This document shows positions 1-64,000 of a stretch of 64,000 nt of DNA, in pieces. The DNA is from Pseudomonadota bacterium (GTDB lineage Bacteria; Pseudomonadota; Alphaproteobacteria; Acetobacterales; Acetobacteraceae). The stretch lies in assembly GCA_018240635.1 (NCBI GenBank), contig JAFEFJ010000001.1, forward strand, positions 1-64,000, given 5' to 3'. The notes below the pieces were generated by a model. The model searched no databases. It was not told the DNA's origin and saw only the letters and a list, made by a program, of their open reading frames with translations. The position numbers and the translations under genes were made by a program. The number at the start of each line of letters is the position of its first letter. Positions within the stretch are counted from its first letter, which is position 1.

Positions 1-2177
1 GGATCGATCTGAAATCCGTTGCCACGGATGTAAGCGGTGGTCGGCGTGAAGTTCGTGAAGTCCAGCCCGCCGGCCCCGGCGACGGGGCCGGTGCCGCCGG
101 TGCCGGTGAAGGCCATGACCCAGCCATTGGATGACAGCGGATTCTTGCCGCCCTTCCGCCCGACCCCGATCAGTGCGGGCCAGCCAACCGTGCCGCCGCC
201 GCCGTCGAAGCACAGCGCGTAGTTGTCGCGGCTGCCCAGCACGGCATCGCCGATCAGGTTGGCGATCAGCACGCCGATTTTGTCCTGCAGGCTCGACCCG
301 CTCTCGGCGAAAATATCGACTTCGATGCTGGAGCCGCCGCCGGTGTTGGTCGCGCCCGGCCCCCAATGCATGACGACGCTCATCGCGGTCGCGAGACCGA
401 CGGGCGTGCCCGGCGAGCCATTGTCGTTCGAGAGGAAGTCGACCTGGAAGTTCCCCGCGCTGTAGGTAGCGCCTGGCTTCGCGCTACCGTTCGCAGTCGG
501 GGAGGAAATCGAAACCTCGGAGTTTATGCCGACAATGTTTCCCTTGGTGGTCGTCGCGTTGCTGTTCAGCGCGGAATAGATACCGTAGATGTCGGATCCG
601 CCGCTTGATGCCACGCTGACGCCGGCCTGGAAGAATCCGAAGAGTGCGGTCGGGTTGGCCGAACTGTTCGTTCCGCTCCAGGTCGAATTGAACGTCAGAA
701 GGCCCTGCTCCAGCCCGCCGCTCCAGGTGCGCGGTTGCGAGAAGCCGAGCGAGTAGGCGGTCGCGTTCGCATTGATCGCGACCTGGCCGCTTCCCTGCGG
801 ATTCAGGACGATGTTCGAGCCGTTCGCCGTCTGGATCACGGTATTGGCGCCACCCGGCACCGCGGTACCGAGATTGATCGTGCTGGCGATCGAAAGCGTT
901 CCGGTGAAGGTTCCCGTCGTGCCCTTGATCGTGGACGGACTCGTCGCGCCAAGGGCAACGCCGTCGATCGTCCCGCCGGTGAAGGAAACAGCGGATCCGC
1001 TGAGCGTGTTCGCCCCCATGACGAGGGCACCGGTCATGGTTCCGCCGGTCTTCGGCAGCGCGGTGGAAGACTGCCCATCGACATACTGCTTCGTCGCCGC
1101 ATGCAGGGCCGAGGTCGGCGGTCCCGCAAGCGTCAGCATTCCCGTGAGCGTGCCGCCGCTGACCGGCAGCGCGCCCGCGGTCGCCGCATCGGCGTATTGC
1201 TTCGTCGCCGCCTGAAGCGGCGCGATCGGATCCGCGGCCAAGGTCAAGGGGCCGGTCATGGTTCCGCCGGAGGCCGGCAGCGCCGCGGCGGACCGCAGGT
1301 CGACATAGTGCTTGGTGGCAGCCTGCGACGCAGTCGAGGGATCTGCGCTCAACATGAGCGGACCGGTGAGCGTGCCGCCCCCGATCGGCAGCGCGGTTGC
1401 CGTCTGTCCATCGACGTAGTGCTTGGTGGCCGCCTGTGACAGGGTAACCGGATCGGACGCGAGGCTGAGAGGACCCGCCATGACGCCGCCGGCCAACGGC
1501 AACGCAGCCGCAAGGCCCGTATCCACATAGTGTTTCGTCGCTGCCTGCAACGATGCCTGGGGATCTCCGGAGAGAGTCAAGGCTCCATTCATGACGCCAC
1601 CAGCGATCGGCAGCGACTGGCTCGCGCTCGCATCGACGTATTGCTTGGTGGCCGCCTGCAGAGGCACCGACGGATCGGCAGCGAGCGCCAGCGCGCCGCG
1701 CATGGTTCCGCCAGCGAGAGGAAGCGCGCCCGCGATGAGATCGGCCAAGGTGTCGGGAGTACTCGCGCCTGTCGGCGTGACGTTCATCTGAGAGACGTCC
1801 AGGCCCGGCACGTTGGGCAATGCACTCAGGAACTGCGCATACGAGATAGCGGTGTTCTCGCCCCTCTGCCCCATCGCTACGAGATCGGACTGTTGCGGTT
1901 CCGTTCCTATCGGCAGTGCCGACACGGCGTAGTCGATCACCGCCGAGATGGTGCCACCGTTCAGAACGAGGTTGCTGCCGATCTGCAGCGGTTCGGGGAT
2001 ACCCATACCGGCGGACTCGCGGCCCAGCACAGAATTGCTGGGCACGGCTAGCGCGGGCTGGAGACCGGACACCACCTGCGCACGAGTAACCCTTCGCGTA
2101 ACGCCATTCTGGCTGGCGAGGAATTCATCGGTATCGGACGCCGCGGTCGCGGGCGCCAGCTCGTCAATCGTCGGCAT
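1..2177 (-). CDS. Phage tail fibre protein with 37-residue repeats (C-terminus beyond window)
   Basis: The frame is open from the ATG at 2177 down to base 1 without a stop, giving at least 725 residues; the C-terminus lies outside the window. The N-terminal part (MPTIDELAPATAASDTDEFL) is typical of fibre proteins that follow baseplate genes. Six consecutive 37-residue units between about 1750 and 1040 carry the pattern LPxAGGxMxGxLxLxxDP followed by QAATKxYVD, a fibre-shaft repeat common in phage tail fibres. The rest is rich in Gly, Thr, Ser and Asn, as in a beta-structured fibre tip. It is the last visible gene of the late operon. The role in host attachment is inferred; no receptor-binding or chaperone domain could be recognised. 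The reading frame is secure, the exact type of fibre is not. Confidence 0.75.
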   Translation of the reverse strand, partial: MPTIDELAPATAASDTDEFLASQNGVTRRVTRAQVVSGLQPALAVPSNSVLGRESAGMGIPEPLQIGSNLVLNGGTISAVIDYAVSALPIGTEPQQSDLVAMGQRGENTAISYAQFLSALPNVPGLDVSQMNVTPTGASTPDTLADLIAGALPLAGGTMRGALALAADPSVPLQAATKQYVDASASQSLPIAGGVMNGALTLSGDPQASLQAATKHYVDTGLAAALPLAGGVMAGPLSLASDPVTLSQAATKHYVDGQTATALPIGGGTLTGPLMLSADPSTASQAATKHYVDLRSAAALPASGGTMTGPLTLAADPIAPLQAATKQYADAATAGALPVSGGTLTGMLTLAGPPTSALHAATKQYVDGQSSTALPKTGGTMTGALVMGANTLSGSAVSFTGGTIDGVALGATSPSTIKGTTGTFTGTLSIASTINLGTAVPGGANTVIQTANGSNIVLNPQGSGQVAINANATAYSLGFSQPRTWSGGLEQGLLTFNSTWSGTNSSANPTALFGFFQAGVSVASSGGSDIYGIYSALNSNATTTKGNIVGINSEVSISSPTANGSAKPGATYSAGNFQVDFLSNDNGSPGTPVGLATAMSVVMHWGPGATNTGGGSSIEVDIFAESGSSLQDKIGVLIANLIGDAVLGSRDNYALCFDGGGGTVGWPALIGVGRKGGKNPLSSNGWVMAFTGTGGTGPVAGAGGLDFTNFTPTTAYIRGNGFQID
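1040..1750 (-). repeat. Six tandem 111-bp repeats inside the tail fibre gene
   Basis: The segment coding for (T/S)K(Q/H)YVD recurs with its plus-strand anchor (tcgacgta-like) at 1078, 1189, 1300, 1411, 1522 and 1633, an exact 111-bp spacing, so each unit is 37 codons. Units are diverged in sequence but identical in length. The outer limits given are approximate. Confidence 0.85.
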
Positions 2178-2211
2178 TCGCCAACTAACTCCTGAACTTA
2201 TGCATCGGTCG

Positions 2212-2694
2212 TCAGTTCGCGAGAACGGGATTTCCGTTCTGGTCGGTGATGACGAGACCCGTATCGGTTTCGATCGCGGTCACTGGCGCCGACGGCGAGG
2301 ACAGCAGCAGCACGGGGACCAGGATGCTTCGTTGTATCGATCGGCCGTTTACCGTGCCGATCATGATCGTCACGGTATAGACGGTTCCGGCCTGCCCGCC
2401 CGAGAGCCAGAAGATCGCGACGGCGCCATCCGCCGTCATTCCCTGGATGGCGAGATCGCCCGGATTGGAGGGGCTGACGGATGCATCCAACGTCAGGATT
2501 GAATCACCGTCGTTGCCGACGAGCGCGGGCGAAATGTCGAACTGATAGTCGAGGATGTCGGCGGGATCCTTGGTCGGCCAGTTCAGCGGCGGTGGCGCCG
2601 CCGCGATCGCGCCGCGCGGAACGGGGATGAAACTATCCAGCACGACCGTGCGGGCGCTGCTGGGCTTCCAGACATGCGTGGCCTGCGTTGGCAT
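2212..2694 (-). CDS. Probable phage fibre-tail adaptor protein
   Basis: A 160-residue protein with KDPADILDYQFDISPAL near residue 42 and WLSGGQAGTVYTVTI near residue 95, the pattern I associate with small phage proteins that connect baseplate and fibre (fibre-tail adaptor family). The body looks like a single immunoglobulin-like beta domain: the residues after the N-terminal arm alternate hydrophobic and polar and end with GRSIQRSILVPVLLL. It lies between the glycine-rich fibre gene and the repeat-built fibre gene, which suits a linker role. The family assignment is from memory of the motif and is moderately sure; a structural role in the tail tip is much surer. Confidence 0.55.
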   Translation of the reverse strand: MPTQATHVWKPSSARTVVLDSFIPVPRGAIAAAPPPLNWPTKDPADILDYQFDISPALVGNDGDSILTLDASVSPSNPGDLAIQGMTADGAVAIFWLSGGQAGTVYTVTIMIGTVNGRSIQRSILVPVLLLSSPSAPVTAIETDTGLVITDQNGNPVLAN

Positions 2695-2840
2695 GGAGGT
2701 GTCCTAAACGTCTGCGAGGTCGGTGAGGCCGGCGAAGCGGGTGGGTTCTGGCAGTCGAAGCGCGCCGCCTTCAGGAGTTGCGGGGAATCCCGAATTGGCG
2801 GGTCGCGGTTGCCGGCGGTCGGCTGGGCGCGGAAACGCGC

Positions 2841-4097
2841 CTACCAGCGCACCATGACCAGGCCGGCGGCCCCGGCGGCTCCGGGCTGCGCGGTTGTGCC
2901 TGCCTGCCCGGTTCCCGCGCCAGACGCGCCGCCTCCCGGGAATTGTCCGGGCGATGCGTAGGCGGTGGCGACGAATGTGGTTCCGCCCCCTTGTGCGGCG
3001 CCGCCGCCCGATCCTCCCAGATTGGACATTCCGTTGCCGCCCGTGCTTCCGGGGAGGTTCAGATCCCCGCCGACACCCAGGCCCTGCGCCGACGCCCCAA
3101 GCCATGGCGAGGCGAGCGTCGCCAGCGGATTGGGGCCGCCGCCGGTGGCCGACACATAGTTGCCGAAGCTGGAGGTTCCGCCGGCGCCCGGCGCCTGGGT
3201 CGCGCCGCCGGCGGTGCCGCCTGCACCCACCGTGACCGCGATGGTCTGGCCGGGGTTGAGGCCGACGATCCGCTTGCGGGCGTAACCGCCGCCCGAGCCG
3301 CCGCCGCTTGCCATCGACGAGGTGGACGCATAGGACCCGCTGCCGGCCCCCCACACCTCCACCTCCAACTGCGTGACTCCTGCCGGAACGGTGAAGGTGC
3401 CCGAGGCGTTGATCGCCTGCACGCCGGAAGCAAAGCCAGGCCGCAGGACCGGCAACTTCCAGTTCAGGAACGGCGCCCCCGGATAGGTGGTGATGGAGGT
3501 CGCCGTGATGGCCGTCTGGCCATAGGATACGGTCACGACAAACAGGCCCGTCCAGCCGCTATCGACCGGCGGCGTCACCTGGCTTCCAGTGGTGGCTGCG
3601 GCACCTGCTTTCATCTGCAACTGCACGCGCTGAGTGCGCAGCGTGTTCTGCGCAGCCCCCGAGTTGGTGGGACCGGTGTACGGCTGCGCGGGGTTGGAGG
3701 CGTTGTAGTACGGCAGCACGACAGGAGCGGTGTCGGCCTCCTGCAGCGCCGCCTGGATCAGAAAATTGGCCGACTGGCCGGACGTAGTCGGGGGCGAGAC
3801 GGTGAAGAGCGTCGGGGACAGGTTGATCCCCATCTTCACGAGCGGACTTACGCTGTCCGCAGGCAACGACCCGTAAGCGAGCGTATCGAGCACTGTGAGC
3901 TGGGTGATGCTGCCCGGGCCGACCGACACGCTCGGCGAGGCGGGAACCGTCGGAACGCAGGCAAGCCCATCGACGACTGTGCTGGTGCCTAGGATCATCT
4001 GTGCAAGGTAGCCGATCGCCACCATTGCATTCCTGTTGGCGCTGAGCAGATCGGAGTCGAGAGGAATGCTGCCGGGATAGACGATGTTCCTGTCCAT
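2841..4097 (-). CDS. Glycine-rich phage tail fibre protein
   Basis: A 418-residue protein in two parts. Residues 1-230 are a mixed region starting MDRNIVYPGSIPLDSDLL and seem to be the attachment part. Residues 231-418 hold the phrase GTFTVPAGVTQLEVEVWGAG and then a long stretch that is almost half glycine with Ala, Thr and Ser (GGGSGGG, GGTAGG, GGASGAG), ending AAGLVMVRW. This glycine-rich C-terminal architecture is well known in phage tail fibres, where it forms a sandwich of polyglycine helices that contacts the host surface. It follows the gpI-like baseplate gene after 76 bases. The call as a fibre is firm; receptor and host range cannot be read. Confidence 0.7.
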   Translation of the reverse strand: MDRNIVYPGSIPLDSDLLSANRNAMVAIGYLAQMILGTSTVVDGLACVPTVPASPSVSVGPGSITQLTVLDTLAYGSLPADSVSPLVKMGINLSPTLFTVSPPTTSGQSANFLIQAALQEADTAPVVLPYYNASNPAQPYTGPTNSGAAQNTLRTQRVQLQMKAGAAATTGSQVTPPVDSGWTGLFVVTVSYGQTAITATSITTYPGAPFLNWKLPVLRPGFASGVQAINASGTFTVPAGVTQLEVEVWGAGSGSYASTSSMASGGGSGGGYARKRIVGLNPGQTIAVTVGAGGTAGGATQAPGAGGTSSFGNYVSATGGGPNPLATLASPWLGASAQGLGVGGDLNLPGSTGGNGMSNLGGSGGGAAQGGGTTFVATAYASPGQFPGGGASGAGTGQAGTTAQPGAAGAAGLVMVRW

Positions 4098-4173
4098 GGT
4101 TCCTCAGATGCGGGAAATGAGAAGAACGCGCGAGTGATCCGCGCGGTGGAAGCCGGCGTTCAGGCCCTTCGGA

Positions 4174-4833
4174 TCAGCTGCTGATCCTCGTCCAGGCGAT
4201 TGCCGCGACTGGCAGGACGTTAGCGATCGCCGCGGTGATGTCGGCATCGGTGACTTGGCCCTGGACCATCGCGAGGCTCGCGTACTCGATCGCCCCCGAA
4301 CCGTATGCGCCGACCGGGCTCCTCCATCCCCCGACCAGGGCGATGCCGCTGTCCGAAGGGCGATAGGCAGTCACGAAGCACTGGAACGGCAGGGCCAGGC
4401 TGCCCCACCCACCCACCGCGCCGTATACCAGGCCATACGTCGCATAGCCCCCCGTATCGGAGGTGCGGCTGGGCTCGAAGATGACCGGCGTACGGCCTGT
4501 CAGATCGAACAGCGCCCCCTCCACCGCCTGGCGCGTCCCATGCTCCCGCAACAGGTTCGTCTGGATGATCAGCCGGAATGCGTCGTCGTCCTGCCCGACG
4601 CGCCGCGTCAGCATGCTTCCGAAGAAGTCGTTCGCGATGATGTCAAGCCAGACGTCAGACGCTGTGGCGATGCGTGTCTGCTGCCGCGTATACGACCATA
4701 AGGAATAAGCCCACGACCAAGCCCATCCAAAGCCAGACAGCAATCCGTCGAGGATCGGCGTCTCGTCGGCAAACCAGCCAGCGGGGAGGACAGCCTTCAG
4801 CCGGTAAACGATATCGGATTGGTCACCCGTCAT
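4174..4833 (-). CDS. Phage baseplate/tail protein, gpI-like
   Basis: A 219-residue protein starting MTGDQSDIVYRLKAVLPAGWFADETPILDGLLSGFGWAWSW. Tail proteins of the gpI/YmfQ group start in the same way, with a line such as LPPGwa followed by a hydrophobic helix, and always follow gpJ. The start is one base after the gpJ stop at 4835, so translation is probably coupled. The protein should sit at the tip of the baseplate wedge and bridge gpJ to the fibres. Sequence identity to classic gpI is low, so the call rests on position, length and the N-terminal pattern. Confidence 0.6.
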   Translation of the reverse strand: MTGDQSDIVYRLKAVLPAGWFADETPILDGLLSGFGWAWSWAYSLWSYTRQQTRIATASDVWLDIIANDFFGSMLTRRVGQDDDAFRLIIQTNLLREHGTRQAVEGALFDLTGRTPVIFEPSRTSDTGGYATYGLVYGAVGGWGSLALPFQCFVTAYRPSDSGIALVGGWRSPVGAYGSGAIEYASLAMVQGQVTDADITAAIANVLPVAAIAWTRISS

Positions 4834-4834
4834 C

Positions 4835-5959
4835 TCAGTCGACCGCCACGGTGCCGACCTTCACGACCCCATTCGCCGGCGGCGTGATGTCGGCCGCGGC
4901 GCCGTTCAATGCGACCTGCGACACGTTCAGGATCGACGCCGATACGCCATAGGCGACCTGGCTCACGCGACTCAGTGGCAACGGCGCTCCGATCGGAAGC
5001 GCATCGACGAAGGAAGCGACGGCCTGCGCGACGGCACCGGAGAACTGCGCAGTGGTCGCCGGCGCCGCGACGGTGAGCGTCATCGATACATTGACGGTCG
5101 AGATCGCCGGCGCCTGCACCGCGAATGTAGACCCGACGGGGCGGACTGCATCGACTGCGGTTTGGACCGTGCTCAGGAGCGATGCCGACGGATGGCCTGT
5201 CCCGTCATCCACGGTGACGACGAAGTTTCCCGGATGAGCGTTGCCGCTGGCGTCCTGATTCTCCAGGATCGTGTAGAGGAGGCCCTGCTGGATGTTGCTG
5301 ATCGCGTACCCGACCGCCAGCTTGGTCGCCCGCGATCGGCTGTTGATGTAGTTCTGAAACCGTGCACGGAACGCACTGTCGGACTCCGCATCGAGACCGT
5401 TCGCGAAAGGGCCGCTGTTGCTGACATAGTCGATTCCCGGAATGGCCGAAGCCAGAAGGGTAACCGTGTTTGCCTGCACATTGCCGGCCGCCCCCGGCAC
5501 CTGGGCAACCACCGGCAGGTCGGCCGAAGATGCATTTGCCGGAACGACATATCCCGATTGCGTCGGACTCCACGCCGGATTGCTTGCATCCGCGCTGACC
5601 GCGTATGTCTGCGAGCCATCCGAGGTCCGCACCAGCGCGCCCACAGGTACGAAAGCCGTGCCGACCGGCGTATACCGGCTGAAGGTGACGACGCCCGTGG
5701 CGGTCACTGCCGGCAGCCGAAGAAGCGCAAAGTCCGCCATCCAGCTATCAAGATCCGGTCCAACGCTCGTCGACGCCCGCGTGGTCTGCAGGACCTGAAG
5801 GATCAGCCACTGCATCCAGAGGCCGACCGAAGCATTGGCTTCGAGCAGGGCGCGAAGCACGGAACCGACACTCATGTCCACAAGCTGCGCCGCCGAGGAC
5901 TGGACAGCGGCTGCCATGTTCTGGACAAGGGTGCCGAAGTTCTGCAACGAGAGCTGCAT
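4835..5959 (-). CDS. Phage baseplate J-like protein (gpJ/gp47)
   Basis: A 374-residue baseplate wedge protein. It shows the hallmarks of the Baseplate_J family: an N-terminal helix ending DMSVGSVLRALLEA, then GPDLDSWMADFALLRLPA near residue 70, the segment PVGTAFVPVGALVRTSDG near 105, and the central QVPGAAGNVQANTVTLL and GLDAESDSAFRARFQNYI near 150-215. The C-terminal third (STVNVSMTLTVAAP) is the beta-rich part that contacts neighbouring wedge subunits. It sits 3 bases after the gp25-like gene and one base before the gpI-like gene, the usual order gpW/25-gpJ-gpI of contractile tails. Confidence 0.9.
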   Translation of the reverse strand: MQLSLQNFGTLVQNMAAAVQSSAAQLVDMSVGSVLRALLEANASVGLWMQWLILQVLQTTRASTSVGPDLDSWMADFALLRLPAVTATGVVTFSRYTPVGTAFVPVGALVRTSDGSQTYAVSADASNPAWSPTQSGYVVPANASSADLPVVAQVPGAAGNVQANTVTLLASAIPGIDYVSNSGPFANGLDAESDSAFRARFQNYINSRSRATKLAVGYAISNIQQGLLYTILENQDASGNAHPGNFVVTVDDGTGHPSASLLSTVQTAVDAVRPVGSTFAVQAPAISTVNVSMTLTVAAPATTAQFSGAVAQAVASFVDALPIGAPLPLSRVSQVAYGVSASILNVSQVALNGAAADITPPANGVVKVGTVAVD

Positions 5960-5962
5960 CCG

Positions 5963-6334
5963 TCACCCTCCGGTTGAAAGCGTCAGAAGACGCGTCGTGT
6001 TCGAGAGCGCGTCGGTGTAGCGAATCTGTGCGTAGACGGAACCGTCCGCCGTTTCGAGCCGAACCGTGATCGCCGGCTCGGGGCTGCGCGCCACCACACT
6101 TTCCTTGAAGATCTGGCTTCTGATCACCGCCGTGATCTGCAGCGGATCGACCTGCTGCCCGACGAACTGCGCCAACCCCGCGCCATACGGCAAATGCCAG
6201 ATATAGTCCCCCGGATTCGTCATCAGGCGCCGCAACACCCGTTGCTCCCCAGCGGGCGAACCGTCCGTTGTCGCAAGGTCGCCGGTGGCACCGACCGCAA
6301 GGTCACTGCCCCATTGCTGCCAAAGGTCGTACAT
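5963..6334 (-). CDS. Phage baseplate protein gp25/gp46-like (sheath initiator)
   Basis: A 123-residue protein of the gpW/gp25 type, close to the length of phage Mu gp46. Visible features are an N-terminal DLWQQWGSDLAVGATGDL, the central LRRLMTNPGDYIWHLPYGAGL, and QQVDPLQITAVIRSQI followed by a C-terminal beta hairpin. In contractile tails this protein starts sheath polymerisation on the baseplate. It begins 2 bases after the spike gene stop and ends 3 bases before gpJ. Confidence 0.8.
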   Translation of the reverse strand: MYDLWQQWGSDLAVGATGDLATTDGSPAGEQRVLRRLMTNPGDYIWHLPYGAGLAQFVGQQVDPLQITAVIRSQIFKESVVARSPEPAITVRLETADGSVYAQIRYTDALSNTTRLLTLSTGG

Positions 6335-6336
6335 CT

Positions 6337-6852
6337 TTAATCCTGCAGGTTCGGTGTGGATGTCGTTCCCCCGCGGGAGTCCTCGTGGACATGCTGATTG
6401 TAATGTCCGCGCAGCATCGAGAGCGAGCCATGCTGATCATAGACATCCCCCGCGACGTGCAGATCGCCGGAGATTTGCACGGTGCCGTCGGAAAGCATCT
6501 TCAGCGCGCTCCCGGACTGATGGACCAGCCAAAACTCGCCGGCCTGCGCCGAAGGCGCTTTGGCGAGGGCGCTGTACATCCGGCCGATGACGACGCCGTT
6601 GTCGGCGTCGCCCTCCTGCGCCAGGACAAGCACCTGGTCGCCCGGCGATGGCGGGCAACTCATTCCCCATCCTGCGCCGACCCATTGGGACAGCACGGGC
6701 AGCCAACCGGTAAGTACACCTTCCGGCTGCAAGAGCACGCGGACCGTCGAGTCATCGGGGGAGACCGAGCTGACGATCCCAAAGCGTGGCTGCGCCTGCG
6801 TCTGATCGAGGCGTGCCGCGTGCGCCTTCATTGCGTTGATGAAGCGCTCCAT
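6337..6852 (-). CDS. Phage baseplate spike protein gpV/gp45-like
   Basis: A 171-residue baseplate assembly protein V. Residues 22-95 form the OB-fold (RFGIVSSVSPDDSTVRVLL, then PSPGDQVLVLAQEGDADNGVVIG). Residues 105-150 are the short beta-helix spike (SGSALKMLSDGTVQISGDLHVAG). Near the end, residues 153-156 read QHVH: an HxH pair of this kind binds an iron ion at the tip of the P2 and phi92 spikes, so the tip is probably metal-capped here too. The trimer would puncture the outer membrane at contraction. The gene lies between the gpD hub and the gp25-like gene. Confidence 0.85.
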   Translation of the reverse strand: MERFINAMKAHAARLDQTQAQPRFGIVSSVSPDDSTVRVLLQPEGVLTGWLPVLSQWVGAGWGMSCPPSPGDQVLVLAQEGDADNGVVIGRMYSALAKAPSAQAGEFWLVHQSGSALKMLSDGTVQISGDLHVAGDVYDQHGSLSMLRGHYNQHVHEDSRGGTTSTPNLQD

Positions 6853-6857
6853 TTCTC

Positions 6858-7943
6858 TTATCCCGTGACGGAACCGACATCGTCGGAAGGGGCCGTGGCC
6901 TGTGACCGCGGAGAGGAGTTCTTTGCGCGGATATGCTGGACGAATCCGTGGTCCAAAGACAGATGCCGGTCGATCGAATCCATGAAATACAGCTGGTCGA
7001 AATCGGTTCCGGTCCCCGAGAGACGGAAGCTCGAACGGCGGTCGAGCGAGAGCTCGCCCGGCATTGTCCCCTCGATGACCCGCTCATGGCTGGACAGCTC
7101 AGCCAGCTTCCTCTGCGCGATCGTCAGCGCGTCGGACATCGTAAGATTAGGCCGGACATAAACGTAGTTCTGCGACGGCCCGGCCGAGAAGCTGCCGCCA
7201 CCCGGGGACGACCGCGCGGTTTGCACGAATGCGGTTTGCTGTCTCGTGTTCCAGCTTTTCACGGTCACCGTGATGTCCCGGGCCAAGGTGAGAGCACGCT
7301 CGAGCCGGAGATCCTCGAAATCGGACGATGAGAGGACTGCAGACGCAACCGATGGCTCCGAGAATGGCTGAAAGTGGAGACTGTTTCCGCTCACATAGAC
7401 GTCGTAGTCTTCCTTGGCGGCGAGGAAAGTGATCAGGTCCCATTCGGTCATGGAACGGGTGAACTGATTGAGCGTTATGTGATCGTGCTCATCCTGGTAG
7501 TAGCGGCCAACAGGCGTGGAGGTGTCCGCGACCACAGGCGTCAGACTATGACGTTCCGCAAGGATGCTGGCGATTTCGCTTGATGTGCGATTGGCGAAGG
7601 TTTCCTGGGTCCGTGTTTCGATCAGACCCGAAGTCAGGTCCCGCCCTTCGAGGTAGACGAGCCCGGCCGGAAGATCGATCGACACCACGTCCACGAGGCC
7701 CTGAACGAGGCTGACATAGCTAAGTCCGCCATCGGTGCTGAATTGCACGTCGACAAGAATGTTGGATTCCGACGCCCAATACTCAGGTGTCGCCACCAGA
7801 TCCGCCCCGAGAGCGACGGTGGCGCGGAAGCGATCGGCGCCATAATGGCTGGTCGACGTGACTTGTGCATCGATGCAGCCAGACACCTGGTTGCCGTTCG
7901 CCAGCAGCTTTACGCGCGGCGACCGCCATAGCTGTTCGAACAC
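6858..7943 (-). CDS. Phage baseplate hub protein gpD/gp44-like
   Basis: A 361-residue late control D type hub protein, starting with GTG (VFEQLWRSPRVKLLANG). The N-terminal half has the tube-like beta fold with YWASESNILVDVQFSTDGG near residue 60 and YLEGRDLTSGLIETRT near 100. The segment IASILAERHSLTPVV and the WDLITFLAAKEDYDVYV stretch around 140-185 match the family, where this hub joins the tail tube to the spike trimer. It is separated by 52 bases from the LysM-type gene upstream and 5 bases from the spike gene downstream. I see no lysozyme domain. Confidence 0.8.
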   Translation of the reverse strand: MFEQLWRSPRVKLLANGNQVSGCIDAQVTSTSHYGADRFRATVALGADLVATPEYWASESNILVDVQFSTDGGLSYVSLVQGLVDVVSIDLPAGLVYLEGRDLTSGLIETRTQETFANRTSSEIASILAERHSLTPVVADTSTPVGRYYQDEHDHITLNQFTRSMTEWDLITFLAAKEDYDVYVSGNSLHFQPFSEPSVASAVLSSSDFEDLRLERALTLARDITVTVKSWNTRQQTAFVQTARSSPGGGSFSAGPSQNYVYVRPNLTMSDALTIAQRKLAELSSHERVIEGTMPGELSLDRRSSFRLSGTGTDFDQLYFMDSIDRHLSLDHGFVQHIRAKNSSPRSQATAPSDDVGSVTG

Positions 7944-7995
7944 CTATGGTTCCTGTTCAAGGCGAGGTGAAGAGACGGGAGCTGGCCGAAGTCTG

Positions 7996-8181
7996 CTACT
8001 GACTGGCGACGCCGCCGCCCGCGGCGAGGTTGACATCGGGGATAACCAGAGTGACCACGCCCGACAGCATCGGATCGCTGAGGCCGTTCAGCTGTGCGAT
8101 GCGGATCCACTGGGTGGCATCGCCCAGCTGTCGCGCTGCGATCTCGAACAGATTGCCCCCGGCGACGCTGAGAATGAGCAT
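7996..8181 (-). CDS. Small LysM-like tail protein, gpX type
   Basis: A 61-residue protein (MLILSVAGGNLFEIAARQLGD...) with the shape of a single LysM module: GGNLFEIAARQLGDATQW, then IAQLNGLSDPMLSGVVTLVIP. P2 gpX and its relatives are this size and sit at the same place, between the tail-tube/DNA-circularisation protein and the gpD hub. It starts 2 bases after the preceding stop at 8184. A larger frame in this register continues upstream through the neighbouring gene, but it lacks plausible protein sequence there, so I use the ATG at 8181. Confidence 0.75.
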   Translation of the reverse strand: MLILSVAGGNLFEIAARQLGDATQWIRIAQLNGLSDPMLSGVVTLVIPDVNLAAGGGVASQ

Positions 8182-8183
8182 GG

Positions 8184-8924
8184 CTAGGTCCCTGCATTCG
8201 CGAGATTGGACGAAATCCGCCCGACATATCCCTGCGCAGCGGACAACTGGCCCAGATTTCCTGCTGCGCCAACGGCGGTGAAGAGTGCCTCGATGCCGGC
8301 AGACGCCGGACCCGGGGACGTCAGGGCGGTCATCGGCAGATCGACTGCTGCAGTGCTGGCTGCGCTGCCCAGAGTCGACTGCGCATTCATGACGGCCGAC
8401 TGTGCCACGCCATACGATGCCGTTCCGCGCGTGCTTGCCGCAGAATCCGACAGAGCGGATTGCATGCTGGAGAGATCTACACCGGCGGGCGAGGCCAGGC
8501 CCACCGCGCTCGACGCGTCGGCCAACAGGGTCACTCCCAGATCCGTCGCCGACTGAATTAAGGCTCCGGCCTCGTCGCGCAGGACGGTGGCCGTGATCGA
8601 ATACGGGATCCACGTGCTTGCGGAGTAGTCGGCGGTGAACTGGCTGACGATCACCGTGTAGAAGAAGACGTCCCAGGTCAGAGGAACCACGAGACCCGAC
8701 GCGCGAAGGTCGTCGACGAGGCGGGCGCGCAACGTCGCATCCGTCCCTGAGAAGATGCCGGAGAAGCGGATGCTCGCATCGTCCCGCCCCAGCACATCCA
8801 CGACGCGTGTGCCGCCGGGCATCTTGTGGACCGCGAGGCGTTGGCACCCGCCGAAATTGATTTTCTCCGGCACCTCGAAGTCCTGAAACAGGACCGGCCC
8901 GAGGAGAAGGATTGGACTACCCAT
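8184..8924 (-). CDS. Phage baseplate/tail protein, DNA-circularisation N-domain-like (Mu gp43 position)
   Basis: A 246-residue protein. The N-terminal 120 residues (LLGPVLFQDFEVPEKINFGG, then HKMPGGTRVVDVLGRDDASIRFSGIFSG, and WDVFFYTVIVSQFTADYSAS near residue 85) resemble the DNA-circularisation N-terminal domain found in tail proteins between tape measure and LysM protein. The C-terminal half is Ala/Ser-rich and probably helical. Its start overlaps the stop of the small upstream gene by 8 bases. In related tails this protein joins the tube end to the baseplate hub; the old name about DNA circularisation is probably misleading. Confidence 0.6.
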   Translation of the reverse strand: MGSPILLLGPVLFQDFEVPEKINFGGCQRLAVHKMPGGTRVVDVLGRDDASIRFSGIFSGTDATLRARLVDDLRASGLVVPLTWDVFFYTVIVSQFTADYSASTWIPYSITATVLRDEAGALIQSATDLGVTLLADASSAVGLASPAGVDLSSMQSALSDSAASTRGTASYGVAQSAVMNAQSTLGSAASTAAVDLPMTALTSPGPASAGIEALFTAVGAAGNLGQLSAAQGYVGRISSNLANAGT

Positions 8925-9102
8925 GCCGGTCCTCGCGCATCGCCATGCTCTCTTCCGAGGCGGAGTCTTCGGACGGCACTCTGATCCTCACCGGGATTCT
9001 CACCATGGGCTGGCCGGCATCATCAACCGAGCTCGCCGCGCCTGCGAAAACGAGCCTTCCACTCAACCGGAGGGCGCTCTTGGACGTGTCGGATGTTGGC
9101 AT
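8917..9102 (-). CDS. Small tail-module protein of unknown function
   Basis: A 61-residue frame starting MPTSDTSKSALRLSGRLVFAG. The ATG overlaps the TGA of the tape-measure-like gene by one base (TGATG), and its stop overlaps the next start by 8 bases, so it is packed like a real coupled gene. It contains QPMVRIPVRIRVP, which looks like one or two beta strands, and an acidic-basic tail (SEDSASEESMAMREDRHG). I do not recognise it. Position suggests a minor tail or baseplate part. Confidence 0.5.
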   Translation of the reverse strand: MPTSDTSKSALRLSGRLVFAGAASSVDDAGQPMVRIPVRIRVPSEDSASEESMAMREDRHG

Positions 9103-10214
9103 CAGTTGTCTGCCGGCGCGCCGGCCCAAGTGGGTGACATACGGGTATCGAAGCCGGTCTGTCCGGCCGGCGGACGGCCCACCTGGCGCTCCAGATAGCG
9201 CGTTATCCAGCGGCCAAGTGCGAGACCGTCGAGGAGGATTTCCCCGTGGAACGAGCCGGCCGCCGCCGACGGCGATGTCGGCGCAACATCTCCCGGCAGC
9301 GATCTGGCGCTCGCCTGTCCGGCCGGCTCCGTCACCGGATGGCGGCGCGGCGGCTCCACCGGAGCAGTGGCGCGCGCGAGGGGTGGCATAACCGCCGCTG
9401 CCGGCGCCGAAGGAGCCGATGGCACCGCATTGATTGGCGGCGGAGACGGACGGACGGCCGGACTGGCCGCAATCGGACGGGCATCAGGAGCGATTGGCGG
9501 CAGCTGGGCCGGGAGCGTGGATGACGAGGTGGACTGCCCCGCCCGCGCATCATTCAACCTTGCCGGCGGCGAACTCGGCTCACGCCCAGCAAGATCGGCT
9601 CCTTGAATGGGAGCAGTCCGCCGCTCCGGTTCGAGCGGAGCCGCATGCGTGGAGACGCGCTCCGGTGCAGGATCCTGTAGCGGAACATCGGCCGTGGAGG
9701 GAGTGTGGTTGGCAGCAGGGATCGGAGCGGCGGCCGGAGTAGACGGAGACGCCGTCACGATCCCCGGGCTATCGGCGCCGCCGGTCATGCGCGGGGCTTC
9801 GGAAGCGAGAGCCGGGCTTTCAAGGATCGGCGCGGATTGCTTCCGCGCGTCCAGCCTACCCGCCTCTTGAGCAGCGTGTCTGGCATCGCCCGCTGGCGCA
9901 GCTTGAGATCCGATGCCCGTCTGCTCCGATGGAGCGACGGGACCAGCCGCATCGTGATCATGCTCCGGCACGGGCCGTAGGTCCGGCATCGCGGGATGCC
10001 CAGGCGGCGCTATCGCCGCCGCCTGAGGCTGCGCAACGTGGACGACCGGCGGGATCGTGACGGTTGCAGCAACCTGGCGGAGCAGGTCGATCTGGCTGAT
10101 GGTGCTCTTGGTCGCTGCATCGAGTGCCACGAGTTCGCGCCGGATCTGCGCGATCCCTTCGGACACGCCGTCATCCAGCGCGATGGAAATACCGATCGTA
10201 TAGGCATCAATCAT
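9102..10214 (-). CDS. Probable short tail tape measure protein, Pro/Ala-rich
   Basis: A 370-residue protein in the tape measure position: after the tail completion gene and before the baseplate genes. Residues 1-50 (MIDAYTIGISIALDDGVSEG, then IRRELVALDAATKSTISQID) look like the helical N-terminal part of tape measure proteins. Residues 55-315 are very rich in Pro, Ala and Ser and look disordered. Residues 318-370 form a conserved-looking end (GEILLDGLALGRWITRYLERQVGRPPAGQ, split here for length) reminiscent of the ends of minor tail proteins. Normal tape measures are long and helical, so this one is odd. The start at 10214 lies one base after the previous stop at 10216; a longer frame from 10241 exists. 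Confidence 0.5.
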   Translation of the reverse strand: MIDAYTIGISIALDDGVSEGIAQIRRELVALDAATKSTISQIDLLRQVAATVTIPPVVHVAQPQAAAIAPPGHPAMPDLRPVPEHDHDAAGPVAPSEQTGIGSQAAPAGDARHAAQEAGRLDARKQSAPILESPALASEAPRMTGGADSPGIVTASPSTPAAAPIPAANHTPSTADVPLQDPAPERVSTHAAPLEPERRTAPIQGADLAGREPSSPPARLNDARAGQSTSSSTLPAQLPPIAPDARPIAASPAVRPSPPPINAVPSAPSAPAAAVMPPLARATAPVEPPRRHPVTEPAGQASARSLPGDVAPTSPSAAAGSFHGEILLDGLALGRWITRYLERQVGRPPAGQTGFDTRMSPTWAGAPADN

Positions 10215-10215
10215 C

Positions 10216-10590
10216 TCAACGTTCCGCCAGCCAGCGCGCAAGATTCGCGGCCATTGTCGTCACGAGATCGCCGGCCATCGTCGCAGCAGCGCTCCCGAGG
10301 AAAGGACGCGGTGGAATGTTCGGCGTGCCGAGTTCCTGATAGACCGCAACATCACTGGAGGATCCGATCACTGCATCGGTGCCCTGTGCGTCATAGCCGA
10401 CTGAGTTCCGCAGGGATCCGTTCTCCAGCCAGGGAGTTTCATGTTCCGATCCGGGAGGGTGAGAGAGACTCTCGATGACATTCCGCTCGACGGCCGCGGC
10501 GGCTTCGGCGGTCTGCGCGGCGAGCGCGTCGGGAACGGCAAGCCGATCCAAGCGGGCAATGGCTTCACGCAGCCCCCTGACTGCACTCAC
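10216..10590 (-). CDS. Phage tail completion / gp10-like virion protein
   Basis: A 124-residue protein with a GTG start (VSAVRGLREAIARLDRLAVPD) overlapping the stop of the frameshifted chaperone extension by four bases. It has the layout of HK97 gp10-like or virion morphogenesis proteins: a helical N-terminus (EAAAAVERNVIESL), then TPWLENGSLRNSVGY, and YQELGTPNIPPRPFLGSAAA near residue 85, a segment typical of that family (LGT..mP.RPFL). In related phages the protein caps or completes the tail. Placement after the chaperone pair and before the tape measure is unusual but seen in some contractile phages. Confidence 0.65.
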   Translation of the reverse strand: MSAVRGLREAIARLDRLAVPDALAAQTAEAAAAVERNVIESLSHPPGSEHETPWLENGSLRNSVGYDAQGTDAVIGSSSDVAVYQELGTPNIPPRPFLGSAAATMAGDLVTTMAANLARWLAER

Positions 10591-10760
10591 TCTTGGCTCT
10601 CCCACCGGAGCGTCGTCCAGTCGAAGATCCGGCCCGCCAAGGTACCGAGGACAACGACGAACGCCAGACGCTCGTCGTCGGGGAGGTTGAACGCGACGTC
10701 GAAGGGCACCCCGTTCCTGACCAGATAAAGGCAGTCGATCAGGTCGGGGTGCCTGCTCAG
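10587..10760 (-). CDS. Tail assembly chaperone, frameshift extension (GT part)
   Basis: This 57-codon segment in the -1 frame has no in-frame ATG, GTG or TTG at its beginning, yet reads as a good protein: LSRHPDLIDCLYLVRNG, then VPFDVAFNLPDDERLAF, and GRIFDWTTLRWESQE. It starts exactly where the slippery heptamer GGGAAAC (10766-10760) ends, so it is read as the C-terminal part of a 177-residue fusion with the 120-residue chaperone. This is the lambda G/GT arrangement found in many long-tailed phages. Its stop overlaps the GTG of the next gene. Confidence 0.75.
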   Translation of the reverse strand: MSRHPDLIDCLYLVRNGVPFDVAFNLPDDERLAFVVVLGTLAGRIFDWTTLRWESQE

Positions 10761-11119
10761 TTTCCCGCGTTGGCCACGGCTTCCTGTACCGATGGCACAG
10801 GGCTGTTTCGGAACGCGCGCGCCACCTCGGCAATGCCCGCCTCACCCAGCCGTCCGACCAAGGATTCGATTTGGGCCTCGTTGCAAGGGGTCGGAACCGG
10901 AATGCCGTCGATCGACGTCACGGAATAGGCAAGAACGGCAAGACCCAACCATGGTTCATTCTGGCTCAGGGTTGGTCCTGCAGCCTTGAAGAGCCGCAGT
11001 TTGTCGAGGACGCTGAGCCGCCGGAACGAGATCTTCATCCCATGCGCGGTCTCCACCGTCTGCTCGGCGTCCTGGGCGGATGAAGCCGCCGCCTGCCTGC
11101 TGCCCCCGTCCGCCGGCAT
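10757..11119 (-). CDS. Tail assembly chaperone (G part)
   Basis: A 120-residue protein starting MPADGGSRQAAASSAQDA, with the ATG overlapping the stop of the tube gene (TGATG at 11121-11117). The core MKISFRRLSVLDKLRLFKAAG and PWLGLAVLAYSVTSIDGIPVP match the tail assembly chaperones of contractile phages that bind the tape measure during tail assembly. The last codons are GCG GGA AAC TGA: the ribosome meets the heptamer GGGAAAC immediately before the stop, which allows a -1 slip into the following 57-codon extension. Normal termination gives the short form, slippage the long one. Confidence 0.8.
   Translation of the reverse strand: MPADGGSRQAAASSAQDAEQTVETAHGMKISFRRLSVLDKLRLFKAAGPTLSQNEPWLGLAVLAYSVTSIDGIPVPTPCNEAQIESLVGRLGEAGIAEVARAFRNSPVPSVQEAVANAGN
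10760..10766 (-). promoter_or_regulatory. -1 programmed ribosomal frameshift site GGGAAAC
   Basis: On the minus strand the bases read G GGA AAC in the zero frame, a canonical X XXY YYZ heptamer, and the next codon is TGA. A -1 slip gives GGG AAA followed by CTG and an open frame of 57 codons with credible protein sequence and no start codon of its own. Position between tail tube and tape measure is exactly where such sites occur in tailed phages. Confidence 0.8.
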
Positions 11120-11550
11120 CAGGACACGCGCCAGCGGCGAGCGGAGAAGAACTCGAGCCGCTGCTTGACGCTTGCATCGCCCTTCCACTGGCCGGCGTTC
11201 GGCAGTTTGAACACGACGCTGTCGAATTGGAATGTGGTGGTCGATCCGTCGGGCTCGGTGACGTACTGGTAGAGAGTCCCGAGCGCCGGCTGCTCCCCGT
11301 TGTAGAAGGCTTGTTCGGCATTGGCGATCAAGTCGTCTACGGCGGTATTGCCGCGCTCCACCTCGAACTGACCTTCCCACCCTTTCGGCAATTCGGCGCC
11401 CATCTGATTGCCGTCCAGCCGGCTGACGCGCACCGAGGAAGTGAGCTGGCGCGCCTCGAAGCCAGTCACATGTTCGAGGTCGATCCGGTTTCCCGACACG
11501 ATGACGACGACCTGGGTATCCCGGCCGATGGAAAACACATTCAGAGCCAT
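11119..11550 (-). CDS. Phage tail tube protein
   Basis: A 143-residue tube protein (MALNVFSIGRDTQVVVIVSG...) following the sheath gene by 12 bases, the universal sheath-tube order of contractile tails. It shows the beta-rich tube fold: VVIVSGNRIDLEHVTGFEARQ, then SSVRVSRLDG, a loop with PKGWEGQFEVERGN, and a final FQFDSVVFKLPNAGQWKGDASVKQ. Residues WKGDxSVKQ at the end are typical of Mu/P2-like tube proteins. It forms the inner tube through which the DNA or spike passes. Confidence 0.8.
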   Translation of the reverse strand: MALNVFSIGRDTQVVVIVSGNRIDLEHVTGFEARQLTSSVRVSRLDGNQMGAELPKGWEGQFEVERGNTAVDDLIANAEQAFYNGEQPALGTLYQYVTEPDGSTTTFQFDSVVFKLPNAGQWKGDASVKQRLEFFSARRWRVS

Positions 11551-11562
11551 TTGCCCGACTCC

Positions 11563-13125
11563 CTACGACACCTGACCAGTCGGCAACGTCTGTCGCGATA
11601 CCTGCACCGTCTGTCCGCCCTCGACGTTCACGATGAACTTCTCATTGATTGCCTGGTACTGGATCTGAACGTCGCACTGCACGTAACCAAGCGATGTCCG
11701 CGAGGATGGATTGTTCGATGCATCGCAGACGACACTGAATGGCAGGCTTCCGTCGGTGCTGCCCAGCAGCCCTTGATTGAACATGTTCTGCAGGAAACTG
11801 AGCTGAGTCGCCCGGACACGCTGGAACAGGCCGGCATTGATGAGTTGGCCCACATACTGCCCCATGCCAGCGGCAAGGGTCGCGGCGATGTAGTTAGTCA
11901 GCCGCGTGTAGTTGTCGCCATCGACCGCCTGGTTGGAGGAGGAGTTGTAGCCTCCGCGCACGCCCCAATAGCTGCCGCCCGGCTGCGGGTTGGCGATGAC
12001 ATCGATCCCGCCGGAAAAGATCTGGCTCAGCTCGGCCGCCGAGTAGCTGGTGTTCTGTCCGCTGCCCGGCAGGCCGGACTTCTGGCTGCCCACAACCCCG
12101 TATAGCGGCTTGTTCAGGCTCGACTCTGCCGGCGAGAGATTCGCAAGCCGGCCGGCGACGAAGCCCTGGGGAGATACAAGCCTGATCGTGCCATTCACCT
12201 GATCGGACCACCAGAGCCAGTCACCGAACAGGAGCTTCGCGGAATAGGCGTTCAGGCCCACCTGCTGCTTGATGGCGACGGCATTCGTGATCGTGTCGCC
12301 AGCAGGGCCCGTCAGCATCATATAGACGCCTTCCTGCATGCCGAACGAAGCTTGGGTGGTATACTGAGTGGCATCGTCGGCATCGGCGAGCAGTGCGATG
12401 CCGCACCCCTGGCCGCGAAGCGCATACATGCCCTTGCGCGGCGTGATGTCGCTTCCCACAAGGGTCATCGCCGTCACGTTGGCGGCGCCGTCCGTTCCCG
12501 GAGCGCCGGATCCAAGCGTGATGGCGAAAGCCGCCGGAGGCGCGGTCGTGCCATTCGGTGTCGCGACCACGAGTTGCGAGGGACCGCGCTGAGGACCGAG
12601 GCCCTGGTTGACCGCAGATGCCAGGGACGACCAGAACGAGGCGCCGGTGCCAGAGATGTTGCTGTAGACCTCCGGCGCAACGCCAGGCAGCGCGACAGTC
12701 AACGTCCATGCACCTACTGCCGAGCCAGGCGACAGCGTCAGGACGATCTGATTGCCCAACGTGCCGGTGTAGAGCGCGGTGAACGTGAATGCGGCCGATG
12801 GGACGCTCGCCTGCGCCGCGACATCGGTCCCGTCCGTCACTCTGACGCATCGGAAGTTCTGCGCACCCTGCTGGATGGCCGTCGCTATCTGGGTTCCCAT
12901 GTCGTATTTGCGCGGAATCACGGCGCCGAATGTGACGGCGTAGTCCGACATCGTCGCAACGATGACGGGATGCCCGATCGGTCCCCAGGGAGCGCTTCCC
13001 ACCACACCGACGATGTCGGTGGGCACGCCGTTGAGGACCAGATTCTGAGGCGCGACGATCTGGACGTACAGATCGGGAACGATGAGCGCAGTGGTGTTGA
13101 TGGTACCCTGCTGTACAACCGGCAT
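11563..13125 (-). CDS. Phage tail sheath protein
   Basis: A 520-residue sheath protein. The N-terminus (TALIVPDLYVQIVAPQNLVL) and the GVVGSAPWGPIGHPVIVATM stretch at 40-60 are the standard sheath beginning. The middle (ITPRKGMYALRGQGCGIALLADADD, 225-250) and the C-terminal domain (IDVIANPQPGGSYWGVRGGYNSSSNQ, then YTRLTNYIAATLAAGMGQYVGQLI) match the conserved sheath core with its handshake ends. It is followed directly by the tube gene. The protein contracts on attachment. Size is normal for the family. Confidence 0.92.
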   Translation of the reverse strand: MPVVQQGTINTTALIVPDLYVQIVAPQNLVLNGVPTDIVGVVGSAPWGPIGHPVIVATMSDYAVTFGAVIPRKYDMGTQIATAIQQGAQNFRCVRVTDGTDVAAQASVPSAAFTFTALYTGTLGNQIVLTLSPGSAVGAWTLTVALPGVAPEVYSNISGTGASFWSSLASAVNQGLGPQRGPSQLVVATPNGTTAPPAAFAITLGSGAPGTDGAANVTAMTLVGSDITPRKGMYALRGQGCGIALLADADDATQYTTQASFGMQEGVYMMLTGPAGDTITNAVAIKQQVGLNAYSAKLLFGDWLWWSDQVNGTIRLVSPQGFVAGRLANLSPAESSLNKPLYGVVGSQKSGLPGSGQNTSYSAAELSQIFSGGIDVIANPQPGGSYWGVRGGYNSSSNQAVDGDNYTRLTNYIAATLAAGMGQYVGQLINAGLFQRVRATQLSFLQNMFNQGLLGSTDGSLPFSVVCDASNNPSSRTSLGYVQCDVQIQYQAINEKFIVNVEGGQTVQVSRQTLPTGQVS

Positions 13126-13136
13126 GGATCAGATCC

Positions 13137-13277
13137 TCAACGAGATGGCACAGTCACCCGAACCACATCCTGCGCATGTTCCCCGCGCAGGATGGCCGAG
13201 ATCCGCTCTTCGTCGGTCACGACGTCACCCTTGGCGAGGCCGTCGAACGGCCTCACCACGACAAGCTGGAATTTCAT
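13137..13277 (-). CDS. Small phage protein of unknown function (46 aa)
   Basis: A short frame starting ATG at 13277: MKFQLVVVRPFDGLAKGDVV, then TDEERISAILRGEHAQDVVR, then VTVPSR. It lies 11 bases after the upstream stop and 11 bases before the sheath start, the spacing of a normal gene with its own ribosome site. The sequence has a compact beta-beta-helix-beta pattern with KGDVVTD and a closing VVRVTVP. Short proteins like this occur next to sheath genes in several myophages. Function unknown; possibly a neck or head-tail joining accessory. Confidence 0.65.
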   Translation of the reverse strand: MKFQLVVVRPFDGLAKGDVVTDEERISAILRGEHAQDVVRVTVPSR

Positions 13278-13288
13278 CGTTGCTCCGA

Positions 13289-14098
13289 TCAGTTGATGTA
13301 TTCGGTGCCGCCGAGCGTCAGGTCGCCGAACAGCATCGCGGGCTGGGTACCCGAGGACGTAGTCGGATATTCGGCCGAGTAGACGAGGTCCCGGCGGTAC
13401 AGATTGGCGTTTTGCGACTGGTCAAGGACCGACGTGCCGGCGAACGTCAGGCGTGCCGATGTTCCGTCGGGCAGCGGGACGAATGTGATGCCCGCAAGGG
13501 ACGTATCGACAACCTGCGCGACCCTGTCGCGCAAGAGAGGGGTCGGGCACCAACAGACGACACGGAAGTCCTGCACCTGCCTACGGACCTCCATGGCCCC
13601 GACGCCGTCGGCGACGACGCGGACGAGCACTTCACCGGCTCCCGGGAATGTGATCGACGCACCGGCGAGGTTGACGATCCCGTTCTGGCGTGCGGCAGCG
13701 GCAAGGTTCGCGGCCACGGAGGCCGGAGTGTCGGACGCGGTCGTCCGATAGACATAGGCAGTGCCGTCGATCAGGATGCCGGCCAGCTGTCCGCTGGCTG
13801 CAGCGCCGGAAAAGCTGACCGTCTTGCCTGACAGGCGCGCCTGCAGCTCCGGTTCCACCGGCTGGGCGGCCCAGTTCGGCATATAGCGCGTGGTGTTCCG
13901 CACCACGCCGCCGGCTGGAAAGATCGTGACGTTCACCCGTCCCGCGGCAAGGTCCGTATTCAGACCTGACGACTTTGGCCAGCCCCTGTAAATCCGGCAC
14001 AGAGGTCCGGGTACGCTGGGTTGCCCGGTACCGCTCGGATAAAGCGACGTGGCCACAAGCGTGACAAGCGCCGCCTCGACGTCCGCCTGATCCGCCAT
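13289..14098 (-). CDS. Probable tail terminator / neck protein (Mu gp37 position)
   Basis: A 269-residue protein in the place of the tail terminator, just before the sheath. It begins MADQADVEAALVTLVATSLYP, continues RIYRGWPKSSGLNTDLAAGRVNVTIFP, and has a second beta-rich half (FRVVCWCPTPLLRDRVAQVVD, then LTFAGTSVLDQSQNANLYRRD). The early helix followed by VTIFP is what I expect of proteins that cap the tail tube; the insert between residues 70 and 165 is large compared with Mu gp37. The start overlaps the upstream stop by one base (TAATG). Confidence 0.5.
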   Translation of the reverse strand: MADQADVEAALVTLVATSLYPSGTGQPSVPGPLCRIYRGWPKSSGLNTDLAAGRVNVTIFPAGGVVRNTTRYMPNWAAQPVEPELQARLSGKTVSFSGAAASGQLAGILIDGTAYVYRTTASDTPASVAANLAAAARQNGIVNLAGASITFPGAGEVLVRVVADGVGAMEVRRQVQDFRVVCWCPTPLLRDRVAQVVDTSLAGITFVPLPDGTSARLTFAGTSVLDQSQNANLYRRDLVYSAEYPTTSSGTQPAMLFGDLTLGGTEYIN

Positions 14099-14742
14099 TA
14101 CGTGGTCGCCTGCTTCGCCACGATGCGCCAGCCAAGGTCGGTGAGTTCAGCCGCTGAGATCACAGCGTTGCGGCCAAGGTCGTCCTGCAGCATGTCGTTC
14201 GGCAGAAGGACAGTGTCTGCGTATGCAGGCAGCAACACGGTCCAGTTTGGTGTGGAACTGTCGGTCGGAAGCTCCGCGCTCGGGGGGCCCGCCGCGCCAA
14301 CGCCGAGCACGCTGGCGGGCCATCCCGTCAGTATGGGCGCATTCGTACCGGACGTGACGCCGCTATATGTGTTTATGCCAGCGCTGTCCGGGACCGCCGG
14401 ACGGATGACCGAGAGCGTGCGATTTGTCTGCACGCAGAGAACCGGCAACAGGCTCTGCTGCGCGGCAACGAACCAGGTCCCCGCCTCCTGCACGAGATAG
14501 TCGCCGACGCGGGTATACGCCGCGTCGAATAGCCCCTGCCAAAGCGCGGCTCCATAGGCATTCGGACGCGACAGTCTACCATCCATGGGCACGAACGCCG
14601 CATTGAGGCGGAGAAAGCGATTGACAGACGAGACAGGGAAGTCCGCCGTAGACGGCCGATAGGCATCCGTCATCGCGCCAACCGCGCGTGCTGCGACGTT
14701 CAGCCCCCAGTGGATGCGATCCTGCACGCGCGCGATCGACAT
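14098..14742 (-). CDS. Phage neck / head-tail connector protein
   Basis: A 214-residue protein starting MSIARVQDRIHWGLNVAARA. The segment VGDYLVQEAGTWFVAAQQSLLPVLCVQ around residue 80-105 resembles small head-completion or stopper proteins that form a ring below the portal. Ser/Thr/Pro-rich loops follow. It is directly adjacent to the adaptor gene (stop at 14743) and overlaps the next gene by one base, so the four neck genes are translationally coupled. The role as stopper is inferred from position and from the described pattern. Confidence 0.5.
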   Translation of the reverse strand: MSIARVQDRIHWGLNVAARAVGAMTDAYRPSTADFPVSSVNRFLRLNAAFVPMDGRLSRPNAYGAALWQGLFDAAYTRVGDYLVQEAGTWFVAAQQSLLPVLCVQTNRTLSVIRPAVPDSAGINTYSGVTSGTNAPILTGWPASVLGVGAAGPPSAELPTDSSTPNWTVLLPAYADTVLLPNDMLQDDLGRNAVISAAELTDLGWRIVAKQATT

Positions 14743-15120
14743 TCACACCACCAAGGTAAGCCCGCCGGACGCGAGACCCGGTCCGGCCGGAAGGCCGAAG
14801 AACGCACATAGCCGTCGGCGCCAATCGTCGAAGAGCGACGTGCGGTGCGCCACCTCCTCGCGATTGTGCGTCCACACCGCAGCCTGGTCGGTATCCAGAT
14901 TCTGCGCCGCCATCGGGATTGCGGCTTCGAGCACGCCGAGATTGGCGAGATAGCGCCGGACGACGGCTTCCTCGTCCGGGGAGAGATTGTTCATCCGGTA
15001 TTCGAGCAATCCGAAGGCCTGGTAGAAGCGCCACCCCTGAAATCCCTGCGGCGACGCACCGTAGGCGGGATAGCCGCAAAATCTGCGGATATCCGCCTTT
15101 TCGGAATCGAGGAATGCCAT
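14743..15120 (-). CDS. Phage head-tail adaptor-like protein
   Basis: A 125-residue protein starting MAFLDSEKADIRRFCGYPAYG. It is helical (GWRFYQAFGLLEYRMNNLSPDEEAVVRRYLANLGVLE, read here in overview) and has the size and place of head-tail adaptors that bind the portal. The start overlaps the stop of the upstream decoration-like gene by one base. A longer frame to 15438 exists in this register, but it is the antisense or out-of-frame shadow of the neighbouring gene, so the ATG at 15120 is used. Confidence 0.5.
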   Translation of the reverse strand: MAFLDSEKADIRRFCGYPAYGASPQGFQGWRFYQAFGLLEYRMNNLSPDEEAVVRRYLANLGVLEAAIPMAAQNLDTDQAAVWTHNREEVAHRTSLFDDWRRRLCAFFGLPAGPGLASGGLTLVV

Positions 15121-15428
15121 CAGAGATAGGAACCGCTTCCACGGCTGAAGAGCACGGCCCCGGACCCCGACGAAAGGATCGCAGCGGCGTACGTGATCAG
15201 GCTGTTGGCACTGAGCATCACGCGGCTGTTGGCAAGCACCGGCATGTCCGCGGCCGAGGCTGTTACGCCGGGATCCGATCCGAAGCGCACGTAGGCGAGC
15301 GCCGCCGAGGTGTTGGTCACTACGACCGAGTCTCCGCCGCCGGCGAGCACGACATTCGACGATGTCGCACCCGCCGCCAACGAGACCGTTCCGGTCGGCG
15401 CGAACGGCATGATTGAGCCCGTCGCCAT
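15120..15428 (-). CDS. Probable capsid decoration / head stabilising protein
   Basis: A 102-residue beta-rich protein (MATGSIMPFAPTGTVSLAAG...) directly after the major capsid gene. It contains SSNVVLAGGGDSVVVTNTSAALAYVRFG, a typical immunoglobulin-like or jelly-roll alternation, and ends SSGSGAVLFSRGSGSYL. Small proteins of this kind next to the capsid gene usually decorate the head. The sequence gives the fold class only; the assignment as decoration protein is inferred from place, length and composition. Confidence 0.45.
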   Translation of the reverse strand: MATGSIMPFAPTGTVSLAAGATSSNVVLAGGGDSVVVTNTSAALAYVRFGSDPGVTASAADMPVLANSRVMLSANSLITYAAAILSSGSGAVLFSRGSGSYL

Positions 15429-15475
15429 TGAAGATCACCTTGCTGTAACTGAAGCGAGGGGAGAAAACGTCCGCG

Positions 15476-16798
15476 TCAGCCGATGTGCTCGACCATCACC
15501 GCCCGCTTGAAGGCGGCATTCGTCGCGGTCGGCACGGTGGCGGGATTGGTCGTGGTATCGGACGGTGCGCAGAACCCGCCGATCCAGTACCAGGACTGGG
15601 CAATGATCTGCTGCAGCCGGTCGATCGGCTCGCGCGTGACCATCGCCACATCGTCGACAATGGAGACGATCGAGTCCGCCGGTGCCACGTCGGCGGCAGC
15701 CATGCCTGCGAAGTCGCCTTCGATCAGCGCGCCCTGCCCGCAGATGATCGGACGACGCACCATCAGCCCGGTCAGGCTGGGATGCGGCTGCACATAGGCC
15801 TCTGTCGTGGGAACGAAACGCAGGCCGAGGAAGCCGTTGACCATGCCCTGGCTGAACACATGGTTGTCGGACGTCGCCCCCTGGAAGAGCTGCTTGAAGT
15901 CGGGGTCCGCAAACAACTGGCGAGCCGACACGGGATCTAGATAGCAGTTATAGACGCCGTCGATTTCCGGCACGGCATTCATGCGAAGCTTCGACACGGC
16001 ATCTAGAAGGCAGCCCATCGTCAGCGTATCTCCAGCCGCGAGCGCGGCCGTGCTGGCCCGCTGCGATGGGCGGACGATCACCGACGCGGTCGACGCCACC
16101 AAGGCGTTGCCGGCCGTGCCATCGGAGACGGAGACATTGCCGCTGAACGTGAGCTGACCCGAGATGCCGTTCGGCGTCGTCGATACGTTGGTTGCGTCCG
16201 CCACGGCCGCAATGAGCGTATAGGTATTCGCCCCGACCACGACGGTGAGCGCGTTCGAGGCGCTGACCGGGGTCTGGACGCCGTTGAGGAAGGGGAACTG
16301 GAAACCGCGGATGTCATCGACCGAGATCGTGGGACCAGCGGACCCCAATGTGGTCCGGACGCGGGTATTGCCGCCGAAATAGGCGTTGAACAATGCATTG
16401 CGCGCCAGTTCGTCCAGACTGCGCGCAGCTTGCTCGCCGTTCACATAGGCATTCTGGAGAAACTGGCTGGCAATGCCGACGCGGCTGGTCACCATGTTGA
16501 GATCGGTGGTTGCCGCGTAGTGATTGATCGAGATCGTGTACTGCTCCACGCCCCAACTGGTCGGGGTGAGGCCGTTGTCCAGGTTCGTGTTGGATGCCGG
16601 CGCGAGCGGAGTGGTAACCGCAGGCTTCAGGCCGGCGCGGGTCTTGGTGAGCGTCTCGCCGATCCCGACCGAAATCGCCTCACGGTCCGCGCACGCGCGA
16701 TATCCCAGCCGCGAGCGCAACGCCTGCTGGAACTCACGCTCCAGAAAGCCCTGCTGGATGATCGGCTGAAGGACCGCGGGAAAATTCTGAATAGGCAT
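15476..16798 (-). CDS. Phage major capsid protein
   Basis: A 440-residue protein at the major capsid position, after the scaffold gene. The N-terminal part (LQPIIQQGFLEREFQQALRSRLGYR, then TISINHYAATTDLNMVTSRVG) and NAYVNGEQAARSLDELARNALFNAYFG form the long helix seen in P22/N4-like HK97-fold capsids. Residues 170-250 seem to be an inserted beta domain rich in Val, Thr and Asn. The C-terminal part (YNCYLDPVSARQLFADPDFKQLFQG, then FLGLRFVPTTEAYVQ and DDVAMVTREPIDRLQQIIAQSWYW) completes the fold. No protease gene is next to it, which fits an uncleaved coat protein. Confidence 0.75.
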   Translation of the reverse strand: MPIQNFPAVLQPIIQQGFLEREFQQALRSRLGYRACADREAISVGIGETLTKTRAGLKPAVTTPLAPASNTNLDNGLTPTSWGVEQYTISINHYAATTDLNMVTSRVGIASQFLQNAYVNGEQAARSLDELARNALFNAYFGGNTRVRTTLGSAGPTISVDDIRGFQFPFLNGVQTPVSASNALTVVVGANTYTLIAAVADATNVSTTPNGISGQLTFSGNVSVSDGTAGNALVASTASVIVRPSQRASTAALAAGDTLTMGCLLDAVSKLRMNAVPEIDGVYNCYLDPVSARQLFADPDFKQLFQGATSDNHVFSQGMVNGFLGLRFVPTTEAYVQPHPSLTGLMVRRPIICGQGALIEGDFAGMAAADVAPADSIVSIVDDVAMVTREPIDRLQQIIAQSWYWIGGFCAPSDTTTNPATVPTATNAAFKRAVMVEHIG

Positions 16799-16852
16799 GG
16801 AAGCTCCGATTCCTTCTCTTCAGATGTCGGGAAATTTCGTGTTGGCGAGGGA

Positions 16853-17266
16853 CTACCGCTTGATGAGTGCGGCCCTGGCCGCACGGTATTCAGCGTCGGT
16901 CATCTCCATCGCGGCCTTCTGGCGCGGCGCCTGTGCTGGCGGCGCATTTGACGGACTCGACGATGACGGCACCGGAAGGGAGAACAGCCAGGGCTTCGCC
17001 TTCTTCAGCTCCTGCATCAGAGATGCGCCACCTTCGATCTCGCCCCGGTCATTGATGCGGAGGTCCGGTGTCTCGATCAGCTTGATCCCGTCGAGATCGA
17101 CCATGCCGGCGCGCAGAGCCTCGGCCTTGAGTTCGGATCGGATCAAGCGTCCCTCCGCGTGCTTCTGCAGGTCCACGATCTGCCTTTCGAGCATCTCCGC
17201 ACGCTGCCGAAGCTCCGTCACGGCGACGGCCTGATCGTCGGGAGGCGTATCGGTTTGATTGGTCAT
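16853..17266 (-). CDS. Phage scaffolding-like protein
   Basis: A 137-residue protein starting MTNQTDTPPDDQAVAVTELR. Residues 15-45 are a predicted coiled coil (VTELRQRAEMLERQIVDLQK), followed by LIRSELKAEALRAGMVDLDGIKL, which is the usual phrase of gp20/scaffold-like proteins, and a basic tail (MTDAEYRAARAALIKR) that would bind the capsid subunit. It lies between portal and major capsid genes. The ATG overlaps the portal stop (TGATG at 17268-17264). The assignment is based on these traits; sequence similarity of scaffolds is always low. Confidence 0.65.
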   Translation of the reverse strand: MTNQTDTPPDDQAVAVTELRQRAEMLERQIVDLQKHAEGRLIRSELKAEALRAGMVDLDGIKLIETPDLRINDRGEIEGGASLMQELKKAKPWLFSLPVPSSSSPSNAPPAQAPRQKAAMEMTDAEYRAARAALIKR

Positions 17267-18687
17267 CACTGGCCTCCGCTATGGTTCATCTCTGAGTCGA
17301 TGCGGGCGATCTCGGCCGGGACGTCGGCGATATCGTAGGTATCGGCGATCGACTTCACGGCGGTCTCCCTGCTAATCTGGCCGGACTGCGCGAGCGTCGA
17401 GAGCGTCTGCGCATCCTTCTGCCGGTCATCCGCCGAGGGCGGATACCAACGTGGCCATTTCAGGGTGAGTCGTTCATCGCGCTGCAGCACAGGGGCTGGC
17501 CGGCCCATGACGACGAGCGGGTAGACAGCCGATGCGTCAAGTATCATCCGGGCAAGCTCCAACAGCGCGCATTCGCCGTAACTGATGCGGAGATTGTCGG
17601 CGAGCCAGATCAGTCCCTGGTTCAGTAGTTCCAGCGCTCGTCCCGACTGCGCGGCGGAAAGCCGGTCGGCGTTGCTGCGGTTGCCGTGCACGCTCTCAAG
17701 TGCGAACTCTCGCAGGGTGCGGACGTACTCAATGACGGCGGCGGAGGCGGTCCCGCCGATTTCGAGGAGTTTGGCATCGCCTTTTTCGCTGACCACGAGG
17801 GCATTTCCAGCGCCTTTGACGATTTCGGTATCGCTAGTTGCCGGTTCGCGTATCAGGAGAGTGGGATCGCTGCTGTATTTCAGCCCGCGGCCGGCCTGGC
17901 TGAGCTGGTAGTCGATCTCGATCTGCGTTTCGATCGCCGCACGGAAGGTGCAGGCGCCGTCGTCCGCACTGCCCGACGAGGATGGACCAGGCAGATTCCG
18001 TATCCAGACGATGGGAACAAAGCCCAGCTTGTGTTCGACGCTTCTGGCATTGTCGACAACCGGATCTCGCGGCTCGCCGACGGGGACCGGAATGAACCAG
18101 GTCTCCGACTTCGCATTCCAGGTCCGGGTAAACCAGTAGTCGACGGACCGATCTGCAATGTCCTCGTAGCCGGACGCAACGAGCACATCGCCGGACACCT
18201 TGTACCGCTCCGTCACCGAGGCGAGTGTGTCGGGCTGATCCGGATGCCATGACGGCGTCAGGTAGGTGGTGTCGAGAACGCTGACGAATATTCTGCCGCG
18301 CAAAACCCTCATCAGCAGCGCGACGGAGCCCACGGAACCGCGTATCGCGGCGTCCGTCATGACCTGGTTGAGGCGCGCCTCCCGCACGATGTCGGCCAGC
18401 GCCCCGCGGGTGACCTGATCGGCGCAATCGATCGTCGGGAAGTGGCCCTCGCTGAACAAGAGCGAGACGCTGTCCTCGACCACGACACGGCAGAGCGCAT
18501 AGCGCACCGAAGGCCGCCGCCGCCGGAGGGGGACATACTCTCCTCCCGCCCCGCGCTCTTCGTGGAACTGATACGGGAGCACATCGTAAAGCGTGCCGTC
18601 GAGAATGCGCTTGAGGATGTCGAGCGCACGCGTCCGCGGCGAATAGTCGCTATCGCGAGGGATGAGGTCGCAGATCGTCTCGAACAT
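17266..18687 (-). CDS. Phage portal protein
   Basis: A 473-residue portal. It starts MFETICDLIPRDSDYSPRTR, with a GGGA-type ribosome site just upstream; a longer frame to 18807 would run into the terminase gene and is less likely. Typical elements are LFSEGHFPTIDCADQVTRGALADIV near residue 85, RFVSVLDTTYLTPSWHPDQP-type wing strands near 145, the stretch HKLGFVPIVWIRNLPGP near 220, DYQLSQAGRGLKYSSDPTLLIR near 260, and the helical SVHGNRSNADRLSAAQSGRALELL near 330, where the portal clip and stem lie. It forms the dodecameric DNA gate of the head. Confidence 0.8.
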   Translation of the reverse strand: MFETICDLIPRDSDYSPRTRALDILKRILDGTLYDVLPYQFHEERGAGGEYVPLRRRRPSVRYALCRVVVEDSVSLLFSEGHFPTIDCADQVTRGALADIVREARLNQVMTDAAIRGSVGSVALLMRVLRGRIFVSVLDTTYLTPSWHPDQPDTLASVTERYKVSGDVLVASGYEDIADRSVDYWFTRTWNAKSETWFIPVPVGEPRDPVVDNARSVEHKLGFVPIVWIRNLPGPSSSGSADDGACTFRAAIETQIEIDYQLSQAGRGLKYSSDPTLLIREPATSDTEIVKGAGNALVVSEKGDAKLLEIGGTASAAVIEYVRTLREFALESVHGNRSNADRLSAAQSGRALELLNQGLIWLADNLRISYGECALLELARMILDASAVYPLVVMGRPAPVLQRDERLTLKWPRWYPPSADDRQKDAQTLSTLAQSGQISRETAVKSIADTYDIADVPAEIARIDSEMNHSGGQ

Positions 18688-18743
18688 TGTTTGTCCCGCA
18701 GGCGGATGGAACGCCGACGTGTCGACGCCGATCCGGTGTTTGG

Positions 18744-20093
18744 TCAGCGAGTCAGCAGATTCGTCGCCACGTAGCGTGACTCGGTGCGTGCACGCAGGAG
18801 ACGCCAAAACGCACGCGACAAGGCATCGACCTGGTCGTCCTTCCGGCCATGCGGAAACTCCCGCAGCTCCTCGAGGAAGTGTGCATTCCAGGCCGCCCGG
18901 ACGATGGACACGTTCCCGGCTTCAACCTGCGCTGCGACTGCTGACGCACGCAGCGATTTCTCGCCTGTTTCGAGGGTCGCTTCGGCGTGATGGCCCGCAA
19001 GTTTCCGGACAAACTGCGATGCGACGGACTTGCCGGCCGAGCCGGGGTCCTGCGGCAGGGAGATCAGGACGTCTCTGCCATCCGTCCTCGCCGTATCGAG
19101 CAACAGCTGCTCGACTTTATATGGAGAGGCGCGCACGCGAATCACATCGAGAACGATGAAGTGGCCATCGTTGGTGCGATGGAGCTTCAATCCCACCGTC
19201 CAGTCAGGATCGTTGTCTTCAGTCTTTGTCGTGGCCGCAAAGTCCCATGCCCGCACTGCTGATAGCGGCTCGACTGTCGGTGCTGATTCGATGATGTCGA
19301 TCACGGCGACCTTGAAGAGCGATCCTTCGAGCGGTCTTGGCGACTGCTGATAGAGGGCCCACCAGGCCCTTTCTCCTACCGCGAGGCGTCTGCGCAGCAG
19401 CGCCGTCGAGTCTTCCCATTCGGGCCAGAGCGCCGTTCCGACCGAGCGCCCGAGCGGATCCTCTTCTTCCGCAAGGGCGGGAAGGCGCAGTACGCGCCAG
19501 TCGGCATCGGACTGACCAAGGAGACGGCCTCCCAGATCTTCTTCGTGCCACCGCGTCATGATCAGGACGATACGGCCCCTCGGCGTGAGGCGCGTGATGA
19601 GGTCGAAGCGGAACCAGTCCCAGGTCTGGTTGCGGATATGGGCGCTGTCGGCCTCGTGCTGCGATTTGATCGGATCGTCGATCAGGATCAGATCGGCGCG
19701 GCGGCCGGTGACGGCGCCACGCAATCCCACTGCCGCATAGCGGCCTCCGAAAGAGGTCTGCCACCTCTCTCTCGAACGGTCGCCCGTGAGGACCGTCAGG
19801 CCGATGTCGTTTCCCTGTTCGTTGACCAAGTCCCTCGCGAGGCGGCTGAAATGCTCAGCGAGGTCCGCCGTATGCGAGGCGGCGATGATCGAGCTGCGCG
19901 GATGTATCGTCAGCCACCACGCGGGAAAGACCACCGAGGTGTAGGTCGACTTCGCCGAGCCCGGAGGCATGAGAACCATCAGCCTGTCGACCCGCCCTTT
20001 CGCGACGGCATCGAGTTCCCTGAGCAACAGCAGGTGATGCGCCATAGGCCCCTGTCCCGCCGGGGCGAGGGCACGCGCAGCCCAGTCCGCCAA
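18744..20093 (-). CDS. Phage terminase large subunit
   Basis: A 449-residue packaging ATPase-nuclease. The ATPase motifs are Walker A MPPGSAKST (residues 42-50), Walker B LILIDD (135-140) and the coupling motif MTRWHEEDLGGR (179-190). The nuclease domain has the expected acidic residues in WDFA (D284), QDPGSAGK (D349) and RKDDQVDA (D419, D420, D423). The start is a TTG; no ATG exists before residue 17. No small terminase gene is visible next to it. It is the first gene of the virion module, so the operon promoter should lie just to its right (20094-20443). Confidence 0.92.
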   Translation of the reverse strand: MADWAARALAPAGQGPMAHHLLLLRELDAVAKGRVDRLMVLMPPGSAKSTYTSVVFPAWWLTIHPRSSIIAASHTADLAEHFSRLARDLVNEQGNDIGLTVLTGDRSRERWQTSFGGRYAAVGLRGAVTGRRADLILIDDPIKSQHEADSAHIRNQTWDWFRFDLITRLTPRGRIVLIMTRWHEEDLGGRLLGQSDADWRVLRLPALAEEEDPLGRSVGTALWPEWEDSTALLRRRLAVGERAWWALYQQSPRPLEGSLFKVAVIDIIESAPTVEPLSAVRAWDFAATTKTEDNDPDWTVGLKLHRTNDGHFIVLDVIRVRASPYKVEQLLLDTARTDGRDVLISLPQDPGSAGKSVASQFVRKLAGHHAEATLETGEKSLRASAVAAQVEAGNVSIVRAAWNAHFLEELREFPHGRKDDQVDALSRAFWRLLRARTESRYVATNLLTR

Positions 20094-20443
20094 ATCGGTC
20101 CGGACCGAAAATCGGCTGCTGAAGGGGCTGGACAGGGTAAATGGCGCCTAGACGGAAAATCGGACGCGTCACACCGGCATGGCGCGGCCGATCCGCCATT
20201 TTAGGAGCGGCACCGATCATCCTGCCGCCACATTAAAAATCGGAGATCACTTAAGTAGATAAGGATCAGAGTCCGCTTGCGAGGCCCAGCGACCGGAGTG
20301 CCCCGGAAGGCTGGGGCATCGCTTGATCGTCCGCGCGATCCGGACATACCCGGCGGACACCAAGGTTGGCCCCGTCGAACCGGTGGGCCATCATATGCGA
20401 AAATCTACCCGAAACTGGGGCATGTGGGCAAGGGATTTTTTCA
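20094..20443. other. Non-coding region between phage module and lipoprotein gene
   Basis: I see no gene here. The region is richer in A and T than the surroundings (for example around 20231-20275). It holds three direct copies of AAAATCGG at 20107-20114, 20156-20163 and 20236-20243 (the last two preceded by A or GA), which could be an operator or late promoter element for the terminase operon. A Shine-Dalgarno-like AAGGGA just before 20444 belongs to the next gene. No att site, tRNA or integrase is visible. Confidence 0.6.
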
Positions 20444-20857
20444 TTGTTCCGGCAATCGATCCTATTGGCAGGTCTCGTCGCTCTTTCCGCATGTGCCGGC
20501 CAAGCTGCGGATATGATGCAGTCCGGAACGGTCGTAACCTTGGCGGGTCTGCGCGGCCGGTGGGCGGGTCCCGTCACGCCGCTGACGCAGGGATGCGGGT
20601 CCACCACAACCGGCCTCGCGACAATTGGCGGCGGGGAATTCTCCTTCGACCCGTTTCAGGGAACCACCGTCATCAAGGGACAGGTCAACGATGACGGGAA
20701 AATGACGGGTTCGATGACACGGACGCTGGGGTCGCAACCCGCGCTCTCGATCTCCTTCAGCGGCGCCCCGGCGAGCAACCCCCCGGGCGGTGAAACGATC
20801 GAAGGGAAGTTGGTCTCAGGCCGGTGCGAATGGTCCGTCAAGCTTCGGCGCGCTTAA
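20444..20857 (+). CDS. Small putative lipoprotein of unknown function
   Basis: A 137-residue protein with a TTG start (read as Met) preceded by AAGGGA at a good distance. Residues 1-17 form a lipoprotein signal (FRQSILLAGLVALSAC), with the lipobox L-S-A-C and acylated Cys at residue 17. The mature part has beta-like sequence, two further Cys (residues about 51 and 129), and phrases such as LRGRWAGPVTPL and TLGSQPALSISFSG. A longer frame starting at 20366 also exists but lacks a better start. I recognise no family; a cell-envelope role is inferred from the signal only. Confidence 0.6.
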   Translation: MFRQSILLAGLVALSACAGQAADMMQSGTVVTLAGLRGRWAGPVTPLTQGCGSTTTGLATIGGGEFSFDPFQGTTVIKGQVNDDGKMTGSMTRTLGSQPALSISFSGAPASNPPGGETIEGKLVSGRCEWSVKLRRA

Positions 20858-20879
20858 CAACCCCCGAAATTGACGGTTC

Positions 20880-20917
20880 CTAACGGTTTTCTCGCGGTAG
20901 CTAACGCAGAACTAACG
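20880..20917 (+). promoter_or_regulatory. Three direct CTAACG repeats upstream of response regulator-like gene
   Basis: CTAACG occurs at 20880-20885, 20901-20906 and 20912-20917, with start-to-start distances of 21 and 11 bases, two and one helical turns. The last two read CTAA-N7-CTAAC, close to but not equal to the CtrA consensus TTAA-N7-TTAAC. It may be a binding site for a regulator of the downstream gene (start 21027). No clear -35/-10 pair is seen. Confidence 0.35.
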
Positions 20918-21026
20918 CTGCGGCCGGTTCCCTCCAACAAGTTCCCCAAGCGAAAGTGATGGCAGCCGCTGCGGTGTCAGGCCCGCCCGGGCAACCGATC
21001 GCTGCGGCATCGATGAGGGGCATGCC

Positions 21027-21533
21027 ATGCATTATCGGACGCGCAACAAGGCCGCGGGGCAATTTTCGGAAACCGTCGAGGCGGCAATGCCGGAGCGGCG
21101 CGGCGCGAAGCGGCGGTCGCTGGACGCCCGGCGTCCGGTGGTGGCGGTGGTCGAGGACGGCGGGATCGTCTCGCAGGAATTCGGCATGGTCTGCGAGTTC
21201 TTCGATATCGCGGTGCATCCGATATCGACCTATGCCGATCTTGGAACGGTGCTGCCGACGCTCCGTCCGATGGCCGTGGTCTGCGAGGCGGAGGGCGCAG
21301 GACAGGATGGCTGCAACGTGATGAAGGCAGTCGCAGGATATGACCGCGCCCTGCCGGTGATGATTGTGACGGGGACGGATCCACTGCTGGCCGGGGCAAT
21401 CGATGCGGTCGGAGAGGTCTGGCAGCTCACCCAGGTAACCGCGCTCCCAGCGATCCCGAACGCCGCCGGCCTGGTCGATTTCCTGTTCCGCGCCGGCAGG
21501 CGGGCGCACTATGAACAGTTCACCCAGGCGTAG
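21027..21533 (+). CDS. Degenerate response regulator receiver-domain protein
   Basis: A 168-residue protein with a charged N-terminal arm (residues 1-35) and one receiver-like domain: the acidic pair is E43-D44 (VVAVVEDGG), a hydrophobic VIVTG strand holds T115, and the segment around LRPMAVVCEAEG (80-90) aligns with the third strand where the phospho-accepting Asp normally stands. Here that residue appears to be Glu87, and the conserved Lys of the fifth strand is not visible (TALPAIP). It therefore looks like a pseudo-receiver. No output domain and no kinase gene is adjacent. Function unknown. Confidence 0.6.
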   Translation: MHYRTRNKAAGQFSETVEAAMPERRGAKRRSLDARRPVVAVVEDGGIVSQEFGMVCEFFDIAVHPISTYADLGTVLPTLRPMAVVCEAEGAGQDGCNVMKAVAGYDRALPVMIVTGTDPLLAGAIDAVGEVWQLTQVTALPAIPNAAGLVDFLFRAGRRAHYEQFTQA

Positions 21534-21539
21534 AGACGG

Positions 21540-23012
21540 CTATCCGCTTCCCTTCGCCGTCCGGGAGATCGTGGCCGCATCCTGTCGCGCGGCACCGATC
21601 AGCGGGGGCAGATCCTCGGCGACCATGCCGATCCCCGCCATCGCAGCAGCGCGCCCATGCAGCCAGGCTGCCGCGCACGCCGCCGCCTCCGCAGGCAGGC
21701 CCTGCGCCAGGAGGCCGGCTATCAGGCCCGCCAGAACGTCGCCTGCGCCGGCCGTGGCCAGCCATGGCGGCGCAGAGGCGTTGATCGTGGCCCGCCCATC
21801 CGGCGCCGCGATCACCGTGTCGGCGCCCTTCAACAGCACCACCGCGCCGGTCCGGCGCGCCGCCCGACGCGCGGCGGCGACCCGGTCGTTGCCGATCGGC
21901 CCGAACACCCGCTCGAATTCCGCTGCATGGGGCGTGAGGACAGCCGCGCCAGCGAGCGCGTCCGGCGCGCCAGCGAAACAGGAGAGGCCGTCGGCATCCA
22001 CAACGACGCTTCGGCCCGCAGCCAGAAGATCGGGTAGCGTGGCCCGTGCAGCGGCAAGGCCGAGTCCGGGGCCGCATACCCAGACCTTCCGCCGCTTGTC
22101 CGCAAGCAATGTCGCGACCGTCTCCTCGGTGACGATCGCGCCGGCATCGCCGGAGCGGTAGACGGAAGCGCTTCCGCCGCAAGCCGCGATCGTCACCAAT
22201 CCGGCCCCCACCCGCCGTGCCGCCTGCGCCGCCAGCCGCGTCGCGCCAGTCATGACCGCGCCGCCAACAAGTGTGACAATCCCGCGGTCGAACTTGTGTC
22301 CCCCTTCGGCCGGTTCAGGCAATGCCCAGCGCGACGGATGATTGACCCATAGGCGCGGCGCGATCCGGTCGAGGACGGAAACGGGGAGCCCGATATCGGC
22401 AAGCACGAGTTCGCCGCACAACGCACGGCCCGGCATCAGAAGGTGCCCCGGTTTAAGGCGGAAGAACGTGACGGTCAGGTCTGTCCGCGGCGCGAAGCCG
22501 CGCACCTGACCGGTCTCCCCATCCAGCCCTGACGGGACGTCGATCGCGACGATCTTGCGGGCGGCCAGCAGCAGGTCCCGGGCGGCGCCATCAACGTCAC
22601 GTGTCAGGCCGGCGCCGAACACCGCGTCGACGACAAGCCCGGCCCGCGCCGCCGAGGCCGGCGCGAACGTCTCCATCGGCCCCGACCATCGGCGGGCGGC
22701 TCGCGCGGCATCCGTACCGTCGCGGCTGGGCGCCAGGGCCGCGATCGAGACGGACCAGCCGGCATTCTGCAGATGGCGCGCAACGACGTAGCCGTCGCCG
22801 CCGTTGTTGCCCGGGCCGCACGCGATCAATGTCGATTGCGGACGCAGCCGCGCGATGATGGCACGCGCCACCGCGCGGCCGGCATTTTCCATCAGGTCGC
22901 CGCCCGGCACGCCTGAGGCTGCCGCGAGCGCGTCCGCGGTCGCGGTTTCGGCGGGAGTCAGAAGTTCCGTCCGGCCGCGAAGCCCGGGCACGTCGTCCTG
23001 AACGACACGCAT
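21540..23012 (-). CDS. nnrE-nnrD (fused): Bifunctional NAD(P)H-hydrate epimerase / ADP-dependent dehydratase
   Basis: A 490-residue repair enzyme. The N-terminal half is the NnrE epimerase: the motif GPGNNGGDG lies at residues 66-74, preceded by LMENAGRAVARAI, and followed by AIDVPSGLDGETGQV. The C-terminal half is the NnrD dehydratase, with HKFDRGIVTLVGGAVMTGATRLAA, a VDADGLSCF stretch and the conserved TAGAGDVLAGLIAGL near residue 425. The pair converts damaged NAD(P)HX back to usable cofactor. The start ATG at 23012 is chosen over an upstream GTG at 23048. It converges on the regulator-like gene with a six-base gap. Confidence 0.9.
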   Translation of the reverse strand: MRVVQDDVPGLRGRTELLTPAETATADALAAASGVPGGDLMENAGRAVARAIIARLRPQSTLIACGPGNNGGDGYVVARHLQNAGWSVSIAALAPSRDGTDAARAARRWSGPMETFAPASAARAGLVVDAVFGAGLTRDVDGAARDLLLAARKIVAIDVPSGLDGETGQVRGFAPRTDLTVTFFRLKPGHLLMPGRALCGELVLADIGLPVSVLDRIAPRLWVNHPSRWALPEPAEGGHKFDRGIVTLVGGAVMTGATRLAAQAARRVGAGLVTIAACGGSASVYRSGDAGAIVTEETVATLLADKRRKVWVCGPGLGLAAARATLPDLLAAGRSVVVDADGLSCFAGAPDALAGAAVLTPHAAEFERVFGPIGNDRVAAARRAARRTGAVVLLKGADTVIAAPDGRATINASAPPWLATAGAGDVLAGLIAGLLAQGLPAEAAACAAAWLHGRAAAMAGIGMVAEDLPPLIGAARQDAATISRTAKGSG

Positions 23013-23147
23013 GGCTACAGTCTGGCACCGACCGCAAGTGCTTGCCACGGTGCATCGAGGCGGCGCGGTCCCGGCGGCTACGCGACCGGACCCGCGACTC
23101 GTGCAGCCGCGGTATCAGCCCATCTCGGGACCGAGGAGGCTCGGCAC

Positions 23148-23789
23148 GTGACGCTTGTCATCGCAGTTGCACAGCAGAAGGGCGGTGCGGGGAAGACCAC
23201 GCTGGCGGCGAACCTTGCCGCGGCCTTCGCGGCCAGCGGACGAGTTGCCCTGATCGACATAGATCCTCAGCGCAGCCTCGCTCGCTGGCATGCAATCCGC
23301 GCGGCGCGCGCCGCGCCCGCGCGGTCGATCACGCTATCGGATGTCGCGGGCTGGCGCATTCCCGCGGCGCTGGACCGGCTGCGCGCCGACCATGCCGTCG
23401 TTCTGATCGACAGTCCGCCGCAGATCGACACCGATGCACGGCTTGCCATACGCGCCGCCGATCTGGTGCTGGTACCGGTTCAGCCAAGTCATCCGGACAT
23501 CTGGGCCGCGGAGGGCACGTTGCATCTGGCGGAGGCGGAGAAGCGTCAGGCAATACTCATACTCAACCGTGCGCCAAGCGCATCGCGGCTCCGCGATGCC
23601 GTCGAATCCGACATTGCGCGGCAGGGTTTGCCGATGCTCCGGCAAGCTCTTGGCAACAGAACCGCGTTCGCGGCGGCGTTCGCGGAAGGGCTTGGGGTGA
23701 CGGAGGCCTCGGCACGCAGCACGGCCGCACAGGAGATGCACGCGCTGCACGCGGAGATCAAAGCTTTGGCGGAAAAGCTCGGACGCTGA
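23148..23789 (+). CDS. ParA-family ATPase (orphan)
   Basis: A 213-residue P-loop ATPase starting with GTG, 8 bases after the ribosome site GAGGAGGC. The deviant Walker A KGGAGKTT lies at residues 11-18, LIDIDPQRS at about 35-43 and VLIDSPPQIDT near 85. These are ParA/MinD-type features; size suits single-domain ParA proteins without an N-terminal DNA-binding helix. No parB or parS-like gene is adjacent, so it is not part of a plasmid-type partition locus visible here. It could position a protein complex or a replicon. It is divergent from nnrED. Confidence 0.8.
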   Translation: MTLVIAVAQQKGGAGKTTLAANLAAAFAASGRVALIDIDPQRSLARWHAIRAARAAPARSITLSDVAGWRIPAALDRLRADHAVVLIDSPPQIDTDARLAIRAADLVLVPVQPSHPDIWAAEGTLHLAEAEKRQAILILNRAPSASRLRDAVESDIARQGLPMLRQALGNRTAFAAAFAEGLGVTEASARSTAAQEMHALHAEIKALAEKLGR

Positions 23790-23805
23790 ACAGGCCGCGC
23801 ATGCG

Positions 23806-26418
23806 TCACATGGCGCCGGGTTCGAACACGTACCGCGCCTCCACGACATCGGGTTCTTCGGGAAGCCGGCGGATGGTGAACCCGAGATGCCGGACGAACG
23901 ACAGCATCGGGGCGTTGTCCGCCAAAACCTGGCCCACGACTTCGACGAGGCCGCGCGAGCGGCCCCAGTCCAGGGCGCGGTGCATCAGATGGCTGGCCAG
24001 CCCCCTGCCCTTCATGTCGGGCTGCACGATGACCGCGAATTCCCCCGACCGCCGCGCGAGATCGACGACAAGCCGTGCGACGCCGATCGTCTCCCCTGTA
24101 GACTCGCGCTGCGCGATGAAGGCCATTTCCCGGTCGTAATCGACCTGCGTGAGACGGGCGACCTGCTCCGGCGAGAGGGCGCGGACTGAGGAGAAGAATC
24201 GGAAGCGCACATCCTCCGGCGAAAGCCTGCGGAAGAAAGCACCGTGCTCTTCTGCATCTTCGGGGCGAATAGGGCGGACGGTAATCGTCTCGCCCTTGGA
24301 ATTCCATCGCTCAATGAGTTCCATCGGATAGGGCGAGATCGCAAGCGGCGGCGCCGGCGTTCCGAAAGGATGCAGCGCGATTGCCACGTCGGCGACCAGG
24401 ACGCCGTCGCCATCGGCAAAGATCGGGTTGATTTCCATCGATGCGATTTCGGGGAAATCGACGATCAGCTGGCTGACGCGAACAAGACATTCAGCGACCG
24501 CCTGAAGGTTGGCAGCGGGCTGTTCCGGCCGGCCGGCCAAAGCCATTGCCGCCCTGGAGCGCGCGATGAGGCCCTGCGCCAGCGGGAGATTGAGAGGCGG
24601 CAAATCGGCGGCCATATCGCCGACATCGGCGCCCGCCGATCCGCCGAGTCCGAAGCCGATCACCGGCCCGAACATCGGGTCAATCCAAACCCGGATCCGC
24701 AACTCGCGCGCGCGTCCGACGCGGCGCTGAACGATCAGCGGGGAGAGACGCGAATGGCCGGCGGCTGCGCGGCGCAGGAGCGCATCCGCGACGCGGCGTG
24801 CTTCGTCGGCAGTCGACACGTCGAGCACGATGCCTGCCCGCTGTCCGGGCAAACGGCCCTTCTCTCTCCGCAGCTTCAGAACCACGGGGAAGCCGAGCAT
24901 GACGGCTGCGTCGGCAGCATCGCCGGCGGACATTGCGCCGCGCGCCGGCACGATCGGAACCCCGTATCCACTCAGCACCGACAGCGCGACTTCCTCGCTC
25001 AATTCGGTCTGATCGCAGGCGCGGGCATGATCGATCTGGCGGCGCACGTCCGCGCGATCGGGCGCGACGCTGAGAACGGTGCTGGGCGGCAGCTCCGCCG
25101 CCGCCGCGCGGTTGCGGCGGTTCTGGACGAGATGGCGAAAGCCCCGCGCAGCCTGTTCGGGCGACGCGAAGACCGGCAATCCCGCCTCGGCAAGCCTCTG
25201 GCGCAGCGGACGTGCCGTGCTTTCTCCCAGCACGGCCGCCAAAAGAGGAACCCGAAATCCGCGACCCGCAGCCGCGAGAGCCTCGATCGTGGCCTCATCC
25301 GCGGGCCCGACCGGAGCGTGAACCATCAGCACGCCCCCGACCTCGGGCGCTTCCGCGAGTAGGGCGGCAACCTCCGCGAAAAGGGCGGGACGATCCGGAG
25401 CGACATGGACGAGACCGCCGGCGCGTTCCGGGAAATCAGGCAACTTCGCGCGAAGCCGGGCTTCCGTCTCCGAGGTGAAGGCGACGAGCGAAAGTCCGTC
25501 CGCGATCGCCGCGTCAGCGGCGAACCGGCCCGGGCCCACGGCATTCGTCACGATCGCGATTGCCTCGTGACGCACCGGCTTGGAGCGCGCGAGGGTTTCC
25601 GCCGCGGCCAGCATGTCGTCGATGCGGGAGACGAACAGGATGCCCGCACGCCGCAACGCGGCCTCGAACGCGAGATCGGCGGCGCCGGTGGGGTCCAGCA
25701 GCAGGCCGCCCGCACGGATCGCGACGACCGGACGCAGGCGCGCCGCGGCGCGCGCAGCGGAGAGGAATGCGCGCCGGTCCCTGATCTGCCTGATGTCGAG
25801 GAGGATGGTGCCCGTTCCGGGATCTCGGGACAGCCAGTCCAGCACCATGCCGAAGCCGATATCGAGGTTGCCGCCGATCCCGACGATGTGGCTGAAGCCG
25901 ACGCCGTTGGGCTCCGACCAGTCCAGCACGGTGCGGCACAGCGAGGCTGACTGGGAGACGAGCGCGAGACGGCCTGCGACCACCGGCCGGTGGGATTGGG
26001 TGGCGTTCAGTCCTATACGGGGTATGGCGATGCCGAAGGAGCCCGGTCCAAGAACCCGCAGCCCTTGCGGAAGATCCTCGCGCCCGAGATCGGGGGCGAT
26101 TCCGGTCAATACCGCCGCAAAGCAGCCCCGCGAGACGAGATCGGAAAGTGTGGCGGACAGGGAGGCGACGGAACCGGCGACGACCGCGAGGTCGGGCGCG
26201 ATCGGCAGGGATCGCGAATCAGGATAGGCTAGAATTCCGCGAACGGCCTTGCTGCCGGCCTCGACGGGAAGGATTGCCCCCTTGAAATCGGCGGCCATGA
26301 GATTGGCCATCACGCGGAGACCCGCCTCGGTTCCGGCGCCGATCACGGCGACCGAATCGGGCAAGAACAGCCGGTCGGGGGAGAAGCGCCCCGATGGCTT
26401 AGGCCGGTCGAGCGTCAT
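23806..26418 (-). CDS. Pat-type protein lysine acetyltransferase (NDP-forming CoA ligase-like plus GNAT)
   Basis: An 870-residue two-part protein. Residues 1-690 resemble NDP-forming acyl-CoA synthetases (DSVAVIGAGTEAGLRVM, then SQSASLCRTVLDWSEPNGVGFSHIVGIGGNLDIG, and an ATP-grasp domain with LSGYGVPIVPARGAMSAG and PVVLKLRREKG). The last 165 residues are a GNAT domain (VRPIRPEDAEEHGAFFRRLSPEDVRF, then VQPDMKGRGLASHLM). The catalytic HTGS of true synthetases is replaced by a PTGA-type stretch (LLLDPTGAADL), as in the Pat enzymes, whose ligase part regulates rather than catalyses. It would acetylate metabolic enzymes such as acetyl-CoA synthetase. Confidence 0.8.
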   Translation of the reverse strand: MTLDRPKPSGRFSPDRLFLPDSVAVIGAGTEAGLRVMANLMAADFKGAILPVEAGSKAVRGILAYPDSRSLPIAPDLAVVAGSVASLSATLSDLVSRGCFAAVLTGIAPDLGREDLPQGLRVLGPGSFGIAIPRIGLNATQSHRPVVAGRLALVSQSASLCRTVLDWSEPNGVGFSHIVGIGGNLDIGFGMVLDWLSRDPGTGTILLDIRQIRDRRAFLSAARAAARLRPVVAIRAGGLLLDPTGAADLAFEAALRRAGILFVSRIDDMLAAAETLARSKPVRHEAIAIVTNAVGPGRFAADAAIADGLSLVAFTSETEARLRAKLPDFPERAGGLVHVAPDRPALFAEVAALLAEAPEVGGVLMVHAPVGPADEATIEALAAAGRGFRVPLLAAVLGESTARPLRQRLAEAGLPVFASPEQAARGFRHLVQNRRNRAAAAELPPSTVLSVAPDRADVRRQIDHARACDQTELSEEVALSVLSGYGVPIVPARGAMSAGDAADAAVMLGFPVVLKLRREKGRLPGQRAGIVLDVSTADEARRVADALLRRAAAGHSRLSPLIVQRRVGRARELRIRVWIDPMFGPVIGFGLGGSAGADVGDMAADLPPLNLPLAQGLIARSRAAMALAGRPEQPAANLQAVAECLVRVSQLIVDFPEIASMEINPIFADGDGVLVADVAIALHPFGTPAPPLAISPYPMELIERWNSKGETITVRPIRPEDAEEHGAFFRRLSPEDVRFRFFSSVRALSPEQVARLTQVDYDREMAFIAQRESTGETIGVARLVVDLARRSGEFAVIVQPDMKGRGLASHLMHRALDWGRSRGLVEVVGQVLADNAPMLSFVRHLGFTIRRLPEEPDVVEARYVFEPGAM

Positions 26419-26490
26419 CCGCCCATGCTACCACAGGCATCCCAAGCGCACGCGACGGCAGGCCCGCGCCATGCAGGCAAGGGAAAGGCG

Positions 26491-27423
26491 CTACAGCGTG
26501 ACCTTCAATTTGGCTCCGATCTCTCCGATGATGCCACGCCGGAAGGCCAGCACGCAGACCATGAAGATGACGCCCTGGGTGACGGTGACCCATGCGCCGA
26601 ACTGCGCCAGGTAGTTCTCCATCGCAGTCACCACGAGCGCCCCCATGACCGGTCCGAAGATCGTCCCGAGGCCGCCGAGCAGCGTCATCAGCACGACTTC
26701 GCCGGACATCGAGTAGTGCACATCGGTCAGCGTCGCGATGCCGAAGACGAGCGCCTTCGTGCCGCCCGCAATACCCGCCAGCATGCTGGAAAGCACAAAG
26801 GCGATCAGCTTGTAGTCGTTCGTGCGGTAGCCGAGCGACGTGGCGCGCGGTTCGTTCTCGCGGATCGCCTTGAGGACCTGGCCGAAAGGGGAATGCACGA
26901 TGCGGTGGATCAGCAGGAAACCTGCCAGAAACACGAAGGCGACCAGCCAATAGATGGTCATGTCGGATTCGAGCGGCACGATCCCGAACAGCTTGCCACG
27001 GGGCACCTGCTGAATGCCGTCCTCCCCGCCGGTGAACGGCGCCTGGAGGCAGAAGAAGTAGACCATCTGGGCCAGGGCCAGCGTGATCATCGCGAAGTAC
27101 AGACCCTGGCGACGAATCGCGAGCCAGCCGAGCACCAGGCCGAGCGCCGCGCCGGTCGCGCCGCCGAGAAGGATCGCGACCTCGGCCGTGATCCCCCAAT
27201 GCTTGATGGTCCAGGCGGAGACGTAGCTGCCCATCCCGAAGAACGCCGCGTGGCCGAACGAGAGCAGCCCGACATAGCCGATCAGAAGATTGAAGGCGCA
27301 GGCGAATAGCGCGAAGCAGAGAACCTTCATCAGGAAGACCGGGTAGAGCACCGATGGCGCCAGGACGATGAGCGCCACCATCAGGGCGACGCCGATCATC
27401 TGGACGCGCGAAAAGCCGGTCAT
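26491..27423 (-). CDS. livM: Branched-chain amino acid ABC transporter permease LivM
   Basis: A 310-residue inner membrane permease with about nine hydrophobic segments. The FNLLIGYVGLLSFGHAAFFGMGSYV stretch near residue 43 and RATSLGYRTNDYKLIAFVLSSMLAGIAG near 205 are the conserved LivM signatures; the EAA-like cytoplasmic loop with GxxxxxxR is AIRENEPRATSLG. It starts one base after the livH stop and forms the last gene of livG-livF-livH-livM. The solute is not determined by sequence; branched-chain amino acids, amides or urea are possible. Confidence 0.9.
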   Translation of the reverse strand: MTGFSRVQMIGVALMVALIVLAPSVLYPVFLMKVLCFALFACAFNLLIGYVGLLSFGHAAFFGMGSYVSAWTIKHWGITAEVAILLGGATGAALGLVLGWLAIRRQGLYFAMITLALAQMVYFFCLQAPFTGGEDGIQQVPRGKLFGIVPLESDMTIYWLVAFVFLAGFLLIHRIVHSPFGQVLKAIRENEPRATSLGYRTNDYKLIAFVLSSMLAGIAGGTKALVFGIATLTDVHYSMSGEVVLMTLLGGLGTIFGPVMGALVVTAMENYLAQFGAWVTVTQGVIFMVCVLAFRRGIIGEIGAKLKVTL

Positions 27424-27424
27424 C

Positions 27425-28312
27425 TCAGACTGCCTTTCCGAACAAGCCGCGAGGCATTGCGAGCAGCACGATGACCATGACCAGGAAGATCACGGTGGCC
27501 GAAGCCTGTGGATAGAAGACCTTCGTGAGGCCTTCGATGACACCCAACCCGAACCCGGTCACGATGGAGCCCATGATGGAGCCCATCCCGCCGATCACGA
27601 CGACGGCGAACACCGTATTGATGAAACTGGAACCCATGTTCGGATTCACCGAGTAGATCGGTGCAGCCAGAACGCCGGCGAACGCCGCGAGCGCAATGCC
27701 GCCGGCATAGGTGAGCGTGATCAGCCGTGGGACATCCACGCCGAATGCCTGGACCAGCGGCGCGTTTTCTGTCGCGGCGCGAAGGCGGGCGCCAAGAAAT
27801 GTCTTCTCGATGATCGCCCAGGTCGCAAGGCATACGACGATGGCGACCAGAACGACCCAACCACGGTAGTTCGGGAGGAACATGAAACCGAGATTGGTCG
27901 CGCCCTGGAGAGCATCAGGGATCCGATAGGGCATGCCGGAACTGCCATAGGCATTGCGGAATAGCCCTTCGATCACCAGCGCCAGACCGAAGGTCAGCAA
28001 CAAGCCGTAGACGTGATCGAGCTTGTAAAGCCGGCTGATGATGGTCTTTTCGAGGACCAGACCGAAGACGCCGACAATAAGGGGCGAGAGGATCAGCGAG
28101 GGGAAGTAGCCGATCCCGAGATAGTTCAGCAGCATCCAGGAAACGAAGGCGCCCATCATGAACAACGCGCCATGCGCGAAGTTGATGATGTTCAACATGC
28201 CGAAAATGACCGCGAGACCGAGCGACAGCATGGCGTAGAAGGCGCCATTAATGACGCCTAGCAGCAGCTGGCCAAACAGCAGTGGTCCAGGGATGCCGAG
28301 TATCGTGAACAT
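27425..28312 (-). CDS. livH: Branched-chain amino acid ABC transporter permease LivH
   Basis: A 295-residue inner membrane permease. NGAFYAMLSLGLAVIFGMLNIINFAHGALFMMGAF near residues 20-55 is the standard LivH N-terminal signature, and RAATENAPLVQAFGVDVPRLI near 180 is the conserved cytoplasmic loop. There are about eight membrane segments. It lies 39 bases after livF and one base before livM. No gene of a periplasmic binding protein is in the vicinity. Confidence 0.9.
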   Translation of the reverse strand: MFTILGIPGPLLFGQLLLGVINGAFYAMLSLGLAVIFGMLNIINFAHGALFMMGAFVSWMLLNYLGIGYFPSLILSPLIVGVFGLVLEKTIISRLYKLDHVYGLLLTFGLALVIEGLFRNAYGSSGMPYRIPDALQGATNLGFMFLPNYRGWVVLVAIVVCLATWAIIEKTFLGARLRAATENAPLVQAFGVDVPRLITLTYAGGIALAAFAGVLAAPIYSVNPNMGSSFINTVFAVVVIGGMGSIMGSIVTGFGLGVIEGLTKVFYPQASATVIFLVMVIVLLAMPRGLFGKAV

Positions 28313-28351
28313 CGCGCCTCGGTTGGATCGATACGTTTGAAGGGAAGTCGG

Positions 28352-29047
28352 CTAGACACCCAGGTAGTCGTGCAGCTTGTCCATATTGGCTTCCAGCTGC
28401 GCGTTCGGGATCATGTCGATGATACGGCCATGCTCCATGACGTAGTGGCGGTCGGCCACCGTGGCGGCGAACCGGAAGTTCTGCTCCACCAGGAGAACCG
28501 TGAAGCCGCGTGCCTTGATCTCCCGGATGGTGCGGCCGATCTGCTGGACGATGACAGGAGCGAGCCCCTCGGTCGGCTCATCGAGCAGGAGCATCTTCGC
28601 GCCGGTGCGCAAGATCCTGCCGATCGCCAGCATCTGCTGTTCGCCGCCCGACAACTTGGTGCCCTGGGAGGTTCCGGCGCGCTCCCGCAAATTCGGGAAG
28701 AGGGTATAGATTTCATCGACGCTGAGGCCACCTGGCGCCACGATTGGCGGCAGCATGAGATTTTCGGAAACCGAGAGCGACCCGAAGATGCCCCGCTCCT
28801 CGGGGCAGAAGGCGATGCCGGCCTTGGCGATGAAGTTCGGGGCGAGCCCGACCGTCTCGGTGCCGTTGTAGCGGACGCTGCCCTCGCGCCGCGGCACGAG
28901 GCCCATGATCGACTTCATGGTCGTCGTCTTGCCGGCGCCGTTGCGTCCGAGCAACGTGACCACTTCGCCGTCACGCACCTCGAAATCGACGCCGTGCAGG
29001 ATATGGCTCTCGCCATACCAGGCATTGAGCCCTTTCACTTCAAGCAT
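28352..29047 (-). CDS. livF: Branched-chain amino acid ABC transporter ATP-binding protein LivF
   Basis: A 231-residue ABC ATPase. Walker A GRNGAGKTT is at residues 34-42, the signature LSGGEQQMLAIGR is near residue 134, and Walker B MLLLDEPTEGLAP follows. LivF-type proteins carry FCPEERGIFGSLSVSENL between them, as here. The start overlaps the livG stop by 8 bases. It powers the LivHM permease together with LivG. Confidence 0.92.
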   Translation of the reverse strand: MLEVKGLNAWYGESHILHGVDFEVRDGEVVTLLGRNGAGKTTTMKSIMGLVPRREGSVRYNGTETVGLAPNFIAKAGIAFCPEERGIFGSLSVSENLMLPPIVAPGGLSVDEIYTLFPNLRERAGTSQGTKLSGGEQQMLAIGRILRTGAKMLLLDEPTEGLAPVIVQQIGRTIREIKARGFTVLLVEQNFRFAATVADRHYVMEHGRIIDMIPNAQLEANMDKLHDYLGV

Positions 29048-29792
29048 CGGCGGACCCCAGGTAGGCGGAAATCACCTCGGGATTCTTCGACACCGTGGCG
29101 TAGTCTCCCTCGGCCAGGATGCGCCCGCGGGTCAGGACCGTGATGGTGTCGCAGAGACCTTCCACCACCGACAGATTGTGCTCGACCATCAGGATGGTCC
29201 GGCCCTCCCGGATGCGCCGGATCAAGTTGACCACGCGATCGACGTCCTCGTGCGCCATGCCGGCGGTCGGCTCGTCGAGCAGCATCATCTCCGGCTCGAG
29301 CGCCAGCGTGGTAGCGATCTCGAGCGCGCGCTTCCGTCCATAGGACAAAAGTCCCGCTTGGGTGTCCACATAGTCCGACAACCCCACGTCGTCGAGCAGT
29401 GAGCGGGCCCGTTCGTCGTAGACCGACAGGACCGTTTCGGACCGCCAGAAGTCGAACGAGGCCCCCCGGCTGCGCTGCAAGGCAAGCCGGACGTTCTCGA
29501 TGGCGCTCAGATGGGGAAAAACCGCGGAAATCTGGAAACTGCGGACGAGGCCGAGTCGCGCGACCTCGGCCGGGCTCAGGCGGGTGATGTCGCGGCCCTT
29601 GAACTCGATCCGGCCGCGCGTGGGCGGCAGGAACTTGGTCAAGAGGTTGAAGCAGGTGGTCTTGCCGGCGCCGTTCGGCCCGATAAGGGCGTGGATCGTC
29701 CCGCGCTCCACGCGCAGCGCCACGTCGTTCACCGCGACGAAGCCGCCGAACTCCCGGGTCAAGCCGCTCGTCGCCAGGATGATGTCGCTCAC
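29040..29792 (-). CDS. livG: Branched-chain amino acid ABC transporter ATP-binding protein LivG
   Basis: A 250-residue ABC ATPase. Walker A GPNGAGKTT lies at residues 38-46, the Walker B segment MLLDEPTAGMAHEDVDR near 180, and VEHNLSVVEGLCDTITVL near 215, a LivG hallmark. The signature motif is the degenerate LLSYGRKRALEIA. I choose the GTG at 29792, which has a good ribosome site (AGGGAGA) upstream; a longer frame to 29873 would add 27 residues without family similarity. It is the first gene of the operon. Confidence 0.88.
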   Translation of the reverse strand: MSDIILATSGLTREFGGFVAVNDVALRVERGTIHALIGPNGAGKTTCFNLLTKFLPPTRGRIEFKGRDITRLSPAEVARLGLVRSFQISAVFPHLSAIENVRLALQRSRGASFDFWRSETVLSVYDERARSLLDDVGLSDYVDTQAGLLSYGRKRALEIATTLALEPEMMLLDEPTAGMAHEDVDRVVNLIRRIREGRTILMVEHNLSVVEGLCDTITVLTRGRILAEGDYATVSKNPEVISAYLGSADA

Positions 29793-30102
29793 CCCCGGAC
29801 GTCTCCCTGTTGAAATTGGTTGTGACGCTCGCCAGTCGAGCGGTTGATTTGCATATCGACGCTCTGCACGCAAGATTGTGTCGCCGGGCAGGACCGGGGC
29901 CTCAGTATTTTGGTGGTCCGGCCCGGCGCCCGCTTGCCCATGGCGCTACTTCGCCCAGCAGGTCCAGCACCGTTGTGCCATTCCCCTTGCACGCCAACGG
30001 CCTGTGGCGCGACAAACCCAGCGAGCCACCGTGACTTGCCGTGAGAACGCGACATACCGGCGTAACACGTAGCTGGCACTGGAGCCGCCTTTGCCGAAGC
30101 GG
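29793..30102. other. Divergent non-coding region between livG and the efflux operon
   Basis: Both neighbours are transcribed away from this 310-base stretch. I found no gene. It contains an imperfect inverted repeat (29882-29895 and 29915-29928, 14-base arms with one mismatch, 19-base loop). Possible sigma-70 half-sites can be drawn but none is convincing. It most probably carries the promoters and operators of both operons. Confidence 0.6.
29882..29928. repeat. Imperfect inverted repeat in the divergent region
   Basis: The arms CGCCGGGCAGGACC-like (29882-29895) and GGTCCGGCCCGGCG-like (29915-29928) pair with a single mismatch around a 19-base loop. No run of T follows on either strand. It could be an operator or an mRNA leader hairpin of the efflux operon. 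Confidence 0.5.
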
Positions 30103-31686
30103 ATGACGACCCGCGCAATGCCGCCGCCGTGTGTGCGCCTTCTCCCATCGTATCCGGCCACGACGAGACGAACGACCCATGCCACGCCGCGCGGCCTGCT
30201 CGCCGTGGCGCTGGCGACGTCGCTGCTGTGCGGATGCAATCTGGGTCCGGCCTATCATCATCCTGAAGTCGACATGCCGGCGGCGTTCAAGGCGCCGCCG
30301 ATGTCGGACAGCGCGGCATGGCCGTCGGCGGATTGGTGGCGTGGGTTCGGGTCGCGCGAACTCGATAGCCTGATCGAACAGGCGCGCGCCAACAACTTCG
30401 ATATCGCCGCGGCGATCGCCAGAGTCCGTCAGGCCGACGCTCAGGTGCGCATCGCGGGTGCCGCCCTCCTGCCGACAGTGAGCGGTACGGGGACGGCGCA
30501 ATGGCAGCAGATCTCGACGAGCGTATCGCGCAGCAGCAGCACCGGGTCCTTCGTGAGCAACAGGACGTCGGACGTCCGGACCTATACGCTCGGGGCAGAT
30601 GCCGCTTACGAGGTGGATTTCTGGCAGAAAAATCTTGCTGTCCGCCAAGCGGCCGCCGCGAGCGCGGTGTTCAGCCGCTTCGATGAACAAACCGTAACTC
30701 TGACAATTGTAACGACCGTGGCAAGCACGTGGTTCACGGCGCTTGCGTACAGCGACCGCCTTACGGTGGCCCAGAACAACCTGGCCGCGGCGGAGCAGAC
30801 CCTGCAGGTGATCCGCGCGCGTCTCGCGGCCGGCACGGCAAGCGCGCTGGACGTCGCGCAGCAGGAGGCTTTGGTGGCCGGCCAGCGGGCCAACATTCCG
30901 AACCTGCGCAACCAGATGGAGCAGCAACTCATCGGGCTTGGAATCCTGATCGGGCGACCGCCGGAGAGCGTCACCATCGAGCCGGGGACGTTGAACCGGC
31001 TGGACGCGCCCCCTGTCCGGGCAGGGATACCCTCGGAACTGCTGGCCCGGCGCCCCGACGTTGCCGCCGCCGAGGCGCAGCTGGTTGCCGCGAACGCCAA
31101 TATCAAAGCAGCGCGGGCGGCCTTCTTTCCTTCGGTTCAACTCACCGGCAGCGGGGGGCTCCAGAACGCGGCGCTGAACACGCTGTTCAACCCTGGCGCA
31201 GGCGTTGCGAGCCTGGCGGCTGGATTGACGGCGCCGATCTTCGATGGCGGCACGCTGCAGGGGAACCTGGAGCAAGCCAAGGCGCGCTATGACGAGCTGT
31301 TGGCGGACTACCGGAAGTCGGTCGTCCAGGCGTTCACCGATGTGGAGGACGCGCTGACCGCCTACGCCTATCTGACCCACCAGGAGGAGTTGCAGCGAGA
31401 GGCGGTCCGGACGGCCCAGACCGCGGCGGACATCGCGCGCGCGCAGCTTGGCGCCGGCACGGTCGACATCACCACGGTCCTGCAGGCGCAGACAACACTG
31501 TTTTCCGATCAGGACGTGCTGGTGCAGGTCCGGCTTGCAAGGTTCCTTGCCTTGCTCAACCTGTACAAGGCGCTGGGCGGCGGCTGGACGCAGCCGGACG
31601 GCACGATCCTGGATCAGTTCCCGGGCCTGACCCCCGACATGGTCCGTGGCGGCGTCGCGCTTCCGGTGGGAAGCAACATCGAATGA
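30103..31686 (+). CDS. RND efflux outer membrane factor, OprM/NodT type lipoprotein
   Basis: A 527-residue outer membrane channel. The lipobox SLLCGC lies at about residues 39-44 behind a hydrophobic stretch, so the mature protein starts at Cys; the N-terminal region before it is unusually long, and the ATG at 30103 is not certain (TTG at 30091, ATG at 30118 are alternatives). NodT/OprM features are the early GPAYHHPEVDMPAAF, WWRGFGSRELDSLI, the repeated helices with RADVAAAEAQLVAANANIKAARAAFFPSVQLTGSG (each OprM repeat), and GGGW at the C-terminus. It starts an operon with an adaptor and two RND pumps. Confidence 0.88.
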   Translation: MTTRAMPPPCVRLLPSYPATTRRTTHATPRGLLAVALATSLLCGCNLGPAYHHPEVDMPAAFKAPPMSDSAAWPSADWWRGFGSRELDSLIEQARANNFDIAAAIARVRQADAQVRIAGAALLPTVSGTGTAQWQQISTSVSRSSSTGSFVSNRTSDVRTYTLGADAAYEVDFWQKNLAVRQAAAASAVFSRFDEQTVTLTIVTTVASTWFTALAYSDRLTVAQNNLAAAEQTLQVIRARLAAGTASALDVAQQEALVAGQRANIPNLRNQMEQQLIGLGILIGRPPESVTIEPGTLNRLDAPPVRAGIPSELLARRPDVAAAEAQLVAANANIKAARAAFFPSVQLTGSGGLQNAALNTLFNPGAGVASLAAGLTAPIFDGGTLQGNLEQAKARYDELLADYRKSVVQAFTDVEDALTAYAYLTHQEELQREAVRTAQTAADIARAQLGAGTVDITTVLQAQTTLFSDQDVLVQVRLARFLALLNLYKALGGGWTQPDGTILDQFPGLTPDMVRGGVALPVGSNIE

Positions 31687-31753
31687 CGGGCTTCATGGCC
31701 ATCCCCGCATGCCCATATGCCGGTCGGACACGGTTCTGGACGAGGGTTGAGGC

Positions 31754-33037
31754 ATGGACGGCCTGACACGCGCATCGCCGCCCACGGAGCGGGCGCCCGT
31801 CCGGCCGAAGAACCGGGCGCGGACTATCGTGTCGGTGCTGCTGTGCGCGGCGGCGATCGCGGGCATCGTCTACATCGTCTGGTTCTGGCCGAAACGGGAG
31901 GATGCGGGGCGGACCGCCGCACGCACGCCGCCGGTGCCGGTGGTCGTTGCACCTGCCACGCAAAAGGACGTTCCGATCTATCTGGACGCCCTCGGCACCG
32001 TTCAGGCGTACAACACCGTGACGGTGAAGCCGATGGTCGATGGGCCGCTGACGTCGGTGAACTTCAAGGAGGGGCAGGCGGTCAAGGCCGGCGACGTTCT
32101 CGCGACCATCGACTCCCGGACCTACAAGGCAGCGTACGATCAGGCGGTCGCAAAGAAGCAGCAGGACGAGGCGCAACTCGCGAATGCTCGGCTCGATCTG
32201 ATCCGCTATCAGAAACTGGCGGCGAATGCGTACACGTCGGCGCAGCTTGCCGACACCGCGAAGGCGACCGTGGCGCAGGACGAAGCCCTGGTGGCGCAGG
32301 ACCAGGCGCAGATCGACAACGCACGGACGCAGCTGAGCTATACGACGATCACCTCGCCAATCGACGGCCTGACCGGCATCCGTCAGGTCGATGTCGGAAA
32401 CATCGTCCATGCGTCGGACGCGACCGGACTGGTCGTCTTGACGCAGATGCATCCGATTTCCGTCGTCTTCACGCTGCCGCAGCAGACCCTTCCCGCCGTC
32501 GCCAAGGCGATGCGCGACGGTGCGCCTGAGGTGCTGGCCTACCCGCAAGGCGCCGCTTCTTCGCCGCGCGGCCTGCTCGACAAGGGCACGCTGTCGGTGC
32601 TGGACAACCAGGTCGATCAATCCACCGGCACGATCAAGCTGAAGGCGACATTCCCAAACCCGGACAACACGCTGTGGCCTGGCGGCTTCGTCGGGGTGCG
32701 CCTGCGCGTCGATGTGGCGAAGGATGCAGTCGTGGTGCCGTCTGCCGCAATCCAGCGGGGACCGCGCGGCAGCTATGTCTATGTCGTTCGCCCGGACGAT
32801 ACCGTCGCGCGGCGGCAGGTTTCCGTCGGGCATGAGGACGAGAACGGCTCGATCATCACCGAGGGACTCAAGGCGGGCGATAGCGTCGTGATCGACGGCG
32901 CATCGCGGCTGACCGATGGAGCGCAAGTCACGGTGGTTCCGCCCGTCGCGGCCGCATCCGCCGGTGCGGCCGGCACAATGCGGACGAGTGCACCAGGCGC
33001 CGCCGATCAGCAGCGTCATCGCCGGCCGAACGGGTGA
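31754..33037 (+). CDS. RND efflux periplasmic adaptor, MdtA type
   Basis: A 427-residue membrane-fusion protein. Residues 24-44 are a membrane anchor (ARTIVSVLLCAAAIAGIVYIVWF). Then come the barrel-sandwich segment VTVKPMVDGPLTSVNFKEGQAVKAGDVLATID (typical lipoyl half), a helical hairpin with KKQQDEAQLANARLDLIRYQKL, the second lipoyl half YTTITSPIDGLTGIRQVDVGNIV, and the beta-barrel with LPQQTLPAVAK. The order of domains and the DGPLTSVNFKEGQ phrase match MdtA. Its stop overlaps the GTG of the MdtB-like gene (GTGA). Confidence 0.9.
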   Translation: MDGLTRASPPTERAPVRPKNRARTIVSVLLCAAAIAGIVYIVWFWPKREDAGRTAARTPPVPVVVAPATQKDVPIYLDALGTVQAYNTVTVKPMVDGPLTSVNFKEGQAVKAGDVLATIDSRTYKAAYDQAVAKKQQDEAQLANARLDLIRYQKLAANAYTSAQLADTAKATVAQDEALVAQDQAQIDNARTQLSYTTITSPIDGLTGIRQVDVGNIVHASDATGLVVLTQMHPISVVFTLPQQTLPAVAKAMRDGAPEVLAYPQGAASSPRGLLDKGTLSVLDNQVDQSTGTIKLKATFPNPDNTLWPGGFVGVRLRVDVAKDAVVVPSAAIQRGPRGSYVYVVRPDDTVARRQVSVGHEDENGSIITEGLKAGDSVVIDGASRLTDGAQVTVVPPVAAASAGAAGTMRTSAPGAADQQRHRRPNG

Positions 33038-36000
33038 ACATATCCGCCCCCTTCATCGCGCGGCCTGTCGGTACGTGGCTGCTTGCCTTGGCGCTCTTGC
33101 TCGCGGGTGTCCTCGGCTATCGGGCGCTGCCGGTCTCTGCCCTACCCCAGGTGGACTTCCCGACAATTCAGGTCACGACCCAACTGCCGGGCGCGGCGCC
33201 CGACACGGTGGCCACGCTGATCACGGCATCGCTCGAACGGCAGTTCGGTCAGATGCCGGGCCTGATCGCAATGACCTCGCAAAGTTCGGAGGGAACCAGC
33301 CAGGTCACGCTGCAATTCGATCTGAACAGGAACATCGACAGCGCGGCGCAGGATGTGCAGGCCGCGATCAACGCCGCCGCCGGCACGCTTCCGGCCAACC
33401 TGCCCTACCCGCCCACCTATGCGAAAGTGAACCCCGCCGATGCGCCGATCCTGACGCTGGCGCTGATCTCGGATTCGGTACCGGTCGATCGCATGAGCGA
33501 TGCCGCGGACACACTCCTGCAGCCGAAGTTGAGCGAGATCGACGGGGTGGGCAGGGTAACCGTTCAAGGCGGCCTTCGGCCGGCCGTGCGTGTCCGGATC
33601 GATCCAGCGCGGCTCGCAGCCTATGGACTGTCGATGGAGGATGTAAGAACCGCCATCTCGGCCGCCAACCAGAACGGACCCAAAGGCGGATTCGACGGGG
33701 CACGGCAGGCATTTTCCATCGGAGCGAACGATCAGCTGGTATCGGCGGATGCCTATCGCGACCTCATCATCGCCTGGCGGAATGGGGCCCCCGTACGGCT
33801 GTCCGCCGTGGGCAGCGTGATTCCCGGGATCGAGAACGACCGCGTCGCCGCCTGGTATATCGACCGTGACCATGTCAGCCATCCCTCGGCCGTGCTGGAC
33901 GTGCAGCGCCAGCCGGGCGCGAACATCGTGGAGACGGTCGAGCGGCTGAAAGCGGCGCTTCCCGCCCTGAAGCGCGCCATGCCGGCCGGCATCACGCTGG
34001 TGATCGTGACCGACCGCACCGAGACGATCCGCGCTTCGGTGCGCGACGTGCAGATCACGCTCGTGCTGTCCGCCGCACTCGTCGTCGGCGTCATCTTCGT
34101 CTTCCTGCGATCGCTCCGCGCAACATTCGTGCCGACCGTTGCCTTGCCGCTTTCCCTGATCGGCACCTTCGGCGTCATGGCGCTGCTGGGATACGGCCTG
34201 GACAATCTCTCGCTGATGGCACTGACCGTCGCTACCGGCTTCGTCGTGGACGATGCCATCGTGATGATCGAGAACGTCATGCGCTACATCGAGGACGGCG
34301 AGCCGCCGCTGACCGCTGCCTACCGCGGCGCGCGGCAGATCGGGTTCACGATCGTCTCGCTCACGGTCTCGTTGATCGCGGTGTTCATTCCCTTGCTCTT
34401 CATGACGGGCGTGGTTGGGAAGCTCTTCAAGGAATTCTCGATGACGCTGTCGATCGCGGTGGTGATGTCCGCGATCGTGTCGCTGACGCTGACGCCGATG
34501 ATGTGCGGGCAGCTGCTGAAGCCAGCCGCCGCCGAGAGGCAAGGCCTGGTTTCGCGCGCCACCGAGGCGGCATTCAACCGGCTGCTTGCGGGCTACCGCA
34601 GGACATTGCACTGGAGCCTGAGGCGGCAGGGGGCGGTTCTTGCCGTCGCAGCGGCGACGCTGGCGGGGACGATCGGATTGTACATCCTCGTCCCGAAGGG
34701 CTTCCTGCCACAGCAGGATACGGGCGTCATCGTCGCCGTCACGCAGGCCGCCGAGAGCGTGTCCATCCCGCGGCTGGCCGGGCTTCAGACGCAGGTTGCG
34801 GAGATCGTCAGCAAGGACCCGGCCGTGACCGGCTTGGTTTCGTTCATCGGCGCTGGGCCGATCAACGCCACGCCGAACGTGGGGCGGCTGACCATCGCGC
34901 TGAAGCCGGTCGGACAACGCGATTCCATCAACACGGTCATCGCGCGGCTGCAGGCGGCCATTCATGGCGTTCCCGGCATCACGGCATTCTTCCAACCCGT
35001 GCAGGACATCCAGATCGGCACCCGGATCAGCCGGACGCAGTTCCAGTACACCCTCATCGACACCGATCCCGACGAGCTTGCTGCCTGGGCGCCCAAGCTG
35101 CTTGCCCAGTTGCGGACCATGCCGGAATTCGCCGACGTCGCGAGCGACCAGCAGGACAACGGCTTCCGCACAATGATCACCGTCGACCGCGCGGCGGCGA
35201 TGCGGCTCGGCGTGTCGATGCAGGCGATCGCGGACACGCTGTACGACGCCTTCGGGCAGCGGCAGGTATCGACCATCTTCGGTCAGGCCAATCAGTATCG
35301 CGTCGTTCTGGAAGCCGATCCGTCCTGGCAGGCGAATCCGGACAGCCTGAAACTTCTCCGGGTTCCCGGCGCCAACAATGCGCAGGTACCGCTGGCGGGG
35401 ATCGCGACATTCGAGCGGACGACGGTTCCCCTGGTGATCAGCCATCAGGCGCAGTTTCCGTCCGTGACGCTCAGTTTCAACCTCGCGCACGGCGCCTCGC
35501 TGGGGGATGCGGTGGCGGCAATGACGCGGGCCGAGAAAGCGATCGGCCTGCCCGCGACGATCACGGGCAGCTATGCGGGGGATGCGGCCGAATTCCAGCG
35601 TTCGCTGTCCGCCGAGCCCTGGCTGATCCTGGCGGCAATCGTGGTGATCTACATCGTGCTGGGCGTGCTGTACGAGAGCTGGATCCACCCGCTGACGATC
35701 CTGTCGACCCTTCCATCGGCCGGTGTCGGCGCCCTGCTGGCCCTGATGCTGACCGGCTACGATCTGTCGCTCGTCGCGCTGGTCGGCATCGTGCTGCTGA
35801 TGGGCATCGTCAAGAAGAACGCGATCATGATGATCGACTTCGCGCTTGAGGCGGAGCGCGACCGCGGCATGTCCGCCGCGGCGGCGATTGAGGAGGCCTG
35901 CCTTCTGCGGTTCCGTCCGATCATGATGACGACGATGGCGGCGCTGTTGGGCGCCCTGCCCCTGGTGATCGAACACGGGGCCGGAGCGGAACTTCGCACG

Positions 36001-36135
36001 CCACTCGGCATCACGATCATCGGCGGATTGCTGCTGAGCCAGGTGCTGACGCTCTACACGACGCCCGCGATCTACCTGGCGTTCGAGCGCATCCGCCGCT
36101 GGCTCGCAGGCCCGAGCCCGGCACCGGCGTTATAG
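33034..36135 (+). CDS. RND efflux pump subunit, MdtB type
   Basis: A 1033-residue HAE-1 family transporter with GTG start. The N-terminus (FIARPVGTWLLALALLLAGVLGYRALPVSALPQVDFPTIQV) and the central membrane segments with GFVVDDAIVMIENVMRYIED near residue 405 are typical; the Asp pair DD in this fourth membrane segment is the proton relay. Two large periplasmic loops of about 300 residues each follow. Pumps of the MdtBC kind work as a heterotrimer with the next gene. Substrates cannot be named; MdtABC relatives export bile salts, novobiocin and other amphiphiles. Confidence 0.93.
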   Translation: MNISAPFIARPVGTWLLALALLLAGVLGYRALPVSALPQVDFPTIQVTTQLPGAAPDTVATLITASLERQFGQMPGLIAMTSQSSEGTSQVTLQFDLNRNIDSAAQDVQAAINAAAGTLPANLPYPPTYAKVNPADAPILTLALISDSVPVDRMSDAADTLLQPKLSEIDGVGRVTVQGGLRPAVRVRIDPARLAAYGLSMEDVRTAISAANQNGPKGGFDGARQAFSIGANDQLVSADAYRDLIIAWRNGAPVRLSAVGSVIPGIENDRVAAWYIDRDHVSHPSAVLDVQRQPGANIVETVERLKAALPALKRAMPAGITLVIVTDRTETIRASVRDVQITLVLSAALVVGVIFVFLRSLRATFVPTVALPLSLIGTFGVMALLGYGLDNLSLMALTVATGFVVDDAIVMIENVMRYIEDGEPPLTAAYRGARQIGFTIVSLTVSLIAVFIPLLFMTGVVGKLFKEFSMTLSIAVVMSAIVSLTLTPMMCGQLLKPAAAERQGLVSRATEAAFNRLLAGYRRTLHWSLRRQGAVLAVAAATLAGTIGLYILVPKGFLPQQDTGVIVAVTQAAESVSIPRLAGLQTQVAEIVSKDPAVTGLVSFIGAGPINATPNVGRLTIALKPVGQRDSINTVIARLQAAIHGVPGITAFFQPVQDIQIGTRISRTQFQYTLIDTDPDELAAWAPKLLAQLRTMPEFADVASDQQDNGFRTMITVDRAAAMRLGVSMQAIADTLYDAFGQRQVSTIFGQANQYRVVLEADPSWQANPDSLKLLRVPGANNAQVPLAGIATFERTTVPLVISHQAQFPSVTLSFNLAHGASLGDAVAAMTRAEKAIGLPATITGSYAGDAAEFQRSLSAEPWLILAAIVVIYIVLGVLYESWIHPLTILSTLPSAGVGALLALMLTGYDLSLVALVGIVLLMGIVKKNAIMMIDFALEAERDRGMSAAAAIEEACLLRFRPIMMTTMAALLGALPLVIEHGAGAELRTPLGITIIGGLLLSQVLTLYTTPAIYLAFERIRRWLAGPSPAPAL

Positions 36136-36138
36136 GGG

Positions 36139-39100
36139 ATGGGCTTCTCCTCCGCCTTCATCGCCCGGCCGGTCGCAACGATGCTGCTCTCCATAGGGTT
36201 GCTGTTGTCGGGATTGGTCGCCTACGGGTTCCTGCCGGTGGCGGCGCTGCCGAGCGTCGACATACCGACCATCGTCGTATTCGCCGCCCGGCCGGGCGCC
36301 GATCCGGAGACCATGGCCAACTCAATCGCTGCGCCGCTGGAGCGGAGACTGGGGGAGATTTCCGGCGTGACGGAGATCACCTCGACCAGTTCGATCGGCG
36401 CGACCTCGATCGTGGTACAGTTCGATATCGACCGAGACATCGACGGCGCGGCACATGACGTGCAGGCGGCAATCAATGCGGCGGCGACCGATCTGCCCTC
36501 CGATCTGCCCACGCGCCCCTACTACCGGAAGTTCAATCCCGCCGACGCGCCGATCATGACGCTTCAACTGTCGTCGGACACGCTGAGCACGGCGAAAATC
36601 TACGATGCCGCCGATACGATCCTGGCGCAGCGCCTGTCGCAGGTGGAGGGGGTGTCGCAGGTTCAGGTGAGCGGCGCCGAGAAGCCGGCAGTGCGCGTGC
36701 AACTCGATCCGCAGCGCCTTCTGTCGGCGGGAATCTCGACCCAGGACGTCTACACCGCGATCCGCAACGCGAATGTGCTGCAGCCGACCGGCGGGTTCCA
36801 GTCGGCGACGCATGCGGAAAGCATCGGCATCAACGGACAGATTTCGCAGGCCGAGGATTACGCCGGCATCGTGGTGAAGGCGGCGAACGGCAACGTGGTG
36901 CGGCTGGGCGACATCGCGACCGTGATCAACGACGTGGCGAATTCGCGCCTTGCGGCCTGGGCGGGAAAGCACCCGGCGATCCTGCTGACGATCAGCAAGA
37001 CGCCGGGCGCCAACGTGATCGAAACCGTCGATGCGATCCGGGCCCTGCTGCCGCAGCTGATGGCGTGGATGCCGGCTGAATTGAAGGTCAACGTGATCGT
37101 GGACCGCACGGCCACGATCCGGGCCAGCGTGGACGACGTGCAATACACGCTTCTGGCGACGATCGCCCTGGTGCTTCTCGTCATCATGATCTTCATGCGG
37201 CGCCTGATGCCGACCGTCGCCGCGGCGGTGACGATTCCGCTCTCGCTCTGCGGCACGCTCGCCGGCATGTGGTTCATGGGCTACACGCTCGATAACTTCT
37301 CGCTGATGGCGCTGACGATTTCCGTCGGCTTCGTCGTCGACGATGCGATCGTGATGATCGAGAACATCTTCCGCCATATGGAGGATGGGCTGCCGCCGCG
37401 CGAGGCGGCCGAAGCCGGCGCCCGGCAGATCGGCTTCACGGTGTTCTCGATCAGCGTGTCGCTGGTGGCGGTGTTCATCCCGCTGATCTTCATGGGTGGC
37501 ATTCTGGGACGTCTGTTCCACGAATTCGCAATGACGCTGACCATGGCGATCGCGGTCTCCGCCGTGGTTTCGCTCACGCTAACGCCCATGATCTGCGGGC
37601 GTTTCATGACCAAGGCGATGCTCTCGGCGCCTGACGGCGTATGGGGCCGCATCGACCGCGCCGTTGGGCGCTCTCTTCTCGCGGTGGAACGTGCGTACGC
37701 GCGCAGCCTCGACTGGGGGCTCCGGCAACGCACCTTCATGCTGCTCCTCACCGTCGCCACGATCGCGTTGACAGTCCGGCTGTATGCCGTGGTGCCGAAG
37801 GGATTTCTGCCGGTACAGGATACCGGCCTTCTGATCGGCTCGACCCTGGCATCCCCCGACGTGTCCTTCCGCGCGATGGAGGAGCGGCAGCAGAAAGTGG
37901 TCGATATCCTGCTAGCCGATCCGGCGGTGGACAGCGTGGGGTCCACGGTGGGCGTCACGAGCGGGTGGAGTTCCCTCAACCGGGGACAGCTCACCGTCAG
38001 CCTCAAGCCTCTGCGCGAACGCGGCGTTTCCTCTGAGGCGGTCATCGCGCGGCTGCGCGGCAAGCTCGGGAAACTTGGCGGCATCCAGACATTTCTCTAT
38101 TCGGCTCAGGATCTCCGCGCTGGCGGGCGTCAGGGCGGATCGCAGTTCCAGGTCGCGATGGTGACGCCCGATCTTGCGGAATTGCGCTACTGGAGCTCCG
38201 CGTTGCAGGAAGCGCTCTCCGCGACGCCGGGCATCACCGATGTCGCGAACGATCAGGACAGGGCGGGTCCGCAGCTCAATGTCGAGATCGACCGCGACGC
38301 CGCCGCGCGGCTGGGCGTAAGCGTGTCAGCGATCGACGATGCGTTGAACAACGCGTATTCGCAGCGGCAGATTTCGACCATCTACACGCAACGCAATCAA
38401 TACAAGGCGGTGATCGAGTTCGATCCTGCCCTGCAGCGGGACCCTAGCCTGCTGGACAGGCTGTATGTCGGCAGTGCCTCAGGTGCGCAGGTGCCGCTTT
38501 CCGCCGTGGCCCGGTTCGTGCGAGGCACGGCCCCGCTCGCCGTCCATCATCAGGGGCAGTATCCGGCGGCGACCTTGAGCTTCAATCTGGCACCGGGCGT
38601 CGCGCTGAGCGAAGCCACCGCGGCGGTGCGGGAGGCAGCGGACAGGCTTCGGATGCCGGCCGACGTGCGGATTGAATTTGCCGGCAACGCGCAGTTTCTC
38701 CAGAAGTCGCTGGCGACGCAGCCGCTGCTGATCAGTGCAGCGCTGATCGCGATCTATATCGTTCTAGGTGTACTCTACGAAAGCCTGATCCAGCCGCTGA
38801 CCATCCTGTCCACGCTGCCGTCGGCGGGACTGGGAGCGCTGCTTGCGCTGCTTGTGACTGGCACCGAGCTGTCGATCATGGGCCTGATCGGCATCATCCT
38901 TCTGATGGGCATCGTGAAAAAGAATGCGATCATGCTGGTCGACTTCGCGCTGGAGGCCGAGCGGAGACATGGCATGACACCGTATGACGCGATACGCACC
39001 GCCTGCGTGGTGCGATTCCGTCCGATCATCATGACCACGCTCGCGGCATTGCTGGGAGCTCTGCCGCTCGCATTGGCGTTTGGGACCGGGGCGGAATTGC

Positions 39101-39246
39101 GTCGCCCCCTCGGAATCTCGATCGTCGGGGGCCTGATCGTCTCGCAGATGCTTACGCTTTACACGACCCCGGTCGTGTATCTCGCGCTGGAACGTCTGAC
39201 GCGCGGACGCCGGCGGCCAATCGGCACGCCGGCGCCAGCCGAATGA
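36139..39246 (+). CDS. RND efflux pump subunit, MdtC type
   Basis: A 1035-residue HAE-1 transporter, three bases after the MdtB-type gene. It starts MGFSSAFIARPVATMLLSIG; GFVVDDAIVMIENIFRHMED near residue 410 carries the proton-relay Asp pair, and NKNAIMLVDFALEAERRHGMTP-type helix 10 follows later (KKNAIMLVDFALEAE). It resembles its partner in length and layout but differs clearly in sequence, so the two are paralogues and not a recent duplication. Together with the adaptor and OprM-like channel it forms a tripartite exporter. Confidence 0.93.
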   Translation: MGFSSAFIARPVATMLLSIGLLLSGLVAYGFLPVAALPSVDIPTIVVFAARPGADPETMANSIAAPLERRLGEISGVTEITSTSSIGATSIVVQFDIDRDIDGAAHDVQAAINAAATDLPSDLPTRPYYRKFNPADAPIMTLQLSSDTLSTAKIYDAADTILAQRLSQVEGVSQVQVSGAEKPAVRVQLDPQRLLSAGISTQDVYTAIRNANVLQPTGGFQSATHAESIGINGQISQAEDYAGIVVKAANGNVVRLGDIATVINDVANSRLAAWAGKHPAILLTISKTPGANVIETVDAIRALLPQLMAWMPAELKVNVIVDRTATIRASVDDVQYTLLATIALVLLVIMIFMRRLMPTVAAAVTIPLSLCGTLAGMWFMGYTLDNFSLMALTISVGFVVDDAIVMIENIFRHMEDGLPPREAAEAGARQIGFTVFSISVSLVAVFIPLIFMGGILGRLFHEFAMTLTMAIAVSAVVSLTLTPMICGRFMTKAMLSAPDGVWGRIDRAVGRSLLAVERAYARSLDWGLRQRTFMLLLTVATIALTVRLYAVVPKGFLPVQDTGLLIGSTLASPDVSFRAMEERQQKVVDILLADPAVDSVGSTVGVTSGWSSLNRGQLTVSLKPLRERGVSSEAVIARLRGKLGKLGGIQTFLYSAQDLRAGGRQGGSQFQVAMVTPDLAELRYWSSALQEALSATPGITDVANDQDRAGPQLNVEIDRDAAARLGVSVSAIDDALNNAYSQRQISTIYTQRNQYKAVIEFDPALQRDPSLLDRLYVGSASGAQVPLSAVARFVRGTAPLAVHHQGQYPAATLSFNLAPGVALSEATAAVREAADRLRMPADVRIEFAGNAQFLQKSLATQPLLISAALIAIYIVLGVLYESLIQPLTILSTLPSAGLGALLALLVTGTELSIMGLIGIILLMGIVKKNAIMLVDFALEAERRHGMTPYDAIRTACVVRFRPIIMTTLAALLGALPLALAFGTGAELRRPLGISIVGGLIVSQMLTLYTTPVVYLALERLTRGRRRPIGTPAPAE

Positions 39247-39268
39247 TCGCGGACGAGCGATCGATTTT
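39245..39268 (+). terminator. Weak terminator-like hairpin after the MdtC-type gene
   Basis: GATCGC (39245-39250) and GCGATC (39257-39262) form a 6-base stem with loop GGACGA, followed by GATTTT. It overlaps the stop codon and lies in the 21-base gap to the convergent phosphomannomutase gene. It is short, so activity is uncertain. Confidence 0.35.
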
Positions 39269-40680
39269 CAATGCCCGGCGGCGTTACCGGAGAAATCCGG
39301 AGCGGTGAGGCCGGAAGCCTCGAGCTGCTCGATGAGCGCCTGCTTCAGCTTGTGCAGCCCCTCCTCGGACGAAGCCTCCGCACGCGCGACCAGCACCGCC
39401 TGGGTGTTCGACGCCCGCAGCAGCCACCATCCGTCCTCGGTCTTCACCCGAACGCCGTCGGTGTCGATGACGGCGGCATCCTGCCGACGGAGGCGTTCCG
39501 CGACCTCGGCGATGACGGAAAACTTGCGGCGGTCATCGCAGTCGAAGCGGAGTTCCGGCGTATTTACGACATGGGGAAGCGCTTCGCGGACCGCGGACAG
39601 CTTGCCATCCATCCGGGACACGATGCCGAGGAAGCGGACCGCGGCGTACAGGGCGTCGTCGAAGCCGTACCATTTGTCGGCGAAGAAGATGTGCCCCGAC
39701 ATCTCGCCGGCAAGCGGGCTGCCGGTTTCGGCCATCTTGGCTTTGATGAGGCTGTGGCCGGTCTTCCACATCAGCGGCTCGCCACCGGCTGCCACAACCT
39801 GATCGAACAGGACCTGGCTCGCCTTGACGTCGGCGATGATCGTAGCGCCAGGGCGGGACTGGAGCACGTCGCGCGCCAGCACGACAAGAATCTGATCGCC
39901 CGGCAGGATGTGACCGGCATTGTCCACCACGCCGATCCGGTCGGCATCGCCGTCGAACGCGATGCCCAGGTCCGCCTTCTCCGCCGCTACCGTCGCGATC
40001 AGCTGTTCCAGATTCTTCGGGACAGTCGGGTCGGGATGGTGAGCGGGAAAGCGCCCGTCGATCGTCTCATTCAGCAGGACATGGCGGCCGGGCAGCCGTT
40101 TGACGAGGCATTGCAGAACCGCTCCGGCCGCGCCGTTGCCGTTGTCCCAGACGACCGTCAGGGCCCGTTCGCCGCCGTCCCAATCCTGGCAGAGACGCGC
40201 GATGTACGCCTCCGCAATATCGAGGCTACGCTCTATTCCTATGGATTGCGGAACAATATCCCCATCGGCGGCCATGCGGCCGAGCGTTTGGATCTGCGCA
40301 CCGAAGAACGGCTTGCGGCCCATCATCATCTTGAAACCGTTGTAGTCGGGCGGGTTGTGGCTTCCCGTCACCATGATCGCGCCATCGGCCGGCAGCGTGG
40401 TTGCCGTGAAATAGAGCATCGGGGTGGGCCCGCAGCCGATGCGGACGACCTCGGTGCCGCTCGCTGTGAGACCGCCGACCAGAGCCGCTTCGAGTTCGGG
40501 GCTAGACAGTCGGCCATCGTAGCCGACCGCGACGGTGCTGCCGCCGCCGCGGCGCACGATGGTCGCAAAACAGCGGCCTATCGCGAAGGCGTCCGCGGCA
40601 TGAAGCGTTTCGCCGACCCGGCCACGGATATCGTATTCCCGCAAGATCGTGGGATCAAAATCGTGTCTGAAATCCGTCAT
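39268..40680 (-). CDS. Phosphomannomutase/phosphoglucomutase (ManB/AlgC type)
   Basis: A 470-residue enzyme of the alpha-D-phosphohexomutase family. The phosphoserine loop TGSHNP lies at residues 105-110 (Ser107), the metal-binding DGDADR at 243-248, the sugar-specificity loop GEMSGH near 330 (typical of PMM/PGM), and the phosphate-binding RASNTQA near 430. It interconverts mannose- or glucose-1- and 6-phosphates for GDP-mannose and UDP-glucose. It lies 20 bases behind galU, so both supply sugar nucleotides, probably from one mRNA. Confidence 0.92.
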
Positions 40681-40700
40681 ATTTTGTTCCGTTTGAATGC

Positions 40701-41573
40701 TTAACGAACATAGGTCTTGAGAAAGGATTGGACAGCAGGGGCAAGGTCGGGTCGCTTCAATGCGTATGCGATTTGAGCTTCAAGAAAGCCTATCTTGTCG
40801 CCGCAATCGAATCTGCGGCCTTCGTAGAGCAGGCCGTGGAACGGCTGCTTGCCAATGAGCCGGGCCATTCCATCGGTCAGCTGGACTTCGTTGCCGGCGC
40901 CACGCTCCATGCGCGCAAGCTCCGTGATCACTTCGGGCAAAAGCACGTACCGGCCAATGATCGACAAATTGGAAGGAGCATTTTCCGGCGCAGGCTTCTC
41001 GACGAGGCCGGTCACTTCAACCAATCGGCCTTCGGTCTTGCCAACCTTCAATATCCCGTAGCGGTTGGTGTGCTCGCGCGGGACTTCGGTGACCGCAACG
41101 ACGTTGCCGCCGGTTTCCAGGTACGCATCGGCAAGCTGAGCGAGGCAAGGCTTGTCCGCGAGAACAAGATCATCCGGCAGGATGATAGCGAACGGATCGT
41201 CGCCTACGAATGCGCGCGCGCACCAGATCGCATGCCCAAGACCGTGCGGAACCTGCTGCCGGACGGTGACCAGAGAGCCGGGTTCGACGGACGTCGCTTC
41301 GAGCGTTGCCAGCGCCTCGGTCCTGTTGCGCTCGCGCAGCGTGTGCTCGAGTTCGAAGGCGATGTCGAAGTGCTCGACCAGGGCCGTCTTGCCGCGCCCT
41401 GTCACCATGCAGAACTGCTCGATGCCGGCCGCGCGCGCTTCCTCGATGGCGTATTGAATGAGCGGCTTGTCGACCACCGGCAACATTTCCTTTGCAGTGG
41501 CCTTGGTCGCGGGAAGGAAGCGCGTTCCCAAACCGGCAACCGGCAGCACGGCCTTCCGCAGTGGTTTTTTCAC
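40701..41573 (-). CDS. galU: UTP-glucose-1-phosphate uridylyltransferase
   Basis: A 290-residue enzyme. The signature [23 protein letters not shown] occupies residues 9-31, with the UTP-binding [12 protein letters not shown]-type later motifs are [29 protein letters not shown] near 110-138 and [21 protein letters not shown] near 190. The start codon is GTG. It makes UDP-glucose for lipopolysaccharide, exopolysaccharide or trehalose. It precedes the phosphomutase gene by 20 bases. Confidence 0.95.
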
Positions 41574-41672
41574 TTATCTGCCCCTTGAAAATCTAAACGA
41601 ATGACGGATGGCCGCCTGGTCGGCACAGACGTCGCGATGGACCGCGGTCCATCCGGGAGTAATTCGTTCCAC

Positions 41673-42137
41673 TTACTTCCGGTTTCCTCCCAACAGAACG
41701 TCGCGGGCTTGGTTCACCCGCGCCGCAAGCCAGTCGGATCCCCCCCCATCGGGATGCGCCCCGCGCATCAAGCGTCGATGCGCTGCGCGGATGGCCTCCG
41801 CATCCGCCCCCGGGGTCAACCCAAGAACCTGCCAGGCCTCCTCCCGGGTCATTGCCCCCTGCGCTCGCGGGCGTGGCGCGTCGCCGCGCGACCCGGGTGC
41901 CGGAGTCGGTCTTGTCCCGCGCACGTATTCCCAGAGCAGCGGGCCGAGGAGCAGGAAGCCGCTCAGGGCGAGCGATCCCCGGCCCGAGAGGAACAGCAAC
42001 ACGGCCAAGCTCAATCCGCCAAGAGCGGCGAGCCACGCGGCAAATGACTTGATGGTCGCCACCTGCGCCTTTTCGAACGACCGCAGGCCTCCGAGGAAGG
42101 CGACCAGGACCAAGCCCCCGAGGATCAACCAGAGCAT
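41673..42137 (-). CDS. Membrane-anchored J-domain protein (DjlA/TIM14-like)
   Basis: A 154-residue protein with two N-terminal hydrophobic segments (residues 2-17 and 34-66) and a C-terminal J domain starting MTREEAWQVLGLTPGADAEAI. The HPD motif is at residues 128-130 (HPDGGGSD). The pattern HPD followed by GG is that of mitochondrial Pam18/TIM14 and its alphaproteobacterial relatives. It should recruit a DnaK-type partner to the membrane. It begins 6 bases after the maeB stop, so it may be cotranscribed with it. Confidence 0.8.
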   Translation of the reverse strand: MLWLILGGLVLVAFLGGLRSFEKAQVATIKSFAAWLAALGGLSLAVLLFLSGRGSLALSGFLLLGPLLWEYVRGTRPTPAPGSRGDAPRPRAQGAMTREEAWQVLGLTPGADAEAIRAAHRRLMRGAHPDGGGSDWLAARVNQARDVLLGGNRK

Positions 42138-42143
42138 GCAGCC

Positions 42144-44444
42144 TCAGCCGGCTTCAACCGGACCGCGAAGATCTTCCTGATTTTGCGCCTGCAGAACAGC
42201 GAGCGCACTGAGATTGGCGATGCCGCGCGCAGTCGCCGAGGGAACAATGACGTGAATGGGCCTGGAAAGGCCGAGCATCACCGGCCCGACCGGAAGCGCA
42301 TCCGCCGCGGCGCGAAGGAGCGTTGCGGAGATATTGGCCGCATCCAGCGAGGGCATGATCAGAAGGTTGGCGCTCCCGGTCAACCGGCTGTCGATGATCG
42401 TGCGCTGACGCACCGCTTCGCTCAACGCGGTGTCGGCGTGCATCTCACCGTCGACTTCAAGTTCCGGCGCGCGGTCACGTATCAAGGCGAGGGCCCGGCG
42501 CATCTTGCGGGCCGACTCGCTGTCGCTCGCCCCGAAGTTGGAGTGCGACAGCAAAGCGACCTTCGGAACGAGACCGAAATCCTGAACGACTTCCACCGAC
42601 AGCAAGGTCATTTCGGCGATCTGCTCCGCCGTAGGATCGACGACCATGTGCGTGTCGCAGACGAACAGGACCCCAGCGGGAAGGATCAGGCACGACAGGG
42701 CGTAGGCACGGCCGACGCCTGGACGTCGCGGGATGATAGGCAGGATATGCTTGATGTGCTGCCACCAGTCCCCGGTGCCGCCGCAGATGGCCGCGTCGGC
42801 CAGCCCGGCATGCAGCAGCATGGCGGCGGCGGCAGAGCCGCGCGGCGAGGCGAGCGCGCGAGCGGCAGCATCAGGCGGCAGGCCCCGCCGACCCGCCATC
42901 CGCTGATAATCGGCGAGCAATGGGCCGAAGACGTCCGTGTCGGTCGACGGGTCCAGGATGCGGACGGTCTCCCCGAGATCCATCCGCAGCCCCATGAGCC
43001 GGACCCGCTCGGCAATAACACTGCGGCGGCCCAGCAGGATCGGTTTCGCGATGCCCTCGTCGAGCACGCTTTGAACGCCGCGCAGGACCCGCTCGTCCTC
43101 TCCCTCGCCGTAGACGACGCGCTTGGGGATCTTCCGCGCGGCCTCGAATACGGGGCTCATCAGCGTTCCCGACCGGAACACGAACCGTTCGAGCTGACGC
43201 TGGTAGGTGGAGAAGTCCTCGATCGGTCGCTTCGCCACCCCGCTCTCCATCGCGGCACGTGCGACGGCCGGCGCGATATTGAGGATGAGGCGCGGATCGA
43301 ACGGCTTGGGGATGATGTAGTCGGGCCCGAAGACGGGAGCCGCGCCGCCATACGCCGCCGCGACCACGTCGCTGGCCTCGACCCGGGCAAGCTCGGCGAT
43401 CGCTTCCACGGCGGCGATCTTCATTTCCTCGTTGATCGTCGTCGCGCCGCAGTCGAGCGCACCGCGGAAGATGAACGGGAAGCAGAGAACATTGTTGACC
43501 TGATTGGGGTAGTCGCTGCGACCGGTCGCCACGATGGCGTCCGGACGGACCATCCGGACGGCTTCGGGGAGGATCTCGGGCTCCGGGTTCGCAAGGGCAA
43601 GAATGAGCGGCTTTTCCGCGAACAAACCGAGCCACTCCGCCTTCAGCACGCGCGGAGCGGAAAGCCCGAGGAAAACATCGGCTCCAGGCAGGGCGTCCGC
43701 GAGCGTGCGGGCCGACGTGGCCTTGGCGTAACGAGCCATGTTCGGGAGCATTCCGGTCCGGTCCGCCGTGATGGCGCCCTGGATGTCGGTGAGCGTGACG
43801 TTCTCGGTCCGTAAACCCATCGAGACCAGAAGGTCCACGCAGGCGAGCGCCGCGGCGCCGGCGCCCGAGGTGACGAGCCTGATATCCGCTATGGATTTGC
43901 CTTGCAGCAGCAGCCCGTTACGCACTGCGGCCGCGACCGTGATCGCGGTACCGTGCTGGTCGTCGTGGAAGACGGGAATCCGCATCCGGCGGCGCAGCTC
44001 GGCCTCGATCCCGAAACATTCGGGGGCTTTGATGTCCTCCAGATTGATCGCGCCGAAGGTGGGTTCGAGCGCGGCCACCACGTCGCAGAAGCGGTCCGGG
44101 TCCTGCGCGTCGACCTCGATGTCGAAGACATCGATACCGGCGAATTTCTTGAAGAGGACCGCCTTGCCTTCCATCACCGGCTTGCCGGCGAGGGGGCCGA
44201 TATTGCCGAGCCCGAGCACGGCCGAGCCATTCGAGATGACGGCCACCAGATTGCCCCGCGCCGTGTAGTCGTAGGCGGTGGCGGGGTCTTCGCGGATCGC
44301 CTCGCAGGCGGCGGCTACGCCCGGCGAGTAAGCGAGCGCAAGATCTCGCTGGGTCGCCATGCGCTTGGTCGGCTCGACCGACAGCTTTCCCGGCCGCGGA
44401 AGGCGATGGTAATCGAGCGCGGCTTTCCGGATATCGTCATCCAT
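42144..44444 (-). CDS. maeB: NADP-dependent malic enzyme with phosphotransacetylase domain
   Basis: A 766-residue enzyme that oxidatively decarboxylates malate to pyruvate. Residues 1-430 are the malic enzyme: [16 protein letters not shown], the nucleotide-binding [51 protein letters not shown], and [13 protein letters not shown]. Residues 430-766 resemble phosphate acetyltransferase ([16 protein letters not shown], then GADAI-type segments and [19 protein letters not shown]). In MaeB enzymes this second domain binds acetyl-CoA and controls activity, with no transacetylase activity. Length and order are standard. Confidence 0.95.
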
Positions 44445-44561
44445 CCTGCGCTGGGTCTCCTGCTCGGATCAGGGCGGCACCATATCGGGTCGGCCATGTG
44501 TCCGCGAGAACCATCACGCGGGCGGGAGTAGCGCGCATTGCCATCCGCGTCGCTCAGCGGC

Positions 44562-44578
44562 ATGCCGCCGGGCGGCAT
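44562..44578 (-). terminator. Hairpin downstream of tRNA-Leu
   Basis: ATGCCGC (44562-44568) pairs with GCGGCAT (44572-44578) around a three-base loop, 18 bases after the tRNA end at 44596. No T run follows on the minus strand, so it may be a weak terminator or part of processing. Confidence 0.35.
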
Positions 44579-44595
44579 CCCAGGGGGAGCAATTA

Positions 44596-44681
44596 TGGTG
44601 CGGTCGAGAAGACTCGAACTTCCACGGGGTTTCCCCCACAAGCACCTCAAGCTTGCGCGTCTACCATTCCGCCACGACCGC
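44596..44681 (-). tRNA. tRNA-Leu (GAG anticodon)
   Basis: The minus strand folds as a tRNA of 86 bases with a long variable arm. The 5' stem GCGGTCG (44681-44675) pairs with CGACCGC near the 3' end, followed by the discriminator A and encoded CCA (44599-44596). The D loop holds GGTAGACGC, the anticodon stem CAAGC/GCTTG surrounds loop TTGAGGT with anticodon GAG (44641 region), and the T loop contains GTTCGAGTC. It reads CUC/CUU leucine codons. Confidence 0.95.
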
Positions 44682-44704
44682 ATCGTGCATTGGCGAGGCG
44701 GCGG

Positions 44705-44733
44705 GGTATAGCGGATGCCGATGGCAGCATCAA
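44705..44733 (-). promoter_or_regulatory. Probable promoter of tRNA-Leu
   Basis: On the minus strand TTGATG (44733-44728) and TATACC (44710-44705) are spaced by 17 bases, a good sigma-70-like pair. Predicted transcription would start near 44698, about 17 bases before the tRNA. The element lies over the first codons of lipB on the other strand. Confidence 0.6.
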
Positions 44734-45380
44734 TCGCCCCCGACACGCAGGAATGGTCGGTGGCGGACGGACTGACCCCCTACCCCGCCGCGCTGGAGGC
44801 CATGCAGCAGCGGGTCGCCGCGATCCGTGCGGGAACAGCGCGCGAGCAGGTCTGGCTGGTCGAGCATCCGCCGCTGTACACGGCGGGAACGTCGGCAAAG
44901 CCTGAAGAGTTGACCGAGCCAGGGCGGTTTCCGACGTTCGATGCCGGGCGCGGCGGCCAGTGGACCTATCACGGGCCTGGGCAGCGGGTCGCCTACGTCA
45001 TGCTCGACCTGACACGGCCGCACGGGACCGTGCCAGCGCGTGACGTTCGCTGCTACGTGCACGGCCTGGAGACTTGGCTTATCCGCACGCTGGCGCGATT
45101 CGGCATACGCGGGGAGCGGCGGGAGGGCCGCATCGGCATCTGGGTGGCGCATGCGGATGGCAGCGAGTCGAAGATCGCCGCGATCGGCGTGCGGATCACG
45201 CGCTGGGTGAGCTGGCACGGGATCGCGCTGAATGTCGCGCCCGACCTGTCGCATTTCGGCGGCATCGTGCCCTGCGGCATCCGCGCGCACGGGGTGACGA
45301 GCCTGCGGACGCTCGGCGTTCAGGCAACCATGGCCGACGCCGACCGCGCGCTTGCAGCGGCATGGGACGAAGTATTCTGA
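44715..45380 (+). CDS. lipB: Lipoyl(octanoyl) transferase
   Basis: A 221-residue enzyme that moves octanoyl from acyl carrier protein to lipoyl domains. The conserved motif [20 protein letters not shown] occupies residues 80-99. Catalytic Lys153 (SKIAAIGVR) and the acyl-accepting Cys187 ([10 protein letters not shown]) are present. The ATG at 44715 is used; an ATG at 44721 is an alternative. It reads away from the tRNA gene and converges on acyP. Confidence 0.93.
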
Positions 45381-45384
45381 CGGG

Positions 45385-45660
45385 TCAGTCCGAAGCCGCT
45401 TGCCGGAATCCTGGCTCGCTCGGCGCGTCCGCCAGATCCTCTTCGATGCTGGATACCTGAGCCAGCGCCGGCCCGCGGCGGCACAGCCGGAGAAGTTCCT
45501 CGACGGCGGCGGCATCGCCCGCGACCAGGGCCTCGACCGAGCCGTCCGCGCGGTTCCGCACCCAGCCGGACACGCCAAGCCTTTCCGCCTGACGCTTCAT
45601 CCAGGCGCGGTAGCCGACGCCTTGCACCGCCCCGCGCACCACGACGCGCTTCGCGTTCAT
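45385..45660 (-). CDS. acyP: Acylphosphatase
   Basis: A 91-residue protein that hydrolyses acyl phosphates. The family signature [37 protein letters not shown] spans residues 10-46; the catalytic residues are R18 (phosphate cradle) and N36. The start overlaps the stop of the ATP12 gene by four bases (ATGA), so translation is coupled. Confidence 0.93.
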
Positions 45661-46388
45661 CGCAGCGTATCGCCGCGTGCGAGCGCAACGAACCGCGCCG
45701 CCAGGACAATATCCGCCGCGACGGCCTCCCGCCTGCGCTCGGCTTCAGTGTCGCGGCCCCACAGTTCCGCCTGGAAGAGTTCGTCGAGCGCGCCGAGGCG
45801 GCTCGCTTCCTGGGCGTCGAGCCCGCCCTCGACGATTGCGAGGCCGAGGACGAGGCTGCCGAGCGCCGGCACCATAATGCCGAGACCGGCGAGCGCAATG
45901 GCGCCTTGGGCAGCGACCGCGGCCCTGAGAGCGCCGATGCTGGTGGCGCTTTGCTCGACATGCACGATGCCGGACGTGACCCGGAGCGGCGCGTCGTAGG
46001 TGAGGGCCGCCCAGTCGAGCCAGGGCTGCCACTGCTCGGCCTGACGACGAACCAGGGCGGCGGGATCGGTCGCGCGGTAGCACAGCAGGTCGCTCCCGGC
46101 GTAGCTGACCAGGGCGTCCACGGTCGGCGCCGGGTCGGGCGCGATACGGCTCTGCGCCGTGCCCGCGAGCCGCGTGAGCGGAGTCGCCTCCGCGGTGAAT
46201 TCGCCCCCGGGGGCATCACCCGCTGCCTGCCACTCCTCGGCGATCGCACGGGCAAGCGCGGCCGAGGCGACATGGAGCGGATCGCCGCCCGGCAACCGGA
46301 CCGGCCGTCCGTCCAACTCGATACGGTGGCCGGGTTCTCCCTCCCGGTGGGCGGCGACCGCCTTCGCCTGGGCCCAGAATCGCTTCAT
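45657..46388 (-). CDS. ATP12-family F1-ATPase assembly chaperone
   Basis: A 243-residue protein starting [20 protein letters not shown]. The N-terminal short beta part has [19 protein letters not shown], a phrase conserved in ATP12, followed by [11 protein letters not shown] and [13 protein letters not shown]. The second half is helical with [27 protein letters not shown]12 binds the alpha subunit of F1 during ATP synthase assembly and is known mainly in mitochondria and Alphaproteobacteria, which supports the taxonomic call. The ATG at 46388 is preferred over GTG at 46400. Confidence 0.85.
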
Positions 46389-46400
46389 CGTTCTATCCAC

Positions 46401-48470
46401 TCAGCGCAACAACTGCTTGAGGATATTGTTCAAATTCGTCGTCGTTCCCTTCTGCGCTTCCCCATGCGCGGGCGCAGGCGGGATTGGCCCGGACTGGTCG
46501 AACCGCGCCAGCCTGAGCTGATCGGGACAGGTATCGGCCTGGCCGGCGCCCGCGATCAGGCGGTCCGCGCCGAGCGCCCCGATCACGATGCCGGCGAGCG
46601 GCTGCCCCTTCGCCGAGCCCGACGCATCGACCGTTGCCCGGAGGGACCGGAAGCCGCCGCGCACATCGACGGGGACCGAGATCCCCGACGCACCCACGCG
46701 GACGAGAGGCTGAAGCCGGAGTGCCAGGGTTTCCTGGGCGAGATCGACGGTGCCGGATCCCGAAAGACGGAGCGGCGCCGTGTCGAGCAGCAGGGCGCGC
46801 GCATCGCCGGTGCCCGACGAGAAATCCCAGCGCATGGCGATGCAGCGGACCGGCGAACGGTCCGGCTTGCGGGCGAGATCGAGCAGGCCGGCCTCCGGCG
46901 CGACTTTCGATAAAAGGGCGATCAGGAGGCGGTTGTCGATGTCGCCGTTCGCGAGCGCGATGCCGACCTTGCCGTCCATGCCGGCGGCGAGACGGTGCGG
47001 GCTGGTCCCCTGGCCGCGTAGATCCATTCGCACCGCGACCGAACCCGAGACGCCATCGGGCTGATCGAGTGCCGCGAGAAGCGGCTGCAACGCCAGCGCG
47101 GGAGCGTCCACGTGCAGGGCAACCGCGCCATCCGCCGTCACCGTGGCGGACACATCGGCATGGCCGCCGGGCAGATCGAATGAAACCGGATCGAGGACGA
47201 GCCGCCGGTCATGCAGAACGGCATGCACGGCGCTCTTGCCGATGACGAAGGAGCCGATCCTGGCGTCGGCCGAGGCCAAGGTGACGTCTGCATCCAGCCG
47301 GGGAAGCAACGCGAAGGGCAGCGTCTCGTCCGGAATCACCCAGGTGCGCGTGTCGGTGGGCGGCGCCGGCTGCGGTGCGGCGGCAGGGGGCTGCGATGGG
47401 GCGGGCGGCGCTGAAGCGGCGATGGGAGGCGCGGCAGCCAGCGCCAGGTTCCGCAAGGCCGCGAGGTCCAGATTCCTCGCTGAGAGAGTCGCTTTCACAA
47501 CCGGCGGCGATCCCAGAGCGACGCGGGCCTCGCCTGAAACCTCTCCGAGCGGACTGGCCGCTTTGAGCCCGCGCAATACGACGCCGTGCAGCGGGGCGGC
47601 CGGGTCGATGGGCGCGAGGTCCGCCGCTACCGACAGCGAAGTCACCGCGGGCAACGGCGTTCCGGCGATGGAGGAAAGGGCGGCGAGGCTGGGGATATCG
47701 GCAGCGATCCGGAGGGCGTTGGGATTGCCGGCGAGGGACACCCGCGCGTCGCCGACCTTGGCGGCGAGATCGATTGCCACGGGCTGGGCGCCTGCCGGCG
47801 CGATGGTGCCTGAGAGGACGATGGACGTACCGCCCAGGGTCGCCGTGCCGTCCAACCGGACGGGATCGCCAAGCGCGGCCTGGGTCCCCGTCAGGTCGAT
47901 CCCCGTTATCGCGAGCGCAGCGCCGGTGCGGGCATCGTGGAAATCGGCGGAACCGCCCGTAACCCGGACGGTCGCGACATGCAGACGGGTGGGAGCCCGC
48001 ACTGCGGCCTGGGCGGGCGCGCCGGTAGGGGCCGCGTCGCTGCTTGGCGCGGAGGCTGGGCGCCGGAATGTCCAGTTCGCTGCGCCGGCCTCGTTGACGG
48101 CCAAGGAGACGGTGGGGCGGACGAGGTCGAGCTCCTCGACCTCGATCCGGCGATGCAGGAGGGGCAGGAGCGCGAGACGCAGGTCGATGCGTCCGACCGT
48201 CGCCATGGGCCCCGCTGCGAAGCCTGGCGCATTTCCGACGGTGACTTGATCGGCCTGAAGCGTGGGCCGGTAGGACAGCGCAAGACGCAGGGGGCCGGCG
48301 ATCTCCACGTCCCGCCCGGTCGCTTCGCGGATCGCAGCAGCGATGCGCGGCTTGAGGCGGCCGGCGTCGTAGGTGATGCCGGGCCATACCAGCAGGCCGG
48401 CGGTCACGAGCAGCAGAGCCACGCCGCCGGCCGCCGCGATCCAGACGCGCTTCGCTCCGATCCTTGTCAT
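46401..48470 (-). CDS. AsmA-family outer membrane-associated protein
   Basis: A 689-residue protein with one N-terminal membrane segment (VWIAAAGGVALLLVTAGLLVWPG) followed by the AsmA domain: LKPRIAAAIREATGRDVEIAGPLRLALSYRPTLQADQVTVGNAPGF. The long middle part repeats short beta strands. It ends with a domain containing MRWDFSSGTGDARALLLDTAPLRLSGSGTVDLAQETLALRLQP, the AsmA C-terminal signature. The proteins are thought to take part in lipid transport or envelope assembly. A Pro/Ala-rich insert (APPIAASAPPAPSQ, then PPAAAPQPAPP) lies near residue 355. Confidence 0.85.
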   Translation of the reverse strand: MTRIGAKRVWIAAAGGVALLLVTAGLLVWPGITYDAGRLKPRIAAAIREATGRDVEIAGPLRLALSYRPTLQADQVTVGNAPGFAAGPMATVGRIDLRLALLPLLHRRIEVEELDLVRPTVSLAVNEAGAANWTFRRPASAPSSDAAPTGAPAQAAVRAPTRLHVATVRVTGGSADFHDARTGAALAITGIDLTGTQAALGDPVRLDGTATLGGTSIVLSGTIAPAGAQPVAIDLAAKVGDARVSLAGNPNALRIAADIPSLAALSSIAGTPLPAVTSLSVAADLAPIDPAAPLHGVVLRGLKAASPLGEVSGEARVALGSPPVVKATLSARNLDLAALRNLALAAAPPIAASAPPAPSQPPAAAPQPAPPTDTRTWVIPDETLPFALLPRLDADVTLASADARIGSFVIGKSAVHAVLHDRRLVLDPVSFDLPGGHADVSATVTADGAVALHVDAPALALQPLLAALDQPDGVSGSVAVRMDLRGQGTSPHRLAAGMDGKVGIALANGDIDNRLLIALLSKVAPEAGLLDLARKPDRSPVRCIAMRWDFSSGTGDARALLLDTAPLRLSGSGTVDLAQETLALRLQPLVRVGASGISVPVDVRGGFRSLRATVDASGSAKGQPLAGIVIGALGADRLIAGAGQADTCPDQLRLARFDQSGPIPPAPAHGEAQKGTTTNLNNILKQLLR

Positions 48471-48491
48471 CGCTCCTCTCCGCCCCTCCGA

Positions 48492-49484
48492 TTAATGCCG
48501 GTGCGGACGGCGAGGTGGCGGCGCGGTGAAGCCGAGCGTGCGGAACGTTGCCTGCATGTGCGGCGGCAGATCGGCTTCGACGTCGAGCCTCCCCCCGGCA
48601 GGGTGTGGAAAGGACAGTCGGCGCGCGTGCAGGTGCAGCGAGTCCGACAAGCCGGCGAAACGGGCGCCGAAGGCGCCGTTCTGGTCCGGCTGTTCGTACT
48701 TCTCGTCGCCGAGGATGGGCGTGCGCATGGCGACGCAATGGACCCGGAGCTGGTGCGTCCGGCCGGTGAGCGGCCGCAGCTCCAGCCAGGCGAACTTCTG
48801 ACCGGCGTGGTCGAGCGTCCGGAAATCCGTGATCGCGCGCGCTGCGTCCGGATCGTTCGGGTCCGAAAGGGCGGTTCGCTCCCCACGGCCGCCTTCGATG
48901 CGCTTGAGGGCCGCGTCGATCCGTCCCTCGGGCGGAAGCGGCCGTCCCGCGACAATGGCCCAGTAGGTCTTTTCGATGTCGCGTCCCCGGAACAGCGCGG
49001 CGAGCTTCGCGGCCGTGCCGGGCGTCCGCGCCAGAAGCAGGACCCCGGAGGTATCGCGGTCCAAGCGGTGGACCAAGCGCGGCCGGTGTTCGTTACCGAA
49101 GCGCAGGAGATCGAGAAGCCCGTCGAGATGCCTCGTGATGCCGGGGCCGCCCTGTACGGGCAGTCCCGGCGCTTTGTTCAGGACGATGATGTGCTCGTCC
49201 TTGAACAGGATGCGCTCTTCCAGTTCCTTGAATGCGTGCGGATCGGCGGTCGGCGCGGCGGGCCGCTCGGCGCGCGGCGCATCCGGCAGCGGCGGCACGC
49301 GCACCGCTTGGCCCGGCGCGAGACGGGTCGCGGCTTCCGCGCGCTTTCCATCGACCCTGATCTGCCCGGTGCGGCATAGCTTCTGGATCGCCGATTGCGG
49401 CAGGGCGGGAAAATGCCGGCGGAACCAACGATCGAGGCGGATATCCGCTTCATCATCGGTCACCGGGCGGATGCTGGCGCTCAT
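48492..49484 (-). CDS. RluC-type 23S rRNA pseudouridine synthase
   Basis: A 330-residue enzyme. Residues 13-75 form the S4 RNA-binding domain (IRLDRWFRRHFPALPQSAIQKLCRTGQIRVDGKRA). The catalytic segment HRLDRDTSGVLLLAR near residue 145 holds the active Asp. The C-terminal KFAWLELRPLTGRTHQLRVH is the RluA-family signature. The ATG overlaps the rarA stop (ATGA at 49484-49481), so the two are coupled. The precise target uridines are not evident from the sequence. Confidence 0.88.
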   Translation of the reverse strand: MSASIRPVTDDEADIRLDRWFRRHFPALPQSAIQKLCRTGQIRVDGKRAEAATRLAPGQAVRVPPLPDAPRAERPAAPTADPHAFKELEERILFKDEHIIVLNKAPGLPVQGGPGITRHLDGLLDLLRFGNEHRPRLVHRLDRDTSGVLLLARTPGTAAKLAALFRGRDIEKTYWAIVAGRPLPPEGRIDAALKRIEGGRGERTALSDPNDPDAARAITDFRTLDHAGQKFAWLELRPLTGRTHQLRVHCVAMRTPILGDEKYEQPDQNGAFGARFAGLSDSLHLHARRLSFPHPAGGRLDVEADLPPHMQATFRTLGFTAPPPRRPHRH

Positions 49485-50821
49485 GCCCCGCGCTCCTGCC
49501 TCAGCGCGGCCCAATGGGCGAGGCGCTTGGCGATCTCGCGCTCGAAGCCGCGGTCGCGCGGCTGGTAATAGGCCGCGCGCGGCATGCCGTCCGGGAAGTA
49601 GTTCTGGCCGGAGAACGCCTCGTCCTGCTGATGATCGTAGGCGTAGCCCGCCCCATAGCCGAGTTGCTTCATGAGCTTGGTCGGCGCGTTCAGGATATGC
49701 GCGGGCGGCATCAGGCTTCCGGTCGCTTTGGCCGCGGACTGTGCCGCCCCGAACGCGGCATAGACCGCGTTTGATTTCGGCGCGGTGCCGAGATAGACGA
49801 CCGCCTGGGCAAGTGCGAGCTCGCCCTCCGGGCTGCCGAGGCGCTCATAGGCATCCCAAGCGGCGAGCGTTTGCGGCAGCGCCTGCGGGTCGGCCATGCC
49901 GATATCCTCCGCAGCGAAGCGGACCAGGCGGCGCGCGATGTAGCGCGGGTCCTCGCCGCCGGTGAGCATCCGCGCGAACCAGTAGAGCGCCGCATCCGGA
50001 TCGGAACCGCGCAGCGACTTATGCAGCGCGGAGATGAGATTGTAGTGCTCCTCGCGATCCTTGTCGTAGAGCGCGGCGCGGCGGGCCAGAAGCTCCGCGA
50101 GGCCCGCCGGATCGAGAGGGAGCGTCTCGGACCTCAGGGACGCCAGCTGCTCGGCCATGTTGAGGAGATAGCGGCCATCGCCGTCGGCCATCGCTCGCAA
50201 CGCAGCCCGGCCTTCGGGCGTGAGCGGCAGCGGCGCACCCGTTTGCGCCTCGGTCCTCTCGAGCAGCGTCTCGAGAGCCGCATCGTCGAGGCGGCGGAGC
50301 ACGAGCACCTGACAGCGCGAGAGCAAAGCGCCATTCAGCGCGAAGGATGGGTTCTCCGTCGTCGCGCCGACGAGAACGATGGTGCCGTCCTCGACCACTG
50401 GCAGAAATCCGTCCTGCTGCGCACGGTTGAAGCGGTGGATCTCGTCCACGAACAGCAGCGTGCCCTGCCCCATCCGGCGCCGCTTCGCTGCGTCCTCGAA
50501 GGCGCGCTTGAGGTCCGCCACTCCGGAGAACACGGCGGACAACTGCACGAAGGCGAGCCCAGCCGCCTTGGCGAGCAGGCGGGCGATCGTCGTCTTGCCG
50601 ACGCCCGGCGGCCCCCAGAGGATCAGCGAGGCCAGGGAGTGCCGGGCGAGCATTCCTGCAAGGGTGCCGCCCGAGCCGAGCAAGTGATCCTGGCCGACCA
50701 CGTCCGACAGATCCCTCGGACGCAGCCTATCGGCCAGCGGCTTGCCGACCGCCGGCACATCGGGCTCAAGCGCTTCGGCGAAGAGATCGCCGCCGCCGGA
50801 CAGGTCAGAGCGCACAGGCAC
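49481..50821 (-). CDS. rarA: Replication-associated recombination ATPase RarA/MgsA
   Basis: A 446-residue AAA+ ATPase, starting with GTG. Walker A GPPGVGKTT lies at residues 70-78, Walker B LLFVDEIHRFNRAQQDGFLP at 122-141, and the sensor segment VGATTENPSFALNGALLSRCQ near 152. The C-terminal helical collar contains REEHYNLISALHKSLRGSDPDAALYWFARML, followed by SAVYAAFGAAQ-like and PDGMPRAAYYQPRDRGFE. RarA acts at stalled replication forks. It starts 21 bases beyond the ribosomal-operon terminator hairpin. Confidence 0.95.
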   Translation of the reverse strand: MPVRSDLSGGGDLFAEALEPDVPAVGKPLADRLRPRDLSDVVGQDHLLGSGGTLAGMLARHSLASLILWGPPGVGKTTIARLLAKAAGLAFVQLSAVFSGVADLKRAFEDAAKRRRMGQGTLLFVDEIHRFNRAQQDGFLPVVEDGTIVLVGATTENPSFALNGALLSRCQVLVLRRLDDAALETLLERTEAQTGAPLPLTPEGRAALRAMADGDGRYLLNMAEQLASLRSETLPLDPAGLAELLARRAALYDKDREEHYNLISALHKSLRGSDPDAALYWFARMLTGGEDPRYIARRLVRFAAEDIGMADPQALPQTLAAWDAYERLGSPEGELALAQAVVYLGTAPKSNAVYAAFGAAQSAAKATGSLMPPAHILNAPTKLMKQLGYGAGYAYDHQQDEAFSGQNYFPDGMPRAAYYQPRDRGFEREIAKRLAHWAALRQERGA

Positions 50822-50842
50822 GCCGTAAATATAGGGAGCCGG

Positions 50843-50864
50843 GCGCCACCGGTCGCGGTGGCGC
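50843..50864 (-). terminator. Transcription terminator of the ribosomal alpha operon
   Basis: GCGCCACCG (50843-50851) pairs perfectly with CGGTGGCGC (50856-50864) around the loop GTCG, six bases after the rplQ stop codon. The stem has 9 base pairs, mostly G-C. No long T run follows on the minus strand, as often in this kind of GC-rich genome. Confidence 0.6.
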
Positions 50865-50869
50865 GGGGA

Positions 50870-51292
50870 TTATTCCGCCTCGGCTTCCGACTCGACGACC
50901 TGCTTCGGGCCGCTGTCGAGACCCTTGGCGGTCACGTCGCGGTCGATCAGTTCGATCACCGCCATGCTGGCGGCGTCGCCGTAGCGCATGCCGGCCTTCA
51001 GGACGCGGGTGTAGCCGCCAGGACGCACCCGGTAGCGGTCCGCCAGAGTCCCGAACAGCTTATTCACGATCGCGTCGTCGCGAAGCTGCGCATAGGCCTG
51101 ACGGCGGGCGTGCAGACCGCCGCGCTTGCCGAGCGTGATCAGCCGCTCCGCCACCGGACGCAGTTCCTTGGCCTTCGGCAGCGTGGTGGTGATCTGCTCG
51201 TGCTTCAGCAGAGCGACCGCCATGTTGCGGAACATCGCCAGGCGATGGGAGCTTGTAACGCCGAGCTTCCGCCCGGCAACACCGTGACGCAT
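50870..51292 (-). CDS. rplQ: 50S ribosomal protein L17
   Basis: A 140-residue protein with the L17 opening [29 protein letters not shown] and the [25 protein letters not shown]-terminal motif, followed by a short acidic tail (ESEAEAE). It is the last gene of the operon, 22 bases after rpoA. Confidence 0.97.
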
Positions 51293-51314
51293 CGTACTTC
51301 CCCTTGGGTACCGG

Positions 51315-52346
51315 CTAGAACGGCTCTTCCAGCCGCTTCGCCAGATCCTCGATATTCTCCGGCGGCCAGCCCGGCACGGTCATGCCGAGGGACAGGCCCA
51401 TGGAGGTCAGGACTTCCTTGATCTCGTTCAGCGACTTGCGGCCGAAGTTCGGGGTGCGGAGCATCTCCTGCTCCGACTTCTGCACAAGATCGCCGATATA
51501 GACGATGTTGTCGTTCTTCAGGCAGTTCGCGCTGCGGACCGACAGTTCGAGCTCGTCCACCTTGCGCAGCAGGTTGCGGTTGAACGGCAGATCGTCCTGC
51601 GGCTCCTCGGCACGGATCTGCTGCGGCTCGTCGAAGTTGATGAAGAGCTGAAGCTGGTCCTGCAGGATCCGCGCGGCGAGCGCGACGGAGTCCTCGGGGC
51701 TGACGGTGCCGTTGGTTTCGACCGAAAGCAAAAGGCGGTCGTAGTCGGTGCGCTGGCCGACGCGGGTCGGCTCCACCTTGTAGGAAACGCGGCGGACCGG
51801 CGAGTAGATGCTGTCGATCGGGATCAGGCCGATGGGCGCGTCTTCCGGGCGGTTGACGCTGGCCGGCTCGTAGCCCTTGCCGAGATTGACGGTGAGCTCC
51901 ATGCCGAGCTTCACGCCGTCGTCGAGCGTGCAGATCACCAGATCCGGGTTCATGATGTCGATGTCATGGCCGGCCTGGATCTGGCCCGCGCGCACCTCGC
52001 CCGGACCCGTGGCCGTCAGCGTCATGCGCTTCGGCCCTTCGCCGTGCATCCGCAGCGCGAGCTGCTTGATGTTCAGCACGATGTCGGTGACGTCCTCGCG
52101 GACGCCGGGGATGCTGCTGAACTCGTGCAGCACGCCGTCGATCTGCACGGCAGTGACAGCGGCGCCCTGCAGCGAGGACAGCAGGATGCGGCGAATCGCG
52201 TTGCCGAGCGTCATGCCGAAACCGCGCTCCAGCGGCTCCGCGATGACGGTGGCGCTACGGGACGGATCAGCGCCCGGCTCGACTTCCAGCTTTTCGGGCT
52301 TGATGAGGGACTGCCAGTTCCTCTGCATCACGGCACTCTGTCGCAT
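51315..52346 (-). CDS. rpoA: RNA polymerase alpha subunit
   Basis: A 343-residue alpha subunit. The N-terminal assembly domain has [34 protein letters not shown] and [12 protein letters not shown]. The C-terminal domain begins about residue 265 with [31 protein letters not shown] and ends [24 protein letters not shown]. The ATG at 52346 has a GGGAGA ribosome site in front; an ATG at 52328 is an alternative. It lies between rpsK and rplQ. Confidence 0.97.
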
Positions 52347-52472
52347 TGTGCATCTCCCGCGCGTGGCGGACCCGTTTCATCAATCGATCCGAAGATGCGC
52401 CCGGGTTCGGTCGCGCATCCACGTAGCCCGGCGCGCCGGCATGGCGCGCAACGGGCGAGTACTCAGCGGCGT

Positions 52473-52868
52473 TCAGACGCGACGGCGCTTCCGCGGACGG
52501 CAACCGTTGTGCGGAATCGGCGTCATGTCGCGGATCGCGGTGATCGAAAACCCGACGGCCTGAAGCGCCCGCAGGGCGCTCTCCCGTCCCGAGCCGGGGC
52601 CGCTCACCTCGATCTCCAGCATTTCCATGCCGTGCTCGCGCGCCTTGCGGCCCGCATCCTCCGCGGCGACCTGCGCGGCGTACGGGGTGGACTTGCGGCT
52701 TCCCTTGAAGCCCTGGCTGCCGGCCGACGACCAGGCGATCGCGTTGCCTTGGGCATCGCTGATCGTGATCATCGTGTTGTTGAAGGTCGCCGCGACATGC
52801 GCGACGCCGGACGTGATGTTCTTGCGTTCCTTTTTACGGGTACGCGTTGCAGCGGCGGGCTTCGCCAT
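52473..52868 (-). CDS. rpsK: 30S ribosomal protein S11
   Basis: A 131-residue protein with [46 protein letters not shown] and the S11 end [18 protein letters not shown]. It lies 96 bases after rpsM, in the normal alpha-operon order. Confidence 0.97.
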
Positions 52869-52964
52869 AAACGTCTGTCCTGTTCAGATGCCCGCAGCGG
52901 CCTGCCGCGGGCGATACCATGGTAGCGATGGGCGGCGGGCCGCCCCGGCGGCGCCGACGCCGCC

Positions 52965-53342
52965 TTACTTCGTGACTTTCTTCTTGCCGGCGATGGCGAC
53001 GGCCTTGCCCTTGCGGGTGCGCGCATTCGTATGCGTGCGCTGCCCGCGAACCGGCAGTCCGCGACGGTGACGGAGGCCGCGGTAGCAGCCGAGGTCCATC
53101 AGCCGCTTGATGTTCATCGCGACTTCTCGCCGCAGATCACCTTCGACGCGGAACTCGCGGTCCACAAGCTCGCGAATCCGCAGCACTTCCTCATCGGAAA
53201 GCTGGTTGACCCGGCGATCGGCGGGGATCGACAAGCGATCGCAGATTTCCTGCGCCTTCGTCGGCCCGATGCCGTAGATGTAGCGGAGGCTGATGGTAAC
53301 CCGCTTGTTCGTCGGGATGTTCACGCCGGCAATACGCGCCAC
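52965..53342 (-). CDS. rpsM: 30S ribosomal protein S13
   Basis: A 125-residue protein (GTG start) with [30 protein letters not shown] and the end [35 protein letters not shown]. It is the first gene after adk, behind its own promoter. No rpmJ-like gene precedes it. Confidence 0.97.
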
Positions 53343-53447
53343 GCCATTCTCTCCTATCGCCCCTCAAGGCTCCGAAACGTTCGAGGGGGCGCCGAAGCAC
53401 CTCGTCAGCCCCACGATGTGTGTCACCACGGCGCCTTAACGCGCCAA

Positions 53448-53476
53448 CGGCGGGCTTCCCGAGATGGGGCCCGCCG
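53448..53476 (-). promoter_or_regulatory. 5' leader hairpin of the rpsM-rpsK-rpoA-rplQ transcript
   Basis: CGGCGGGC (53448-53455) pairs with GCCCGCCG (53469-53476), an 8-base stem with a 13-base loop that can close further by CCC/GGG pairs. It lies just downstream of the predicted transcription start (about 53479) and about 110 bases before the rpsM start. It could stabilise or regulate the leader mRNA, or terminate transcription read through from adk. Confidence 0.45.
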
Positions 53477-53485
53477 GAGGCGCGG

Positions 53486-53513
53486 ACTATAGAGCCGGGC
53501 GGTTGCGAGTCAA
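53486..53513 (-). promoter_or_regulatory. Promoter of the rpsM-rpsK-rpoA-rplQ operon
   Basis: On the minus strand TTGACT (53513-53508) and TATAGT (53491-53486) are 16 bases apart, close to the sigma-70 consensus TTGACA/TATAAT. It lies in the 195-base gap between adk and rpsM, so the alpha operon genes can be transcribed independently of the spc operon. Confidence 0.7.
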
Positions 53514-53537
53514 CGTCTGATGATCAAATCTTCGTGA

Positions 53538-54200
53538 TCAGGACGCAGACCCGACATCCTTCAATGTCTCGACAAGCTGACGGGTCACCGCATCGATATC
53601 CGCCATCCCGTCCACCGACCTGAGACGCCCCTTCGCCCGGTAGTAGGGCAGCAAGGGCGCCGTCTGGGTGTGATAGGCCTCAAGCCGCGCCGCGACCGTC
53701 TCGCGCTTGTCGTCTGCACGGCGGACGAACTGCGTGCCGCCGCACACGTCGCAGACGCCGGCCTTGGCCGTCGGCTTGAACTCGTCGTGGTAGCCGGCAC
53801 CGCAGGTGCCGCAGGTGAACCGTCCAGCGATGCGGTCCGTCAGCACCGCATCGTTCACCTCGAGCTCCACCACCGCGTCGAGCGCCATGTTCTTGGCCGC
53901 GAGCATCCGGTCCAGGGCCTCGGCCTGCGGCACGGTGCGCGGGAACCCGTCGAGAATGAATCCGCGGACGCAGTCGGGCTGGTCGATCCGGGCGCTGAGC
54001 ATCCGGATGATGATGTCGTCGGATACCAGCGCGCCAGATTCCATGACCGCCTTGGCCTCGCGCCCGATCGGCGTATCGGCCTTCACCTCGGCGCGCAGCA
54101 TGTCTCCGGTGGAGATCTGCGCGATGCCGTAGCGTTCCTCCAGCCGCCTCGCCTGGGTGCCTTTCCCGGCGCCGGGCGGCCCCAGCAGAATCAGTTTCAA
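53538..54200 (-). CDS. adk: Adenylate kinase
   Basis: A 220-residue kinase with a TTG start that overlaps the secY stop. The P loop [11 protein letters not shown] lies at residues 7-17, the AMP-binding [10 protein letters not shown] follows, and [17 protein letters not shown] is near 80. The lid contains four Cys ([14 protein letters not shown], then CDVCGG), so it binds zinc, like many bacterial adenylate kinases. It converts ATP and AMP to two ADP. Confidence 0.95.
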
Positions 54201-55537
54201 CGTCGTCCCCTCACCCGTGCTTTGCGGATCAGCCCTTCATACTGATGGGCCAACAGATGCGACTGTATTTGCGTGACGGTGTCCATGGTCACCGACACGA
54301 TGATCAGCAGGCTGGTGCCGCCGAAGTAGAACGGCAGGCCGTAATTGCTGATCAGAACCTCCGGCAGCAGGCAGACGACCGCGAGGTAGATCGCGCCGAT
54401 GGTGGTCAGGCGCGTCAGCACGTAGTCGAAGTAGTCGGCAGTCGCGTTGCCGGGGCGAATGCCGGGGATGAAGCCCCCGTATTTCTTGAGATTCTCCGCC
54501 GTTTCCTGCGGATTGAACATCACCGCCGTGTAGAAATACGAGAAGAAGATGATCAGCCCGGCATACATCGCCATGTAGAGCGGCTGCCCATGGGCAAGCT
54601 GCGCAGCGATGGTCTGCACCCATCCGGGGCCGTTCTGGGAGAACCCTGCGATGGTCGCGGGCACGAGCAGGATCGAACTGGCGAAGATCGGCGGGATGAC
54701 GCCCGAGGTGTTGATCTTGAGCGGCATATGGGTGGAGTCGCCGCCGAACATGCGCGTGCCGACCTGACGCTTCGGGTACTGCACCACGATCCGGCGCTGC
54801 GCGCGTTCCATGAAGACGATAAACGCGATCACCGCGAAGGCGATGAACAGGAAAGCCAGGATAAACACCGGCGACAGCGCCCCGGTCCGCCCGAGATCGA
54901 GCAGGGTGGCGAGTGCGGTCGGCAGGTTTGCCACGATGCCCGCGAAGATGATCAGGCTGGTGCCGTTGCCGACGCCGCGCGCGGTGATCTGCTCGCCGAG
55001 CCACATCAGGAACATCGTTCCGCCGACCAGCGTGACGACGCAGGAAAAGCGGAAGAACCAGCCGGGATCGATCACCGCCGCGCCGACGCTGCCGTGCATC
55101 GATTCGAGGCCCACGGCGATGCCATAGGCCTGCAGCATGGCGATCAGGACCGTGAGGTAGCGGGTGTACTGGTTGAGCTTCTTGCGGCCCGTCTCGCCCT
55201 CTTTCTTCAGGGCTTCGAGCGAGGGGATGGCCGCCGACATCAGCTGCACGATGATGCTGGCGCTGATGTAGGGCATGATGTTGAGCGCGAACACGGTCAT
55301 CCGGCGGAGCGCGCCGCCGGTGAACATGTCGAACATGCCGAGAATGCCGCCGCCGCCGTGCTGGGTGAGCATCTCCGCCATCACGGACGCATCGACGCCC
55401 GGCACCGGGATGTAGGTTCCGATACGGAAGACGATCAGCGCACCCAGCGTGAACCAGATGCGCTTCTTGAGTTCGGTGGCTTTCGACAGCACGCCGAGAT
55501 TGAGGTTCGCCGCTAGCTGTTCAGCTGCCGAAGCCAT
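54197..55537 (-). CDS. secY: Protein translocase subunit SecY
   Basis: A 446-residue membrane protein with about ten membrane segments. Characteristic stretches are [24 protein letters not shown] near residue 25, the plug-region [31 protein letters not shown], the cytoplasmic [14 protein letters not shown] and the C-terminal [12 protein letters not shown]. It lies in the spc operon after rplO. The adk start overlaps its stop codon. Confidence 0.97.
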
Positions 55538-55686
55538 CGGGGGTCCCCGTCAAAACGACCGGCGTCACATGACCGGAATCAACAAGACCGGCACGGTGGA
55601 CAAGCCGCCGCCCTACGCCGCCGCAACTCTGCCGCCCCGCGCCCTGCGGAGGCAAGCAAGCCGGGCCCGAAGAGCGCGCGAAGCGT

Positions 55687-56178
55687 TCAGGCGACCGGCG
55701 CCTCGCCCTCCGACTTCGCGACGGTCGTGGTGACACGCCCGCCCGCCTTCTCGACCGCTTCGACCGCCGCCGCGGAGGCGCCGGCCACGGTGATCTGGAT
55801 CGCACGCCCAATATCGCCGCGCGCGAGCAGGCGGACGCCGTCCACCTTGCCGCCTCGGACCAGGCCGGCCTTGCGCAGGCTCTCCTCGGTGATCGGCTGC
55901 GCGGCATCGATGCGCCCGGCCGCGATCGCCGCTTCCAGCGTGCCGAGATTCACCGGTGCGTAAGTCTTGCGGAAGATGTTGACGAAGCCCCGCTTCGGCA
56001 GCCGCCGGTAGATCGGCAGCTGACCGCCTTCGAACCCGTTCAGCGCGACGCCTTCGCGGGCCTTCTGGCCCTTCACGCCCTTGCCGGAGGTCTTGCCCTT
56101 GCCGGAGCCGATGCCGCGGCCGAGGCGCTTCGACTTCAGGCGCGAGCCCGCGTTGTCGCGCAGTTCGTTCAGTTTCAT
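55687..56178 (-). CDS. rplO: 50S ribosomal protein L15
   Basis: A 163-residue protein with [41 protein letters not shown] and [20 protein letters not shown], the L15 signature. The ATG at 56178 lies 1 base after the rpmD stop (56180). The 149-base gap to secY holds nothing I recognise. Confidence 0.97.
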
Positions 56179-56179
56179 C

Positions 56180-56377
56180 TCAGCCCTGCTCCTCAACCCG
56201 GACGAGGTGGGAGACCTTGCGGATCATCCCACGCACGGAGGGTGTATCCTCCAGCTCGCGGGTGCGGTTGATCTTGTTCAGCCCGAGGCCGATCAGCGTG
56301 GCCTGCTGGCCCGGCTTGCGGCCGTTGCCGGAGCCGACCTGCGTCACGCGGATCTTCTTCTGCGCCGTGTCAGGCAT
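56180..56377 (-). CDS. rpmD: 50S ribosomal protein L30
   Basis: A 65-residue protein ([22 protein letters not shown]...) with [37 protein letters not shown], the complete L30 pattern. Its ATG at 56377 overlaps the end of rpsE by 8 bases. Confidence 0.95.
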
Positions 56378-56951
56378 CGGTCGCCTCCTGCGCCGGCGCC
56401 GCGTCGCGGCGGCCCAGGAGATCGGACACCTTCTTGCCGCGCCGGTTCGCCACGCTGCGCGGGCTCGTGCACCGCTCCAGCGCCGCGAATGTCGCCTTGA
56501 CCATGTTGTGAGGGTTGCGGCTTCCGATGCTCTTGGCGACGACATCGCCGATGCCGAGCGTCTCGAACACCGCGCGCATCGGGCCGCCGGCGATGATGCC
56601 GGTGCCGGCGCTGGCGGACCGCAGAACGACAGAGCCGGCGCCGTAATGCCCGACCACGTCGTGGTGCAGCGTGCGGCCTTCCTTCATCGGCACGCGGATC
56701 ATGCCGCGCTTCGCGCGCTCGGTGGCCTTGCGGATGGCCTCCGGCACCTCGCGCGCCTTGCCGGCGCCGTAGCCGACACGGCCCTTCTGGTCGCCGACCA
56801 CGACGAGAGCGGCGAACGCGAAGCGGCGCCCGCCCTTCACCACCTTGGCCACGCGGTTGATGGTGACCAACTTGTCGATGACGTCGTCGCCGCCGTCGCG
56901 ATCGCGCTCGCGATCCCGACCCCGGCCGCCATCCCTCGGTTCACGCGCCAT
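56370..56951 (-). CDS. rpsE: 30S ribosomal protein S5
   Basis: A 193-residue protein with a basic N-terminal extension ([20 protein letters not shown]), then [48 protein letters not shown] and the S5 C-domain with [29 protein letters not shown]. Confidence 0.97.
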
Positions 56952-56963
56952 GTGCCGTCTTCC

Positions 56964-57326
56964 TCAGAATGCCAGCCCGCCTTCGCGGGCGGCTTCGGCC
57001 AGCGCCTTGACGCGGCCGTGATACAGATAGGCGCCGCGGTCGAACACCACCTCGGTGATGCCCGCAGCGAGTGCGCGCTCGGCGATCAGCTTGCCGACGG
57101 CCGTTGCGGCGGAGACATCCGCGCCCGTGCTCAGGGCCTCGCGCAGGCTCTTGTCGAGCGTGGAGGCGGCCGCAACGGTGCGGCCCGCCGCATCGTCGAT
57201 GACCTGAGCGTAGATGTTCTTGCCCGAGCGGAAGACTGACAGGCGCGGGCGGCCAGCGGCCTTGCGGCGCAGCTGGAACCGAAGACGGTCGCGGCGACGC
57301 GACTTGAGATCCTGTTTCGCGCTCAT
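56964..57326 (-). CDS. rplR: 50S ribosomal protein L18
   Basis: A 120-residue protein with [44 protein letters not shown] and the C-terminal [24 protein letters not shown], both diagnostic for L18. Start overlaps the rplF stop by four bases. Confidence 0.97.
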
Positions 57327-57856
57327 TTCTTCTTGCCTTCCTTGCGCCGGATCGTCTCGGTGTCGTAGCGCACGCCCTTGCCCTTATAGGGCTCGGGCGG
57401 ACGGAAGCCGCGGATTTCAGCGGCAACCTGGCCGACGAGGCGCTTGTCGATGCCTTCCACCTTGATCGCCGTCGGACGCTCGCAGGTGATCTTGATGCCG
57501 GGCGGCACCGGATAGACCACGTCGTGCGAGAAACCGAGGTTGATGACCAGGTTCGGCCCCTGCACGGCGGCGCGGAAGCCGGTGCCGGTGATTTCCATCG
57601 ACTTCGAGTAGCCGGTGGAAACGCCGTGCGCCATCGCCGCAACGAGCGAGCGGGTGGTGCCCCACATCATGCGCGCCTCGCGGGCGGAGGTGCGCGGCTT
57701 CACCGCGAACTTGCCGTCCTCGATCGTCGCCTCGACATGGTCGCTGAGATCGAGCGCAAGCTCGCCGAGCCTTCCCTTGGCGGTAAGCCGGTTGCCGACG
57801 ATCGCCATGGTGACGCCGGCGGGGATCTCGACCGGGTATTTCCCTACGCGGGACAT
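57323..57856 (-). CDS. rplF: 50S ribosomal protein L6
   Basis: A 177-residue protein starting [19 protein letters not shown]; it has [35 protein letters not shown] and ends [24 protein letters not shown], the L6 signature. A frame extending to 57922 adds non-homologous residues. Confidence 0.97.
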
Positions 57857-57866
57857 CGTCGTTGCC

Positions 57867-58265
57867 TCAGAACACGCGGCAGAGGACCTCGCCGCCCACA
57901 TTGGCGGCGCGAGCCTCGGCATCGCTCATGACCCCACGCGGGGTCGACAGGATGGAGACGCCAAGTCCGGCATACACGCGCGGCAGCTCCTTGATCTTGG
58001 AGTAGACGCGGCGGCCGGGCTTGGAGACGCGGGTGATCTCCTTGATGACCGGCTCACCCTCGTTGTACTTCAGCTCGATGCGCAGCTGGGCAACGCCGGG
58101 ACGCAGCTCCTCGGCCGCGAAACCGCGGATATAGCCCTCGCGCTTCAACACATCGAGCACGTTGGCGCGCAGCTTCGACGCGGGGGCAACGCACACCGTA
58201 TGACGCGCGCGTTGCGCGTTACGGATGCGGGTGAGCATATCGCCCAACGGATCGGACAATGACAT
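57867..58265 (-). CDS. rpsH: 30S ribosomal protein S8
   Basis: A 132-residue protein with [20 protein letters not shown] and the C-terminal [42 protein letters not shown], as in all S8 proteins. Confidence 0.97.
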
Positions 58266-58280
58266 CGTCTGTGCCCTTTC

Positions 58281-58586
58281 CTACCAGCTCGCCTTGACCA
58301 TGCCGGGGATCTGACCCGAACTGGCGAGGTCGCGCAGCGCGATGCGGCACAGCTTGAACTTGCGGTAGTTGCCGCGGCCACGGCCGGTCAGCTCGCAGCG
58401 CAAACGCACGCGGCCGACCGCGCCGTTGCGCGGCAGTTCGGCGAGCTTCAGCGACGCATTGAAGCGGTCTTCCACCGGCAGCGTGCGATCCATCACGATC
58501 GCCTTCAGCGCCGCACGCTTGCCCTTGTCGCGCGCCGCCATGCGTTCCCGCTTCGCGTTGCGGTTGACCTGAGAGGTCTTCGCCAT
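58281..58586 (-). CDS. rpsN: 30S ribosomal protein S14
   Basis: A 101-residue S14 of the long, zinc-free type: it has [27 protein letters not shown], then [39 protein letters not shown]. Only one Cys pair half is present, so no zinc ribbon. Confidence 0.97.
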
Positions 58587-58660
58587 CCTGTCTTCACCCT
58601 CCGGAACCTGTCGGCCGAAGCCGCGGGTTTTCCAAAAAACGCAGTCTTGAGATCCGGCCG

Positions 58661-59233
58661 TCAGTTCGCGAACGGAAGATCGAACGCCTTGAGCAACGCC
58701 TTCGCCTCGGCATCGGTGCGCGCAGTCGTCACGAAAACGATGTCCATACCGCGGATCGCATCCACCCGGTCGTAGTTGATTTCCGGGAAGATGATCTGCT
58801 CCTTCAGCCCCATGGCGAAGTTGCCTTTGCCATCGAAGCCCTTGCCCTGGATGCCGCGGAAGTCGCGCACACGCGGCAGCGCAATGGTCACGAGCCTGTC
58901 GAGGAACTCGTACATCCGCGCCTTGCGCAGCGTCACCTTGCAGCCGATCGCCAGACCCTTGCGGATCTTGAACCCGGCGATCGCCTTCTTCGCCAGCGTC
59001 TTGACCGGCTTCTGCCCGGCGATCTGCGTCAGCTCGGCCACCGCGGCATCGAGCTTCTTCTGATCGGCCGCAGCTTCGCCCACGCCCATGTTGATGACGA
59101 TCTTCTCGAGCTTCGGAACCTGCATCGGGTTGGCGTACCCGAAATCGGCCTGCAGCTTGCCTCGCACCTCGGACAGGTAGCGCTGCTGCATGCGCGGCAT
59201 CGTCCGCTCGGTCGCCGCCACGGTTTCGCTCAT
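58661..59233 (-). CDS. rplE: 50S ribosomal protein L5
   Basis: A 190-residue protein. [50 protein letters not shown] and [37 protein letters not shown] are L5 landmarks. The ATG at 59233 is preferred over the longer frame to 59296. Confidence 0.97.
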
Positions 59234-59243
59234 CGTCGCGCCC

Positions 59244-59564
59244 TCAGCTTTCGATCGCCTGGCCGGTCGCCTTGGCGACGCGGACCTTGCGGCCATCGTC
59301 GAGCACCCGGAAGCCGACCTTCGTACGCTTTTCGCTGATCGGATCGACCAGCATCAGATTCGACAGGTGGATCGTCGCTTCACGCTCGATAATGCCCCCC
59401 GGTTCGCCCATGCCGCGCGGCTTGGTGTGCCGCTTGGCGATGTTGACGCCCTGCACCACCGCGCGGTCGGCCTTCGGCATCACGCTGAGCACCTCGCCCC
59501 GCATGCCCTTCGACACGCCGGTGATAACCTCCACCGTGTCGCCCTTGCGAATGCGCGAGGCCAT
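59244..59564 (-). CDS. rplX: 50S ribosomal protein L24
   Basis: A 106-residue protein starting [26 protein letters not shown], with the KOW motif near residue 8, and [33 protein letters not shown]. The ATG overlaps the rplN stop by one base (TGATG). Confidence 0.96.
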
Positions 59565-59932
59565 CACAGCACCTCCGGCGCGAGCGAGATGATCTTCATG
59601 AACTTACGCCCGCGCAGCTCGCGCACGACAGGACCGAAGATGCGGGTACCGATCGGCTCCTGCTGTTTGTTGATCAGCACGGCCGCATTGCGGTCGAAGC
59701 GGATCGCCGAGCCGTCGGCGCGGCGCACGGGGAAGCTGGTGCGCACGATCACCGCCTGGTGGACGTCGCCCTTCTTCACCTTGCCGCGCGGAATCGCCTC
59801 CTTCACGGAGACCACGATCACGTCGCCGACCGACGCGGTGCGTCGGCGGGAACCGCCGAGCACCTTGATGCACTGCACGCGGCGCGCACCTGAGTTGTCG
59901 GCCACCTCGAGGTTGCTTTCGACCTGGATCAT
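59564..59932 (-). CDS. rplN: 50S ribosomal protein L14
   Basis: A 122-residue protein with [27 protein letters not shown] and the C-terminal [31 protein letters not shown], the standard L14 sequence. Confidence 0.98.
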
Positions 59933-59944
59933 CGCTCGCGCTCC

Positions 59945-60235
59945 TCAGGCCTGCGCCGCGACGGACTCGGCCGCAGGCACAGCCGCACCGAACATAGGCG
60001 CGCCGTTGCGCTCGACGACGATCCACGTCTTGCGCTTGCTGATCGGGCGGCATTCCTCGATGCGCACCACGTCGCCGACCTTGCAGACATTCGCCTCGTC
60101 ATGCGCCGCGTAGTTCTTCGAGCGGCGGATGAACTTCTTGTAGAGCGGGTGCATGACGCGACGATCGACAAGAACCGTGACGGTCTTGTCCATCTTGTCG
60201 CTGGTCACTCGCCCGGTCAGGACGCGCCTGGGCAT
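59945..60235 (-). CDS. rpsQ: 30S ribosomal protein S17
   Basis: A 96-residue protein with [47 protein letters not shown] and [19 protein letters not shown], typical S17. A C-terminal Ala-rich extension of about 15 residues follows. Confidence 0.97.
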
Positions 60236-60247
60236 CCCTCTCTCCTC

Positions 60248-60472
60248 TCAGGACGTGACGGCGGAGGAGCGCTGCTTCTCCGCCAGAATGGTTTTCACCC
60301 GCGCGATCTCGCGGCGCACGAGCCGCATCCGCGCCTGGCCCTCGGTCTGGCCGACGGCACGCTGAAAGCGCAGGTTGAACTGCTCCTTGCGCAGGTCGAG
60401 CAGGCTGGCCGCCAGCTCATCGACGGTGCGCGCGCGCACGTCCGACGGCTTGCTGAACGCGGTCTTCGCCAT
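60248..60472 (-). CDS. rpmC: 50S ribosomal protein L29
   Basis: A 74-residue protein starting MAKTAFSKPSDVRARTVDEL, with LLDLRKEQFNLRFQRAVGQTEGQARMRLVRREIARVKTIL, the L29 helix. The ribosome site GGGAGA favours the ATG at 60472 over the one at 60481. The start overlaps the end of rplP. Confidence 0.96.
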   Translation of the reverse strand: MAKTAFSKPSDVRARTVDELAASLLDLRKEQFNLRFQRAVGQTEGQARMRLVRREIARVKTILAEKQRSSAVTS

Positions 60473-60473
60473 C

Positions 60474-60890
60474 TCAGGCATCTCCCATACGCGCGATGAA
60501 GCGCGTCTTGATCGGCAGCTTGGCGGCGCCGAGCGTGAGCGCCTCGCGCGCCAGTTCAGGCGGCACGCCGTCGATCTCGAACATGATCCGGCCCGGCTTA
60601 ACGCGGCAGACCCAGAATTCCGGGCTGCCCTTGCCGGAGCCCATGCGAACCTCGGCCGGCTTCGCCGAGACCGGCACGTCGGGGAAGATGCGGATCCACA
60701 CCCGGCCGGCGCGGCGCATGGCGCGAGTGATCGCGCGGCGCGCGCTTTCGATCTGGCGCGCGGTGATGCGCTCCGGCTCCAGGGCCTTCAGGCCGTAGGT
60801 GCCGAAATTCAACGCGGTGCCGCCCTTGGCGTTGCCGTGGATACGGCCCTTGTGCGCCTTGCGATACTTGGTGCGCTTGGGTGAAAGCAT
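60474..60890 (-). CDS. rplP: 50S ribosomal protein L16
   Basis: A 138-residue protein starting [91 protein letters not shown] and [20 protein letters not shown] complete the L16 pattern. Confidence 0.98.
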
Positions 60891-60902
60891 CGTCCTGTGT
60901 CC

Positions 60903-61580
60903 TTAGCGCTGCGGCGCCTGTTCGGCGGCGCGGCGGTCCTGCGCCAGCGGGTCGTGCGCCAGGATCTCGCCCTTGAAGATCCAGACCTTCACGCCGCAGG
61001 TCCCGTAAGTGGTCTTGGCCGTAGCGACGCCGAAATCGACATCCGCGCGCAGCGTATGCAGCGGCACGCGGCCTTCGCGGTACCACTCCACCCGGGCGAT
61101 TTCGGCGCCGCCGAGACGGCCGCCGCAATTGATCCGGATGCCCTGCGCGCCGAGGCGCATCGCCGACTGCACCGCGCGCTTCATCGCCCGGCGGAACGCG
61201 ACGCGGCGCTCGAGCTGCTGCGCGATGTTCTCGGCGACGAGCGTCGCGTCGATCTCGGGCTTGCGGATCTCGACGATATTGAGCGCAACCTCGGCCTTGG
61301 CCATCTTGCCGAGGTCCTTGCGCAGCACCTCGATATCCTGGCCCTTCTTGCCGATCACCACGCCCGGCCGCGCCGCGTAGATCGTCACGCGCGGCTTCTT
61401 CGCCGGGCGCTCGATCACGACGCGGGACACGCCCGCGCCGTGCAGCTTGGCGCGCAGGTGGTTGCGCAGCTTCAGGTCCTCATGAAGCAATTTCGCGTAG
61501 TCGTTGCCTGCGAACCAGCGGCTGTCCCAGGTCCGGTTGATGCCGAGACGCAGGCCGATCGGATTAACTTTGTGACCCAT
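60903..61580 (-). CDS. rpsC: 30S ribosomal protein S3
   Basis: A 225-residue protein. It begins [36 protein letters not shown], has the KH domain segment [20 protein letters not shown] and the C-terminal [27 protein letters not shown]-like region (here [37 protein letters not shown]), as in all S3 proteins. Confidence 0.98.
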
Positions 61581-61583
61581 CGG

Positions 61584-61979
61584 TCAGGCCGCCTTCTGCA
61601 CGGGTTCATCACGACGTTCCGCCACCACGATCTTCAGGTGGCTGAACCACTTCTCGACGCGCGCCGCCTTGCCGCGGCCGCGGGCGTGGAAGCGCCGCAT
61701 CACGATCGAGCGGCCCACCTCGGCACGGGTGACGACGAGGCGGTCCACGTCGAGCTGATGGTTGTTCTCCGCGTTCGCGATGGCGCTTTCTAGCGCCTTG
61801 CGCACGGCGCCCGCGATGCGGCGCTTGCTGAAGGTCAGCGTGGCAACGGCCTGACTGGCGGGCAGGTTGCGGATCATGCCGGCGACCAGGTTGAGCTTGC
61901 GCGGGCTGACGCGCAGGTTGCTCACGATTGCCTGCGCCTCGGTCTCTTCCAAAAGGCGCGGATGCTTGGGCTTGCTCAT
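61584..61979 (-). CDS. rplV: 50S ribosomal protein L22
   Basis: A 131-residue protein starting [73 protein letters not shown]; the beta hairpin [25 protein letters not shown] closes it. The ATG at 61979 follows the rpsS stop (61981) with one base between. Confidence 0.97.
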
Positions 61980-61980
61980 C

Positions 61981-62259
61981 TCAGCCTCGCTTGGCCTTCT
62001 TGTCGGCCGAGTGGCCATGGAAGGTCCGCGTCGGCGAGAACTCGCCGAACTTGTGACCGACCATGTTCTCCGTGACCTGCACAGGAAGAAACTTATGGCC
62101 GTTGTAGACGCCGAAGGTCAGGCCGACGAACTGCGGCAGGATTGTGGACCGGCGCGACCAGATGCGGATGATCTCGTTGCGGCCCGAGGCGCGAGAGGCA
62201 TCTGCCTTGTTGAGCAGGTACCCGTCGACGAACGGCCCCTTCCAGACGGAGCGTGCCAT
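61981..62259 (-). CDS. rpsS: 30S ribosomal protein S19
   Basis: A 92-residue protein with [83 protein letters not shown], the full S19 pattern. Confidence 0.98.
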
Positions 62260-62260
62260 T

Positions 62261-63091
62261 CTACTTGCCCTTATTCCGGCGCCGGATGATCAGGCTGTCC
62301 GTGCGCTTGTTCGACCGTGTCTTGTAGCCCTTGGTCGGCTTGCCCCAGGGCGTGACCGGATGGCGGCCGCCCGAGGTGCGGCCTTCGCCGCCGCCATGCG
62401 GGTGATCGACCGGGTTCATCACCACGCCGCGGTTGTGCGGGCGGCGGCCCAGCCAGCGGCTGCGGCCGGCCTTGCCGATGTGCTGGTTCATGTTGTCCGG
62501 GTTGGACACGGCGCCGATGCTCGCCATGCACTCGGCGCGCACGACGCGAAGTTCGCCCGACATCAGCTTGATCTGCGCGTAGCCGGCATCCTTGCCGACG
62601 AGCTGGGCGTAGTTGCCCGCCGCGCGCGCGACCTTGCCGCCGGCGCCGATCTTCATCTCGATGTTGTGGACGATCGTGCCGACCGGGATCGCAGCCAGCG
62701 GCATCGCGTTGCCGGGCTTGATGTCGGCGCGCTGCGCGGAAATCACGGTGTCGCCCACGCGCAGCCGCTGCGGCGCGATGATGTACGACAGCTCGCCGTC
62801 CTGATACTTGATCAGGGCGATGAACGCCGTGCGGTTTGGATCGTATTCGAGCCGCTCCACCGTCGCCGGCACGTCGAACTTGCGGCGCTTGAAATCGACC
62901 AGGCGGTACGACTGCTTGTGCCCGCCGCCACGGAAGCGGCTGGTGATGCGGCCGTGATTGTTGCGCCCGCCCGAGGAGTTCTTGCCCTCGGTCAGCCCCT
63001 TCACCGGCTTGCCCTTGTAGAGCTCGCTCCGGTCGATCAGCACGGTGCCGCGCAGGCTCGCGGTCACCGGGTTGAACTGCTTGAGTGCCAT
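62261..63091 (-). CDS. rplB: 50S ribosomal protein L2
   Basis: A 276-residue protein with [33 protein letters not shown] near residue 40, [42 protein letters not shown] near 120, and the peptidyl-transferase-site segment [35 protein letters not shown] near 220. Confidence 0.98.
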
Positions 63092-63114
63092 CGTTCTGCC
63101 CTATGCCCGAACGG

Positions 63115-63447
63115 TCACGACAGCCCGGTGGAGAAGTCGATCGACTGGCCCGAGGCCAGCGTAACGAACGCCTTCTTCACATCGGAGCGCCGGCCAGGGC
63201 GACCCTTGAAACGCTTCGTCTTGCCCTTCTGGACAAGCGTGTTCACCGCCACGACCGAGACGCCGAACAGCCCCTCGATCGCCGCCTTGATCTCCGGCTT
63301 CGTCGCGCTGATCGAAACGCGGAAGACGAACTGGCCCTTCTCCGACAGGCCGGTCGCCTTCTCGGTGATCACCGGGTTGCGGACGATCTCGTACATCGCC
63401 TCGCGCGAAAGTTGCTTGCCGCGCGCGGCGGCCGCCGTGCCGCTCAT
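63115..63447 (-). CDS. rplW: 50S ribosomal protein L23
   Basis: A 110-residue protein with [88 protein letters not shown], complete for L23. Its ATG overlaps the rplD stop (ATGA), the usual coupling of this operon. Confidence 0.97.
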
Positions 63448-64000
63448 GCCGATGCTCCTTCGCCGGCGGAGGCAGCGGCGGCGAGGCCGAGGCGCTGCTT
63501 CAGCCCTTCCACGGCCGCGGGCGTCACCGCCAGCACGTCGTGGTTGAGGATGTCGTAGACGTTGGCGCCGACCGTCGGCAGCACGTCTACGTTCGGGATG
63601 TTGCGCGAGGTGCGCAGGAAACCCTGATCGACCTCGGCATCGACGATGAGGGCCGAGCGCCAGCCGAACGCCTTCAGCTGCGCCGCCAGGTCCTTCGTCT
63701 TGCCGGGGGCGCCCGACGTGTCGAGCACGATCAGCTTGCCCTCGGCCTGCTTCTGCGAGAGCGCCGAGATCAGGCCGAGCCGGCGCACCTTCTTCGGCAG
63801 CGCGTAGCCGTGGTCGCGGACGACCGGGCCGTGCACGACGCCGCCGGTGCGGAACTGCGGCGCGCGCAGGCTGCCCTGGCGTGCATTGCCGGTGCCCTTC
63901 TGCCGGTACGGCTTCTTGGTCGTGCCGGAAACCTCGCCCATGCCCTTGGTCTTGTGCGTTCCCGCACGGCGCTTGGCGAGCTGCCAGTGCACCACCCGCG
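63444..64000 (-). CDS. rplD: 50S ribosomal protein L4 (N-terminus beyond window)
   Basis: The right part of the L4 gene, cut by the window edge; 185 C-terminal codons are visible. [52 protein letters not shown] and [38 protein letters not shown] are L4 features. Reading continues upstream of base 64000, so the start is not seen. Confidence 0.95.

Follow-up and report, generated by a model that had tools for sequence, protein, structure and literature searches.

Phages with contractile tails of the P2 type produce a frameshifted tail assembly chaperone, E/E+E', from a locus located 3' of the sheath and tube genes, and P2 itself slips on T_TTT_TTG. In E. coli, the -1 frameshift of the dnaX gene takes place on A_AAA_AAG, and involves a Shine-Dalgarno-like stimulator upstream and a stem-loop downstream. 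In phage lambda, -1 slippage on G_GGA_AAG joins G to GT, and the resulting G:GT ratio of ~30:1 is crucial for assembly (PMC5009743). According to the same source, the haloarchaeal viruses HCTV-1 and HCTV-2 have a g-t frameshift on G_GGA_AAC and A_AAA_AAC. In eukaryotic RNA viruses, a stop codon can lie directly behind the slippery heptamer, with a structure downstream (PMC4373837). Frameshifted tail chaperones are already well known, and the mechanism considered here is of a known kind.

The locus described here lies in a prophage within a 64,000-nucleotide stretch of DNA (the window), which comes from a draft genome of 4.47 Mb. Judging from its sequence, the minus-strand segment 11119-10587 very probably encodes the tail assembly chaperone of a contractile-tailed prophage, made as G and GT through programmed -1 frameshifting, as in lambda. 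The arrangement reported in the first-pass annotation was reproduced when the sequence and its open reading frames were re-read. The 0 frame is a 120-codon gene (ATG at 11119 to TGA at 10757), the heptamer GGGAAAC occupies minus-strand positions 10766-10760 in the phase G GGA AAC, and the TGA (10759-10757) abuts it. The -1 frame is open for 57 codons without an ATG, from the CTG at 10760 to the TGA at 10589-10587 (LSRHPDLIDCLYLVRNGVPFDVAFNLPDDERLAFVVVLGTLAGRIFDWTTLRWESQE). The CTG that opens the T frame overlaps the G stop (CTGA), the only GTG and TTG codons of this frame are internal (10709 and 10640), and the closest upstream stop in the -1 frame is at 10844. Coordinates are collected in Table 1.

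Table 1. Features of the prophage and of the putative chaperone locus, in window coordinates.
Feature	Position	Strand	Remarks
Baseplate	4835-5959		
Hub	6858-7943		
Tail completion/Neck1-like gene	10216-10590	-	phrog_5, E 3e-9
T extension, -1 frame, 57 codons + TGA	10587-10760	-	AlphaFold2 pLDDT 87
Hairpin, candidate stimulator	10705-10753	-	MFE, covariation, synonymous-recoding control
0-frame UGA stop abutting heptamer, intercodon position	10757-10759	-	direct stop in 142/157 distinct loci
Slippery heptamer G_GGA_AAC	10760-10766	-	in-frame heptamer in 187/190 homologous loci
G ORF, 0 frame, 120 aa + TGA	10757-11119	-	phrog_20383, E 1.8e-17; AlphaFold2 pLDDT 83
Tail-tube-position gene	11119-11550	-	phrog_12993 (unknown function), E 3.9e-39
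Tail sheath	11563-13125	-	phrog_23 tail sheath, E 4e-42; 51% identical to phiKX1 sheath
Capsid	15476-16798		
Portal	17266-18687		
Terminase	18744-20045		

The locus shares with lambda a small gene next to the gene in tail tube position, a T extension in the -1 frame, and a predicted -1 slip on a G_GGA_AAN heptamer close to the G end (PMC5009743). It differs from lambda in its contractile, sheathed tail, in the Z base of the heptamer (C here, G in lambda), in the stop placed directly after the heptamer, and in a conserved strong hairpin 6 nt downstream, and naming by Pfam or PHROG detected no sequence similarity between the two. The position of a frameshifted chaperone 3' of sheath and tube genes is the same as in the P2-type E/E+E', but the proteins are not recognised as related by Pfam. 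A bacterial -1 slip with a downstream stem-loop is likewise found in dnaX, but no conserved upstream stimulator is present here. HCTV-1 and HCTV-2 use exactly the two heptamers that predominate among the homologous loci, but they are archaeal siphoviruses. With the eukaryotic RNA viruses (PMC4373837) the locus shares the stop directly behind the slippery heptamer and the structure downstream, but the genes and the ribosomes are unrelated.

The prophage is syntenic with Komagataeibacter phage phiKX1 in terminase, portal, capsid, sheath, tube, hub, and baseplate genes. The G gene is found directly 3' of the sheath and tube-position genes, which places the putative chaperone between the tube and baseplate genes. 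The tube-position gene is 39% identical to the phiKX1 gene directly 3' of the sheath gene; its TGA overlaps the G start (TGATG), and the GTG start of the Neck1-like gene overlaps the T stop. This connector (tail completion/Neck1-like) gene separates the putative chaperone from the tape-measure position. The expected position of the tape measure is occupied by a minus-strand ORF (9102-10241) coding for 379 amino acids, Pro/Ala-rich and apparently disordered, for which there was no PHROG match and no match in phiKX1. The window begins with the first base of the contig, only a few kb from the prophage, whose tail-fibre end may therefore be incomplete in the assembly.

Neither G nor T nor the tube-position gene matched any Pfam family, and the PHROG to which G belongs has its function listed as unknown. 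The top PDB match of an AlphaFold2 model of G was the HK97 tail assembly chaperone 2OB9, a weak match (Foldseek E 0.1, VIA Z 5.9, rmsd 4.5 over 98 residues) that is below the level at which a fold can be settled. The second PDB match, YqbN, was also weak (Z 5.2), while several annotated tail assembly chaperones were among the top BFVD matches to the same model. A PDB search with the AlphaFold2 model of T gave no meaningful match. The weak fold matches of the modelled G agree with gene position and architecture, and are suggestive. The tail chaperone identity proposed in the first-pass annotation is supported by the sheathed-tail gene order together with the weak but top-ranked HK97 chaperone match.

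Whether homologues conserve the heptamer, a check named in the first-pass annotation, could be seen in 190 homologous loci taken from host-family genomes, IMG/VR contigs, phage phiKX1, and one other-family genome. An in-frame slippery heptamer, nearly always GGGAAAC or AAAAAAC, was kept in 187 of them (a count of related loci that is uncorrected for kinship). In the first set, 87 of the 88 loci had it (42 GGGAAAC, 42 AAAAAAC, and one each of AAAAAAA, GGGAAAT, and AAAAAAT). The IMG/VR set had it in 79 of 80 loci, the remaining one, metagenome contig L162, being one A short. In the divergent set the count was 19 of 20, including A_AAA_AAG in L200 and A_AAA_AAA in L208; phiKX1 and L219 also have a heptamer. 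The first heptamer base always matches the class (GCG GGA AAC or GCA AAA AAC types), the third base of the codon before the heptamer tracking the class (GGG or AAA) in every case. On a FastTree tree of G and T with the junction codons left out, which allows for kinship, the class changed between GGGAAAC and AAAAAAC at least six times, and no intermediates were seen. Such conservation, together with the repeated class changes, shows that the heptamer is not there by chance, and it strongly supports the programmed -1 frameshifting by which the first-pass annotation had joined G and GT. From this conservation we infer that the frameshift is used; we likewise infer the occurrence of slippage, its rate, and the chaperone role. 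One point against this reading comes from E. coli reporters, in which A_AAA_AAC slipped less readily than A_AAA_AAG (PMC5009743).

Homologues with a start codon in the extension but without a slippery site, which the first-pass annotation had regarded as evidence against frameshifting, were found in two distant relatives only, L064 (G001:C29) and L201 (G297:C99). There, no -1 heptamer is present, T is in the +1 frame of G, an in-frame ATG for T lies in the overlap, and G ends with GCT_TGA or TCC_TGA. It is possible that T of these two loci is made by separate initiation or by +1 frameshifting. They show that the mode of G-T linkage can change in evolution, as elsewhere in phages, and they leave the reading of the window locus unaffected.

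A protein search detected the T extension in 81 of the 200 genomes covered within the family of the host, and a profile search detected it in 120 of 299 order-wide genomes, all 120 belonging to that family. Outside the family, there were only weak matches among 385 class-wide genomes; a search of 299 phylum-wide genomes with an RNA model recovered one real relative from another family (G996). At least 586 relatives are present in IMG/VR. Past the hairpin described below, third positions of the -1 frame vary and first and second positions do not, in line with the earlier judgement that the extension is good protein. This pattern, and the presence of the extension in genomes of the family, indicates that T is a translated protein.

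The heptamer is followed, after a spacer of 6 nt (inside the 5-9 nt expected for a -1 frameshift stimulator), by a hairpin with a minimum free energy of -29.8 kcal/mol (z -5.75) in the window. Its 9-bp outer stem pairs minus-strand positions 10753-10745 with 10713-10705 (GGCACCCCG/CGGGGTGCC), and an inner helix above it pairs 10743-10736 with 10723-10716. In a gap-free alignment of 54 distinct sequences, two-sided changes were found at 14 of the 22 pairs of the full register, and covariation amounted to 91 cells, compared to 54.0 +/- 4.7 in shuffled alignments (0/500). All five covariation measures were above 500/500 shuffles, and slid registers were all lower. As the register had been chosen with the sequences in view, its lead over slid versions in paired cells is to some extent a product of that choice, and the two-sided changes carry more weight as evidence of covariation. 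The outer stem is nearly invariant; L086, L217, and L219 each carry a compensatory change from C-G to G-C at pair 15-59, and L086 carries a second one at pair 18-56.

Because the hairpin region codes for T, synonymous recoding was chosen as a control, and the region was recoded with family codon usage (60 recodings per locus, 149 loci). Native sequences were about twice as stable as the recodings (mean -29.0 and -14.2 kcal/mol, respectively; median z -4.0, and -5.2 at the window locus), and at 128 of the 149 loci, none of the 60 recodings was as stable as the native sequence. Third codon positions in the stem are frozen, GGG being used at 147/149 loci (26% usage) and GTG at 146/149 (44%), while CCG occurs at only 4/149 (53% expected). 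No Rfam family matched the hairpin, and there was no conserved motif 5' of the heptamer, beyond the GC of the alanine codon, that would correspond to a Shine-Dalgarno-like stimulator. A conserved pseudoknot between the loop and downstream sequence was considered and rejected, as the best candidate helix is present in only 23% of the loci. A low-GC subclade of eight AT-rich loci (L209-L216) has kept A_AAA_AAC/T and the adjacent stop (mostly TAG), and no stable hairpin was found in it. Thus, the hairpin is not indispensable, and the heptamer with the stop is the more widespread core.

Of 157 distinct loci, 142 have a stop codon abutting the heptamer (123 TGA, 10 TAA, and 9 TAG), and this status changes at least seven times on the tree of G and T. 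The mean heptamer-to-stop distance reported with PRFect is 26 nt in the SEA-PHAGES set and 36 nt in the Xu set (PMC10885494). At loci where the -1 frame reads Leu-Ser, stop-creating codons are used in 123 of 125 cases, compared to 20.5% expected from codon usage of the same genes; where it reads Leu-Ala, 8 of 17 loci use the rare CTA or TTA, creating a TAG. The adjacent stop is, therefore, not a by-product of the amino acids encoded, though kinship among the loci keeps a binomial figure for these counts from being a true probability. With Ala as the second T residue, the Leu codon is CTG in 0 of 17 loci, though CTG makes up 42% of Leu codons; CTG before Ala would give TGG in the 0 frame. The first-pass annotation had noticed neither the hairpin nor the conservation of the adjacent stop.

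The features of the locus suggest the following scheme. Most ribosomes would stop at the UGA right behind GGGAAAC and release G (120 aa), while a minority would slip back one base on G_GGA_AAC and produce GT (177 aa), with the junction ...AGN-LSRHPD.... The sequence has the potential for tandem re-pairing, from GGA-AAC to GGG-AAA. The hairpin, given its spacing and conservation, may hold the ribosome at the mRNA entry channel. By analogy with lambda, G would coat the tape measure protein and the T part would recruit tail tube subunits. The adjacent stop, if it acts as in the eukaryotic viruses (PMC4373837), probably sets slippage against release factor, and the G:GT ratio would depend in part on the outcome; it would help hold GT low relative to G. 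Tentatively, and with more doubt than confidence, we suggest that the adjacent stop is part of a switch: an intercodon stop and a strong hairpin would make GT output depend on release factor versus slippage. The switch would be the bacterial equivalent of what is seen in Rous sarcoma virus; it would fix the ratio of the two chaperone forms, and would have arisen within a single large lineage of phages.

Another way to obtain T would be as a separate protein coupled to G, made by reinitiation at the overlapping CTG or by a start at the internal GTG at 10709, and several observations could be read in this manner: the CTG that opens the T frame overlaps the stop, L015 has ATGA and three loci have TTG at this place, an ATG for T is present in both distant relatives in which T lies in the +1 frame, and the annotation of phiKX1 has a T ORF of its own. 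However, T opens in many loci with CTA, CTC, CTT, or TTA, which are not usual start codons, and the 17 residues ahead of the GTG are conserved as protein and are, therefore, translated. Conservation of the GTG itself is accounted for by stem pairing, and independent initiation would neither keep the heptamer nor couple its first base to the next codon. We consider separate production of T highly improbable.

The frames might also be joined in transcription, if RNA polymerase slipped on an A run and the mRNA gained or lost one base. Runs of six A residues do occur in about one-third to one-half of the loci. However, the heptamer in the window, like that of more than half of the distinct loci, is GGGAAAC, with three A residues only, and a covarying downstream hairpin is typical of ribosomal slippage, so that transcriptional slippage deserves almost no credence. 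The metagenome contig that is one A short would fit a decayed or misassembled gene that no longer yields T, the shift having arisen by mutation or as an error in sequencing. However, many genera and independent assemblies, including a complete phage genome, show the arrangement again (187 of 190 loci), and constraint is present at both the RNA and the protein level; it is next to inconceivable that the shift is an error.

Programmed -1 frameshifting thus remains our preferred reading, and phiKX1, a complete phage genome, has the same slippery site and hairpin. Its chaperone region (LC644975 31376-31917; L090 11657-12198) is annotated as two hypothetical proteins, the second of which starts at an ATG inside the hairpin, the frameshift having been missed. 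As far as the literature consulted shows, the protein family is new, and so is the compact way in which heptamer, adjacent stop, and covarying hairpin are combined. The locus provides a natural -1 frameshift signal for bacterial ribosomes that is clean and compact and is conserved widely, in which AAC-ending heptamers, weak in E. coli reporters, would have the support of a covarying hairpin. The heptamer (GGG or AAA), the adjacent stop (TGA, TAA, TAG, or none), and the hairpin (present or absent) vary in nature, which makes competition with release factor during slippage testable. A function can be offered for protein families now listed as unknown, in a chaperone gene that annotations such as that of phiKX1 split in two.
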